Below, in pieces: positions 1 to 44,238 of a DNA stretch of 44,238 nucleotides. This DNA is from Chitinophaga pinensis (GTDB lineage: Bacteria; Bacteroidota; Bacteroidia; Chitinophagales; Chitinophagaceae), in the NCBI GenBank assembly GCA_945897185.1, contig CAMDFC010000012.1, positions 1-44,238 on the forward strand. The letters are read 5' to 3'. Numbering within the stretch: position 1 is the first letter of the stretch; each line of letters opens with the position of its first letter. Both the position numbers and the translations under genes were made by a program. The notes under the pieces were generated by a model, which worked only from the letters and a program-made list of their open reading frames with translations, did no database searches and had not been told where the DNA came from.

Positions 1-209
1 AATAGTAATACTTTAAACGATCTATTGATCATGGGTGTTTCTTAAAAGTGGTTATTTGTTTTGTGAATGTACAAATTAATATATAAACTCATTTTTGCAA
101 AAATGCCTATGTCTACAACATACATTTTATAAATTAAATACATTTGAAAAATATAAAATATGTAAGTGTATGTTTACTAGATTATGAGTTTAATTAACAG
201 GTAAAACAT
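1..209. other. AT-rich stretch without a recognisable gene
   Basis: Very AT-rich DNA lies between the window edge and the broken end of the integrase remnant. I see no credible open reading frame, RNA gene or terminator. It sits where the missing C-terminal part of the integrase should be, so it is probably the far side of a deletion or rearrangement junction near base 225. That origin is inference. Confidence 0.4.
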
Positions 210-1148
210 TCATATACAATTGGCAAAATGCCCAGATTGGAAAACAAGATCATCGTTCCCCTTTCCAGCAACCAATGGAAATAAAATTTCTTTCAGATCC
301 TCAGTAAAAGGCAATATTCTGATTTTCCCATTTTTGGTTGCCTTCCTTACCCTTGCCTCTGCATGTGTTCCTTTCACGGTTCTTGCCAGGGATTCCTTGA
401 TAGTAATTATTTTTTTTGTGAAATCCAGGCTGCCTACCCTCAACCCTACAGCTTCAGCATTTCTGACACCAGTCTTAAAGATGAAATACAGAAAAGGATA
501 GTAATGAGAGTGTTTATATCTGGAGCTGGGTAGACAAAATAGATCTCTCCTTATTGCATCCAGGATCAACCTTATCTCTTCTTCTGTAAATGGTTCCCTT
601 TCTGGTTTCTCTGTTTTTTTCACCTTCCTTCTTGATACACCATCAAAAGGATTGATGGTCCAAATTCCCTGCTTAAGCATCCAACTAGAAAAACCATTGA
701 GCATGGATAGCCTCTCGTTGTATGTCTTAGGACAATATTTCTCAGTATTCAACTTATTCAAGAATTCACTGGGGTTGATTTCACCCCATTTCCTCAATGT
801 ACCCCTGAGATGGAAGTAATCTGAATTCTTATCACAATCAAGTTGTTTGTAATCCTTCACCCATTTCTCAAAACAGGTAACTATGGTTTGGAGCATTTTA
901 GGCTCTTCTACAGCCTTTAAAACTTTACCACCATACTTTGTCAAGGTTTCATCAAACTGACCATTGGCTATGTCTAATTCAATTTGTAGCACTACAGTTT
1001 TTGTTGCCTTCAAATTGATCTTGTCGTACGGACCAAGACTTAATGAGTATCGTTTCCCTTGATACCTCCATCTTAATCTAATTCTGTTTTTGTAATTCGT
1101 AAGTGATACTGCTCCCTTTGGAGACTTGTGACCCAAAACGTGACCCAT
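210..1148 (-). pseudogene. Tyrosine recombinase (phage-type integrase), C-terminally truncated
   Basis: The 312-residue product starts with an Arm-type DNA-binding region (about residues 8-75, with the RLRWRYQGKRYSLSLG stretch typical of integrases). A SAM-like core-binding region follows (about 85-180), then the start of the catalytic domain with the first active-site arginine in KTGVRNAEAVGLR (about residue 228). The reading frame ends after LVFQSG with a short unrelated tail. The later catalytic residues (the H-x-x-R box and the nucleophilic tyrosine) are absent, and a full family member is roughly 80-100 residues longer. It cannot be catalytically complete. It lies about 160 bases past the 3' end of tRNA-Pro, the usual position of an integrase next to its tRNA attachment site. 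I read it as the remnant of an integrated element that has otherwise been lost. Confidence 0.8.
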
Positions 1149-1273
1149 TTGTGACCCAATTTTAATTGTGAAGGGCTTATTTGGGCATCACTTTACATCT
1201 CTAAAAAAGTTGGAAGAAACACTTTACACTGATACTCAATATGCTGAAACCCTTATCTGGAGAGAGTTTCAGG

Positions 1274-1308
1274 CATAAAAAAAGAGCACCAATCCCTTGA
1301 TGCTCTTT
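1274..1308 (-). terminator. Intrinsic terminator of the tRNA-Ser/tRNA-Pro unit
   Basis: Read on the minus strand, AAAGAGCA pairs with TGCTCTTT across a 12-base loop and is followed by a run of seven T. The first stem base lies two bases past the tRNA-Pro discriminator. Position and shape fit a rho-independent terminator for the tRNA transcript. Confidence 0.75.
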
Positions 1309-1309
1309 G

Positions 1310-1383
1310 TCGGGAAGACAGGATTCGAACCTGCGACCCCCTGGTCCCAAACCAGGTGCGCTACCGGCCTGCGCTACTTCCCG
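1310..1383 (-). tRNA. tRNA-Pro (anticodon TGG)
   Basis: On the minus strand the acceptor strands CGGGAAG and CTTCCCG pair perfectly. The anticodon stem ACCAG/CTGGT encloses a loop with TGG, and the T-arm GCAGG-TTCGAAT-CCTGT follows. The discriminator is A, and no CCA is encoded. The length is 74 nt. It is the second tRNA of a unit that begins with tRNA-Ser, with four tandem copies of its own 5' half in the spacer between them. Confidence 0.95.
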
Positions 1384-1583
1384 AACTATTCTTACCAGGT
1401 GCGTTACTCCCGCAACTGCGGGACTACTTCCCGAACTATTCTTACCAGGTGCGTTACTCCCGCAACTGCGGGACTACTTCCCGAACTATTCTTATCAGGT
1501 GCGTTACTCCCGCAACTGCGGGACTACTTCCCGAGCTATTCTTATCAGGTGCGTTACTCCCGCAACTGCGGGACTACTTCCCG
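1384..1583 (-). repeat. Four tandem 50-bp repeats derived from the 5' half of tRNA-Pro
   Basis: Four head-to-tail units (1384-1433, 1434-1483, 1484-1533, 1534-1583) differ only by C/T at one site and one A/G change. A short degenerate start of a fifth unit follows at about 1584-1594. On the minus strand each unit begins with CGGGAAGTAG, identical to the first ten bases of the adjacent tRNA-Pro. It ends with GTAACGCACCTGGT (or GAT), which matches the tRNA from the D-arm to the 5' anticodon strand at 13 of 14 positions. The D-arm interior is replaced by a 7-bp inverted repeat, TCCCGCA-GT-TGCGGGA. The repeats lie inside the tRNA-Ser to tRNA-Pro spacer and should be transcribed with both tRNAs. 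There are no unique spacers, so this is not a CRISPR array. Confidence 0.9.
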
Positions 1584-1598
1584 AAATATCTTTAACTG

Positions 1599-1687
1599 CG
1601 GTGGGGGCGGGATTCGAACCCGCGGTACAGAATTACCCGTACGGCAGTTTAGCAAACTACTGATTTCAGCCACTCATCCACCCCACC
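1599..1687 (-). tRNA. tRNA-Ser (anticodon GCT)
   Basis: On the minus strand the acceptor strands GGTGGGG and CCCCACC pair. The anticodon loop TTTGCTAAA carries GCT, the variable arm is long as in class II tRNAs (CGTACGGGTAATTCTGTACCG region), and the T-arm is GCGGG-TTCGAAT-CCCGC. The discriminator is G, as expected for serine, and CCA is not encoded. The length is 89 nt. It is the first gene of the Ser-repeat-Pro unit. Confidence 0.95.
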
Positions 1688-1689
1688 GT

Positions 1690-1746
1690 CTGAAACCTGT
1701 TGTTTCAGGGATGGCAAAATTACTAAAGACCAAGCAATCCCCAAAA
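1690..1746 (-). promoter_or_regulatory. Promoter of the tRNA-Ser/tRNA-Pro unit, with leader hairpin
   Basis: On the minus strand a TTTTG box (1742-1746) and a TAATTTTG box (1715-1722) are separated by exactly 19 bases, matching the Bacteroidota consensus (TTTG, N19, TAnnTTTG). Transcription should begin near 1710. The roughly 20-base leader before tRNA-Ser contains a perfect 7-bp hairpin, CTGAAAC/GTTTCAG (1690-1708). Confidence 0.75.
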
Positions 1747-1773
1747 GATTTATGCAACTAATGTTGAATAAGA

Positions 1774-3207
1774 TTACATAGCAGCAAGCTGTACTTTCTG
1801 CTGAAGCTCCATTACACTCTCACGGAACATATTGTCTGTATCCATAAGGTCTTTTACTGTCTGACAAGAGTGAATGACTGTGGTATGGTCTCTTCCTCCA
1901 AAATGCTCTCCAATGGTCTTGAGTGAATTTTTGGTGAAAATTTTTGACAAATACATCGTTATTTGACGGGCCTGCACAATCTCACGCTTCCTTGTCTTCT
2001 GCAACAACCTATCGTATGGTAAATCAAAAAACTCACAAACCATTTTCTGAATAGTATCAATTGTGATTTCTTTAGAAGAGGTCTTGATGAAATTCCTCAA
2101 CACTTTCTTTGCTAAATCAAGATCAATCTCACGCCTATTTAGTGAAGACTGTGCCAACAAAGAAATTAAAGCACCTTCCAGTTCCCTTACATTGTTCTGA
2201 ATATTGTAAGCAATGTATTTAACTACATCTTTGGGCAGGTCAAGACCATCTTTCTTCATCTTCTTTTCAAGAATCTCAATTCTGGTCTCATAATCCGGCA
2301 CCTGCAAATCTGCGCTGAGCCCCCACCTGAACCTGCTCAACAATCGTTCTTGCAAACCTTCCAAGTCCTTTGGCGGCTTGTCTGAACTCAAAATTAATTG
2401 CTTACCCGATTGGTGCAAGTGATTGAAAATTGCGAAGAAGGCATCCTGTGTTTTTTCAGCCCTATTAAAGAACTGTACATCATCCAAAATCAATACATCG
2501 ATGAGTTGATAAAAATGGATGAAATCATTTATTGCATTGTTTCTGCTGTGGTCTTGGAACTGATTGATGAATTTTTCTGAACTCACATACAAAACCACTT
2601 TGTTGGGATGAAGTCTCTTTACATCATTTCCTATGGCTTGCACCAAATGCGTTTTTCCTAAACCTACTCCACCATATACCACCAAAGGATTAAAAGAAGT
2701 TCCACCTGGCTTTTCCGCGACAGTCTTACCTGCCCTGCGTGCTACACGGTTACAATCACCTTCTACAAAAGCATCGAAAGTATAAATAGGATTCAATTGT
2801 GAATCGATCTGCATTTTCTTTAGACCAGGAATCACAAATGGATTTTTTACATGGTTATTGATCACCAATGGAAAATCCATTTCATTGTTCGAATAACTCT
2901 TAAATGATTGTCCGCTTACATCCATGGTTAGGGGCTTCGACTTCCCATTTCCACTGTCTACCATGATTCTGTACTCTAACCTTGCTTCTTTCCCTAATTC
3001 ACGCTTAAGCGTTTTGGCAAGCAGGTTAATATAATGCTCTTCAATGTATTCGTAAAAAAACTGACTCGGAACTTGTATAGTTAAGATATTGTCTTTTATT
3101 CCCACCGGCTTAATCGGTTCAAACCAAGTTTTGAAATGCTGCCACTCCACAATGTCTTTAATGATCGCTAAACAATTATTCCAAATCTTCTCAAAAGGTT
3201 TCTCCAT
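1774..3207 (-). CDS. dnaA: Chromosomal replication initiator protein DnaA
   Basis: This is the AAA+ ATPase that binds DnaA boxes at the origin, melts DNA and loads the replicative helicase. The 477 residues show domain I (1-80), a linker and the AAA+ core. Walker A is GGVGLGKT (179-186) and Walker B is LILDD (239-243). Domain IV carries the DnaA-box-binding signature GGRDHTTVIHS (437-447). The length is normal for the family. The gene is followed by tRNA-Ser and not by dnaN, so the classical dnaA-dnaN arrangement is absent. Its upstream region contains a perfect DnaA box, which could allow autoregulation. The start is fixed by the usual domain I sequence (EKIWNNCLAIIKD). Confidence 0.98.
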   Translation of the reverse strand: MEKPFEKIWNNCLAIIKDIVEWQHFKTWFEPIKPVGIKDNILTIQVPSQFFYEYIEEHYINLLAKTLKRELGKEARLEYRIMVDSGNGKSKPLTMDVSGQSFKSYSNNEMDFPLVINNHVKNPFVIPGLKKMQIDSQLNPIYTFDAFVEGDCNRVARRAGKTVAEKPGGTSFNPLVVYGGVGLGKTHLVQAIGNDVKRLHPNKVVLYVSSEKFINQFQDHSRNNAINDFIHFYQLIDVLILDDVQFFNRAEKTQDAFFAIFNHLHQSGKQLILSSDKPPKDLEGLQERLLSRFRWGLSADLQVPDYETRIEILEKKMKKDGLDLPKDVVKYIAYNIQNNVRELEGALISLLAQSSLNRREIDLDLAKKVLRNFIKTSSKEITIDTIQKMVCEFFDLPYDRLLQKTRKREIVQARQITMYLSKIFTKNSLKTIGEHFGGRDHTTVIHSCQTVKDLMDTDNMFRESVMELQQKVQLAAM

Positions 3208-3455
3208 TAGTTGGTTGCAGTTTAGGCTTTAATTTAAAAAATCATCCAGATCAAATTGATTCCAGATTGCAACAATTTACAAGAGTTGAACACCTACCAA
3301 ATTAACACCTGCCTCTCAGCTTTTATATCTTGTTGTTTACTTAAGGGTCTATCTAATCTTCCTTCGTTTTCATTTCAATTATCCACAATTCTACTAATAT
3401 ACAGAAACGAGGGAGGGCAACGAATATATATTCAGTTTTCTAATAAAAAAATTTT
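3208..3455. promoter_or_regulatory. dnaA upstream region with a consensus DnaA box
   Basis: This 248-base AT-rich gap lies between dnaA and the metallophosphatase stop, with no gene in it. It contains one perfect DnaA box, TTATCCACA, at 3379-3387, about 170 bases upstream of the dnaA start. On the minus strand a weak promoter candidate has CTTG near 3283 and TCAATTTG near 3258. I do not see the cluster of several boxes plus an unwinding element that would make a convincing oriC, so a role in dnaA autoregulation is more likely. Confidence 0.5.
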
Positions 3456-4385
3456 TTATTTTCCAATATTTTCCAATAGCAAATTGGATTGAGATTTGTC
3501 CAATTTTTGGGGCCTTCCACTGTTGAATTCGTAATCCAGCCTGCCCAATTGTAGACCGCCCCAACCCACTTGGTTCACAAACACTTGTTTACCCGATTTA
3601 TTGGTATATTCCCTAGGTTTATCAAAGAACCGGTGTGTATGCCCTCCGATAATCAAATCTATGTTATTTGACTCCTTTGCCAACACCTCATCACTAACTT
3701 TTTTATCGGCATATCGATCCCCCAAATGTGATAAGCAAATTACCAAGTCACATTTGTGTTTTACTTTCAACAGTTCGGCGTTCTCAGCTGCATTTCTCAA
3801 AGGATCTTGGTAAATGGTTTTGCCATACAATTGTTCTGGAACCAGTCCAGCTAACTCAATTCCAACTCCCAACACCCCGATTTTCAATCCCCCTTTTCTA
3901 AATACCTTGTAAGGCTGATTGATGCTTTCCATTGCCGTTCCCTCAAATCCATAATTGCACATCAAGACGGGCATTTTTCCGTGTATGGTCATTTTCTCTG
4001 CAAAATTTTCTATTCCTGCATCAAAATCATGGTTACCCATGATCACTGCGTCATAGCCCATCATGCGCATGGACTTCAACTCTGGCTCTCCTTTAAAAAT
4101 GTTGAAATAAGGTGTGCCTTGAAATATATCACCTGCATCCAACAACAACACATGCTCTTCTTCTTGTCTGATTTTATTAATTAATGCGGCCCTTGCTGCA
4201 ATACCACCCTGACCAGCATTGCGGGAACCATCCATCGGAAAAGGATCCAACCTGCTGTGCACATCATTGGTATGCAATATTGTCAACCTAGGTCCACCAA
4301 ACACCTCATTTGCGCTCACCTTTCCTCCTATAAACAGCGCAGTTGCCGTAAGGCTTGTTTCGGTTATAAATTTTCTCCTGTTCAT
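3456..4385 (-). CDS. Metallophosphatase, N-terminal domain half of a split 5'-nucleotidase
   Basis: The protein is a calcineurin-like metallophosphoesterase of the UshA/5'-nucleotidase family, here without the C-terminal substrate domain. It begins with a twin-arginine-like signal (NRRKFI, residues 2-7, then a hydrophobic stretch to about 25), suggesting folded export to the periplasm. Metal ligands are visible: D41 and H43 in TNDVH, D86 in AGD, the GNHD box at 117-120, SH at 219-220 and GGHTH at 247-251. At 309 residues it ends where a full 5'-nucleotidase (about 520-550 aa) would continue. The missing domain is encoded just upstream as a separate lipoprotein, and the two genes overlap by ATGA. 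The two products probably act together on nucleotides or similar phosphoesters. Confidence 0.85.
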   Translation of the reverse strand: MNRRKFITETSLTATALFIGGKVSANEVFGGPRLTILHTNDVHSRLDPFPMDGSRNAGQGGIAARAALINKIRQEEEHVLLLDAGDIFQGTPYFNIFKGEPELKSMRMMGYDAVIMGNHDFDAGIENFAEKMTIHGKMPVLMCNYGFEGTAMESINQPYKVFRKGGLKIGVLGVGIELAGLVPEQLYGKTIYQDPLRNAAENAELLKVKHKCDLVICLSHLGDRYADKKVSDEVLAKESNNIDLIIGGHTHRFFDKPREYTNKSGKQVFVNQVGWGGLQLGRLDYEFNSGRPQKLDKSQSNLLLENIGK

Positions 4386-5119
4386 TTTGTTATCCTTTTT
4401 GGAAGTTCCACCACCAATGGCTTACCCTTTACTTGATGCATTTTGCAATAGTCTAAAATTGCATCCCGCTGTAAGTAATTGGTCCTGTTTTGCTCCATCT
4501 GCTTAAACCCATAAAACCCACCACCACCATCAACCGCATAGTCTGAGTTTGCCATCCAATATTGCTTGTTCTCGTCCAATGGCTTACCGTTAATAAAAAT
4601 GTTGACTGCCTTTTTATCCTGAATATGATAAGTCAATCCCGAAACACCGCCACCACCGCCATCATCAGCCAAATGATCTAAATAAGATTTCACAACCACC
4701 CCTTTCACTTCCACCAACACAATAGCATTATCAAAAGGCATTACTTCAAACACATAACGTCTTGTAAGTTCTCCTGCAGCAATTCTGTTCACCCTGATTC
4801 CTCCATGATTCATGAAAGCAATATCTATTGGCTTGTTTGCATATTTACTAGCAGCCCACAAATAGGCATCCGCCAAGAAATTACCCAAATTGCTGTTGGG
4901 CAATTCTTTGAGCAACTCTTCCTTGTTCTGCACCAATACTTCATCCATGGTTTTGTCTACACTGTCTTTGTACACACGCAACATTGAAATATAATTGCTA
5001 TCCCTTGGCGCATCTTTAGCAACTATATAATCCTTGTATCCAATCGTGGATAACGACTTTGGGGAATGACATGAAATGAAAACAAGTAAGAAAAGCGGGA
5101 CAGCTAAAATAGGCTTCAT
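4382..5119 (-). CDS. 5'-nucleotidase C-terminal domain lipoprotein
   Basis: This is a stand-alone substrate-binding domain of the 5'-nucleotidase family. I place the start at 5119 because MKPILAVPLFLLVFISC from that ATG is a typical lipoprotein signal with the lipobox cysteine at residue 17. An in-frame upstream ATG at 5203 would bury the signal behind 28 charged residues and crowd the divergent neighbour. Family marks are SNLGNFLADAYLWAA, the nucleotide-binding MNHGGIR, MPFDNAIV and the late VDGGGGFYGF. It is the first gene of a two-gene unit with the metallophosphatase and overlaps it by four bases (ATGA), so translation is likely coupled. Reversed order relative to the usual single-chain enzyme is seen directly. 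Joint function is inferred. Confidence 0.85.
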   Translation of the reverse strand: MKPILAVPLFLLVFISCHSPKSLSTIGYKDYIVAKDAPRDSNYISMLRVYKDSVDKTMDEVLVQNKEELLKELPNSNLGNFLADAYLWAASKYANKPIDIAFMNHGGIRVNRIAAGELTRRYVFEVMPFDNAIVLVEVKGVVVKSYLDHLADDGGGGGVSGLTYHIQDKKAVNIFINGKPLDENKQYWMANSDYAVDGGGGFYGFKQMEQNRTNYLQRDAILDYCKMHQVKGKPLVVELPKRITK

Positions 5120-5190
5120 AAAAAGTAGGTGTTTTGGAAGGTACGTTTTTTTTGGTCTCCTTTTCTTATTCAACTCACCCATTTTAAGGT

Positions 5191-5198
5191 TAACTTTG
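5191..5198 (+). promoter_or_regulatory. -7 promoter box of the DUF3127 gene
   Basis: TAACTTTG matches TAnnTTTG and would place the transcription start near 5204, 12 bases before the ATG. I see no clear TTG element at the expected upstream distance. Confidence 0.45.
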
Positions 5199-5215
5199 TA
5201 CAAAGCATTAATTAT

Positions 5216-5599
5216 ATGGGATTTGATCTAACAGGGAAAATCGTAGCAAAATTTGATACCATCCAAAGAAGCGCAACATTCAAGACCAGAGAATTTGTAG
5301 TGGAAACCAACGAAGATATCAATGGCCGAACCATTACCAATTATGTAAAATTTCAAACAGTCCAAGACAGAACATCCATTATGGATCGTTTCAATGTTGG
5401 TGATGGCGTAAAAGTACATTTCAACATCAAAGGCTCGAAGTGGGAGAAAAACGGTCAAATCAACTACATCACCAACCTTGATGCTTGGAGAATAGAACAA
5501 ATGAGCATGTCTAACAGTGGAAGTCAAATTGATACCCCACCTGCTTTTTCTCCGGACCCTGACAGTCAACATAGTATTGCAGACGACCTGCCTTTCTAA
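5216..5599 (+). CDS. DUF3127 protein, probable OB-fold, with SSB-like C-terminal tip
   Basis: The 127-residue protein matches what I know of the DUF3127 family, small Bacteroidota proteins with a predicted OB-like beta barrel (LTGKIVAKF at the start, then FVVET, NYVKFQT, VGDGVKVHFNIKGSKWEKNGQINYITNLDAWRIE). The start at 5216 gives the family N-terminus (MGFDLTGK) and follows a promoter box. The last 25 residues are Pro/Ser/Asp-rich and disordered-looking and end in ADDLPF, closely resembling the acidic DDIPF tip by which SSB recruits partners. Function is not established. A single-stranded DNA or RNA binding role is suggested by the fold and tail. It is followed closely by the COG2509 flavoprotein gene. 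Confidence 0.8.
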   Translation: MGFDLTGKIVAKFDTIQRSATFKTREFVVETNEDINGRTITNYVKFQTVQDRTSIMDRFNVGDGVKVHFNIKGSKWEKNGQINYITNLDAWRIEQMSMSNSGSQIDTPPAFSPDPDSQHSIADDLPF

Positions 5600-5611
5600 C
5601 CAAACGTCTAC

Positions 5612-7183
5612 ATGCAGCGCGAAATTCTTTTGCAACTTTCACCTAAAGATGCAGCCAATACTGCCGCCATAACCGAACAGGTTGCAACGGCTTTGGGAAT
5701 CTCTAAGGAAAAAGTGATTGGCTTTTATTTGCTCAAAAAGTCAATAGACGCAAGAAGAAAAGATATTTTAATCAACCTGAAAATAAAGGTGTTTATTGAT
5801 GAGCCTTTTCAAGCATTGGAGCAGCAACATTTTTTATTTCCTGATGTTGGAAAGTCTGAAAAACGGGTTGTTGTTATTGGTGCTGGGCCAGCCGGACTAT
5901 TCGCAGCACTTGAATTGATACAGCAAGGCATTAAACCGATTGTGTTAGAGAGAGGTAAAAATGTACGGGACCGAAGAAGGGATCTAGCCATTCTAAATAA
6001 AGAAGGCCTCCTGAATGAAAACAGCAATTATTGTTTTGGAGAAGGTGGAGCAGGCACGTACAGCGATGGTAAACTATATACACGAAGTACCAAAAGAGGT
6101 AATGTAGAGCGGGTTTTGCAGATGCTTGTCTTCTTTGGCGCAGACCCTGCCATTCTCTACACAGCACACCCTCATATTGGCACCAATAAATTACCAGGCA
6201 TCATTCAAAATATGCGTCAGCAAATTATAGACGCTGGAGGAGAAGTCCATTTTAACATGCAGGTAACCGACCTCGAGTTGAAAGACAATCAAATTAAAAA
6301 AGTGGTTTGCGCCTCAGGAGAAAAATTTGATGGCGATCAGGTCATCTTGGCCACAGGCCATTCTGCAAAAGATATTTTTCATTTACTTGAATCAAAAAAG
6401 ATCTTAATCGAACCCAAGCCTTTCGCCTTGGGTGTGCGTATAGAACACCCTCAAGCACTGATTGATTCAATACAATACCATTGCGCAATTTCAAAAGAAC
6501 GGGATCCCTTTCTACCACCCGCTGCCTACCAATTGGTGGATCAGGTAAACAGCAGGGGCGTATTTTCTTTTTGCATGTGCCCGGGAGGAATAATTGCCAC
6601 CGCTTCTACTGCACAAAAAGAGTTGGTAGTAAATGGATGGAGCCCATCCAAAAGAAACAATCCTTATGCCAACTCAGGCATGGTGGCACAAGTATCTATG
6701 GCTGACGCCATGAAACATACCAACCAAAAATTGGCCACCAATTTGCTGCTGCATGATTTTCAGGAATCCGTTGAACGTAAAGCCTATGAGGCGGGAGGTG
6801 GACTATTTGTTGCACCTGCGCAGAGGATGACCGACTTCATACAAAACAAAACATCCACCAGCTTACCCAACAATTCCTATTTAAGGGGGGTGCAATCGGT
6901 GAACATGAAAGAAGTTCTCCCCGATTTCATAACCAAGGCCCTCCAAGGTGCCTTCATTTCCTTTGGGAAAAAAATGAAGGGCTATTATACCGAAGAAGCC
7001 ATTCTCATTGCGCCGGAAAGCAGAACATCCTCTCCCGTTCGCATACCCAGAGACGAAACAACGTTAAAGCATCCGCAGATTACCAACCTCTATCCATGTG
7101 GAGAAGGTGCAGGTTATGCTGGCGGAATCATCAGCGCAGCAATGGATGGACAAAAAGTGGCCAACCATTTATCATATTTCTAG
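5612..7183 (+). CDS. FAD-dependent oxidoreductase of the COG2509 family
   Basis: The 523-residue flavoprotein has a short N-terminal domain (1-80) and then a dinucleotide-binding Rossmann motif, VVVIGAGPAGLFAALELIQQG (GAGPAG at 90-95, acidic end E113). Further marks include FGEGGAGTYSDGKLYTR, ATGHSAKD (the second FAD-contact motif) and a C-terminal YPCGEGAGYAGGIISAAMDG. These fit the large uncharacterised FAD-dependent dehydrogenase family COG2509, present in many bacteria without a settled substrate. It lies 12 bases behind the DUF3127 gene and 46 bases before an ABC ATPase on the same strand. No membrane segment or signal is visible, so it should be cytoplasmic. The cofactor call is firm and the reaction is unknown. 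Confidence 0.85.
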   Translation: MQREILLQLSPKDAANTAAITEQVATALGISKEKVIGFYLLKKSIDARRKDILINLKIKVFIDEPFQALEQQHFLFPDVGKSEKRVVVIGAGPAGLFAALELIQQGIKPIVLERGKNVRDRRRDLAILNKEGLLNENSNYCFGEGGAGTYSDGKLYTRSTKRGNVERVLQMLVFFGADPAILYTAHPHIGTNKLPGIIQNMRQQIIDAGGEVHFNMQVTDLELKDNQIKKVVCASGEKFDGDQVILATGHSAKDIFHLLESKKILIEPKPFALGVRIEHPQALIDSIQYHCAISKERDPFLPPAAYQLVDQVNSRGVFSFCMCPGGIIATASTAQKELVVNGWSPSKRNNPYANSGMVAQVSMADAMKHTNQKLATNLLLHDFQESVERKAYEAGGGLFVAPAQRMTDFIQNKTSTSLPNNSYLRGVQSVNMKEVLPDFITKALQGAFISFGKKMKGYYTEEAILIAPESRTSSPVRIPRDETTLKHPQITNLYPCGEGAGYAGGIISAAMDGQKVANHLSYF

Positions 7184-7229
7184 GAGGCTGACAACTTTTC
7201 ATCGTAATTTTCCATCTCTAACTACTGTT

Positions 7230-8168
7230 ATGGAAACAATTCTTGAAATCAATGGCTTGAAAAAATATTTTTCAGGTCAGAAGGCAGTCGACGACATCAG
7301 TTTTTCAATAGACAAAGGCTCTGTATTTGGATTGCTTGGTCCGAATGGCGCAGGCAAAACCACGCTGCTTCGCATGATTACGGGCATCTTCTTTCCCGAT
7401 GAAGGAAACATCACACTCCATGGCAAACCTTTTGAAACAATGCGCGACAATGCTTTCATAGGATACATGCCAGAAGAAAGGGGCTTGTACAAAAAAATGA
7501 AAATTGGCGAACAGGTACTTTACCTGGCACAACTAAAAGGCCTTTCCAAAAAAGAAGCTTTGGAAAAGATCAAATACTGGTTTGTGAAATTCGAAATGGA
7601 ATCGTGGTGGAACAAGAAAGTGGAAGACCTGAGCAAGGGCATGAGTCAGAAATTACAATTTGTAACAACAGTAGTACATAGTCCAAGTTTAATCATATTG
7701 GATGAACCCTTCAGCGGATTGGATCCGGTAAATGCAAACATTATTAAAGATGAAATATTTCGTCTTGCTAAAGAAGGCGCTACCATCATTTTTAGTACGC
7801 ATAGAATGGAGCAGGTTGAAGAGATATGTGACCATATTGTGTTGGTGAACAAGGGAAAAAAAATATTGGATGGCACGGTAGGTAAAATTAAACAAGACTT
7901 TAAAGAAAATCTTTTTGAAATCGGATTTGACCATCCCATTTTACCGGAACATACGGCCATCCATTTGTTTGAGGTGAAAGAAACACACAACAGTCACCTT
8001 CGCATCAAACTGAATGAAGGTTTTACAAATAACGATGTAATACAGTTTTTCATCAACAAAGGATTAAACATCCGCTCATTCAATGAAGTACTTCCATCCT
8101 TGAATGATATTTTCATCCGAGTGGTACAAGGAACACCAGGTGCCAGACAATTTCAAAACGATTTATAA
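7230..8168 (+). CDS. ABC transporter ATP-binding protein (ABC-2 exporter, NatA-like)
   Basis: This is the ATPase subunit of an ABC-2 exporter. Walker A is GPNGAGKTT (37-45), the signature is LSKGMSQ (134-140), and Walker B with the catalytic glutamate is LIILDEP (154-160). The H-loop histidine is in STHRMEQ. The C-terminal 90 residues resemble the DUF4162 extension found in NatA-type ATPases. I use the ATG at 7230, because the family begins right there (ETILEINGLKKYF) and an in-frame upstream start would overlap the flavoprotein by 86 bases. The permease follows after nine bases. The pair is like the sodium exporter NatAB in domain design, but the substrate cannot be read from the sequence. 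Confidence 0.9.
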   Translation: METILEINGLKKYFSGQKAVDDISFSIDKGSVFGLLGPNGAGKTTLLRMITGIFFPDEGNITLHGKPFETMRDNAFIGYMPEERGLYKKMKIGEQVLYLAQLKGLSKKEALEKIKYWFVKFEMESWWNKKVEDLSKGMSQKLQFVTTVVHSPSLIILDEPFSGLDPVNANIIKDEIFRLAKEGATIIFSTHRMEQVEEICDHIVLVNKGKKILDGTVGKIKQDFKENLFEIGFDHPILPEHTAIHLFEVKETHNSHLRIKLNEGFTNNDVIQFFINKGLNIRSFNEVLPSLNDIFIRVVQGTPGARQFQNDL

Positions 8169-8177
8169 ACCCTCACC

Positions 8178-9512
8178 ATGAACAAGGTTACACTCATCAT
8201 AAAAAGAGAATACATCACAAGAGTCCGTAACAAAAGATTTTTGTTGATGACATTTCTTATGCCCCTCATCTTTGTTGCCTTTATTGCAGGGTCTGCCTAT
8301 TTTGCTGCCACATCCAGAGATGAAATCAGTATAGCTGTAATTGACGGTCCCGCATTTCTGGAACAAAACATGAGAAGTGATAGTGGCAGTGTTTTGTTTG
8401 CCTTCCCTGAGGGAGTAGATTCCATCAATTACAAAGACAAAAAATTTGATGCCGTACTTTATCCCAGTTACGACAACGGTAAAATAAATGCAGAATTGTA
8501 TTCCTCCTCACAAATTGGTTTTGAACCTTCACGTTATATTGAAAGACAACTCAACAAGTCCCTTGAAAATAATTTACTCCTTGAAAAAGGAATTAATAAA
8601 GCCACACTTGATTCTATTTCAGACGCATCAGAAGAGAATGTAATCATGAAAAACATGATTGCGGATGAAGAAGGCGAATCCAAAGAAGCAAATGCTGGAC
8701 TAGCCTATGGTATTGGTTTTGGTAGCGGACTACTTATTTACATGACCATGTTCATTTTTGGGGCTATGGTAATGCGTGGTGTGGCAGAAGAAAAAACCAA
8801 TAGAATAGCAGAGGTAATTGTCTCTTCCTGCAAGCCCTTTGAATTGATGTTGGGTAAAATTATTGGCATAGCAGGTGTAGGCTTAACCCAATTGTTGTTA
8901 TGGATTGTGTTGATGATCGCCATCTCAAGCTCGCTTTCTCTTTTCATCCCTGCCGAAGCTTTACAAGAATTCCAAAATGCACAACAAGCAGGCACTTCAG
9001 TTAGTGCTGTTGCAAGCAGCAACCCCGCTGCCATGAAAATTTTAGAAGCCCAAAATACCATCACCGAAGGGGTAAACTGGGCCTTGATTCTTGGCTGTTT
9101 TGTTTTCTATTTCCTTGGAGGCTATTTGTTTTATGCTTCTCTTTTTGCTGCTATAGGAAGCGTTATCAATGAAGATCCACAAGAAGCCCAGCAATTGATG
9201 TTGCCTATTTCAATGCCAATTATTTTTTCATTTATCATCCTACAATCCGTTCTTGCAAATCCAGGAAGTCCGATGGCAATATGGACCAGCATTATTCCAT
9301 TTACCTCACCCATCATCATGATGGGCAGAATCCCATTTGGCGTGCCAAACACGGTGCCTTATTGGCAACTTGCTGTATCCATGCTGAGTTTGGTGGGCGG
9401 ATTTATTGCAACCACCTGGTTCGCGGGTAAAATTTACCGTACTGGTATTTTGATGTATGGGAAAAAAGTTACCTGGAAAGAAATGCTGAAATGGACTTTT
9501 AGAAAAAATTGA
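8178..9512 (+). CDS. ABC-2 type permease (NatB-like)
   Basis: The 444-residue membrane subunit partners with the ATPase just upstream. It has an N-terminal transmembrane helix (about residues 20-42, preceded by the basic IKREYITRVRNKRF stretch). A large extracytoplasmic domain (about 50-170) comes next, and then five to six hydrophobic segments between about 175 and 430. The sequence VAEEKTNRIAEVIVSSCKPFELMLGKIIG before the second helix bundle is characteristic of ABC-2/NatB permeases. The nine-base gap to the ATPase gene indicates one transcript. The substrate is unknown. Ion or small-molecule export is the family range. Confidence 0.9.
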   Translation: MNKVTLIIKREYITRVRNKRFLLMTFLMPLIFVAFIAGSAYFAATSRDEISIAVIDGPAFLEQNMRSDSGSVLFAFPEGVDSINYKDKKFDAVLYPSYDNGKINAELYSSSQIGFEPSRYIERQLNKSLENNLLLEKGINKATLDSISDASEENVIMKNMIADEEGESKEANAGLAYGIGFGSGLLIYMTMFIFGAMVMRGVAEEKTNRIAEVIVSSCKPFELMLGKIIGIAGVGLTQLLLWIVLMIAISSSLSLFIPAEALQEFQNAQQAGTSVSAVASSNPAAMKILEAQNTITEGVNWALILGCFVFYFLGGYLFYASLFAAIGSVINEDPQEAQQLMLPISMPIIFSFIILQSVLANPGSPMAIWTSIIPFTSPIIMMGRIPFGVPNTVPYWQLAVSMLSLVGGFIATTWFAGKIYRTGILMYGKKVTWKEMLKWTFRKN

Positions 9513-9555
9513 TGGTTTCTTTATCAACGTTTAAACATTGGCATAAAATTTGATG

Positions 9556-9563
9556 TAATCTTG
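9556..9563 (+). promoter_or_regulatory. -7 promoter box touching the MsbA-like exporter start
   Basis: TAATCTTG is a one-mismatch match to TAnnTTTG and ends four bases before the ATG at 9568. Used as a normal -7 box, it would place the first transcribed base at or next to the start codon, giving a leaderless or nearly leaderless mRNA. Confidence 0.4.
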
Positions 9564-9567
9564 CCGT

Positions 9568-11340
9568 ATGAAACTATTATATGGCTACCTGAAGCCCTAC
9601 AAAGGGCAGATTGCACTTACCATGTTGCTTGCAACCATCAACACCGTTTTCTCTCTAATTGATCCCATCATTTTTGGTAGAATCATTAAGTTGTCGCAAG
9701 ACATCAATACCAGACAAGAAAACGGCAATGCGTTTGACTGGAATGAGTTTTTTTCAGCAACCATGGTCTTGCTGTTGATGTCTATGGGAACCGCGATGGT
9801 AAGTAGGATTGCCAAGAACATGCAAGACTATTTCGCCAATGTAGTTATTCAAAAATTTGGTGCAAAGATTTTTACAGATGGCTTACAGCATGCCATGAAA
9901 CTCCCCTACCAGGAGTTTGAAGACCAAAGAAGTGGGGAAACCTTAAGCATCCTTACCAAAGTAAGAACAGACACTGAAAAATTCATCAACTACTTTGTAA
10001 ATGCACTTTTTGCGATTGTGGTTGGCGTTGTTTTTGTTTTTATCTACGCTTCAGTTTATATACACTGGACCGTTCCGGTTGCTTACGTTGTGGGCATTTC
10101 ATTGTTGTCTTGGGGTACCAATGCCTTGAGCAAAAAAGTAAAAACCATACAAAAGAAGATAGTAAGCAAAACAACATCACTGGCGGGTACCACCACAGAA
10201 AGCTTACGCAACATTGAATTGGTAAAGAGTTTGGGACTAACAACACAAGAAGTAAATAGGCTCAACTCAGACACGTATAAAATACTCGGACTAGAACTAA
10301 CCAAAGTAAAAAGAATCAGAAGCATTAGCTTTTTGCAAGGCACCCTTGTAAATACTTTACGTCAGGTTATTTTATTCTTGTTAATGTGGCTGGTTTTTAA
10401 AGATGATATGCAACCTCACGAATTGGTTACCATGCAGTTCTTCTCCTTCTTCATTTTTGGACCACTACAAGAAATAGGAAATATTATTCTGTCTTACAGA
10501 GAAGCAGAAGCATCCATTGGAAATTATCACCAATTGATGATCAAGCAACCTGAATCTACACCTGAAAATCCTGTCCATTTGGGCAGTATTGAAACCCTGG
10601 AATTCAAAGAGGTTGGATTCAAACACCTTACTGCAAAACAAAAAGCAATTGACGGTATCAGCTTTAGTGTAAACAGGGGTGAAACAATTGCATTTGTTGG
10701 TCCATCAGGTTCAGGAAAAACAACCTTGATGAAATTATTGGTTGGCCTATATCGTCCGCAAGAAGGAAAAGTATTATACAATGGGTTGGATGAGAATGAA
10801 ATTGATTTTGAAGACCTGAGAAAACAAATAGGTTTTGTAACACAAGACACACAATTGTTTTCTGGAACAATCAAAGAAAACTTGCTCTTTGTAAACCCCA
10901 ATGCTACTGAAGAAGAAATTCAATTGGCACTTGATAAATCATCTTGCCACAATTTGCTAGACAGAACTGATAATGGTATTCTTACTGTAATTGGAGAAGG
11001 TGGACTAAAACTTTCTGGCGGTGAAAAACAGCGTATTTCTATTGCACGTGCCTTGTTGAGAAATCCTAGAGTTTTGCTTTTTGATGAAGCCACTTCTGCA
11101 TTGGATTCAATAACAGAAGAAGAGATCACAGAGACCATTCGCTCTATATCAGCAAGGAAAGAACAAATAACTTTATTGATTGCTCACCGGTTGTCTACCA
11201 TCATGCATGCAGACACCATTTATGTTTTAGAACGTGGTGAAATTGTTGAGACAGGCTCTCACCAAGAACTGCTAGACGCCAAAGGGCTTTACTATGCCAT
11301 GTGGCGCCAGCAGATCGGTGAAAGAAAAAAAACTGAATAG
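9568..11340 (+). CDS. ABC exporter with fused membrane and ATPase domains (MsbA-like)
   Basis: This half-transporter should work as a homodimer or heterodimer in the inner membrane. Residues 1-320 hold six predicted helices of an ABC transporter type 1 membrane domain. The ATPase half shows Walker A GPSGSGKTT (about 377-385), Q-loop VTQDTQLF, signature LSGGEKQR (about 482-489), Walker B VLLFDEATSALD and the H-loop LIAHRLST. It is 590 residues long, normal for the MsbA/lipid and multidrug exporter group, which cannot be told apart by sequence alone. It lies 55 bases after the ABC-2 permease with its own promoter-like box. Its stop codon directly abuts the stop of the convergent lipoprotein gene. 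Confidence 0.9.
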   Translation: MKLLYGYLKPYKGQIALTMLLATINTVFSLIDPIIFGRIIKLSQDINTRQENGNAFDWNEFFSATMVLLLMSMGTAMVSRIAKNMQDYFANVVIQKFGAKIFTDGLQHAMKLPYQEFEDQRSGETLSILTKVRTDTEKFINYFVNALFAIVVGVVFVFIYASVYIHWTVPVAYVVGISLLSWGTNALSKKVKTIQKKIVSKTTSLAGTTTESLRNIELVKSLGLTTQEVNRLNSDTYKILGLELTKVKRIRSISFLQGTLVNTLRQVILFLLMWLVFKDDMQPHELVTMQFFSFFIFGPLQEIGNIILSYREAEASIGNYHQLMIKQPESTPENPVHLGSIETLEFKEVGFKHLTAKQKAIDGISFSVNRGETIAFVGPSGSGKTTLMKLLVGLYRPQEGKVLYNGLDENEIDFEDLRKQIGFVTQDTQLFSGTIKENLLFVNPNATEEEIQLALDKSSCHNLLDRTDNGILTVIGEGGLKLSGGEKQRISIARALLRNPRVLLFDEATSALDSITEEEITETIRSISARKEQITLLIAHRLSTIMHADTIYVLERGEIVETGSHQELLDAKGLYYAMWRQQIGERKKTE

Positions 11341-11901
11341 TTATTTAATAATCAATTTGAAATCCAATTCAATATCGGTATCTCCCTTATTGAGTAGATC
11401 GTTGGCAGCTTTGGTGCCCGGCTTGTGCTTAAGCACCACCCTTACTGTTCCTGTACCTGCATTTAAACCTGTAACCCAAGTGGTATTTAAACCCAATGGT
11501 AAATTGTTGGCATCTGTGTCATAATCTGATACAGATAAGAGGTTTGAAGAGCTGGGCACAAAATAGAACTGATGATCATTTGCTTCAGCTTTGATTTCCT
11601 TGGTGATATCATCAGCCGGACTAACACTTTCATTGAGCACGCTAACCTCACAGATATAGATTACATTTTTTACCAAAACAATACTATCAAATTTTACTGG
11701 GACGGCTCCGCCTTCTCCATCCAAATCTTTGAATTCAAATACAAGAGGAACTGCACCAGCCAAAAGGGGATTGGTGAGCTTTAACTTTACTGTGGTAATT
11801 AATTCACCTTCATTGGGATCTACCACTGGATCTTTTTTACAACTGTTCAATACAAGTACAAAAAACAAAAGCACTGCAGAAAATAAAATATTGTTTTTCA
11901 T
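11341..11901 (-). CDS. Small lipoprotein paired with the TonB receptor
   Basis: The 186-residue protein has a lipoprotein signal (MKNNILFSAVLLFFVLVLNSC, lipobox cysteine 21) and a beta-rich body. It carries ELITTVKLKLTN, EFKDLDGEGG, LNESVSPADDITKEIKAEANDHQFYF and TGTVRVVLKHKPG. I recognise it as the Bacteroidota family often labelled type 1 periplasmic binding fold protein, found beside TonB-dependent receptors. The biochemical role is not established. It is downstream of the receptor by 11 bases and should be cotranscribed and exposed on the outer membrane or periplasmic face. Several acidic and histidine residues could bind a metal, but that is inference. The gene end has no room for its own terminator. 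Confidence 0.8.
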   Translation of the reverse strand: MKNNILFSAVLLFFVLVLNSCKKDPVVDPNEGELITTVKLKLTNPLLAGAVPLVFEFKDLDGEGGAVPVKFDSIVLVKNVIYICEVSVLNESVSPADDITKEIKAEANDHQFYFVPSSSNLLSVSDYDTDANNLPLGLNTTWVTGLNAGTGTVRVVLKHKPGTKAANDLLNKGDTDIELDFKLIIK

Positions 11902-11912
11902 AATTCTCAGAT

Positions 11913-14294
11913 TTAAAAGGCCATTTTTATTTTAAATGAAATATTTCTACCTCTATCTAAGGCAAAATACCTGAAAGCATTCATATAATCGCGATAGGCA
12001 ACATTGAATAAATTAGTTACACTGAATACAACATCAATTTTTTTGTTCATTAACTCAAGTCCGGCAGCTGCTTCAAAATTTGTTAGTCCATATGCAGGCG
12101 GAGGCGCCATATAATCCGACTCCATCGATTCTTGACCATTCTGGTTAATCACTTTAATATTACCAGTTGCTGGCACTCGCTTTTGCGCTGTAACATATTG
12201 ATAGGACAACTTAATGGATGGTTGCTTTATTTTTCTACCATCCACAAATACATAATTTAAATCTGCCTCATACCGATCTGATGGCATTTGTATTAACCAT
12301 GTATTTTGTCTGCGATCAAATGCCCTTAATATTGAAGCTTTGACATGAGATTGCAAATGATTATTAAACTTATATCCAATATTAATATCAGATCCAGTTA
12401 ACACTGCATCTGTTTGTGCAAAATCAAATGCAGGAAATGCTCCACGAATAGTAAGTAGCGGGGGGTAAGTGGGTTTCAAATAAATAAAATCACTGATGAC
12501 TTTATTATAAACACCAAAATCGATTTCCCATTTACTATTGTTGTACAATAAATTTCCCAACAAGCTATAGGCGCGCTCTGGATTAATTGTTGGATCACCC
12601 CTTTCAATTCTTGCTGCACCATGGTGTAAACCATTGCTGAATAATTCATTCATTTGAGGCGCTCTCCAGGCTATTGCGGCAGTTATTGATGCCCTAAGAT
12701 TTTCATTGAAAACATAAGCTACTACACCAGTACCAGAAAGTCCACTAAAATTCCTTTTACCATATGGATCGCCAGCTGCCAAAGCATTACCAATCAATGC
12801 ATCATAAGGTGCTTTATCGTTATCCGTTATTGCAAATCGAGCCCTATAATCATATCTTAATCCGCCTTCAATTTGCCACTGCTTATACTTGTACTTTTCG
12901 GCTATCCAAAAGCCAAAATCTAGACCTTGGTAGTTTGGTATAAAATAGCGGTAGTTGATTGAATTTTGCTGATGCATAACGTTTAGTCCCATTGAACCTT
13001 TAAAACGCGTATCTCCAAAATGCTCCCATACTAAGTCAGCCATATTGGTCAATAAATTCAATTGCAATTGAGGCTGTTCAGTTTCTGATCTGGTGATATC
13101 AAATTCCTTTCTGATGTTTATTTGAGAGGAAAAAGTAAGACTGATTCTGCTCTTACCCAATTGCTCTGAAAATCCTTTTAGTTTAACCAAGTGGTGCTGC
13201 ACATCTTGATAAGGACGATCGATTACATAACTAAAATCAGCATCTTTTATATATGAGGGTGGCTCTTGCAATCGAATCAAGTTTTCCAAATCAGTAAGAT
13301 TACCAATATGTGCTCCAGAGAAAATGCCAATTCTTGTATTAAAGACACTGTAAAAAAGTTCAGCTCCTTTATTCTTTATACGCCATCCGGTTGCAGCAGA
13401 CATATTAAATTCTTCAACCCCGGAATTCTTTAACCAATATTCAGCTGTCCTAGCATTGCCACCACGTTTAAAAGTCCCCTGTAACCGCCATGCAGTTTTC
13501 TCTGCTTTGTCGAAACTACTTTCCACCATAGCTGAAATTACTCCCTGACGGTTATTGCTAAATGCGGCTAAGTTCAATTCTCCATTCAACTCGCGATGGT
13601 ATTGCAACAAGCGTGGTTCAACCAATATCACTCCTCCAATTGCATCTCCACCATAACGCACAGAAGATGCGCCTTTAATTACAGTAAGTCTGTTGGCTAC
13701 ATAAGGATCAATTTCAGGAGCGTGTTCGCTACCCCATTGTTGGCCTTCTTGTCTGATGCCGTTGTTGAGAATTAAAACACGACTGCTATGTAAACCCTGA
13801 ATAACAGGTTTATAGATATTGTTTCCTGTTTGCAGAACCGTAACACCAGCAATTCTTTGTAAAGACTCTCCAAGGGTCAACCCCCTTGTTGCAGCCAACT
13901 CCTTTCCTTTCAATTCTCCTGTGATACCTTCAGCACGAATTGATGCAGTTCCCACTACAACAACTTCCTGTAATATATTTTCAGCATGGGGAAGAACAAT
14001 ATTCTTCTCCATGTCATCTTTGATGTGGAAATGATAATCGGTAGTCTGACAACCCGCATGGCTGATGCGTAAGGTATAGTCACCCGGACAAAGTCCATTT
14101 ATTACATATTTACCCTGCTGATCAGTGATAACTGATTGCTTCAGTTCTACAATTGTTGCAGTAGCCTTTTCCAAAACCAATCGGGTATCCGCATCTTTAA
14201 CTACCCCACGAATATTCAAAATACATTGAGCTGAGCTGTAATTGCTCAAAACTAGTAGCACCAATGATATTGTAAAAAACTTCAACCTCATCAA
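11913..14294 (-). CDS. TonB-dependent outer-membrane receptor
   Basis: The 793-residue receptor has a signal peptide (1-22, ending SSAQC). A carboxypeptidase-like regulatory domain follows (about 25-95: IRGVVKDADTRLVLEKATATI, GKYVINGLCPGDYTLRI). Then come a plug (about 115-225: GLTLGESLQRIAGVTVLQTG, GLHSSRVLILNNG, VIKGASSVRYGGDAIGGVI) and a 22-strand-type barrel ending in the aromatic residue F793. It imports a ligand across the outer membrane using TonB energy. The barrel loop NGLHHGAARIERGDP resembles zinc-type receptors (ZnuD group) that I know, so metal uptake is a reasonable guess and not proven. It leads an operon with the lipoprotein. A palindrome overlaps its promoter, which indicates repressor control. 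Confidence 0.9.
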   Translation of the reverse strand: MMRLKFFTISLVLLVLSNYSSAQCILNIRGVVKDADTRLVLEKATATIVELKQSVITDQQGKYVINGLCPGDYTLRISHAGCQTTDYHFHIKDDMEKNIVLPHAENILQEVVVVGTASIRAEGITGELKGKELAATRGLTLGESLQRIAGVTVLQTGNNIYKPVIQGLHSSRVLILNNGIRQEGQQWGSEHAPEIDPYVANRLTVIKGASSVRYGGDAIGGVILVEPRLLQYHRELNGELNLAAFSNNRQGVISAMVESSFDKAEKTAWRLQGTFKRGGNARTAEYWLKNSGVEEFNMSAATGWRIKNKGAELFYSVFNTRIGIFSGAHIGNLTDLENLIRLQEPPSYIKDADFSYVIDRPYQDVQHHLVKLKGFSEQLGKSRISLTFSSQINIRKEFDITRSETEQPQLQLNLLTNMADLVWEHFGDTRFKGSMGLNVMHQQNSINYRYFIPNYQGLDFGFWIAEKYKYKQWQIEGGLRYDYRARFAITDNDKAPYDALIGNALAAGDPYGKRNFSGLSGTGVVAYVFNENLRASITAAIAWRAPQMNELFSNGLHHGAARIERGDPTINPERAYSLLGNLLYNNSKWEIDFGVYNKVISDFIYLKPTYPPLLTIRGAFPAFDFAQTDAVLTGSDINIGYKFNNHLQSHVKASILRAFDRRQNTWLIQMPSDRYEADLNYVFVDGRKIKQPSIKLSYQYVTAQKRVPATGNIKVINQNGQESMESDYMAPPPAYGLTNFEAAAGLELMNKKIDVVFSVTNLFNVAYRDYMNAFRYFALDRGRNISFKIKMAF

Positions 14295-14307
14295 TCTGGT
14301 AAAGAGT

Positions 14308-14350
14308 CAAAGCTAAGGAAAAAATTAAAATTTGCAACAATATTGCAAAT
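14308..14350 (-). promoter_or_regulatory. TonB receptor promoter with overlapping 21-bp palindromic operator
   Basis: On the minus strand the -7 box TAGCTTTG (14308-14315) and a TTG (14335-14337) are exactly 19 bases apart. A 21-bp inverted repeat at 14330-14350 has arms ATTTGCAA and TTGCAAAT around a 5-base centre and covers the TTG element. A dimeric repressor bound here would block RNA polymerase. The shape (about 20 bp, AT-rich, dyad) suits a Fur-family metal sensor such as Zur. The regulator identity is inference. Confidence 0.75.
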
Positions 14351-14353
14351 AAT

Positions 14354-15529
14354 TTAAAACCTTTCGATAATTCCTGCAATTCCTTGTCCCCCGCCTACAC
14401 AAGCGGAGACCATACCGTAGCGTTTATTGAGGCGTTTTAAATCGCCCAACAACTGTACTGTAAGCTTTGCTCCAGTGCATCCCAACGGGTGACCTAATGC
14501 AATTGCTCCACCATTGATGTTTATTCTTGACTTATCTAAATTGAGTTCATTGATAACAGCAAGTGATTGTGCTGCGAAAGCTTCATTGAGTTCAATGAGA
14601 TCTATATCGTCGATATTTAATCCTGCTAGTTTTAGCACTTTAGGAATAGCAACAACCGGACCAATACCCATGATTCTGGGATTAACGCCGGCTACTGCGC
14701 TGTGAACCAGTCTACCAATTGGCTGTAGACCAAGTTCTTTTACCATTTTCTCACTCATTACAATTACAAATGCAGCACCATCACTTGTCTGTGATGAATT
14801 TCCCGCAGTTACAGTTCCTTTCACGGCAAATGCAGGCTTGAGTTTTGCTAAGCCTTCCAAGCTGGTATCAGCACGAACTCCCTCGTCGGTATCCACTACA
14901 TAACTTCTTTTCTGGCGCTTACCCTTTTCATCCAGATAAACTTCATTTACAGTGATGGGAACAATCCCATCTTTGAAATGTCCATTTTGAATGGCATGTA
15001 ATGCCTTTTGATGTGAGACCAATGAAAATTCATCTTGGGCTTCTCGACTAACATTGAATTGTTTTGCTACGGCTTCAGCAGTCAACCCCATATTAATATA
15101 ATAGTCGGGTTCATCAGAAGCAATATTAAAAGAAGGAACAGTTTTCCAACCTGCTGCCGGGACGAAACTCATACTCTCCGTACCACCTGCAATAATGCAT
15201 TCTGCCATACCTGATCGGATCTTGGCAGTAGCCATTGCAATGGTTTCCAAACCTGAAGCACAATAGCGATTCACTGTAATTCCAGGTGCCTGTTCACCCA
15301 ATGCACGTGCAGCAATAATTCGTCCAACTTGAAGACCTTGTTCTGCTTCAGGAACTGCATTACCCACAATCACATCGTCAATTCTTGTTTTATCAAGCTC
15401 AGGAACTTTTTTCATCAACTCCTGAATTACTTCAATGGCTAGATCATCTGGACGGGTAAATCTAAAACCACCTTTCTTTGCCTTTCCTACTGCTGTTCTA
15501 AGACCGGCAACAATATATGCTTCCTGCAT
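14354..15529 (-). CDS. Acetyl-CoA acyltransferase (thiolase)
   Basis: This is a thiolase that cleaves 3-ketoacyl-CoA or condenses acetyl-CoA. The nucleophilic cysteine is C90 in NRYCASGLETIA, followed by GGTESMS. Then come NEAFAAQ, the catalytic histidine H347 in GGAIALGHPLGCTGAK and C377 in ACVGGGQG. The 391-residue length is standard. The family cannot be split safely into FadA-type (beta-oxidation), AtoB-type or PcaF-type from sequence alone. The RIDDVIVGNAVPEAEQG and RYCASGLE features lean to the fatty-acid degradation type. No partner fadB is adjacent. Its upstream region holds two inverted repeats over the probable promoter, suggesting regulated expression. Confidence 0.9.
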   Translation of the reverse strand: MQEAYIVAGLRTAVGKAKKGGFRFTRPDDLAIEVIQELMKKVPELDKTRIDDVIVGNAVPEAEQGLQVGRIIAARALGEQAPGITVNRYCASGLETIAMATAKIRSGMAECIIAGGTESMSFVPAAGWKTVPSFNIASDEPDYYINMGLTAEAVAKQFNVSREAQDEFSLVSHQKALHAIQNGHFKDGIVPITVNEVYLDEKGKRQKRSYVVDTDEGVRADTSLEGLAKLKPAFAVKGTVTAGNSSQTSDGAAFVIVMSEKMVKELGLQPIGRLVHSAVAGVNPRIMGIGPVVAIPKVLKLAGLNIDDIDLIELNEAFAAQSLAVINELNLDKSRININGGAIALGHPLGCTGAKLTVQLLGDLKRLNKRYGMVSACVGGGQGIAGIIERF

Positions 15530-15551
15530 GGTGATGAATTTTGTGTATGCC

Positions 15552-15607
15552 CAAATTTAAGGAAAAAGGCTGTCCTTAAAAAGTAAAGCGGTCAATTGAC
15601 CGCTTTA
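15552..15607 (-). promoter_or_regulatory. Thiolase promoter with two inverted repeats, one a perfect 24-bp palindrome
   Basis: On the minus strand TAAATTTG (15552-15559) is a fitting -7 box 22 bases before the thiolase ATG. An inverted repeat with arms TTTAAGGA and TCCTTAAA (15556-15563 and 15573-15580) overlaps it. Four bases further upstream is a perfect uninterrupted 24-bp palindrome (15584-15607) with half-site TAAAGCGGTCAA. The gap lies between divergent genes, so neither is a terminator. They look like operators. A TetR- or GntR-type regulator of fatty-acid genes would fit but is not shown. Confidence 0.6.
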
Positions 15608-15729
15608 TGTCTAAATCAAACTAAAATCCATGAGCTCATCATCTAAAAAGATGGAGATTGATAAAAATTAATTTTTTTGAGGCAACCAAAACCAAATAAA
15701 TGATATCTTAATTGAATTATACCAACATT

Positions 15730-16593
15730 ATGGAAAAATTAAATTTAGCTCCCTCAGGTTTCAAAGCCCTATTATTGGCACTTGCCTTGCCCCTTGTTAT
15801 TGTTTTCTTGCTCGTGAACTCCAATGGTAATTTATCAGGATTGTATGTTGTGCTGCTGATTCTGGTTGGTATACTCGATTTATTTATTCTCAATGGAATT
15901 ACTGTTGTTCAGCCTAACTATGCAACTGTTCTAACCTTTTTTGGTAAATACGTTGGTACCATCAAGCAAAACGGACTCTTATTTGTAAATCCCCTTTATA
16001 AAAAGACGAAAGTCACTTTGAGAACCCAAAGTACAGAGTCGAGCAGACTAAAGGTGAACGATAAACTCGGAAACCCCATTGAGATTGCATTGGTAATTCT
16101 TTGGCAAATCAGCGATACGTACAAAGCCACCTTTGAGGTAGACAATTTCAAAGAATATGTAAAAAACCAAAGTGAGGCTGCTGTCCGCCACCTTGCAACA
16201 AGTTATGCATACGACAATATTGAAAGTGATCATCCCCAGATTACACTCAGCGGAAGCAGTGATCAAGTAACACAACTGATGGAAGATGAATTGAACAATC
16301 GTTTGGTCAATGCAGGCATTACGATAATTGAAGCAAGGATCTCTCATCTTGCTTATGCACCAGAAATTGCAGGCGCCATGCTTCAACGTCAACAGGCTAC
16401 TGCCATTGTTGCTGCAAGAGCAAAAATTGTGGAAGGAGCAGTCGGCATGGTAGAAATGGCACTTGATAAATTATCAGAAAGAAACATCGTTAAACTGGAT
16501 GATGAAAAGAAAGCCGCTATGGTAAGCAACCTTATGGTAGTGCTTTGCGGTGAGAAATCTGTTTCACCAATTCTGAACACAGGTTCAATGTAA
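15730..16593 (+). CDS. SPFH/Band 7 domain membrane protein
   Basis: The protein starts with two hydrophobic segments (about residues 12-30 and 36-55), followed by an SPFH/prohibitin-type domain (about 58-230: VVQPNYATVLTFFGKYVGTIKQNGLLFVNPLY, EIALVILWQISDTYKATFEVDNF, EARISHLAYAPEIAGAMLQRQQA). SPFH proteins assemble into membrane ring scaffolds and often modulate proteases or membrane microdomains. The start at 15730 (ATG, MEKLNLAPSG) is preferred over an in-frame TTG 18 bases upstream. The C-terminal part after AARAKIVEGAVGMVEMAL is short. The neighbours do not reveal a specific partner. It is upstream of pyrD, which has its own promoter-like box. Confidence 0.85.
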   Translation: MEKLNLAPSGFKALLLALALPLVIVFLLVNSNGNLSGLYVVLLILVGILDLFILNGITVVQPNYATVLTFFGKYVGTIKQNGLLFVNPLYKKTKVTLRTQSTESSRLKVNDKLGNPIEIALVILWQISDTYKATFEVDNFKEYVKNQSEAAVRHLATSYAYDNIESDHPQITLSGSSDQVTQLMEDELNNRLVNAGITIIEARISHLAYAPEIAGAMLQRQQATAIVAARAKIVEGAVGMVEMALDKLSERNIVKLDDEKKAAMVSNLMVVLCGEKSVSPILNTGSM

Positions 16594-16609
16594 CATCGAC
16601 TAAGACTAT

Positions 16610-16618
16610 TACCTTTGC
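16610..16618 (+). promoter_or_regulatory. -7 promoter box touching the pyrD start
   Basis: TACCTTTGC matches TAnnTTTG perfectly and is separated from the pyrD ATG (16622) by only three bases after the C. Transcription would start at or within a base of the ATG. No clear TTG element stands 19 bases upstream. Confidence 0.5.
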
Positions 16619-16621
16619 GTT

Positions 16622-17779
16622 ATGTACAGCTTACTGAGGAATTTATTGTTCAAGATGGAAGCCGAGCAGGCACATTATTTTTCAATGAATCTGCTAAGGG
16701 CAGCCTGTAGTATCGGACCAGTAAGAAAGATCATCAGTAAATGTTTTACACCAAGTCAGCCTGAATTAATCAGAACTGTATTTGGTCTCCCTTTCAGAAA
16801 TCCTGTTGGATTGGGAGCAGGTTTTGATAAAAACGCATCCTACTTAAGAGAATTAGAAACATTGGGATTCGGGTTTGTAGAAATTGGCACTGTTACTCCA
16901 TTGCCACAAGCAGGCAATGAAAAACCCCGCTCATTCAGGTTGCCAGCCGATAAGGCACTTATCAACAGAATGGGGTTTAATAATGATGGGGTGAAGGTGA
17001 TTAGGGAGAGGTTGGAGGAGTGGAAGGCAAATACCACCCCTCATCCACCTTCGGCGGACAAGCTCTACCGCAAGGCGGGTTTCGTAGCCCCTCCTGATTC
17101 AGGAGGGGAGTTGGGGAGAAGCCTGCCTGCCGGTAGGCAGGGGAACAGGGGAAATGCGAGGATGATTATTGGAGGGAATATTGGAAAAAATAAAAATACG
17201 CCGAATGAAGAGGCTTGGAAGGATTATGAAATCTGTTTCAACGAACTTTTTGATGTCGTGGATTATTTTGTGGTAAATGTTTCATCACCCAATACGCCTG
17301 GTTTACGTGCACTCCAAGACAAAGATGCACTCCTTAAAATTTTGGGCAACTTGAATCAAAACAACCGATCAAGACCTGAACGCAAACCGCTATTACTCAA
17401 GATCGCCCCAGACCTTACCCCTGAACAATTAAAGGATATTGCAGAAATAGCTGATGAAATAAATTTAGATGGAATTGTGAGTAGCAATACCACTATTTCA
17501 AGGGAAAGACTTTCTAGTGCTTCTAAAGTTCAGGCAGAAAAAATAGGAATGGGTGGATTGAGCGGTAAGCCTTTAAAAGAAGCCTCCGATGAAGTACTGC
17601 AAGAATTGGTAAGGCTAACCAAAGGAAAACTGCCCATCATTGCAAGCGGAGGAATATTTAAAGGTGAAGATGCAAAAGACAAACTGAACCTAGGGGCAAC
17701 GATGGTTCAAGTATGGACTGGATTCATTTATGAAGGTCCAACTATTGTAAATAAAATTTGTAAAAAAATAAATTTGTAA
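16622..17779 (+). CDS. pyrD: Dihydroorotate dehydrogenase (quinone), class 2, with in-frame insertion
   Basis: The enzyme oxidises dihydroorotate to orotate in pyrimidine synthesis, with FMN and quinone at the inner membrane. Class 2 marks are the amphipathic N-terminus (MYSLLRNLLFKMEAEQAHYFSM), FMN contact GLGAGFDKNA (63-72), EIGTVTPLPQAGN, NRMGFNNDG (115-123), the catalytic serine region NVSSPNTPGLR, KIAPDLT, SNTT and the late ASGGIFKGEDA. At 385 residues it is about 45 longer than usual. The excess is a block at about residues 137-179 encoded by a GC-rich, palindrome-bearing segment, inserted in frame between a surface helix and the strand IIGGNIGKNK. All catalytic motifs remain in frame, so the enzyme is probably functional. 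The TerC gene starts two bases after the stop. Confidence 0.95.
   Translation: MYSLLRNLLFKMEAEQAHYFSMNLLRAACSIGPVRKIISKCFTPSQPELIRTVFGLPFRNPVGLGAGFDKNASYLRELETLGFGFVEIGTVTPLPQAGNEKPRSFRLPADKALINRMGFNNDGVKVIRERLEEWKANTTPHPPSADKLYRKAGFVAPPDSGGELGRSLPAGRQGNRGNARMIIGGNIGKNKNTPNEEAWKDYEICFNELFDVVDYFVVNVSSPNTPGLRALQDKDALLKILGNLNQNNRSRPERKPLLLKIAPDLTPEQLKDIAEIADEINLDGIVSSNTTISRERLSSASKVQAEKIGMGGLSGKPLKEASDEVLQELVRLTKGKLPIIASGGIFKGEDAKDKLNLGATMVQVWTGFIYEGPTIVNKICKKINL
17030..17158 (+). repeat. Palindromic repeat element inserted in frame within pyrD
   Basis: The roughly 129-base segment is clearly more GC-rich than the flanking gene. It carries two strong inverted repeats. One is CCCCTCCTGA/TCAGGAGGGG around a single T (17088-17108), and the other is a near-perfect one built on CCTGCCTGCCGG (17122-17141). 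It encodes a stretch including SADKLYRKAGFVAPPDSGG and RSLPAGRQG, absent from other PyrD proteins I know. The Gly/Pro/Arg-rich SLPAGRQG translation is what I recall from dispersed Bacteroidota repeats. The exact ends are estimated to within a few codons. Confidence 0.75.
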
Positions 17780-17780
17780 A

Positions 17781-18566
17781 ATGACCAGCCTACTCACTGT
17801 AGATTCACTTATCAGCCTCATTACACTGGTTATATTAGAAATCGTTTTGGGGATTGACAATGTAATTTTTGTCTCCATTCTAATGGGGCGATTAAAAGAA
17901 GAAAAAAAATTACTTTCCAGGCGCATTTGGATGATCCTAGGAATAACGATTAGAATTCTTCTTCTGTTGGCGCTCGGTTGGTTGGTTACAAATGGTAACA
18001 AAGAATTATTTGGACTTGATGTGAGAGGTCATCACTATGGCTTCAACCTTAGAAATGTAATTATGTTTTTGGGTGGATTATTTTTGTTGTATAAAACCGT
18101 GAAAGAAATTCATGCTAAATTCGAAGGTGAAGAGGAATTCAATGGCAGTGAAAAAAAATCAGCAGCACCTTTTGCTGCAATAATGTCTCAAATCATTTTA
18201 GTAGATATGATTTTTTCATTCGATAGCATCATTACGGCCGTGGGTATGGCAAGACATGTTGAAATAATGATCATTGCTGTTGTTATTGCCATGGTTGTGA
18301 TGTTTTTCTTTTCTGAAAAAATATCTTACTTTATTCATAAACATCCTACACTAAAGATGTTGGCTTTGGCTTTTTTACTGATGGTTGGATTTAGTTTATT
18401 TTTTGAAGGACTCCAGCCTATTCATGGCAGTCATATCGACAAGGGATATCTCTATTTTGCAATGGCCTTCTCTTTCGGCGTTGAAGTACTGAATCTGAGA
18501 TTGAAAAAGAAAACAAAAATAATCACTTTACATGAACCTATGTTAAACAAGGAGATTGATGATTAA
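17781..18566 (+). CDS. TerC family integral membrane protein
   Basis: The 261-residue TerC-family protein has about seven hydrophobic segments and the two acidic intramembrane motifs of the family: EIVLGIDNVIFVSI (about residues 20-33) and VDMIFSFDSIITAVGM (about 140-155). TerC proteins are linked to tellurite resistance and, in characterised members, to manganese export and metal loading of secreted proteins. It begins two bases after the pyrD stop, so it is likely cotranscribed. Its stop codon overlaps the stop of the convergent rsmE gene by four bases (TTAA). The ion specificity cannot be read from sequence. Confidence 0.9.
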   Translation: MTSLLTVDSLISLITLVILEIVLGIDNVIFVSILMGRLKEEKKLLSRRIWMILGITIRILLLLALGWLVTNGNKELFGLDVRGHHYGFNLRNVIMFLGGLFLLYKTVKEIHAKFEGEEEFNGSEKKSAAPFAAIMSQIILVDMIFSFDSIITAVGMARHVEIMIIAVVIAMVVMFFFSEKISYFIHKHPTLKMLALAFLLMVGFSLFFEGLQPIHGSHIDKGYLYFAMAFSFGVEVLNLRLKKKTKIITLHEPMLNKEIDD

Positions 18567-19255
18567 CGCATCATCACTGCACCCACTATTCCTGCAGTTT
18601 CTGTCCTGAGCCTGCTCTCCCCCAACCCCACAGGCTGGAATCCATGGGCAATAGATAAGGCGAGCTCCTCCGAAGTAAAATCACCTTCTGGACCAACCAA
18701 CAAAATTGCGTCGTTGGCAACCGAACACAATTGCTTTTTTTCACCCTCCATGCAATGTGCAATAAACCGTTGGGTTGGCAAATCTTGCTTGAAAAGCTCT
18801 TCCATTTTTATTGGTTCCTGCAAAATAGGAAAATGAAATTGTTGCGATTGCAAACATGCACTAGTGATGATTTGCTCAAATCTATCTTTTCTGAAATGTT
18901 GTCTTTCCGTTCTTTCGCAAAGCAAAGGATAGATTTCCGTAATACCTATTTCAGTCACTTTCTCTAACATCCATTCAAACCTTGCTGTATTCTTCAAGAG
19001 CGAAATACCCAATATCATTTTTTTTGCTGGAGATGGATGATCTATAAGTTCATGCAACTGAACAGAAAACTGTTTTTTATTAGCCGTAGTTATTGTGGCC
19101 GTTGCCGCACATCCTTTCCCATTTGTCAACATCAATTGTTCACCCGGATTCATACGCAAAACCGAAAAGGCATGCTTTCTGATGTCTTCACCTAATGCTA
19201 CAATTCCAGATGAAGATTTCAAATCTGGAAACAAAAACAAAGGGATTGCATTCAT
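18563..19255 (-). CDS. rsmE: 16S rRNA (uracil-1498-N3)-methyltransferase
   Basis: RsmE methylates U1498 in helix 44 of 16S rRNA using S-adenosylmethionine. The 230-residue protein has the N-terminal PUA-like domain (about 15-70) and a SPOUT methyltransferase domain. Its C-terminal knot motifs are LVGPEGDFTSEEL (about 178-190) and LGESRLRTETAGIVGAV. The mid-region KNTARFEWMLEKVTEIGITEIYPLLCERTE is typical of the family. The gene lies 15 bases downstream of dnaB on the same strand, likely in one transcript. It ends convergently against TerC with overlapping stops. Confidence 0.95.
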   Translation of the reverse strand: MNAIPLFLFPDLKSSSGIVALGEDIRKHAFSVLRMNPGEQLMLTNGKGCAATATITTANKKQFSVQLHELIDHPSPAKKMILGISLLKNTARFEWMLEKVTEIGITEIYPLLCERTERQHFRKDRFEQIITSACLQSQQFHFPILQEPIKMEELFKQDLPTQRFIAHCMEGEKKQLCSVANDAILLVGPEGDFTSEELALSIAHGFQPVGLGESRLRTETAGIVGAVMMR

Positions 19256-19270
19256 GGAAAAAAATTGTTA

Positions 19271-20827
19271 CTAAAACGGAGTGTCCTCCATATCTCCACC
19301 TGGCACATCGTTCATCCTGCTGCCTTTTTGAATGAATAATTTGGCCCCCTCATTTTCTGCAACCGGCCTCCAACTTCCGCCCTGAGGCATGGTATTACCA
19401 AAGCCACCGATTTCTTCTTGTTCTTCGAATTTCTGTATGTATAGCTTCGCCTTGAGTTTGATGTTTTCCAAAGTACCATTTCTGTGTTTTGCAATTTTTA
19501 CATACACATCACCTTTGGTATCTTCACCTTGTTCGTTGGTGGTAATATCATAATAGTCTGGACGGTAAAGGAACATCACCATATCTGCATCTTGTTCAAT
19601 AGCACCAGATTCACGCAAATCGGATAGCTGAGGAACTTTATTGCTCTCCTTTCTCTTTTCAACTTCACGACTCAACTGGCTTAGTGCAATAACAGGCACT
19701 TGCAACTCCTTTGCCAACTGTTTCAGGTTTCTAGAAATGGTACTGATTTCCTGTTCCCTATTTGAATTTCTGTTATCAGAAGACCCACTCATTAACTGTA
19801 GATAGTCGATTATGATTAGACCCACATTGTGTAAACTTTTTAATCTTCTACACTTGGCACGCAACTCAAAAATATTTAGCGCAGCTGAATCATCTACAAA
19901 AATTTTAGCATTCGTTAATGGCTCAATTCCTTTTTTGTAAAGCTGCTTCATTTCATGGTCTTCCATTTTTCCTCTAGAAATTTTTTCTAGCCGAATTTCA
20001 CTTTCTGCAGATAGGATACGCTGAACAAGTTGACCAGTACTCATCTCCAAACTAAAAAAAGCAACTGCCGTGGGCTTTGTTGGATGCATAGCCGCATTAC
20101 GTGCGAGGTTCAATGCAAATGCTGTTTTACCCACAGAAGGACGCGCTGCCAGGATAATCAGATCTGATTTCTGCCAACCATTGGTGGTTCTATCCAAAGT
20201 TGGAAATCCAGAAGGAACACCAGTGATGTCTTCGTTTTTGGCACGCATTTCATCAATTTTATTCAAAGCATCCATCACCCCTTTACCCAGTGTGTCGAAT
20301 TCTTTTTTCAATTGATCATTGGCAATAGAAAATAATTTTTGTTCCGCTGCATCTAAAAGATCAAATACATCAGTGGTGTCGTCATAAGCATCAGTAATGA
20401 TTTCACTGCTGATACGAATCAATTCTCTTTGTATGAATTTTTCCTGAACAATACGTGCGTGTGCTTCAATATTGGCAGCAGATACCACTGCATTTGTAAG
20501 TTTGGAAATGAAATAAGGTCCGCCAACCACATCCAACATCTCCATGGATTTTAATTCCTCAACTACTGTTAAAAGATCGATGGGCTTACTCTCCAAGTTT
20601 AGTCTAACAACTGCCCTAAATACATGTTGATGAGCCTCTACATAAAAACATTCTGGTTTCAGAATATTACCAACGATATCAAAAGCACCTCGCTCCAACA
20701 TAACAGCACCCAACACAGCCTCTTCCAGTTCCCTGGATTGCGGAGGTATTTTTCCGTAGGCCAACGTGCTAAATTCAGTGGTCGTTTTTTTCCTGTTCCT
20801 TCTATCCCGGTTCAAATTCGTATCCAT
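19271..20827 (-). CDS. dnaB: Replicative DNA helicase DnaB
   Basis: This is the hexameric helicase that unwinds DNA at replication forks. The N-terminal domain (about 25-130: PPQSRELEEAVLGAVMLERGAF) and linker helix precede the RecA-like domain. Walker A is ARPSVGKTAF (228-237), the SLEMS box is next, and Walker B is LIIIDYLQLM. LSQLSREVEKR, LRESGAIEQDADMVMFLYR and KHRNGTLENIKL follow. The 518 residues have no intein or insertion. A TATATTCG box (20832-20839) sits four bases upstream of the ATG. rsmE follows on the same strand. The upstream gap to pheT holds several DnaA-box-like sequences, so DnaA may control dnaB. Confidence 0.97.
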   Translation of the reverse strand: MDTNLNRDRRNRKKTTTEFSTLAYGKIPPQSRELEEAVLGAVMLERGAFDIVGNILKPECFYVEAHQHVFRAVVRLNLESKPIDLLTVVEELKSMEMLDVVGGPYFISKLTNAVVSAANIEAHARIVQEKFIQRELIRISSEIITDAYDDTTDVFDLLDAAEQKLFSIANDQLKKEFDTLGKGVMDALNKIDEMRAKNEDITGVPSGFPTLDRTTNGWQKSDLIILAARPSVGKTAFALNLARNAAMHPTKPTAVAFFSLEMSTGQLVQRILSAESEIRLEKISRGKMEDHEMKQLYKKGIEPLTNAKIFVDDSAALNIFELRAKCRRLKSLHNVGLIIIDYLQLMSGSSDNRNSNREQEISTISRNLKQLAKELQVPVIALSQLSREVEKRKESNKVPQLSDLRESGAIEQDADMVMFLYRPDYYDITTNEQGEDTKGDVYVKIAKHRNGTLENIKLKAKLYIQKFEEQEEIGGFGNTMPQGGSWRPVAENEGAKLFIQKGSRMNDVPGGDMEDTPF

Positions 20828-20889
20828 ATAGCGAATATAAAGAGGATGGCCGAAGGATAAACAGTTTTAAAAGAACATTAATAAGAACA

Positions 20890-20954
20890 GGTTATTGACA
20901 AGGCTATCCACAGAAAATCATGGGTTATTGACACCAAGTTGTGGTTAACCCACA
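20890..20954. promoter_or_regulatory. Cluster of DnaA-box-like repeats between dnaB and pheT
   Basis: Within 65 bases there are two direct copies of GGTTATTGACA (20890-20900 and 20923-20933). There is also CTATCCACA (20904-20912, one mismatch from the DnaA box TTATCCACA) and a near-palindrome TGTGGTTAACCCACA (20940-20954). That palindrome contains TTAACCACA on the minus strand, again one mismatch from a DnaA box. The cluster lies in the divergent promoter region of dnaB and pheT. It could be a DnaA-responsive regulatory site or a minor origin-like element. Confidence 0.5.
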
Positions 20955-20985
20955 TTTTTGAGCGAAGGCGAATTCCTATATTTGC
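20955..20985 (+). promoter_or_regulatory. pheT promoter, -7 box touching the start codon
   Basis: TATATTTGC (20977-20985) is a perfect TAnnTTTG match ending four bases (after the G) before the ATG at 20989. TTTTTG (20955-20960) is a candidate upstream element at a somewhat short 16-base spacing. The predicted transcript has essentially no leader. Confidence 0.55.
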
Positions 20986-20988
20986 AAC

Positions 20989-23415
20989 ATGACAATTTCG
21001 TACAAATGGTTGATGGATTATTTTCAATCCCCAGTCCCGCACAACAAACTGAGTCTAATTTTAAATTCAATTGGACTTGAAGTAGAGAGTTATGAGGAGT
21101 ACCAAGAAATCAAAGGTGGCCTTTTGGGTTTGGTTACAGGTGAAGTGCTCTCTGTTGAAAAACATCCGAATGCGGATAGGCTATCCGTTACCACAGTTAA
21201 AATTGGTGAGGGAGAACCCTTACAAATTGTTTGTGGCGCGCCTAATGTGGCAGCAGGACAAAAAGTAATTGTAGCGCCAGTAGGATGCACCATCTACCCA
21301 ACTGTAGGCGACCCCATTACCATGAAGGCTGCGAAAATAAGGAGTGTGGAGAGCATGGGAATGATTTGTGCTGAAGACGAAATTGGACTGGGAAATGACC
21401 ACAACGGAATAAAAATATTAGAAGCAGGTACACCAGTGGGAATTGCTGTAGCTGATTTGTTTGGGGCTTATAGCGACCATGTTATTTCTATAGGGCTTAC
21501 GCCCAACAGGAGCGATGCCATGAGCCATTTGGGCGTGGCAAGAGATGTTTGTAATTGGCTAAACCACCATGAGGGAACAGCACTTAAGCCAATCATCAAG
21601 CTCAACAACGAGATTAACAAAGTAGACAAACCATGTGCCATTGAAGTAATTATTGAAAATACAGCAGATTGTCAGCGTTATGCAGGTGCACATATCCATG
21701 ATGTGGAAGTAAAGGACGCACCAAAGTGGATACAACAACGTCTGAAGGCAATTGGACAAAGACCAATTAACAATATTGTAGACATCACAAATTACATACT
21801 ACACGATACTGGACAGCCTTTACATGCTTTTGATGCAGATAAAATTAAAGGTGGTGTTGTGAGAATTAAAAACCTAGAAGAAGGCACCAAATTTGTTTCA
21901 CTGGATGAGAAGGAAAGAAAGCTAAGTGCAGGTGATTTAATGATTTGTGACACAGAAAGTAGTGCCATGTGTATGGGCGGAATTTTTGGCGGAGTTAATA
22001 GTGGTGTAAGTATAGATACCAAAAATATTTTCCTTGAAAGTGCCTGGTTTCATCCAGTTGCAATAAGAAAAAGCTCTTTTAAACACCAGCTCAGAACCGA
22101 TGCTGCCATGCATTTTGAAAAGAGTGTGGATATTGGTCAAACAGTGGACGTACTAAAAAAAGCAGCACTATTGATTTGTGAATTTGGTGGTGGAAAAATC
22201 AATACAGACCTCATTGATGTGTATCCCAACCCTATCACACAACCAACTGTTACACTCACCTATAGTTATTTGAATAAGATGAGTGGTAAGGTGTATGAAA
22301 AAGAGCAGGCAAAGAATATTCTTTTGGGTATGCAATTCATTATCCTGGAAGAAACAAATGAATCAATAGTGGTTCAGGTACCTACCTACAAAACAGATAT
22401 TCGTATTCCGGCAGATTTAGTGGAAGAGATCATGAGAATAGATGGATTTGATAATATTGTAATACCCAGCAGCATTAATATTACACCTGCAGTTTCCAGT
22501 GGAAATCGTGATTATGCACTAAGGGAAAAACTGTCTGGGGTATTGTGTGGAATGGGGTTCAATGAAATGTTGAATAATTCCATAACGCACAGCGCAAATT
22601 ACAGTGAAGATGAAATGAAGGTGGCGGTTAAAATGCTCAATAACTTGAGTTCCGAATTAGACATGTTAAGGTTGACGATGATGGAAACCGGTTTACAAAC
22701 CATTGCGAGAAACCTCAACCACCGCAACGACAACCTATTGGTATTTGAGTTTGGCAAAACCTATTCAAAACAGCATGGAAAGTATATAGAAGATGATCAT
22801 CTTGCTTTGTTCACAGCAGGAAAAGCAAATGAAACCTCCTGGAACAAACAAGAGGAAAATGCAGATCTATTTTATCTAAAAGGAGTTATATATACTTTAC
22901 AAATCCATTCTGCAATTCCACAAATCAATTACAAAGTAGAAGAACGAAGCCGATTTGAATATTGCATCAATGGTTATGCATCGGATACATTAATTGTATC
23001 CATTGGTAAACCCACTTCGGAGATGTTAGACAAGTGTGATATAAGAGTGCCTGTTTGGTTTGCAGATATTCATTGGCAAAATTGGATGCAGTCTGGAAAT
23101 ACAAAAGGAATTCGGTACCGTGAAATTTCCAAATTTCCATTGGTGCAGCGCGACCTCTCCTTTGTAGCAAATAATGATGTAACTTTCGAAGACATTGATC
23201 GGTTGTTGGAATCCCTTTCTATAAAACAATTAAAAAGTTACCGACTTTTTGATATTTTTAAGAGTGAAAAGCTGGGTAAAAACAAACAATCCATGGCCAT
23301 GAATTTCACCTTCCTCGATGAAACAAAGACCATGAAAGACGATGAAGTAGATAAGATCATGGGTAAGATAACAAGAGGTATCGAAGAAAATTTAAAAGCC
23401 GAGATAAGAAAATAA
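20989..23415 (+). CDS. pheT: Phenylalanine-tRNA ligase beta subunit
   Basis: PheT is the beta chain of the heterotetrameric enzyme that charges tRNA-Phe. The 808 residues show the start MTISYKWLMDYF typical of the family, which fixes the start codon. The EMAP-type tRNA-binding domain (about 40-150: GEVLSVEKHPNADRLSVTTVKIG) is next, then the B3/B4 editing domain with GLTPNRSDAMSHLGVARD and IVDITNYILHDTGQPLHAFD. B5 (about 405-480), the catalytic-like core and a C-terminal anticodon-binding FDX-ACB domain (about 715-808: YREISKFPLVQRDLSFV) complete it. No pheS is adjacent. The gene is followed two bases later by a coiled-coil gene, probably in the same transcript. Confidence 0.97.
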   Translation: MTISYKWLMDYFQSPVPHNKLSLILNSIGLEVESYEEYQEIKGGLLGLVTGEVLSVEKHPNADRLSVTTVKIGEGEPLQIVCGAPNVAAGQKVIVAPVGCTIYPTVGDPITMKAAKIRSVESMGMICAEDEIGLGNDHNGIKILEAGTPVGIAVADLFGAYSDHVISIGLTPNRSDAMSHLGVARDVCNWLNHHEGTALKPIIKLNNEINKVDKPCAIEVIIENTADCQRYAGAHIHDVEVKDAPKWIQQRLKAIGQRPINNIVDITNYILHDTGQPLHAFDADKIKGGVVRIKNLEEGTKFVSLDEKERKLSAGDLMICDTESSAMCMGGIFGGVNSGVSIDTKNIFLESAWFHPVAIRKSSFKHQLRTDAAMHFEKSVDIGQTVDVLKKAALLICEFGGGKINTDLIDVYPNPITQPTVTLTYSYLNKMSGKVYEKEQAKNILLGMQFIILEETNESIVVQVPTYKTDIRIPADLVEEIMRIDGFDNIVIPSSINITPAVSSGNRDYALREKLSGVLCGMGFNEMLNNSITHSANYSEDEMKVAVKMLNNLSSELDMLRLTMMETGLQTIARNLNHRNDNLLVFEFGKTYSKQHGKYIEDDHLALFTAGKANETSWNKQEENADLFYLKGVIYTLQIHSAIPQINYKVEERSRFEYCINGYASDTLIVSIGKPTSEMLDKCDIRVPVWFADIHWQNWMQSGNTKGIRYREISKFPLVQRDLSFVANNDVTFEDIDRLLESLSIKQLKSYRLFDIFKSEKLGKNKQSMAMNFTFLDETKTMKDDEVDKIMGKITRGIEENLKAEIRK

Positions 23416-23416
23416 C

Positions 23417-23710
23417 ATGAACTCCGGCCAAGAACAATTGAAAAGAATAGAAGACAAGTTGGTGAAGCTGCTTGCCCAGCACCAGCATGCCCTACGCGAG
23501 AACCTAAAACTTCGTAAAGAGCAAGAAAAATTTGCAGCTGACAAGCAAACATTAAAAACGAGAATCAATGAATTGGAGTTGAAAGTCGGCCTACTGAAAT
23601 CAACAGACTCAGAAGGAGCAACTGCATCCAGGGCAGCACTAGAGAAGAAAATAAATACTTACGTAAAGGAAATAGACAAATGCATTGCCATTTTGGGAAA
23701 CCAGGCTTAA
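23417..23710 (+). CDS. Small coiled-coil protein of unknown function
   Basis: The 97-residue protein is almost entirely predicted helix and coiled coil (heptad-like EQLKRIEDKLVKLLAQHQHALRENLKLRKEQEKF ... TLKTRINELELKVGLLKST). There is no signal or membrane segment. Its ATG follows the pheT stop by one base, so it is cotranscribed with pheT. A zapA gene lies about 330 bases further on the same strand. A short coiled coil near ZapA suggests a ZapB-like division accessory or a structural partner, but this is inference. Its stop overlaps the stop of a convergent small gene by four bases (TTAA). Confidence 0.75.
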   Translation: MNSGQEQLKRIEDKLVKLLAQHQHALRENLKLRKEQEKFAADKQTLKTRINELELKVGLLKSTDSEGATASRAALEKKINTYVKEIDKCIAILGNQA

Positions 23711-23961
23711 ATGCGTTTAACGGTTTTTACTTTTACAACATCATCCCCTTGTGAGCATTCTACCGTGTATACTCCATAGGGTAGTTCATCTAACCCTTCC
23801 CAATAAAAGGTGCTCTTGTCGTATCCGATCTTTTTTTCAGTTTTACGACAAATTTTGCCATCTTCACTTTTGAGGACAAGCTGCAAAAGACCTTGGGTAG
23901 TTTCCTCTAACTCCAACGTGAGCTTATCGATGAAACTGAAAGTTTTGGTTTTGGCAAGCAT
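23707..23961 (-). CDS. Hypothetical 84-aa beta-rich protein
   Basis: I do not recognise a named family. I take the ATG at 23961 (MLAKTKTFSFIDKL), because upstream in-frame codons overlap the zapA promoter region and code an unrelated stretch. The product has alternating hydrophobic strands and ends LPYGVYTVECSQGDDVVKVKTVKR. This resembles the last strands of Ig-like or type IX sorting domains (GxYxV...K) but has no signal peptide, so it should be cytoplasmic. The gene sits between the coiled-coil gene and zapA, on the opposite strand. It overlaps the former by its stop codon. Confidence 0.6.
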   Translation of the reverse strand: MLAKTKTFSFIDKLTLELEETTQGLLQLVLKSEDGKICRKTEKKIGYDKSTFYWEGLDELPYGVYTVECSQGDDVVKVKTVKRI

Positions 23962-24039
23962 GGGTTTTTTTTGTGTGTTTGGATTGGATATATTAAAAAT
24001 AGTGAATAATTTGTTAGTAAATTTTGAAAACCACAAAAA

Positions 24040-24330
24040 ATGTCAACTACAATAGCCATAAACTTAATTTTAGGTGATCGCACGTACAGAATCAAGATAG
24101 AAAATACGGACGAAGAAAAAGCGAGAGAGAAAGCAAGAAGACTGAACGAACAGCTTATTGAGTTCAAGAAACAATATGCAGGCAAAGACATGCAGGATTA
24201 CTTGGCGATGGTTTTACTTTCTTATGTTTTGGAGCAAAAAACCCTAGAAACCGACAATAAAAATGAGGAAATTGGCCTTGTTTTTGAGAGAATAGAGGCC
24301 CTTCTAGACAAATCCCTCTCATCGGAGTAG
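24040..24330 (+). CDS. zapA: Cell division protein ZapA
   Basis: ZapA binds FtsZ and promotes filament bundling at the division site. The 96 residues show the N-terminal ZapA fold (MSTTIAINLILGDRTYRIKIENTDEEKAREKARRLNEQL). A C-terminal helix for tetramer formation follows (MQDYLAMVLLSYVLEQKTLETDNKNEEIGLVFERIEALLDKSL). The length is normal. A weak terminator follows at about 24340, and rny begins 106 bases downstream. The gene is divergent from the 84-aa hypothetical. Confidence 0.9.
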   Translation: MSTTIAINLILGDRTYRIKIENTDEEKAREKARRLNEQLIEFKKQYAGKDMQDYLAMVLLSYVLEQKTLETDNKNEEIGLVFERIEALLDKSLSSE

Positions 24331-24339
24331 TCCAAATTT

Positions 24340-24361
24340 AGCGTCATTTTGGCGTTTTTTT
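24340..24361 (+). terminator. Probable terminator after zapA
   Basis: AGCGTCA pairs with TGGCGTT (two G-U pairs) across a three-base loop and is followed by a T run. The stem is weak but correctly placed nine bases after the zapA stop. Confidence 0.45.
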
Positions 24362-24436
24362 CTTTAACTTCGTAACATTGCCCACATGAAAAAAATTTCG
24401 AAGGGATTGAAATGAAAAAGAAAAAAACATTAACAC

Positions 24437-26005
24437 ATGGAATCGCAACTAATTATACCCATAATCACAGGTATTCTAGCCACTTTGGTTGGACTCGGAC
24501 TGGGTAAACTCATCTTTGCAAAAAACACAGCATCAAAGGTAGAAGAGGCCAAAAGACAAGCCGAACAAATTCTTAACGACGCTCAACTTAAAGCAGAAAG
24601 TCTAAAAAGGGAGAAACTCCTTGAGGCAAAAGAAAATTTCGTTCAGCTCAAGTCTGATCACGAGAAAGACGTTTTTGAAAGAAACAGAAAAATTGTTGAT
24701 TCTGAGAACAGGACCAAACAAAAAGAGCAGCAAATTACCCAAAAGACAGAAACGCTCGAAAAACAGGTAAAAGAAAACGAATCAATCAAAGAAAACCTCA
24801 ACAGGCAGATTGAGATCAACACCCAGAAAAGAAGTGAATTAGAAAAGCACCAGGAAGAGCACATTAGAAAACTAGAAAAAATTGCTGGTCTAAGTGCTGA
24901 AGATGCAAAGGCACAGTTGATTGAGGGCCTAAAACAAGAGGCCTATACCAAGGCACTCTCCTTGCAACAAGAAATTATTGAAGATGCCCGCCAAAAAGCC
25001 AATAAAGAGGCTAGAAAAATAATCATTCAAAGCATACAACGAACGGCAGCTGAACAAACAATTGAGAATACGGTAACTGTTTTCCAATTGGAAAGCGATG
25101 AAATTAAGGGCCAAATTATCGGAAGAGAAGGAAGAAATATCCGCGCTATAGAAGCTGCTACAGGTGTAGATTTGGTAGTAGACGACACCCCAGAAGCGAT
25201 TGTTCTTTCCTCATTCGATCCATTGAGAAGGGAGATTGCCCGATTGGCACTTCAAAGACTGGTGAGTGATGGAAGAATCCACCCTGCAAGAATTGAAGAG
25301 GTGGTAGAAAAAACAAGGAAACAATTGGAAGAACAAGTGATGGAAATTGGCGAAAGAACCATCATTGAACTCGGCATACATGGCCTTCACAAAGAATTAG
25401 TAAGGGTTGTTGGTAAAATGAGGTTCAGGTCGTCTTACGGACAAAACCTATTGATGCACAGTAGAGAAGTAGCCAATCTTTGTGGCATCATGGCTGCTGA
25501 ACTTGGAATGAATCCAAAACTGGCCAAAAGAGCGGGTCTCTTGCACGATATTGGAAAGGTACCAGATGAAGAAACTGAATTGAGCCACGCACTGTTGGGC
25601 GGTAAACTCGCTGAAAAATATGGCGAGAATCCGGCTGTAGTAAACGCCATTGCAGCTCACCACGACGAAACAGAAATGCTATTTGTAATTTCCCCTATTA
25701 TCCAGGCTTGTGATGCCATCAGTGGTGCTAGACCGGGTGCAAGAAGGGAAATCATGCAACAATACATCCAAAGGATCAAAGACTTGGAAAACCTAGCACT
25801 TACCTACAACGGTGTAGAAAAAGCCTATGCAATTCAAGCTGGTAGAGAACTGAGGGTAATTGTTGAGGCCGACAAAATGTCAGACAGTGAAAGCGAAAAA
25901 CTCAGTTTTGAAATGGCCCTAAAAATTCAAACTGAAATGACCTATCCTGGTCAAATTAAAGTAACGGTAATCAGAGAAAAAAGGACTGTAAACATAGCCA
26001 GATAA
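24437..26005 (+). CDS. rny: Ribonuclease Y
   Basis: RNase Y is a membrane-anchored endoribonuclease that initiates mRNA decay. The 522-residue protein has one N-terminal membrane helix (about 5-27) and a long Lys/Glu-rich coiled coil (about 35-195). A KH RNA-binding domain with [20 protein letters not shown] (about 228-247) is next. The HD hydrolase domain has the metal-binding motif LLHDIGK (about 371-377) plus MHSREVANL and AIAAHHDE. All catalytic marks are present. The short gap after zapA has a probable terminator, so rny likely has its own promoter. The predicted location is the inner face of the cytoplasmic membrane. Confidence 0.97.
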
Positions 26006-26068
26006 ACCATTAACAATTGGGTAAAAAGAATAAAAACAGGGTTTGCGGGAGGAATAAAATCTAAAAGA

Positions 26069-26100
26069 TTTTGCCACAAACACAAATTTGATTACTTTTG
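26069..26100 (+). promoter_or_regulatory. rplS promoter
   Basis: TTTTG (26069-26073) and TACTTTTG (26093-26100) are exactly 19 bases apart, an ideal Bacteroidota promoter. The expected transcription start is near 26106, about 13 bases before the rplS ATG. Confidence 0.75.
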
Positions 26101-26118
26101 CTCCCCTAATTTAAAGTT

Positions 26119-26469
26119 ATGAACCAAGCAATCGTATTTGTACATGAGCAGTTGACACAAGTAAAAGATTTCCCAAAGTTCAAGGCTGGTGACAATGTAA
26201 CTGTCAATTATAAGATCATCGAAGGAAGCAAGGAAAGAATCCAGAGCTTCAAGGGTGATGTGATTAAGCGCCAGGGCCAAGGTGGCACAGCTACATTTAC
26301 TGTTAGAAAAATTTCTGACGGTGTAGGTGTAGAGAGAACCTTCCCTTTTGCTTCGCCAAACGTTGATTCAATCGTTTTGAACAAAGCTGGTAAAGTGAGA
26401 AAAGCAAAATTATTCTACCTCAGATCCAGAAGTGGAAAGAGTGCGAGGATCAAGGAAAAAAGAATGTAG
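26119..26469 (+). CDS. rplS: 50S ribosomal protein L19
   Basis: L19 sits at the 30S-50S interface of the ribosome. The 116-residue sequence is typical: [65 protein letters not shown] and a basic C-terminal [21 protein letters not shown]. It is a single-gene unit here, with a strong promoter and a clear terminator. The usual trmD-rimM neighbours are absent. Confidence 0.98.
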
Positions 26470-26490
26470 TCAAAATTCATTTGATACCAA

Positions 26491-26517
26491 AAATCCCGCA
26501 AAAGCGGGATTTTTTTA
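26491..26517 (+). terminator. Intrinsic terminator of rplS
   Basis: A 9-bp perfect stem AAATCCCGC/GCGGGATTT with an AAAA loop is followed by a T run, about 20 bases after the rplS stop. Confidence 0.9.
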
Positions 26518-26573
26518 TGCCCCTCCGGAATGGGAAAAAATCAGTAAATTTGTGATGTATCAAAATTTATTTT

Positions 26574-26789
26574 ATGTTATCCAATAACGTGTTTTTGCTT
26601 GCAATGCCAGGTGGTTCTGAGTGGATCTTCATCATAATTGCAATACTTATTATGTTTGGTGGACGCAAGATTCCTGAATTCATGCGTGGAATTGGTAAGG
26701 GTATTCGCGAATTTAATGATGCCAAGTCTAATGTAAAAAAAGAGATTGAAGAGGGCATTAGTGAAAAAGACAAGGCAAAAGAAGCTTGA
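26574..26789 (+). CDS. tatA: Sec-independent translocase TatA/TatE family protein
   Basis: TatA oligomers form the pore of the twin-arginine export system. The 71-residue protein has one N-terminal hydrophobic helix (about residues 17-31). The FGG hinge and amphipathic helix (MFGGRKIPEFMRGIGKGIREFNDAKSNV) come next, then a charged tail. No tatC is nearby. The window contains one plausible Tat substrate, the metallophosphatase at 3456-4385. gatA begins 20 bases downstream on the same strand and is probably cotranscribed. Confidence 0.92.
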   Translation: MLSNNVFLLAMPGGSEWIFIIIAILIMFGGRKIPEFMRGIGKGIREFNDAKSNVKKEIEEGISEKDKAKEA

Positions 26790-26809
26790 TTTTCTCTATC
26801 TGATTCAAT

Positions 26810-28261
26810 TTGTATACCCACCGTTCAATACCGGAACTCCGAAAAAAATACTTGTGCGGTGAGCTCACCTGCACTGAGGTTGTAAATACATATTTACAAA
26901 ACATAGAACTACAAAAACACCTCAATGCTTTCGTAGAAGTATTTGCTTCCGAAGCAAAGGAGAGGGCTTTAGCGCTTGACAAAAAACTAAAAGACCCTTC
27001 CTCTTGGGGTAAATGCTTTGGTGTAGTTGTAGGCATCAAAGATGTACTCTGTTACAAAGACCATCATGTAGATGCGTCTTCAAAAATCTTACAACAATAC
27101 AAAGCCATTTACACGGCCACCGCCCTCCAGCGTTTGATAGATGAAGATGCAATTGTAATTGGCAACCTTAATTGTGATGAGTTTGCAATGGGTTCCTCAA
27201 ATGAAAATTCAATACATGGAAATGTATTGAATGCAATAGACAATGAGCGGGTGCCTGGTGGGTCTTCGGGTGGATCTGCTGTTGCTGTACAAGCCAATAT
27301 GTGCATGATTAGCTTAGGTTCGGATACGGGTGGATCTGTAAGACAACCTGCTGATTTTTGTGGCATCGTGGGACTAAAACCGGGCTATGGCAGGATTTCT
27401 AGATACGGGCTCATTGCTTATGCCTCTTCATTTGACCAAATTGGTATTTTTTCCAAGCACATAGCAGATGCAGCACTGATACTAGAGACAATTGCGGGTG
27501 CGGATGAATTTGATAGTACTTGTTCAGAGGAAGAGGTACCTCGCTTTAGCCAAATACAGAAAGTGGACAAGAAATATAAAATTGCCTATTTCCCCCAAGC
27601 ACTTGAACATCCCTCTCTCGATGTAGAAATAAAAAATGCAATAGCGCAAAAGATAACTGCTTTAAAAAATACGGGACACGAAGTAGTTCCCGTCGATTTT
27701 AACTACCTAGACTACGTTGTTCCCACCTATTATGTTTTAACAACTGCTGAAGCCTCGTCCAATCTATCAAGATATGATGGCATTAAATTTGGCTATAGAT
27801 CGGATAAAGATAGTGAGGACCTCAATGACCTCTATGTAAATTCTAGGTCAGGTGGATTTGGCAAAGAAGTAAAAAAAAGAATCATGCTGGGTACGTTTGT
27901 ACTTAGCACAGGATATTACGAGGCCTACTTCACAAAAGCCCAACAAATTAGGCAATTGATTTCGGAGCATACAAAAGAGATCTTTTCTGAGTACGACTTT
28001 ATCATCATGCCCACAACGCCATCAACTGCTTTTAAATTTGGAGAAAAAAGCAATGACGCAGTGGAAATGTTTTTAGGTGACCTATATACCGTTTATGCCA
28101 ACCTTGTTGGAGTAGCAGGCATATCAATTCCTTTATTCAAACACAGCAATGGAATGCCATTTGGAATGCAAATAATGTGTGATCGATTTAAAGAAGATAC
28201 ACTATTGTCTTTCTCAACAACCTGTTTAGAAATGCAGGGAAAAGTGGATGCAACAATTTAG
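26810..28261 (+). CDS. gatA: Asp-tRNA(Asn)/Glu-tRNA(Gln) amidotransferase subunit A
   Basis: GatA releases ammonia from glutamine for GatB, which amidates mischarged Glu-tRNA(Gln) or Asp-tRNA(Asn). The amidase triad is visible: K77 in GIKDVL, the serines of VPGGSSGGSA (about 148-157) and LGSDTGGSVRQPAD (about 170-183). The 483 residues are full length. The reading frame has no ATG near its beginning. The family N-terminus (YTHRSIPELRKKYLCGELTCTEVV) is encoded directly after a TTG at 26810, and an in-frame stop lies nine bases upstream, so TTG is the likely start. gatB and gatC are not in the window. Its stop overlaps the convergent acidic-protein gene. Confidence 0.95.
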   Translation: MYTHRSIPELRKKYLCGELTCTEVVNTYLQNIELQKHLNAFVEVFASEAKERALALDKKLKDPSSWGKCFGVVVGIKDVLCYKDHHVDASSKILQQYKAIYTATALQRLIDEDAIVIGNLNCDEFAMGSSNENSIHGNVLNAIDNERVPGGSSGGSAVAVQANMCMISLGSDTGGSVRQPADFCGIVGLKPGYGRISRYGLIAYASSFDQIGIFSKHIADAALILETIAGADEFDSTCSEEEVPRFSQIQKVDKKYKIAYFPQALEHPSLDVEIKNAIAQKITALKNTGHEVVPVDFNYLDYVVPTYYVLTTAEASSNLSRYDGIKFGYRSDKDSEDLNDLYVNSRSGGFGKEVKKRIMLGTFVLSTGYYEAYFTKAQQIRQLISEHTKEIFSEYDFIIMPTTPSTAFKFGEKSNDAVEMFLGDLYTVYANLVGVAGISIPLFKHSNGMPFGMQIMCDRFKEDTLLSFSTTCLEMQGKVDATI

Positions 28262-28653
28262 AAATCGTCATCGTCGTCAAATCCTCCACCAGAGCCGCCT
28301 TCATCAAAGTAAAGGTCTTTGAACTCATCGTCTACGGACAAGTCATCATCATCTTTCTTCCCACCCGCTTTCTTGGATTTGGATTTAGGCACATCAAATT
28401 CTTCGAAGTCAGGATCCCAATTGTCATCCTCCTCTTCAGATTTCTCCCAGTCATCCGCTACTTCTTCGCCATCATCCTCATCCTCATCATTAGATGACTT
28501 GTTGGATTTTTTTGCGGGCAACTCATCGTCTAGGTCGTCATCTTCTTCATCGTCTTTTTTCTTAGACTTTGCAGAAGATTTCACCGGTTTAGATGAGGCT
28601 TCGTTTTCTTCAGGCTTTGTGATCGCCTTTTTTTCATTTGCCGACTTTGCCAT
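28258..28653 (-). CDS. Highly acidic low-complexity protein
   Basis: The 131-residue protein has no recognised domain. It starts with a Lys/Ser-rich 35 residues, and the rest is dominated by Asp and Glu with interspersed Lys/Ser. It contains WDPDFEEFDVPKSKSKKAG and ends GGGFDDDDDF. I recall similar acidic proteins with a DDDDF end beside Bacteroidota housekeeping genes, but no function is known to me. The composition suggests a disordered nucleic-acid mimic or a binding partner of a basic protein, comparable in style to the RNA polymerase delta tail. This is speculation. The gene follows purA on the same strand after 86 bases and overlaps gatA by four bases at its end. Confidence 0.75.
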   Translation of the reverse strand: MAKSANEKKAITKPEENEASSKPVKSSAKSKKKDDEEDDDLDDELPAKKSNKSSNDEDEDDGEEVADDWEKSEEEDDNWDPDFEEFDVPKSKSKKAGGKKDDDDLSVDDEFKDLYFDEGGSGGGFDDDDDF

Positions 28654-28699
28654 ATAAAAAGGAAATTTTTCTATGTAAAATTTCTGAGAGTTTTTTACA

Positions 28700-28733
28700 T
28701 CACCAAATATTTGAAACTATTTTTTTTTGGTGA
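28700..28733 (-). terminator. Inverted repeat between purA and the acidic-protein gene
   Basis: TCACCAAA and TTTGGTGA face each other across 18 bases, and CAAATATTTG (28704-28713) forms a competing palindrome. The position just after the purA stop suggests a weak terminator or attenuator. There is no clean T run on the purA side. Confidence 0.35.
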
Positions 28734-28739
28734 CGCTAT

Positions 28740-30002
28740 TTAGGCCTTAATAATTTGCTCTCTTTCAGGACCATTTGAAATATAACTTACATCTACCCCG
28801 AGGTATTTGTTAATAAATGATATATATTCTTTCATGGGCTGCGGAAGCTCATCTTTCGTTTTCATTCTGGTTATATCTGTTTTCCACCCTTCAAAACTTT
28901 TGTATTGAGGATCAATGTCAACTTTATTCATTTGATAAGGTACCGTGCGTTGTTCTTTACCATCCACTTTATAGCTGGTGCAAACAGAGAGCTCATCAAA
29001 AGCGTCCAAGACATCTGCTTTTGTCATAACCACCTGTGTTACCCCGTTAATCATACAAGCGAAATCCAATGCCACCAAATCAATCCATCCGCACCTTCTA
29101 GGCCTTCCTGTAGTAGCACCAAACTCATTGCCTATTTTTCTCAATCGTTCGCCTGTTTCATCGTGTAGCTCCGTTGGAAATGGTCCGCTTCCCACACGCG
29201 TACAATAAGCCTTGGTTACTCCAATCACTTCCCTGATTTTTTGAGGAGCAATACCCAACCCAGTGCAAACACCAGCGGAGATGGTATTGGAAGAAGTTAC
29301 AAATGGAAATGTACCGAAATCTACATCCAACATGCTGCCTTGTGCACCTTCAGCCAGTATTTTTTTACCTTCTCGTATTTTTTCGTTGATAAAATATTCA
29401 CCATTTACAATTTTGAGTGATTTTAAAAACTCAATGGCCTCGAAAAACTCCTCTTCCCACTCAGAAATGTCGTCGTTGAATCCAAATGAATCCAGCATAC
29501 GCTGGTGCTTCATACGGAGTTTAATGTACTGGGTAGTAAAATTTTTGTCTAGGAGGTCTCCTACACGTAAACCGTTTCTACCGGTTTTGTCCATGTAAGC
29601 CGGTCCAATTCCTTTGAGCGTTGATCCAATTTTTTCATTGCCTTTTGAAATTTCAGAGGCTTTGTCGAGTGCCCTATGTGTTGGCAAGATCAGTTGGGTT
29701 CTTTCAGAAACGTAAAGGTTCTTTTTCCCGTCGATTCCAAAAGCAGTTACTTTATCATATTCCTTCTTCAAGGTAACTGCATCTAAAACAACTCCACTAC
29801 CAATCAAATTCAGTTTATTTTCGTGAAAAATTCCAGATGGAATTTGGTGCAGCACCACTTTTTGTCCATTGATATACAGTGTATGCCCCGCATTGGGTCC
29901 ACCTTGAAATCGAGCAATGATATCATAACGTGGTGCGAAATAATCTACAATCTTTCCTTTCCCTTCATCACCCCATTGCAAACCAAGTAGTACATCAACC
30001 AT
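28740..30002 (-). CDS. purA: Adenylosuccinate synthetase
   Basis: PurA joins IMP and aspartate using GTP in AMP synthesis. From the ATG at 30002 the 420-residue protein begins MVDVLLGLQWGDEGKGKIVDYF, with the GTP-binding WGDEGKGK loop (9-16). It continues with GGPNAGHTLY, GSTLKGIGPAYMDK, EGAQGSMLDVDFGTFPFVTSS, ATTGRPRRCGWID and SNGPEREQII. A longer in-frame start at 30044 would place the promoter box inside the gene and add 14 residues foreign to the family, so I reject it. Rel/SpoT lies upstream on the same strand. The stringent-response signal ppGpp inhibits PurA in several bacteria, so the pairing is functionally suggestive. Confidence 0.97.
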   Translation of the reverse strand: MVDVLLGLQWGDEGKGKIVDYFAPRYDIIARFQGGPNAGHTLYINGQKVVLHQIPSGIFHENKLNLIGSGVVLDAVTLKKEYDKVTAFGIDGKKNLYVSERTQLILPTHRALDKASEISKGNEKIGSTLKGIGPAYMDKTGRNGLRVGDLLDKNFTTQYIKLRMKHQRMLDSFGFNDDISEWEEEFFEAIEFLKSLKIVNGEYFINEKIREGKKILAEGAQGSMLDVDFGTFPFVTSSNTISAGVCTGLGIAPQKIREVIGVTKAYCTRVGSGPFPTELHDETGERLRKIGNEFGATTGRPRRCGWIDLVALDFACMINGVTQVVMTKADVLDAFDELSVCTSYKVDGKEQRTVPYQMNKVDIDPQYKSFEGWKTDITRMKTKDELPQPMKEYISFINKYLGVDVSYISNGPEREQIIKA

Positions 30003-30025
30003 AAAAACAGTTATTGAGTAAGTCG

Positions 30026-30033
30026 CAAATTTA
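30026..30033 (-). promoter_or_regulatory. -7 promoter box of purA
   Basis: TAAATTTG on the minus strand is a perfect match and predicts a start near 30021, about 18 bases before the purA ATG. Confidence 0.55.
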
Positions 30034-30071
30034 GATGAATGCAACTATAAGCAGAAAAATAAATATCCGGT

Positions 30072-32315
30072 TTAAGATTCCGGATTATAACGCTGTACAG
30101 TTTGAATGCCTTGCAATGCCCTTAACTTGTTCAAAAGAAGGTCTAGCTCATCTTTGTCGTGCACGAACAAACGGATATTCCCTTCAAATATTCCTTCCTT
30201 GGCTTCTACGGTAATAGCATTGATATTGATTTTTAAGTCGCCAGATATTAAGTTGGTAATTTTGTGAATTACGCCCACATCATCCAACCCTGTAATTTTC
30301 AATCCTGTAAGGAAGGAAATCTCTTTGTTTTTAACCCATTTTGTTTTTACCACACGGTGTCCGTGGCTGGATAGTAGCCTGGTGGCATTTGGACAGTTGG
30401 TGCGGTGAATGATCAGCCCTTTACCGGTAGTAACAAATCCAAAAACATCATCCCCTGGAATTGGTTTGCAACAATTACCGAGTGAATACATGATTTTATC
30501 ACTTTGTTCACCAAAAATGATCAACTCTGCATCTTTCTTATCGTCTACCCTGGTGTTTTCCGGACCAGCCTTTTCAGGTTCCGTTTTTTTTATTTTAATA
30601 AACTCAATCCGGTCCCCTTTCAATTCAAACTCCTGTAGTTCTTTTAAATCGATTTGTTTAATGGCAATACGATAGAAAAGATCCATCGAGGATGGCATTT
30701 TGTAATAGGCTACGAGTTCATCAATATTGTGTTGAGAAAAGGCTGCACCGTAGGCACTTAATTTCTTTTCTGCAACATATTTTCCATCTTCAGCAATTTT
30801 TCTTTTCTCTTCTTTTAACGCATCCTTGATTCTGCTTTTTGCTTTGGCGGTAACAACTGAAGAAAGCCAATCCTCAGTTGGTTTTTGTTTGTTAGATGTA
30901 ATTATTTCTATTTGATCGCCACTTTTCAATTTATATCCAATGGGTACCAATTTGTGGTTGACTTTTGCACCAATGCATTTGGAACCAATAGCGGAGTGAA
31001 TGCCAAATGCGAAATCAAGGGCAGTAGAACCCACTGGCAACATTTTTACATCTCCCTTTGGTGTGTACACATAAATTTCTTCAGCGAGAAAAGACGTTTT
31101 AAAATCTTGAAGAAAATCAATCGAACTGATGTCTTCACCTCCCAATGTTTCTCTAATTTGAGAAAACCATTTATCAAATCGGTCTTCTTCTGCACCCCCT
31201 TCTTTGTATTTCCAGTGGGCGGCCAATCCCTTCTCTGCAATTTCGTTCATTCGTTTAGAACGTATTTGCACTTCCACCCATTTGCCCTGCGGACCCATCA
31301 CGGTTGTATGCAAAGCCTCGTAACCGTTGGCTTTGGGATTGCTAAGCCAATCTCGCATTCGCTCTGGTGCAGGATTGTACATGTCTGAAACAATAGAATA
31401 AATTTTCCAACAAGCTTCTTTTTCATGTTCAAATCCAGCTGTAACAATAATGCGAATGGCAAAGAGATCGTATACCTCTTCGAACTCCACATTCTTCTTT
31501 TTCATTTTGTTCCAAATAGAATGAATGGATTTGGGTCGGCCATAAATCTCATAAGCAAACTCTGCTTTATCCAATTTCTCTTTTACCGGCTTAATGAACT
31601 CGTTGATGTATTTGGTTCTTTCACGCTTTGTTTCAGAAAGTTTTTTCGCAACCTGTTTGTAGGTATCGGGATCAAGGTACTTCATTGCCAAATCCTCCAT
31701 CTCCGTTTTCAGATTGTATAAACCCATTCGATGTGCAAGCGGGGCGTATACGTAAACGGTTTCAGATGCAGTTTTTAACTGTTTTTCCCTCTTCATGCTG
31801 TCTAGGGTTCTCATGTTGTGCAGGCGATCACATAACTTAATGAGTATCACACGCGGGTCATCGGTGAGTGTGAGTAGTATTTTTTTAAAATTTTCTACTT
31901 GTTGGGTAGTGTTGTTGTCTACTACCGTAGCAATTTTTGTAAGGCCGTCGATAATTTTGGCCATCTCGGATCCAAACTCAAGTTGGATCTCTTCTAATGT
32001 TAAGTCGGTGTCTTCAATAGTATCGTGCAAAAGTGCACAGATGGTAGACCGCACGCCAAGACCAATTTCCTCTACACAAATCATGGCTACTGAAAGGGGA
32101 TGAAAAATATAGGGCTCCCCTGTTTTCCTACGCATGGTTTTATGGGCTTCTACAGACAATTCAAAGGCCCTGCGCACCAATTCCTTGTCGCCTGTCTTCA
32201 ATTTTGGCTTTAGTGCCCTTAGTAATGCTCTGTACCGCCTGACTATTTCTTTTTTTTCTTGCTCATCTGTCAGGTCGTACGGAGACGGTTGTTTTTCCAA
32301 TTCCAAGCTTTCCAT
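30072..32315 (-). CDS. spoT: Bifunctional (p)ppGpp synthetase/hydrolase (Rel/SpoT)
   Basis: This enzyme makes and degrades the stringent-response alarmone. The 747 residues (start at 32315, MESLELEKQPS) contain the HD hydrolase domain (FHPLSVAMI with H72, and LLHDTIEDTD with H97/D98). The synthetase domain has YGRPKSIHSIWNKMKKKNVEFEEVYDLFAIRII and YEALHTTVMGPQGKWVEVQIRS. A TGS domain (VYTPKGDVKMLPVGSTALDFAFGIHSAIG) and a C-terminal ACT domain (GLKITGLDDVGVIHKITNLIS) complete it. Both active sites look intact. An in-frame TTG nine bases upstream is part of the promoter box, so I do not use it. A perfect -7 box ends six bases before the ATG. Confidence 0.95.
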   Translation of the reverse strand: MESLELEKQPSPYDLTDEQEKKEIVRRYRALLRALKPKLKTGDKELVRRAFELSVEAHKTMRRKTGEPYIFHPLSVAMICVEEIGLGVRSTICALLHDTIEDTDLTLEEIQLEFGSEMAKIIDGLTKIATVVDNNTTQQVENFKKILLTLTDDPRVILIKLCDRLHNMRTLDSMKREKQLKTASETVYVYAPLAHRMGLYNLKTEMEDLAMKYLDPDTYKQVAKKLSETKRERTKYINEFIKPVKEKLDKAEFAYEIYGRPKSIHSIWNKMKKKNVEFEEVYDLFAIRIIVTAGFEHEKEACWKIYSIVSDMYNPAPERMRDWLSNPKANGYEALHTTVMGPQGKWVEVQIRSKRMNEIAEKGLAAHWKYKEGGAEEDRFDKWFSQIRETLGGEDISSIDFLQDFKTSFLAEEIYVYTPKGDVKMLPVGSTALDFAFGIHSAIGSKCIGAKVNHKLVPIGYKLKSGDQIEIITSNKQKPTEDWLSSVVTAKAKSRIKDALKEEKRKIAEDGKYVAEKKLSAYGAAFSQHNIDELVAYYKMPSSMDLFYRIAIKQIDLKELQEFELKGDRIEFIKIKKTEPEKAGPENTRVDDKKDAELIIFGEQSDKIMYSLGNCCKPIPGDDVFGFVTTGKGLIIHRTNCPNATRLLSSHGHRVVKTKWVKNKEISFLTGLKITGLDDVGVIHKITNLISGDLKININAITVEAKEGIFEGNIRLFVHDKDELDLLLNKLRALQGIQTVQRYNPES

Positions 32316-32321
32316 ACCAGA

Positions 32322-32329
32322 CAAATTTA
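32322..32329 (-). promoter_or_regulatory. -7 promoter box next to the rel/spoT start
   Basis: TAAATTTG on the minus strand ends six bases before the ATG at 32315, which would leave almost no leader. Confidence 0.45.
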
Positions 32330-32370
32330 CTGAAAAAGGAAATGATTGCCTTTTTTTGATAAGAATCTGT

Positions 32371-32378
32371 TACCTTTG
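32371..32378 (+). promoter_or_regulatory. -7 promoter box of tRNA-Leu
   Basis: TACCTTTG is a perfect match, 45 bases upstream of the tRNA. A TTG near 32347 stands about 22 bases upstream, at a long spacing. Confidence 0.5.
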
Positions 32379-32423
32379 CCACCCACTTTGAAAAGAGCTG
32401 CTGCCTGAAATTCAGTCAGTTTT

Positions 32424-32505
32424 GCGGGTGTGGTGAAATTGGTAGACACGCCAGACTTAGGATCTGGTGCCGCGAGGCTTGGGGGTTCGAGTCCCTCCAT
32501 CCGCA
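32424..32505 (+). tRNA. tRNA-Leu (anticodon TAG)
   Basis: The acceptor strands GCGGGTG and CATCCGC pair with one G-U. The anticodon arm CCAGA-CTTAGGA-TCTGG carries TAG. A class II variable arm (TGCCGCGAGGCTTG region) and the T-arm GGGGG-TTCGAGT-CCCTC follow. The discriminator is A, and CCA is not encoded. The length is 82 nt. It lies 27 bases before trigger factor on the same strand, so the two may share a primary transcript. Confidence 0.95.
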
Positions 32506-32532
32506 CACCGCTCTTTTCACAATCTAATAAGT

Positions 32533-33903
32533 ATGGCACAGATTAACAGAGAGCAGTTGGCTCCACTACACGAAAAAATTACAGTTAGCGTTTCCCCAGC
32601 AGATTACAACGGTGCTTACGAAGCTTCTTTGAAGAAGTACGCAAAAACCGCAAACATTCCCGGATTCAGAAAAGGAATGGTTCCGGCCGGTATAGTGAAG
32701 AAAATGCACGGTGCTGCTATCTTTACTGAAGAAGTACTTCGCTCAATTGAAAATGAATTGATGCAGTACCTCCAAACAGAAAATATTGCATACTTGGGAC
32801 AACCATTGCCGGAAGACGGGAATGACCCAGCCATGTTCAACCAAAACGAGCCCAAAGATTATGCTTTTGTGTTTGAAATTGGACTAAAACCAACTTTCAC
32901 CCTACCAGATTTAGCAACAGCGAAGACCACCCTTCACGTTGTGGAAGCAAATGAGGAAATGGTAAATGAGGAAATTGACAGAATACAACGCAGATTGGGT
33001 AAAATGACTGAGCCTGAAACAGTAAGTAACGAAGAGGATGTACTCAACGTTTCCTTTCAGAAATGCGATGCCAATGGTGTTGTTGAAGAAGGCAGCGAGA
33101 AAAAAGACAATTCACTTTTATTAAAATACTTTGCTGAAGGATTTAGAAAAAACCTGTTGGGTAAGAAAAAAGATGAATCTATCGTATTGCAAGTTGGTAC
33201 TGCATTTGAAGAAAAAGAAAGAGAGTGGATTGCAGGGGATTTAGGATTGGACAAAAACAAAGCAGAAGATCTTGAACAACATTTTCTGTTGCAAATCACC
33301 AAAATAGCGTTTGTAGAAAAAAGAGACCTAGATGAAACTTTTTTCAAAGAAGCTTTACCAGGTAAAGACATTGCTACTGAAGAAGCCTTCAAGGGTGAAT
33401 TAAGTAACCAAATAGAAGCTTACTGGAAAACCCAAGCACAACATTTATTAGAGCATGAAATTTTTCACGTACTTTCTGAAGATGCTAAAATGGATTTTCC
33501 GGAAACCTTCCTTAAAAAGTGGTTGTTAAAAACCAATGAAAAAGGACAATCCGAGGAGACTATTGAAAAAGAGTTTCCTGCTTTCTTAAACCAGTTAAAA
33601 TGGACTTTGGTGAGCAACGAAATTGGTACACAAAACGCCATACAGGTTAACAGGAATGAAATAATGGACAGTCTGCGCCAGCAGCTTATGGGCTATTTTG
33701 GATCAATGAATATGGGTGGCAATTTCGAGTGGTTGGATAGTTATGTAGACAGGATGATGAGCGATAAAGAACAGGTGGAATCTGCCTATCAGCGTGTTTT
33801 CAGCACCAAGGTGCTCGCATGGGCTGCATCACAAGCCAAACCAACAACACAAAAAGTAACTGCTGTCGAATTTGCAGCATTGCAAGGCAAGCATAATCAT
33901 TAA
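32533..33903 (+). CDS. tig: Trigger factor
   Basis: Trigger factor is the ribosome-bound chaperone for nascent chains. From ATG 32533 the 456 residues show the N-terminal ribosome-binding domain with the GFRKG signature (IPGFRKGMVPAGIVKKMHG, about residues 42-60). A divergent FKBP-like middle domain (about 155-240) and a long helical C-terminal arm domain with the late KVLAWAASQAKPTTQKVTAVEF are next. An earlier in-frame start would lie inside tRNA-Leu and is rejected. In many bacteria tig precedes clpP-clpX, and the same order is seen here. A hairpin terminator separates tig from clpP. Confidence 0.93.
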   Translation: MAQINREQLAPLHEKITVSVSPADYNGAYEASLKKYAKTANIPGFRKGMVPAGIVKKMHGAAIFTEEVLRSIENELMQYLQTENIAYLGQPLPEDGNDPAMFNQNEPKDYAFVFEIGLKPTFTLPDLATAKTTLHVVEANEEMVNEEIDRIQRRLGKMTEPETVSNEEDVLNVSFQKCDANGVVEEGSEKKDNSLLLKYFAEGFRKNLLGKKKDESIVLQVGTAFEEKEREWIAGDLGLDKNKAEDLEQHFLLQITKIAFVEKRDLDETFFKEALPGKDIATEEAFKGELSNQIEAYWKTQAQHLLEHEIFHVLSEDAKMDFPETFLKKWLLKTNEKGQSEETIEKEFPAFLNQLKWTLVSNEIGTQNAIQVNRNEIMDSLRQQLMGYFGSMNMGGNFEWLDSYVDRMMSDKEQVESAYQRVFSTKVLAWAASQAKPTTQKVTAVEFAALQGKHNH

Positions 33904-33924
33904 ATCATTTCGTACTTCATTTTT

Positions 33925-33966
33925 AAAGTGAAAAGTGAGTAATCATTTTTCACTTTTCACTTTTTT
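33925..33966 (+). terminator. Terminator after tig
   Basis: A perfect 14-bp inverted repeat with left arm AAAGTGAAAAGTGA (33925-33938) and its complement at 33950-33963 is followed by T residues. The arms themselves contain two tandem AAAGTGA-like units. Confidence 0.7.
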
Positions 33967-34053
33967 ACAAAACATGGCATTTTGTCCGCTTTTCATTCGG
34001 GCATGGAATTTGGTCAGTTTTTGTAGTAATTTGCTCATCTTAAAGTCCTATAT

Positions 34054-34746
34054 ATGAATCTTGGAAAAGAGTTTGAAAAATTTGCGATCAAGGAAAGAGG
34101 GATTTCCAGTAATACACTTCATGGTTACACCAAACACATGGTGACCAACCTCACCCCAAACATCATTGAGGAAAGACCCATGAATGTTGCCGTGATGGAT
34201 GTGTACAGTAGGTTGATGATGGACCGCATCATCTTTTTGGGCTATCCCATTAGTGATGAAGTAGCCAACATCATTACTGCACAATTGTTGTTTTTAGACA
34301 GCACTGACAGAACACGTGATATTCAAATGTATATTAATAGTCCGGGTGGCTCTGTTTACTCCGGCTTAGGTGTTTATGACACCATGCAGTATGTTAGTCC
34401 AGATGTTTCTACCATTTGTATTGGAGTTGCGGCCAGCATGGCTGCCGTTTTAATGTGCGCTGGAACGCCTGGTAAAAGAACTGCTCTAAAGCACTCACGC
34501 ATCATGATGCACCAGCCGAGTGCAGGTGCAGGCGGACAAGCAAGTGATATTGAAATTACGGTATCTCAGGTAAAAAAATTGAAACAGGAATTGTATGATG
34601 TGGTTTCAATACACAGCGGACAACCAGTTGAGAAAATTGCTGCAGACTTTGACAGAGATTTCTGGATGACTTCCTTGGAAGCCAAAGAGTACGGACTAGT
34701 TGACGAAGTTTTGTTATTGAATCCCAAGAAAAAGAAGAACGCATAA
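34054..34746 (+). CDS. clpP: ATP-dependent Clp protease proteolytic subunit (first copy)
   Basis: ClpP forms the serine-protease barrel of the Clp machine. The catalytic triad is intact: S128 in VAASMAAVLM, H153 in MMHQPSAG and the aspartate of the ADFDRDFW motif. The 230-residue copy has a longer N-terminal region (about 35 extra residues: NLGKEFEKFAIKERGISSNTLHGYTKHMV) than ordinary ClpP and ends with a basic KKKKNA tail. A second, different ClpP follows one base after its stop, and then clpX. The tandem suggests two distinct ring types or a mixed barrel. Confidence 0.95.
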   Translation: MNLGKEFEKFAIKERGISSNTLHGYTKHMVTNLTPNIIEERPMNVAVMDVYSRLMMDRIIFLGYPISDEVANIITAQLLFLDSTDRTRDIQMYINSPGGSVYSGLGVYDTMQYVSPDVSTICIGVAASMAAVLMCAGTPGKRTALKHSRIMMHQPSAGAGGQASDIEITVSQVKKLKQELYDVVSIHSGQPVEKIAADFDRDFWMTSLEAKEYGLVDEVLLLNPKKKKNA

Positions 34747-34747
34747 A

Positions 34748-35377
34748 ATGCACGCTATGAAAATGAAGCAAGTGTTTCCTGCAAGAATGGACGAAGAACA
34801 AGAACCCAAAGAGAATTCCAATCCAATGGAAAACATGGTTTCTTCTGCCCGGTTTGATAAAAAATTTATTGAAGAACGCAAGATATTTTTGTGGGGTGTT
34901 GTTGATGACAAATCTGCAAAAGACATTACTGCCAGATTGATGTATCTTGATATGATCGATCCTGGAAAAGAAATTAAATTTTATATCAACAGTCCGGGTG
35001 GCGTTGTAACCAGTGGCATGGTCATTTACGATACCATGCAAATGATCAAATCCCCCGTGTCTACCATTTGTATGGGTATGGCTGCTTCAATGGGCTCCAT
35101 CCTATTGAGTGGTGGTGCAAAAGGCAAGCGCTATATTTTCCCGCACGGTGAAGTGATGATTCATCAACCTTCTGGCGGCGGACAAGGCACTTCAGCAGAT
35201 CTTGAAATCATGGCTGTACAAATAAGAAAAATAAAAGCGTTGGGTGCTCAGATATTGGCTGACAACTGCGGACAAACCTTTGAAAAGGTGATGAAAGACT
35301 TTGACCGCGACTATTGGATGGGAGCAGAAGAATCGCTTTCATACGGTATTGTTGATGGCATTTTAAGCGAACTGTAA
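34748..35377 (+). CDS. clpP: ATP-dependent Clp protease proteolytic subunit (second copy)
   Basis: This is a second full ClpP of 209 residues, clearly diverged from the first. The triad serine is in GMAASMGSILL, the histidine in MIHQPSGGG and the aspartate in DFDRDYW. An acidic, Pro/Asn-containing leader (about residues 12-28, DEEQEPKENSNPMENM) precedes the ARFDKKFIEERKIFLWGVVDD start of the fold and may be a processed propeptide. ATGs at codons 4 and 6 are alternative starts. The gene starts one base after the first clpP and 18 bases before clpX, so all three are surely cotranscribed. Confidence 0.95.
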   Translation: MHAMKMKQVFPARMDEEQEPKENSNPMENMVSSARFDKKFIEERKIFLWGVVDDKSAKDITARLMYLDMIDPGKEIKFYINSPGGVVTSGMVIYDTMQMIKSPVSTICMGMAASMGSILLSGGAKGKRYIFPHGEVMIHQPSGGGQGTSADLEIMAVQIRKIKALGAQILADNCGQTFEKVMKDFDRDYWMGAEESLSYGIVDGILSEL

Positions 35378-35395
35378 TTTCTAAAAATAAAGACC

Positions 35396-36655
35396 ATGGC
35401 CAAGTCCACTTTGCATTGTTCATTTTGCGGCAAAAATCGAGATGAGGTTAAAATTCTCATTGCGGGTCAGGAAGGCCATATCTGTGAAGGATGTGTAGAG
35501 CATGCAAAAGAAATTGTATTACAGGAAGTTATTAGCAAGGAAGCATCGAACTCAGGTTACAAGCTCAAAGTAAAGAAGCCCATCGATTTGAAAAAAAGCT
35601 TAGACGAATATGTAATTGGCCAAGATGATGCAAAAAAAATATTATCAGTTGCAGTATACAACCACTATAAACGCCTGAACCAAACTACTGAAAAAACCAA
35701 GCGTGCCAAAAAGGACGAAGAGTTGGAAGAAGTAGAAATTGAAAAGAGCAATGTGATTATGGTAGGTGAAACCGGAACTGGAAAAACTTTATTGGCAAAG
35801 ACCATAGCAAAACTATTGAACGTGCCCTTTGCCATTGTAGATGCAACTGTCTTTACAGAAGCGGGATACGTAGGTGAAGATGTAGAAAGCATATTAACAC
35901 GACTTCTTCAGGTATGTAATTATGATGTAGCCGCTGCAGAAACTGGCATCGTGTATATAGACGAAATAGATAAGATTGCAAGAAAAAGCGACAACCCTTC
36001 TATTACCAGAGATGTAAGTGGAGAAGGTGTTCAACAGGGTTTACTTAAATTATTAGAAGGAACGGATGTGCTGGTACCACCGCAGGGCGGAAGAAAACAC
36101 CCCGACCAAAAACTGATTAAAGTCAATACACACAATATCCTTTTTATTTGTGGAGGTGCATTCGACGGTGTAGATAAGCTGATTGCACGCAGGGTAAATA
36201 CCAACTCCATTGGGTTCAATGTAAACAAGGGTTTACAGGATGAGATGAAGAACAACCTCTTGAAATTTGTAAATGCACAAGACCTTAAATCTTTCGGCTT
36301 AATTCCAGAACTGTTAGGAAGACTGCCAGTAATTACTTTCCTTGATCCGCTAGACGAAGAAACCTTGCGCGCTATTTTAATTACACCCAAAAACGCCTTA
36401 CTCAAACAATATAAAAAGCTGTTCAGCTTAGAAGGAATTGAGCTCAGCATTGAGGATGAAGTAATAGATTTCATGGTAAAAAAAGCACTTGAATTTAAGT
36501 TAGGAGCAAGGGGACTGCGCTCTATCTGTGAAAGCATGCTTACCGATGCCATGTTTGAGTTGCCCTCTTCAAATAAAAAAGAATTTACATTAACCGCTGA
36601 ATACGCAAAAGCAAAATTCGATAATTCAAAAATTAGCATGCTCAAGGTTGCATAA
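35396..36655 (+). CDS. clpX: ATP-dependent Clp protease ATP-binding subunit ClpX
   Basis: ClpX is the AAA+ unfoldase that feeds ClpP. The 419 residues have an N-terminal C4 zinc-binding domain ([26 protein letters not shown], about 8-34). Walker A is [12 protein letters not shown] (about 123-134), and [13 protein letters not shown] and Walker [16 protein letters not shown] come next. The sensor region has [11 protein letters not shown], and the C-terminal domain has [15 protein letters not shown]. The usual IGF loop that docks on ClpP falls in the SIGFNVNKG region. It follows two clpP genes and is followed by a 58-aa ORF three bases after its stop. Confidence 0.97.
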
Positions 36656-36658
36656 ATC

Positions 36659-36835
36659 ATGAAAGAATTGATTGACCAATTGATGAAGGAAGTCGGGATA
36701 AGTGAAAAACAGTCCCTCGAAGCTGTTCGTATCATCAAAGAATTTGCAAAAAGAAAGTTTCCTGTATTTGGTGGAGCAATAGACAAGCTGTTTGATAAGT
36801 ATGCACCAAAACAAGAAGAAGATTTCTTAGATTAA
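36659..36835 (+). CDS. Small helical protein of 58 aa downstream of clpX
   Basis: The ATG is three bases after the clpX stop and opens a 58-codon frame (MKELIDQLMKEVGISEKQSL ... GGAIDKLFDKYAPKQEEDFLD). The sequence reads as an amphipathic helix pair with a central FPVFGGAIDKLF. I recall similar short proteins (about 50-60 aa, helix-KFP-helix) in Bacteroidota but know no function. Tight spacing suggests translation coupled to clpX, and the acidic tail could be an adaptor or degradation signal, which is speculation. The stop overlaps the convergent HhH gene by four bases (TTAA). Confidence 0.65.
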   Translation: MKELIDQLMKEVGISEKQSLEAVRIIKEFAKRKFPVFGGAIDKLFDKYAPKQEEDFLD

Positions 36836-37563
36836 TTTTCAAAAGAAAGATAGGCTTCGATCTTTCTTACTACCTCCAGGTCTATTTGTTGAACACCCTT
36901 AATTGCATCCACATCAGCATAAGCTCCGTGTATATTCCTATAAGCCAATACCAGTTTTATAAAAGCATGATTTGAGTAAGGATGTTTTCTAAGCTCAGTA
37001 TAATCCACTTTATTGATTAGCAACTTACGAGGCTTGAATTGTTTTTCTATAAAGACCTTGTCTACAATTATGCCATAAGTAGAATCAGACAAACCATATA
37101 CTTCTTTCAATTGCACAACAGCTATAAATCCACCCAGTTTATCGCGGTACTTGATAATACGTGCAGAAAGTTTTTCTCCAATCATGGGTAGCCTTTCTAA
37201 CATAAAACTATCAGCTTCGTTAAGATCTATGAGTTTTAAGTCGACTTTTTTTGGGGCGAATTGCTTATTGCTATTAATGGGATAGGTATCACTTTGGTTG
37301 TTGGCATCATAACTCGACCAACTCTTTTTTTCAGATTGGAATTGTTTAGCGGTAGCATATTTCTGCTTACGGATTTGAAGAATTTCTGCAGCGCTGTCAA
37401 TTTGGACTTGGGTTACGTGAAAAATATTCTCAACGCGCTCTTCCTTGGATAGAAAATAAGGAATGGCCCAAACCAATAGGGTGATGATGGAAATAACATA
37501 AACGCCGAGTCGCTCTTTCTTTGAAAAAACGAAATAATCCAATAGGTATTCTTTGAGTTTCAC
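36832..37563 (-). CDS. Helix-hairpin-helix (ComEA-like) membrane protein
   Basis: The 243-residue protein has a single N-terminal membrane helix (about residues 20-38, YVISIITLLVWAIPYFL). A polar linker and two or three ComEA-type helix-hairpin-helix units follow (LIDLNEADSFMLERLPMIGEKLSARIIKYRDKLGGF, about 111-146; INKVDYTELRKHPYSNHAFIKLVLAYRNIHG; AIKGVQQIDLEVVRKIEAYL). HhH motifs bind DNA without sequence preference. ComEA proteins take part in DNA uptake, but many Bacteroidota members have unknown roles. No ATG precedes the signal. GTG at 37563 is used, since an in-frame stop lies 12 bases upstream. Confidence 0.85.
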   Translation of the reverse strand: MKLKEYLLDYFVFSKKERLGVYVISIITLLVWAIPYFLSKEERVENIFHVTQVQIDSAAEILQIRKQKYATAKQFQSEKKSWSSYDANNQSDTYPINSNKQFAPKKVDLKLIDLNEADSFMLERLPMIGEKLSARIIKYRDKLGGFIAVVQLKEVYGLSDSTYGIIVDKVFIEKQFKPRKLLINKVDYTELRKHPYSNHAFIKLVLAYRNIHGAYADVDAIKGVQQIDLEVVRKIEAYLSFEN

Positions 37564-37624
37564 CAGATAAACTTAAGCTAGCGCCTATTTAACTAGAGGA
37601 GAAAAACACAGCAAATCCTCGGTT

Positions 37625-38395
37625 TTATTCTAATGAAATTGTTAACCCATCATAGGCCAGATGAATACCCGTTGGTAGCTCTTTTGACACTTGAGCATGT
37701 AATCCCATTTGGTGACTAATATGCGTGAAATAGGTTGTGGGCACTTGCAGTTCAGTTGCCAGATCAATTGCTTCTTGTAGGGTAAAATGAGAAAGGTGCT
37801 TTTCTTTTCGAAGTGCATTCAATACCAACACTTTTGATCCTCTGATTTTTTGTTTTTCGTGCTCATCGATGTAATTGGCATCTGTTATGTAAGTGAAATC
37901 ACCAATTCTATATCCAGTTACCCCCATATTGAGGTGTCTTACTTGAATGGGTTGAAAATTTAAATCCCCAATTGAAAACAATTCATCTTGATTTACATGC
38001 AACTCCAGTGCAGGAATACCAGGATATTTTTTATCCGCAAAAGCATAATAAAAATCCCGTTGAATTGCTTTTGCCGTTTCTTCATTTGCAAACAAAGGCA
38101 TTGCATTTTGATGGATAAAATTAAATGCTTTTACATCATCCAATCCTGCAATATGGTCTTTGTGTGAGTGGGTAAAAACTACAGCATCCAATTGATTAAC
38201 AGATGAGCGCAACATTTGATACCTGAAATCTGGAGTTGTATCAATAACCACCGTAGTATTGGCTGATTTAATGAGTATACTACAGCGTAGGCGATTGTCC
38301 TTTTTATCAGACGATTTACATACTTCACATGTGCATGCCACCATCGGGACTCCACTACTCGTACCTGTTCCTAGAAATTCAATGGTGGTTGACAA
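37625..38395 (-). CDS. MBL-fold metal-dependent hydrolase (PhnP-like)
   Basis: The 256-residue metallo-beta-lactamase-fold protein resembles the PhnP/COG1235 group of phosphodiesterases. It has FLGTGTSSGVP at the start and a three-cysteine zinc site CTCEVC (21-26). IDTTPDFR, the metal motif THSHKDH (75-81), ITDANYI and a late THISHQMG supply further ligands. The family cleaves cyclic phosphates or acts as a general hydrolase. The substrate here is unknown. It lies in a minus-strand cluster with a 98-aa conserved protein and PorX, so it may be cotranscribed with the former. It is cytoplasmic by sequence. Confidence 0.88.
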   Translation of the reverse strand: MSTTIEFLGTGTSSGVPMVACTCEVCKSSDKKDNRLRCSILIKSANTTVVIDTTPDFRYQMLRSSVNQLDAVVFTHSHKDHIAGLDDVKAFNFIHQNAMPLFANEETAKAIQRDFYYAFADKKYPGIPALELHVNQDELFSIGDLNFQPIQVRHLNMGVTGYRIGDFTYITDANYIDEHEKQKIRGSKVLVLNALRKEKHLSHFTLQEAIDLATELQVPTTYFTHISHQMGLHAQVSKELPTGIHLAYDGLTISLE

Positions 38396-38421
38396 ATAAA
38401 ATATATAAATAAGTTAAACAA

Positions 38422-38718
38422 CTAAATAGCCTCTTCATGCTTTACTTCAGCTTCTGGCTTAACCATCACTTCCTCATAGATCTTTCTACTTTCTATGCTA
38501 ATGTGGTCTGGTTCTATCTTCAAAATAGATAACAAATCTATAAGTGTATTGATTCTGCCTTCCGTTTGTAAAAACTTATTCAGTACAACTACTTTTTTTG
38601 TTTCCAATAAGCAGTATCCACTTTGAAACGTTCCGCGCTCGTATCTCAGAACATATCCTGCTTCCGAAACAATCTTCTCCAACTTCTCAAGGAATGCAGG
38701 CGTAAATTTCAATTTCAT
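38422..38718 (-). CDS. Conserved hypothetical protein of 98 aa
   Basis: I recognise this as a small conserved Bacteroidota protein without assigned function. The core reads KFTPAFLEKLEKIVSEAGYVLRYERGTFQSGYCLLETKKVVVLNKFLQTEGRINTLIDLLSIL, an alpha/beta pattern with no signal or membrane segment. The acidic C-terminus (VKPEAEVKHEEAI) looks disordered. It has a perfect TAAATTTG promoter box 13 bases upstream of the ATG and lies 26 bases before the MBL hydrolase, so the two probably form an operon. Confidence 0.8.
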   Translation of the reverse strand: MKLKFTPAFLEKLEKIVSEAGYVLRYERGTFQSGYCLLETKKVVVLNKFLQTEGRINTLIDLLSILKIEPDHISIESRKIYEEVMVKPEAEVKHEEAI

Positions 38719-38731
38719 GAATTTATTTTTA

Positions 38732-38739
38732 CAAATTTA
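38732..38739 (-). promoter_or_regulatory. -7 promoter box of the 98-aa protein gene
   Basis: TAAATTTG on the minus strand is a perfect match 13 bases upstream of the ATG. Confidence 0.5.
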
Positions 38740-38818
38740 CTGATTGAGGAAATCCTTATTGGCTAGCATTGGTATTAGTTGTGAACATTTTTGCGTTTTC
38801 TTGTTAATAATCCATCTG

Positions 38819-40375
38819 CTATCTACTTTCTAATCGTACAACCGGCACAATCATCTCTTCCATGGAAATTCCTCCATGTTGAAATGTGTTTTTATATAGC
38901 GCTGCAAAATGGTTGAAGTTGTTTGGATAACACAAAAAGTCTTGACCACCTGCGAACACAAATGAACTGTTGACCGTAGATTTAGGTAATCCTATAATTT
39001 GCGGATCACGATAGGCATGAACTTCTCTAGCATCATAATCAAGATTTCGTCCGTGTTTATACCGCAGGTTGCTGCTTGTCTGCTTATCTCCCACAATTTT
39101 CAAAGGCGATTTCACTTGAATACTTCCATGATCAGTACACAAAACTACAGCACATTTCCTTTCACTGATTTTTTTTAAGGCCGACAACAAGGGTGAATGC
39201 AGAAACCAACTTTTGGTTAGGCTTCGATATGCAACTTCGTCAGATGCAAGTTCCTTGAGCATATCCAATTCAGTGCGGGCATGGCTCATCATGTCTACAA
39301 AATTATACACCACAATAGAAAGCGTGTGATTGAGTAAATCCAACGCATGTTCAGCTAACTTAACCGCATCGGCATGTGTAACAATCTTTTGATAGGAAAA
39401 GTCAATATCACTTTTCCTTAACCGCTTAAGTTGTTCTCCTATAAAAAAGGACTCATGGGTGTTTTTACCCTCTTCATCCTGATCTTTCATCCATTTATCT
39501 GGAAACTTTTTTTCAATCTGGGCTGGCATTTCTCCTGCAAACAGCGCATTTCTACAATAATGGGTTGCTGTTGGCAAAATTGAGTAGAAGCAGTCCTCTT
39601 CCACCAGCTTAAAGCATTCACTTAACAGAGGTTCAATTACTTTCCATTGATCAAACCGAAGGTTATCCAAAACAACCCAAACTACTGGTGAGGATTTTTG
39701 CAACAGTGGAAAGACTTTCTCTTTAAAGAGCGAATGGCTCATAAGAGGTGCATCCCCGTCATTTACCTGAATCCAAGAACTGTAGTTGCGGGTAATAAAT
39801 TTAAAAAAAGAAAGATTGGCTTCTTTTTTTTGTGCCAAATGTACTTCCATCATTTCAGCACTCTCGCTTTTTTCCATTTCTAACTCCCAAAAAGTAAGCT
39901 GCTTATAAATTTTTATCCAATCTTGGTGATTGGGCGCCCCATCTAGGTCTTCGAGCATGCTCTTGAACTGCAACTGATACGAAGCAGTTGTTTTTTCCGC
40001 AACCAGTCTTTTGTTGTCGAGGATTTTTTTCAATGCCAAAAGTACTTGATTGGGATTCACTGGTTTGATAAGATAATCTGTGATTTGCGACCCAATGGCT
40101 TCGTCCATTAAACTTTCTGTCTCATTTTTGGTAACCAATACAATGGGCAAATGTTGGTGTATTTTTTTTACCCTGGAAACTGTTTCCAAGCCACTCATAC
40201 CTGGCATAGATTCATCAATCAACAAAAGATCTACTTGATTTTTCTGTAGAAAATCTACCGCATCAAAACCATTGGTGAATGTAATAATGGCATACCCTTT
40301 CATTTCCAAAAATCGCTTGTGCGCTTCTAGGATATCAATTTCATCATCCACCCACATAACCGTTGCAATAGGCAT
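38819..40375 (-). CDS. porX: PorX-type response regulator with PglZ domain
   Basis: PorX is the response regulator of the PorXY system that controls type IX secretion in Bacteroidota. From ATG 40375 the 518 residues begin with a receiver domain. It has acidic pocket D10/D11, phosphoacceptor D54 in LLLIDESMPGMSG, T82 and K104 in DYLIKPVNP. A helical linker follows, and then a PglZ (alkaline-phosphatase-like) domain (about 200-515: VWVVLDNLRFDQWKVIEPLL, YNFVDMMSHARTELDML, VVLCTDHGSIQVKSP, YKHGRNLD). Known PorX acts as a phosphodiesterase on oligonucleotides. The metal-ligand aspartates and histidines are present here. A longer in-frame start is rejected because it covers the divergent promoter region. 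No porY is nearby. Confidence 0.92.
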   Translation of the reverse strand: MPIATVMWVDDEIDILEAHKRFLEMKGYAIITFTNGFDAVDFLQKNQVDLLLIDESMPGMSGLETVSRVKKIHQHLPIVLVTKNETESLMDEAIGSQITDYLIKPVNPNQVLLALKKILDNKRLVAEKTTASYQLQFKSMLEDLDGAPNHQDWIKIYKQLTFWELEMEKSESAEMMEVHLAQKKEANLSFFKFITRNYSSWIQVNDGDAPLMSHSLFKEKVFPLLQKSSPVVWVVLDNLRFDQWKVIEPLLSECFKLVEEDCFYSILPTATHYCRNALFAGEMPAQIEKKFPDKWMKDQDEEGKNTHESFFIGEQLKRLRKSDIDFSYQKIVTHADAVKLAEHALDLLNHTLSIVVYNFVDMMSHARTELDMLKELASDEVAYRSLTKSWFLHSPLLSALKKISERKCAVVLCTDHGSIQVKSPLKIVGDKQTSSNLRYKHGRNLDYDAREVHAYRDPQIIGLPKSTVNSSFVFAGGQDFLCYPNNFNHFAALYKNTFQHGGISMEEMIVPVVRLESR

Positions 40376-40440
40376 TGAAAATTTTTGAAAAAAACCAATT
40401 AGGAAGTATAATAAAGTTAGCGAATCCCTTAACGGGTTCA

Positions 40441-40448
40441 TACCTTTG
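40441..40448 (+). promoter_or_regulatory. -7 promoter box of the HD phosphohydrolase gene
   Basis: TACCTTTG is a perfect match 34 bases upstream of the ATG, in the 107-base gap shared with divergent porX. Confidence 0.5.
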
Positions 40449-40482
40449 CATTTAGATAAATTAATTTTAACAAATCGAAGGA

Positions 40483-41703
40483 ATGGCATTTAGGAAGATC
40501 ATCAACGATCCCGTTCATGGGTTTGTCACGGTAAGTGACCCACTTATTTATGAAATCATTTCACACCCTTGGTTTCAGCGGTTACGTAGGATCAACCAAA
40601 TGGCCATGTCTTATTTGGTTTATCCAGGAGCTGTTCACTCCCGTCTACACCATGCGTTGGGCGCATACCATTTGATGCAAAACGCACTTTATGAATTGAA
40701 ACAAAAAGGGGTAGAGATTACGGAAGATGAGGAACAGGGTGCAAAAATTGCCATCTTGCTACATGATGTTGGCCATGGTCCGTTTTCACATGCATTGGAA
40801 TCTTTGTTGGTGAAGAACCTCGGACATGAAACCTTGTCCATGATGATCATGGAAGAGTTGAATATGGAAATGCAAGGAAAGCTTCAAACCGCCATCGACA
40901 TCTTTAAAAATAGTTACCCAAAAAAGTTTTTACACCAATTGATTAGTGGTCAGTTAGACGTTGATAGGATGGATTACCTAACAAGAGATAGTTTTTTCTC
41001 TGGTGTAATTGAAGGAATGATTGGCTGCGACCGAATTGTAAAAATGCTTACCGTGCACCAAGGTGAGCTGATGGTAGAAGAAAAAGGCATCTACACCATT
41101 GAGGAATTTTTGGTCTCCAGAAGATTAATGTATTGGCAGGTGTACCAACACAAGACTGTATTGAGTGCAGAAATGACCTTGGTGAAAATATTAGAGCGTG
41201 CCAATTGGTTGTATCAAAAAGGAGATCATGCTGTAGACCAAAATGATGAATTAAGTCACTTGTTGTTTGGCAACCTTAAAAAAGTTGATCGTAGTGAATT
41301 GGAAAAGTTTTGCAGGTTAGATGACAGTGACGTTATCAGTATTATTAAAAAATGGAGATACCATAAAGACCAAGTGCTATCCATTTTATGTAATGCCTTA
41401 CTGAATAGAAAATTACTTAAGCTTAGACTCCAAAACGAGCACATCACCTTTGAAGAAGTACTTGAAAAAAGAGAATCCATCGCAAACCAGCTTTCCGTAT
41501 CACAAGAAGATGCCAATTTTCTGGTGTTTACAGGGGAAGCAGAAAACAGCCTCTATAATCTCAACAATGAACGAATAAACATCCTGTTTAAAAATGGTGA
41601 TGTTAAAGATATTTCTCAGGTAGATTCACCGCTCATCCACCAAAACCTATCCCATCCTGTAAAAAAATTCTACATTTGTTTTTACGAAACCCCATTGGGC
41701 TAG
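40483..41703 (+). CDS. HD-domain phosphohydrolase (COG1078, dNTPase-like)
   Basis: The 406-residue protein belongs to the SAMHD1/dGTPase-like HD family COG1078. It starts INDPVHGFVTVSDPLIYEIISHPWFQRLRRINQM. Metal ligands are in SRLHHALGAYHL (H56/H57) and LLHDVGHGPFSH (H94/D95). SGQLDVDRMDYLTRDSFFSG supplies the distal aspartates. These enzymes usually remove triphosphate from dNTPs, though many members are untested. The gene has its own promoter box and lies 72 bases before lpxD on the same strand. In Bacteroidota I recall this gene commonly preceding lpxD-lpxC-fabZ. Confidence 0.88.
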   Translation: MAFRKIINDPVHGFVTVSDPLIYEIISHPWFQRLRRINQMAMSYLVYPGAVHSRLHHALGAYHLMQNALYELKQKGVEITEDEEQGAKIAILLHDVGHGPFSHALESLLVKNLGHETLSMMIMEELNMEMQGKLQTAIDIFKNSYPKKFLHQLISGQLDVDRMDYLTRDSFFSGVIEGMIGCDRIVKMLTVHQGELMVEEKGIYTIEEFLVSRRLMYWQVYQHKTVLSAEMTLVKILERANWLYQKGDHAVDQNDELSHLLFGNLKKVDRSELEKFCRLDDSDVISIIKKWRYHKDQVLSILCNALLNRKLLKLRLQNEHITFEEVLEKRESIANQLSVSQEDANFLVFTGEAENSLYNLNNERINILFKNGDVKDISQVDSPLIHQNLSHPVKKFYICFYETPLG

Positions 41704-41741
41704 TCTAATTAAATAAGATTAAAGACGAAACTTGTTGGAAA

Positions 41742-41749
41742 TATTTTTG
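41742..41749 (+). promoter_or_regulatory. -7 promoter box of lpxD
   Basis: TATTTTTG fits TAnnTTTG, 26 bases upstream of the lpxD ATG. No good upstream TTG stands at 19 bases. Confidence 0.4.
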
Positions 41750-41775
41750 TTACCCAACCTACCGCAATTAACAAT

Positions 41776-42834
41776 ATGCAATTTTCAGCCGAACAAATAG
41801 CAGCAATCATACAGGGAAAAATTGAAGGAGACCCCAAAACAACCGTCAGTGGATTTGGGAAAATTGAAGAAGCTGGCAAATCAGACCTGGCATTTTTAGC
41901 CAATCCCAAATATGAAGATTATTTGTACACTACCGCTGCTGGCATCATCATCATTGGGGAGCAGATGGAACTGAAGGAAAACATAAGCGCTACACTTATC
42001 AGAGTTAAGGATGCCTATTCCTCTTTTGCAGTGCTCATGCAGTATTACCAACAAATGAAAGCGAAACAATTGATTGGAATTGAAGATCCAGTCTTCATCC
42101 ACCCTTCTGCAAAAATTGGGAAGGACGTATACATTGCCGCTTTCTCTTATATTGGTGAGCATGTTGAGATTGGCAATGACGTAAAAATTTACGCCCAGGT
42201 TTTTATAGGTGCCAATACCAAGATTGGAGATCGTACGGTTCTACATCCTGGTGTTAAACTGTACCATGATTGTCTCATTGGCAATGATGTAACAATCCAT
42301 GCCGGAACCGTTTTGGGAAGTGATGGCTTTGGCTTTGCACCCCAGCAAAATGGTACTTACAACAAGGTGCCTCAATTGGGAAATGTTGTAATTGAAGACC
42401 ACGTGGAGATAGGGGCAAATACCTGTATTGATAGGGCTACCCTAGGTTCAACCATCATAAAAAAGGGTACCAAACTAGATAATCTTTTACAAATTGCACA
42501 CAATGTAGAGGTAGGTGAACATAGCGTTATCGCTGCACAAACCGGTATCAGCGGCAGCACCAAAATTGGTAAGCACGTGATGATTGGCGGACAGGCTGGA
42601 ATTGTTGGTCATATCAGCATTGCTGATGGAACCAAAATCAATGGCCTTACTGGAATTTCTAAATCCATTACTGAGAAAAACACCTCATTAAGTGGAAGAC
42701 CTGCCATGGAATTAAGCGACTCTTTGCGTGCCATGGCCATCTACAAAAGACTTCCAGAACTGGACAAAAAAATCAAAGAATTGGAAATACTGGTAGCACA
42801 ATTATCCAAGGAAAGAGATGCCATTTCTTCTTAA
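41776..42834 (+). CDS. lpxD: UDP-3-O-(3-hydroxyacyl)glucosamine N-acyltransferase
   Basis: LpxD adds the second 3-hydroxyacyl chain in lipid A synthesis. The N-terminal uridine-binding domain (about 1-100: FSAEQIAAIIQGKIEGDPKTTVSGFGKIEEAGKSDLAFLANPKYEDYLY) precedes a left-handed beta helix of hexapeptide repeats (about 108-320). The catalytic histidine is H242 in LLQIAHNVEVGEHS. A helical C-terminal end (LPELDKKIKELEILVAQL) follows. The 352 residues match the family. The lpxC-fabZ fusion is 73 bases downstream, the expected lipid A gene order. Confidence 0.96.
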   Translation: MQFSAEQIAAIIQGKIEGDPKTTVSGFGKIEEAGKSDLAFLANPKYEDYLYTTAAGIIIIGEQMELKENISATLIRVKDAYSSFAVLMQYYQQMKAKQLIGIEDPVFIHPSAKIGKDVYIAAFSYIGEHVEIGNDVKIYAQVFIGANTKIGDRTVLHPGVKLYHDCLIGNDVTIHAGTVLGSDGFGFAPQQNGTYNKVPQLGNVVIEDHVEIGANTCIDRATLGSTIIKKGTKLDNLLQIAHNVEVGEHSVIAAQTGISGSTKIGKHVMIGGQAGIVGHISIADGTKINGLTGISKSITEKNTSLSGRPAMELSDSLRAMAIYKRLPELDKKIKELEILVAQLSKERDAISS

Positions 42835-42884
42835 CGACTGATTATCATTATTTTACAACCATTTCTCACCTTTAAAAAATGGTT

Positions 42885-42892
42885 TATCTTTG
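42885..42892 (+). promoter_or_regulatory. -7 promoter box of lpxC-fabZ
   Basis: TATCTTTG is a perfect match 15 bases upstream of the ATG at 42908. Confidence 0.5.
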
Positions 42893-42907
42893 CATTCAAT
42901 TTGTTCT

Positions 42908-44238
42908 ATGAGTCTCAAACAATTTAACCCCGATAAGCAACATACGTTAAAGCATTCAATCAGCATTTCAGGAACTGGTTTACATACTGGCATCTTGGTA
43001 GACATGGTTTTAAATCCTGCCAACCCAGGTTTTGGTATTCAATTCAAAAGAATTGATTTACCGGGACAGCCTATAATTAAAGCGGACTGTGATTTAGTAA
43101 CTGATACTTCTAGGGGCACTACTTTAGAAGACAAAGGAGCAAAGGTGAGTACCGTTGAACATATTCTTGCCGCTCTGTTGGGCATGGGAGTAGATAATTG
43201 CTTGATTGACATCAACGGACCAGAAATTCCCATAATGGATGGCAGCTCTCAACCTTTTGTTGAGGTTATTGAAGAAGCAGGCGTAGACGAGCAAGGGGCT
43301 GCAAAACATTGGTACACCATAGACACCAATATTTCTTTCTACAACGAAGAGAAAAGAGTTGAAATGGTGGCAATGCCCTCTATAGAATATAAAATAACCA
43401 CTTTAATTGATTTTAATAGTCCGGTTTTAGGCACCCAACACGCAGGACTGAAAAGCATATCCGATTTCAAATCAGAAATTGCTCCTTGTAGAACGTTTTG
43501 CTTCCTTCATGAATTAGAGGCTTTGCTGTCACATAACCTCATCAAGGGAGGAGACATCAACAACGCCATTGTGGTGGTTGACAAACCTGTATCTGATGAA
43601 GAAATGAAAAGGTTGGCCAAAATATTTAAGCGCGATAACATAGAAGTGAAAAGTGAAGGCTACCTCAACAACCTTGAATTGCGCTTTCCAAATGAGCCAG
43701 CCAGACACAAACTCTTGGATGTGGTAGGTGATTTGGCTTTGATTGGCTTCCCCATTAAAGCACATATTATTGCCAACAGGCCTGGTCATTTTTCAAATGT
43801 TGAGTTTGCCAAACTCATCAAGCAATACATCAAAAAAAACAAGCACGTTAAAAACGTACCTGTATACGACCCAAATCAAGAACCGGTTTACAATATCTCA
43901 CAAATAGAAAGCAAACTGCCACACAGGTATCCTTTTTTAATGGTGGATAAAATCATAGAACTTTCAGACACCCATATTGTAGGCATCAAAAACGTAACAT
44001 TCAATGAACCTTTTTTTGGAGGTCATTTTCCAGGAAACCCAATAATGCCAGGTGTTTTACAAGTAGAAGCGCTTGCACAGACGGGCGGTATTCTGGCCAT
44101 CAATTCTCTTCCACCAGGAGAGTACGACACCTATTTTGTGAAGATCGATAATTGTAAATTCAAACACAAGGTTGTTCCTGGAGATACGTTGATTATGAAG
44201 CTCGAACTAACAGGTCCGATTAGAAGAGGAATGTGTGA
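42908..44238 (+). CDS. lpxC/fabZ: Bifunctional LpxC-FabZ fusion (partial, cut by window end)
   Basis: The frame runs from ATG 42908 to the window edge, giving 443 residues so far. The N-terminal part is the zinc deacetylase LpxC, which commits UDP-3-O-acyl-GlcNAc to lipid A. Zinc and catalytic residues are H85 in STVEHILAAL, and H, D and H in LRFPNEPARHKLLDVVGD and IANRPGH. From about residue 330 FabZ, the 3-hydroxyacyl-ACP dehydratase, follows with the catalytic histidine in KLPHRYPFLMVD and the glutamate in GHFPGNPIMPGVLQVEALAQ. The fusion is the known Bacteroidota form of these two enzymes, which compete for 3-hydroxyacyl-ACP. Only the last few dozen residues of FabZ are missing. lpxA is expected next. 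Confidence 0.95.
   Translation, partial: MSLKQFNPDKQHTLKHSISISGTGLHTGILVDMVLNPANPGFGIQFKRIDLPGQPIIKADCDLVTDTSRGTTLEDKGAKVSTVEHILAALLGMGVDNCLIDINGPEIPIMDGSSQPFVEVIEEAGVDEQGAAKHWYTIDTNISFYNEEKRVEMVAMPSIEYKITTLIDFNSPVLGTQHAGLKSISDFKSEIAPCRTFCFLHELEALLSHNLIKGGDINNAIVVVDKPVSDEEMKRLAKIFKRDNIEVKSEGYLNNLELRFPNEPARHKLLDVVGDLALIGFPIKAHIIANRPGHFSNVEFAKLIKQYIKKNKHVKNVPVYDPNQEPVYNISQIESKLPHRYPFLMVDKIIELSDTHIVGIKNVTFNEPFFGGHFPGNPIMPGVLQVEALAQTGGILAINSLPPGEYDTYFVKIDNCKFKHKVVPGDTLIMKLELTGPIRRGMC

Follow-up and report, generated by a model that had tools for sequence, protein, structure and literature searches.

The window analysed here, a stretch of 44,238 nucleotides from Chitinophaga pinensis (contig CAMDFC010000012.1), carries on its minus strand the genes for tRNA-Ser(GCT) and tRNA-Pro(TGG), and between them stands an array of four 50-bp repeats (Table 1). 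ARAGORN, TRF and alignment agreed that these are near-identical, head-to-tail copies of the 5' half of tRNA-Pro, in the same orientation as the intact gene and directly upstream of it, as the first-pass annotation of this DNA had described. TRF reported a 50-bp period (97% matches, score 404) at 1374-1589, a span that takes in the first ten bases of tRNA-Pro; the true units are four segments of exactly 50 bp at 1384-1583. The annotation had placed the array at 1384-1594, and its start stands; its end lies slightly too far, since 1584-1597 is the spacer before tRNA-Ser and the units stop at 1583.

Table 1. Features of the tRNA-Ser/tRNA-Pro locus, listed in minus-strand order.
Feature	Position	Strand	Evidence
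tRNA-Ser(GCT), first of the pair	1598..1687	(-)	ARAGORN; RF00005
14-bp spacer	1584..1597	(-)	Similar to the short spacers between Ser and Pro in relatives, and to the final 10 bp of the units
Unit 1 (distal): tRNA-Pro 5' part with hairpin, and spacer end	1534..1583	(-)	TRF, reading
Hairpin TCCCGCAGTTGCGGGA of unit 1, in the place of the D-arm	1558..1573	(-)	Palindrome pattern search
Unit 2	1484..1533	(-)	TRF, reading
Hairpin of unit 2	1508..1523	(-)	Palindrome pattern search
Unit 3	1434..1483	(-)	TRF, reading
Hairpin of unit 3	1458..1473	(-)	Palindrome pattern search
Unit 4, adjoining the tRNA	1384..1433	(-)	TRF, reading, alignment
Hairpin of unit 4	1408..1423	(-)	Palindrome pattern search
Intact tRNA-Pro(TGG)	1309..1383	(-)	ARAGORN; RF00005, 66.3 bits
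Terminator-like hairpin and T run, 3' of tRNA-Pro	1281..1308	(-)	Terminator scan
Integrase gene, next after the terminator-like hairpin	210..1148		

The best local alignment of a unit with tRNA-Pro covered tRNA positions 1-33 and contained three short insertions by which the D-arm becomes the perfect hairpin TCCCGCAGTTGCGGGA, and the replacement of the D-arm noted in the annotation was confirmed in this way. The alignment score of 37 was reached by none of 5000 dinucleotide shuffles (highest score 30), and the best among 17,490 other 50-mers of the window scored 23. The hairpin is identical across all four units, and the pattern TCCCG(2-24)CGGGA, four of whose six matches in the window are the units, was expected only 0.11 times; the hairpin is therefore not a product of chance. 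The units differ from one another by 0 to 2 bases. Both tRNA-proximal units carry CCTGGT, as does tRNA-Pro, and both distal units carry CCTGAT, so that the sequence closest to tRNA-Pro is found in the units nearest to it. The last ten bases of the unit, AAGAATAGTT in three units and AAGAATAGCT in unit 1, are similar to the stretch with which the Ser-Pro spacer of relatives ends (AAGATAGTT before the tRNA in L016), and the unit therefore reads as a spacer end followed by the 5' part of the tRNA, in the manner of a tandem duplication.

A DNA search of the same genome detected no second copy of the unit, and the window hairpin was found in that genome only within the array; dispersal of the unit away from tRNA-Pro, which the annotation had named as evidence against its reading, was not seen there. 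Viral contigs searched with an exact 26-base stretch of the unit gave no match. A palindrome, CCTGCCTGCCGGTAGGCAGG, is located at 17122-17141 of the window and occurs at 11 places in the genome (allowing up to 2 mismatches), three of which are in partial tRNA copies (C31, C96 and C123).

On the minus strand between 1850 and 1150, the sole terminator-like site follows tRNA-Pro and none is present between the two tRNA genes, and we therefore presume that the units are transcribed together with tRNA-Ser and tRNA-Pro. On the plus strand, a weak terminator-like site, antisense to the tRNAs, was seen at each unit junction (1419-1583). Beyond the tRNA-Pro terminator, the integrase gene marks what looks like one end of an integrative element, whose other end would be a 71-bp copy of the tRNA-Pro 3' region on contig C129, and in another genome (G008) a similar partial copy lies approximately 8.2 kb from tRNA-Pro.

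We compared the locus with that of relatives. In 12 relatives of the same genus with adjacent tRNA-Ser and tRNA-Pro genes, the spacers were 12-30 bp long and held no units; the window array is not inherited from the genus. The corresponding Ser-Pro site of G036 (L021, 1-370) holds a different tandem array of approximately 93-bp units, broken off by the contig end. These units are degenerate copies that retain much of tRNA-Pro, and the anticodon arm is replaced by TCCCGACTAGGGTCGGGA. A search of the window array against 294 genomes of the family gave matches in 12, the source genome included, some of which were only to the tRNA itself. In one of the family genomes, G455, the same Ser-Pro locus contains four 5' units of 57-58 bp, followed by intact tRNA-Pro, a terminator and an 89-codon open frame with a GIY-YIG domain. 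The D-arm of three of these units is a perfect hairpin, CCCGCCATGGCGGG, and that of the most distal unit is an imperfect one. Beyond the GIY-YIG frame there is a nearly full-length copy, called as tRNA-Pro by ARAGORN and with nearly the same hairpin, and then a second GIY-YIG gene. Judged by its sequence, the G455 locus is the most direct tie between the window array, which has no open reading frame, and a GIY-YIG system. The G306 locus has no upstream unit, and there tRNA-Pro is followed by a GIY-YIG gene and by a copy of almost full length whose D-arm and T-loop have hairpins; G312 and G341 have one upstream unit apiece.

Partial copies are also present elsewhere in the source genome, beside approximately 10 of its 33 tRNA genes. 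They adjoin, in the same orientation, tRNA-Phe, tRNA-Leu(GAG), two genes each for tRNA-Arg(ACG) and tRNA-Met, tRNA-Ala(GGC), tRNA-Arg(CCT) and, less clearly, tRNA-Ser(TGA). A match of at least 12 nt to the gene's own sequence was found in the 700-bp flanks of 9 of the 33 tRNA genes, compared to 7 of 1004 pairings with another isotype; tRNA-Pro, with two matching blocks of 10 nt, is outside these nine and comes on top of them. All the partial copies read in this genome, that of tRNA-Ser(TGA) excepted, carried a G/C-rich palindrome in a loop or an arm. A search with the GIY-YIG family PF01541 gave six matches. Two are part of long ORFs (600 and 477 aa); the other four are stand-alone genes, and all of these lie between an intact tRNA and a hairpin-bearing partial copy. 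The same search detected no GIY-YIG gene on the window contig or at tRNA-Pro of this genome. The association with GIY-YIG and other tRNA genes is located beyond the window, out of reach of the annotation.

Three further arrangements were seen. A free-standing pseudo-tRNA-Pro of this genome with tRNA-like flanks (L003, 242-341; G000:C112) has TCCCGACTGAAAGTCGGGA as its anticodon arm and another palindrome-like insert in its T-loop; its acceptor stem retains both strands. Two 92-bp tandem repeats downstream of tRNA-Ser(TGA) (L063, 1662-1845) each end in CTCTCCG, the 3' end of the tRNA, and recall the rtT repeats of E. coli. Before tRNA-Arg(ACG), a GIY-YIG frame lacking a stop of its own runs through a partial copy into the intact tRNA (L069, 1498-1869).

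The association with GIY-YIG genes was surveyed at 129 recognised stand-alone loci, 50 from the genus (found with Pfam in 41 genomes, the source genome included) and 79 in a named set, found with a profile of the four tRNA-linked proteins of the source genome; two loci that profile A1 did not recognise (L176 and L213) and a 272-aa match (G021:C72) are outside this number. A same-strand tRNA gene was present within 800 bp in 102 of the 129 loci, a count in which the named set is biased because the pattern used to find it came from tRNA-linked proteins, whereas the genus set is not. In the genus set alone, 37 of 50 loci had such a tRNA, nine were undecidable at contig ends and four had none within 800 bp. 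In 18 of the 27 loci that lack a tRNA, a contig end is no more than 400 bp away, and at the nine of the 129 loci where ARAGORN found no tRNA within 800 bp despite at least 400 bp on both sides, Rfam placed a tRNA beside two. The Rfam run was made on 20 of the 27 loci (L208, L103, L147, L148, L087 and L102 among them; L210, L214 and L215 were left out), and gave matches at L087, L091, L102, L124 and L145, and at L148 far from the gene. Partial copies, defined by an exact stretch of at least 10 nt, accompanied 87 of the 102 tRNA-linked loci. Bacteroidota make up 26 of the 57 named loci in the nuclease tree, and the others come from Ignavibacteriota, Fidelibacterota, Parcubacteria, Acidobacteriota, Methylomirabilota, Armatimonadota and further groups.

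The partial copies were strongly polar. With tandem copies counted several times, and 41 internal pieces and five full-length copies left out, copies upstream of the intact tRNA kept its 5' end in 63 cases and its 3' end in 2, whereas copies downstream kept the 3' end in 65 cases and the 5' end in 1. Such polarity would result if a break within the tRNA gene were the site of an insertion or the starting point of a duplication. The rule is not absolute, because the downstream copies in G455 and G306, both outside the 129 loci, are nearly full length.

A second regularity concerned hairpins. Again with tandem copies counted several times, a perfect stem of at least 6 bp was found in 56 of the 63 upstream 5' copies and 58 of the 65 downstream 3' copies. 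The corresponding counts were 22 among 102 intact tRNAs and 56 among 1288 control stretches; the search span was the copy and up to 45 bp beside it, the tRNA with no such addition, and 90 bp for the controls. Stems of the TCCCG..CGGGA type were present in 35 of the 63 and 31 of the 65 copies, compared to 3 of the 102 intact tRNAs and 1 of the 1288 controls. This type occurred 106 times in 63.3 kb near GIY-YIG genes and three times in 328.2 kb of far flank, which makes it approximately 180-fold denser near the genes. Where a copy consists of collinear pieces, 67 of the 83 gaps between them held a perfect stem of at least 6 bp, and these gaps were mostly at the D-loop, the anticodon arm, the variable region or the T-loop. 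The T-loop motif GTTCRANTY was present in 74 of 102 intact tRNAs, 2 of 65 upstream copies and 29 of 68 downstream copies; the window units end before it, at position 33.

Arrays resembling that of the window, with hairpin-bearing 5' units that lack an ORF and stand before an intact tRNA, were found at tRNA-Val (L113, three units of 95 bp) and twice at tRNA-Met (L088, three of 115 bp; L206, four of 91 bp), and in each of them a GIY-YIG gene lies 3' of the tRNA. Three similar-looking units of 74 bp lie at a contig end in L252. Other arrays bear ORFs (L125, at tRNA-Pro(GGG) with three units; L129; L141; L146), and at L129, beside tRNA-Pro(TGG), two ORF-bearing units and one from which the ORF seems to have been deleted lie side by side. 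Strain-named records with such arrays include Arenibacter catalasegens, Flavobacterium supellecticarium and Amniculibacterium aquaticum. A separate case is that of Psychroflexus curvus (L147, 2637-5406), where eight GIY-YIG genes follow one another with a period of approximately 365 bp; neither ARAGORN nor Rfam detected a tRNA in this 6.2-kb locus.

The proteins encoded at these loci are approximately 80 aa long, with Y6, S10, Y17, G19, T21, R27, H31, E63 and K67 invariant in 24 sequences. Purifying selection acts on the genes, with dN/dS of 0.05 to 0.46 in 16 unsaturated pairs and of 0.09 to 0.21 in 12 of these. The nearest PDB entries to a structure model (pLDDT 88) were UPF0213 and Slx1, and in a profile search UPF0213 and Slx1, a branched-DNA nuclease, ranked before homing enzymes, with I-TevI at an E value of 0.9. 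Weak matches were obtained to an NCBIfam group I intron endonuclease (below the cut-off) and to PHROGs homing endonucleases. We considered a closest relationship to homing endonucleases and rejected it, UPF0213 and Slx1 being nearer by both sequence and fold.

In a tree of the nucleases, tRNA isotype labels required 33 changes, compared to 65.2 after shuffling (none of 200 shuffles was as low), in a test that draws on few alignment columns and many open forks and is helped by near-copies. The source genome's four proteins are spread over different subclades with isotype labels. Of 34 genus proteins, 13 had their top match in the named set at their own isotype (the mean after shuffling was 2.7, and 3 of 2000 shuffles reached 13); for top matches in another phylum the isotype agreed in 16 of 51 cases, compared to 5.5 after shuffling. 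On these sequence comparisons, nuclease lineages are tied to the isotype of the putative target tRNA.

A hairpin related to that of the window was found in 55 of 198 Bacteroidia genomes, at up to 30 places. Among 30 sampled dispersed sites, 27 had no tRNA within the 3-kb locus or none shown, two had one approximately 500 bp away, and one was an array of tRNA copies. Stems of at least 6 bp flanked the dispersed palindrome at 3 of 29 sites, compared to 0.6% of control positions, which is suggestive of palindromes landing in hairpin loops, with three sites too few to claim it. We also modelled the effect of the hairpin on RNA folding. In the window, the predicted value for the native acceptor stem was 0.90, falling to 0.25 when the hairpin was reverted and approaching 1.0 when the units were removed; with shuffled hairpins the mean was 0.47 (range 0.00 to 0.98). 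Shorter flanks shifted the window values to 0.83, 0.40 and 0.46, and these estimates are therefore sensitive. They fit a role in which the hairpin would keep the units from capturing the 3' strand of tRNA-Pro. Such insulation was predicted in this genome for Pro, Phe and Leu(GAG) and failed at both Arg(ACG) loci. As a general property of these hairpins it was rejected, since among 28 loci 11 folded better and 6 worse with the hairpin (means 0.42 and 0.37, and 0.73 without the copies). An RNA-guided, CRISPR-like reading, in which the hairpin and the tRNA-matching stretch would serve as a guide, was also considered, with evidence pointing neither way; the protein is very small.

Our preferred reading, which we hold with moderate confidence, is that the window array is the upstream, ORF-less part, or the scar, of a GIY-YIG element directed at tRNA genes. 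A small Slx1/UPF0213-like nuclease from such an element would break a tRNA gene within an arm or loop, and recombinational repair would restore one intact tRNA gene and leave partial copies, of the 5' part on its upstream side and of the 3' part on its downstream side, whether or not the nuclease gene accompanies them. The units could then multiply in tandem through renewed breakage or unequal recombination. A hairpin in the place of an arm or in a loop, acquired perhaps by insertion of a mobile palindrome or by conversion of the arm, should stop most partial copies from being a tRNA, and may shield them from recutting or from folding wrongly with the genuine tRNA. The window lacks the nuclease gene, and only duplicated 5' units would remain there, within the presumed Ser-Pro transcript. 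The precedent of the phage nuclease SegB, described below, leads us to suggest that a nuclease broke tRNA-Pro, that repair duplicated its 5' part and that recombination brought the units to four. The role of a nuclease at the window is an analogy, because neither the window nor the tRNA-Pro locus of this genome has a GIY-YIG gene.

The units could also have arisen by duplication that needed no nuclease, through slippage or short-homology recombination ending in the tRNA gene, with unequal recombination to four units and a hairpin formed by mutation or by the landing of a palindrome. The near-identity of the units, with more divergence in the distal ones, and the spacer-like end of each are what such an origin would give; one end point within the tRNA yields the same polarity, and a palindrome of this kind is widespread in Bacteroidia (55 of 198 genomes, up to 30 places in one). 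We nevertheless regard this origin as rather unlikely, for it leaves unexplained the presence of tRNA genes beside 102 of 129 GIY-YIG genes with copies at 87, the hairpins in about nine of ten copies, and the fact that G036 and G455 also have arrays at this Ser-Pro site. Slippage as put forward in the first-pass annotation may hold for the enlargement of the array and fails for the hairpins and the GIY-YIG link across many genomes. The annotation also proposed repeated integration and excision at the tRNA. The adjacent tyrosine-recombinase element would be the candidate agent, given the integrase gene just downstream and a 71-bp stretch (G000:C129:2724-2794; L009) identical to the 3' part of tRNA-Pro with its terminator, which resembles an attachment site. 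This origin is not supported: in G017 (L020) tRNA-Pro is adjoined by the same flank and the same integrase (identity 77% across 305 aa), with a 28-bp spacer and no array, and G010 (L016) is likewise free of an array, on a contig that reaches the first 62 residues of the integrase. The segments also differ: tRNA 1-33 is repeated, whereas the segment shared as an attachment site begins near tRNA 24 and continues past the tRNA end. As relatives with the same element have no array, an integrase origin is very improbable, and the element at tRNA-Pro seems to be independent of the array.

A function as RNA, the last of the annotation's three proposals, in which processed hairpin or tRNA-half RNAs would act as small RNAs or decoys or set the ratio of tRNA-Ser to tRNA-Pro, appears improbable to us. 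It would suit the position of the units between co-oriented tRNA genes with no same-strand terminator-like site between them, the single hairpin kept identical in all four, and the predicted benefit of the hairpin to tRNA-Pro folding in the window. Against it, the 12 relatives of the genus manage with unit-free spacers of 12-30 bp and the units of G036 at the same site are quite different, and this turnover makes the array unlike a conserved RNA. That the array is an artefact of assembly we consider scarcely credible, even though the genome is a draft of 129 contigs and similar repeats lie at contig ends (G036; C111). The variant sites differ among the units in an ordered way, and the pattern occurs in strain-named records as well as in metagenome assemblies.

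The tRNA-directed GIY-YIG element preferred here may extend beyond the window. We tentatively raise the possibility of an undescribed class of mobile elements that live on tRNA genes in many phyla and consist of an Slx1-like GIY-YIG nuclease of about 80 residues and a hairpin, often of the TCCCG..CGGGA type. Such elements would break tRNA arms, rebuild one intact copy and leave polar, hairpin-marked halves that grow into tandem arrays; the hairpin could be a branched-DNA substrate or an immunity mark, and ORF-less arrays could be the non-autonomous form. If so, this would suggest what small GIY-YIG proteins akin to the hypothetical family UPF0213 do, provide a second route, besides integrases, by which tRNA genes attract mobile DNA, and account for puzzling tRNA fragments that adjoin bacterial tRNA genes. 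Both the rule of polarity and the exchange of an arm for a hairpin are sharp regularities that can be tested.

A literature search gave no description of such arrays in bacterial chromosomes, in keeping with the annotation's view that they are not an ordinary known feature of tRNA operons; among its best-ranked matches, with preprints and most subscription journals outside its scope, none described hairpin-bearing tRNA halves with GIY-YIG genes in bacterial chromosomes. The accessible part of a survey of the GIY-YIG superfamily mentions no link of this type to tRNA genes (PMC1564403).

Several known systems share single features with the window array. The rtT repeats that follow E. coli tyrT are tandem, adjoin a tRNA gene and each contain a piece of it, as the window units do, but theirs are 3' end pieces lying downstream in longer units, whereas the window repeats are shorter, carry the 5' part, lie upstream and have an arm swapped for a hairpin. 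Genomic islands integrate at tRNA genes via tyrosine recombinases and leave a partial tRNA copy in the same orientation, which sits at the far end of a large element. One island seemingly lies at this very tRNA-Pro; the window, however, has tandem 50-bp 5' units with hairpins, and relatives with the element lack the array. REP sequences and Rickettsia palindromic elements are short hairpins that recur in a genome, some of them inside RNA genes. Mitochondrial repetitive hairpin elements are likewise short, perfect and recurrent (PMC2800124). The hairpins described here share these properties with mobile palindromes, and differ in standing at an arm or loop of partial tRNA copies and, for the TCCCG..CGGGA type, in their roughly 180-fold concentration near GIY-YIG genes relative to far flanks.

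The closest parallel is with SegB, a free-standing GIY-YIG homing endonuclease of T-even phages (PMC13096335; PMC2988022). In phage T6, SegB and its active site are required for tandem amplification of a tRNA-Tyr segment; the enzyme cuts within tRNA genes, with the motif RAWTSGAAC at 23 of 83 sites, and the amplification joint is a short homology between the 5' end of the tRNA and the 3' end of the nuclease gene (PMC13096335). The reverse complement of this motif would fit the tRNA T-loop, where several 5' copies stop (L088 and L206); the window units stop at tRNA position 33. Both systems have a GIY-YIG gene adjoining tRNA genes and tandem units with tRNA sequence, and in the window itself the units are head-to-tail with one end in the tRNA gene. 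They differ in that SegB belongs to a phage and its amplified unit holds a full-length tRNA, and the accessible portion of that report describes no hairpin-swapped partial copies (PMC13096335). SegB is an analogy of action, since the bacterial proteins, at approximately 80 aa, are nearest to UPF0213 and Slx1 and not to phage homing nucleases. The window differs further from a SegB-type element in having no nuclease gene, a feature that the parallel array of G455 does possess. If the preferred reading is correct, nuclease-driven amplification of tRNA segments, shown in phage in the available account (PMC13096335), would extend to bacterial chromosomes.
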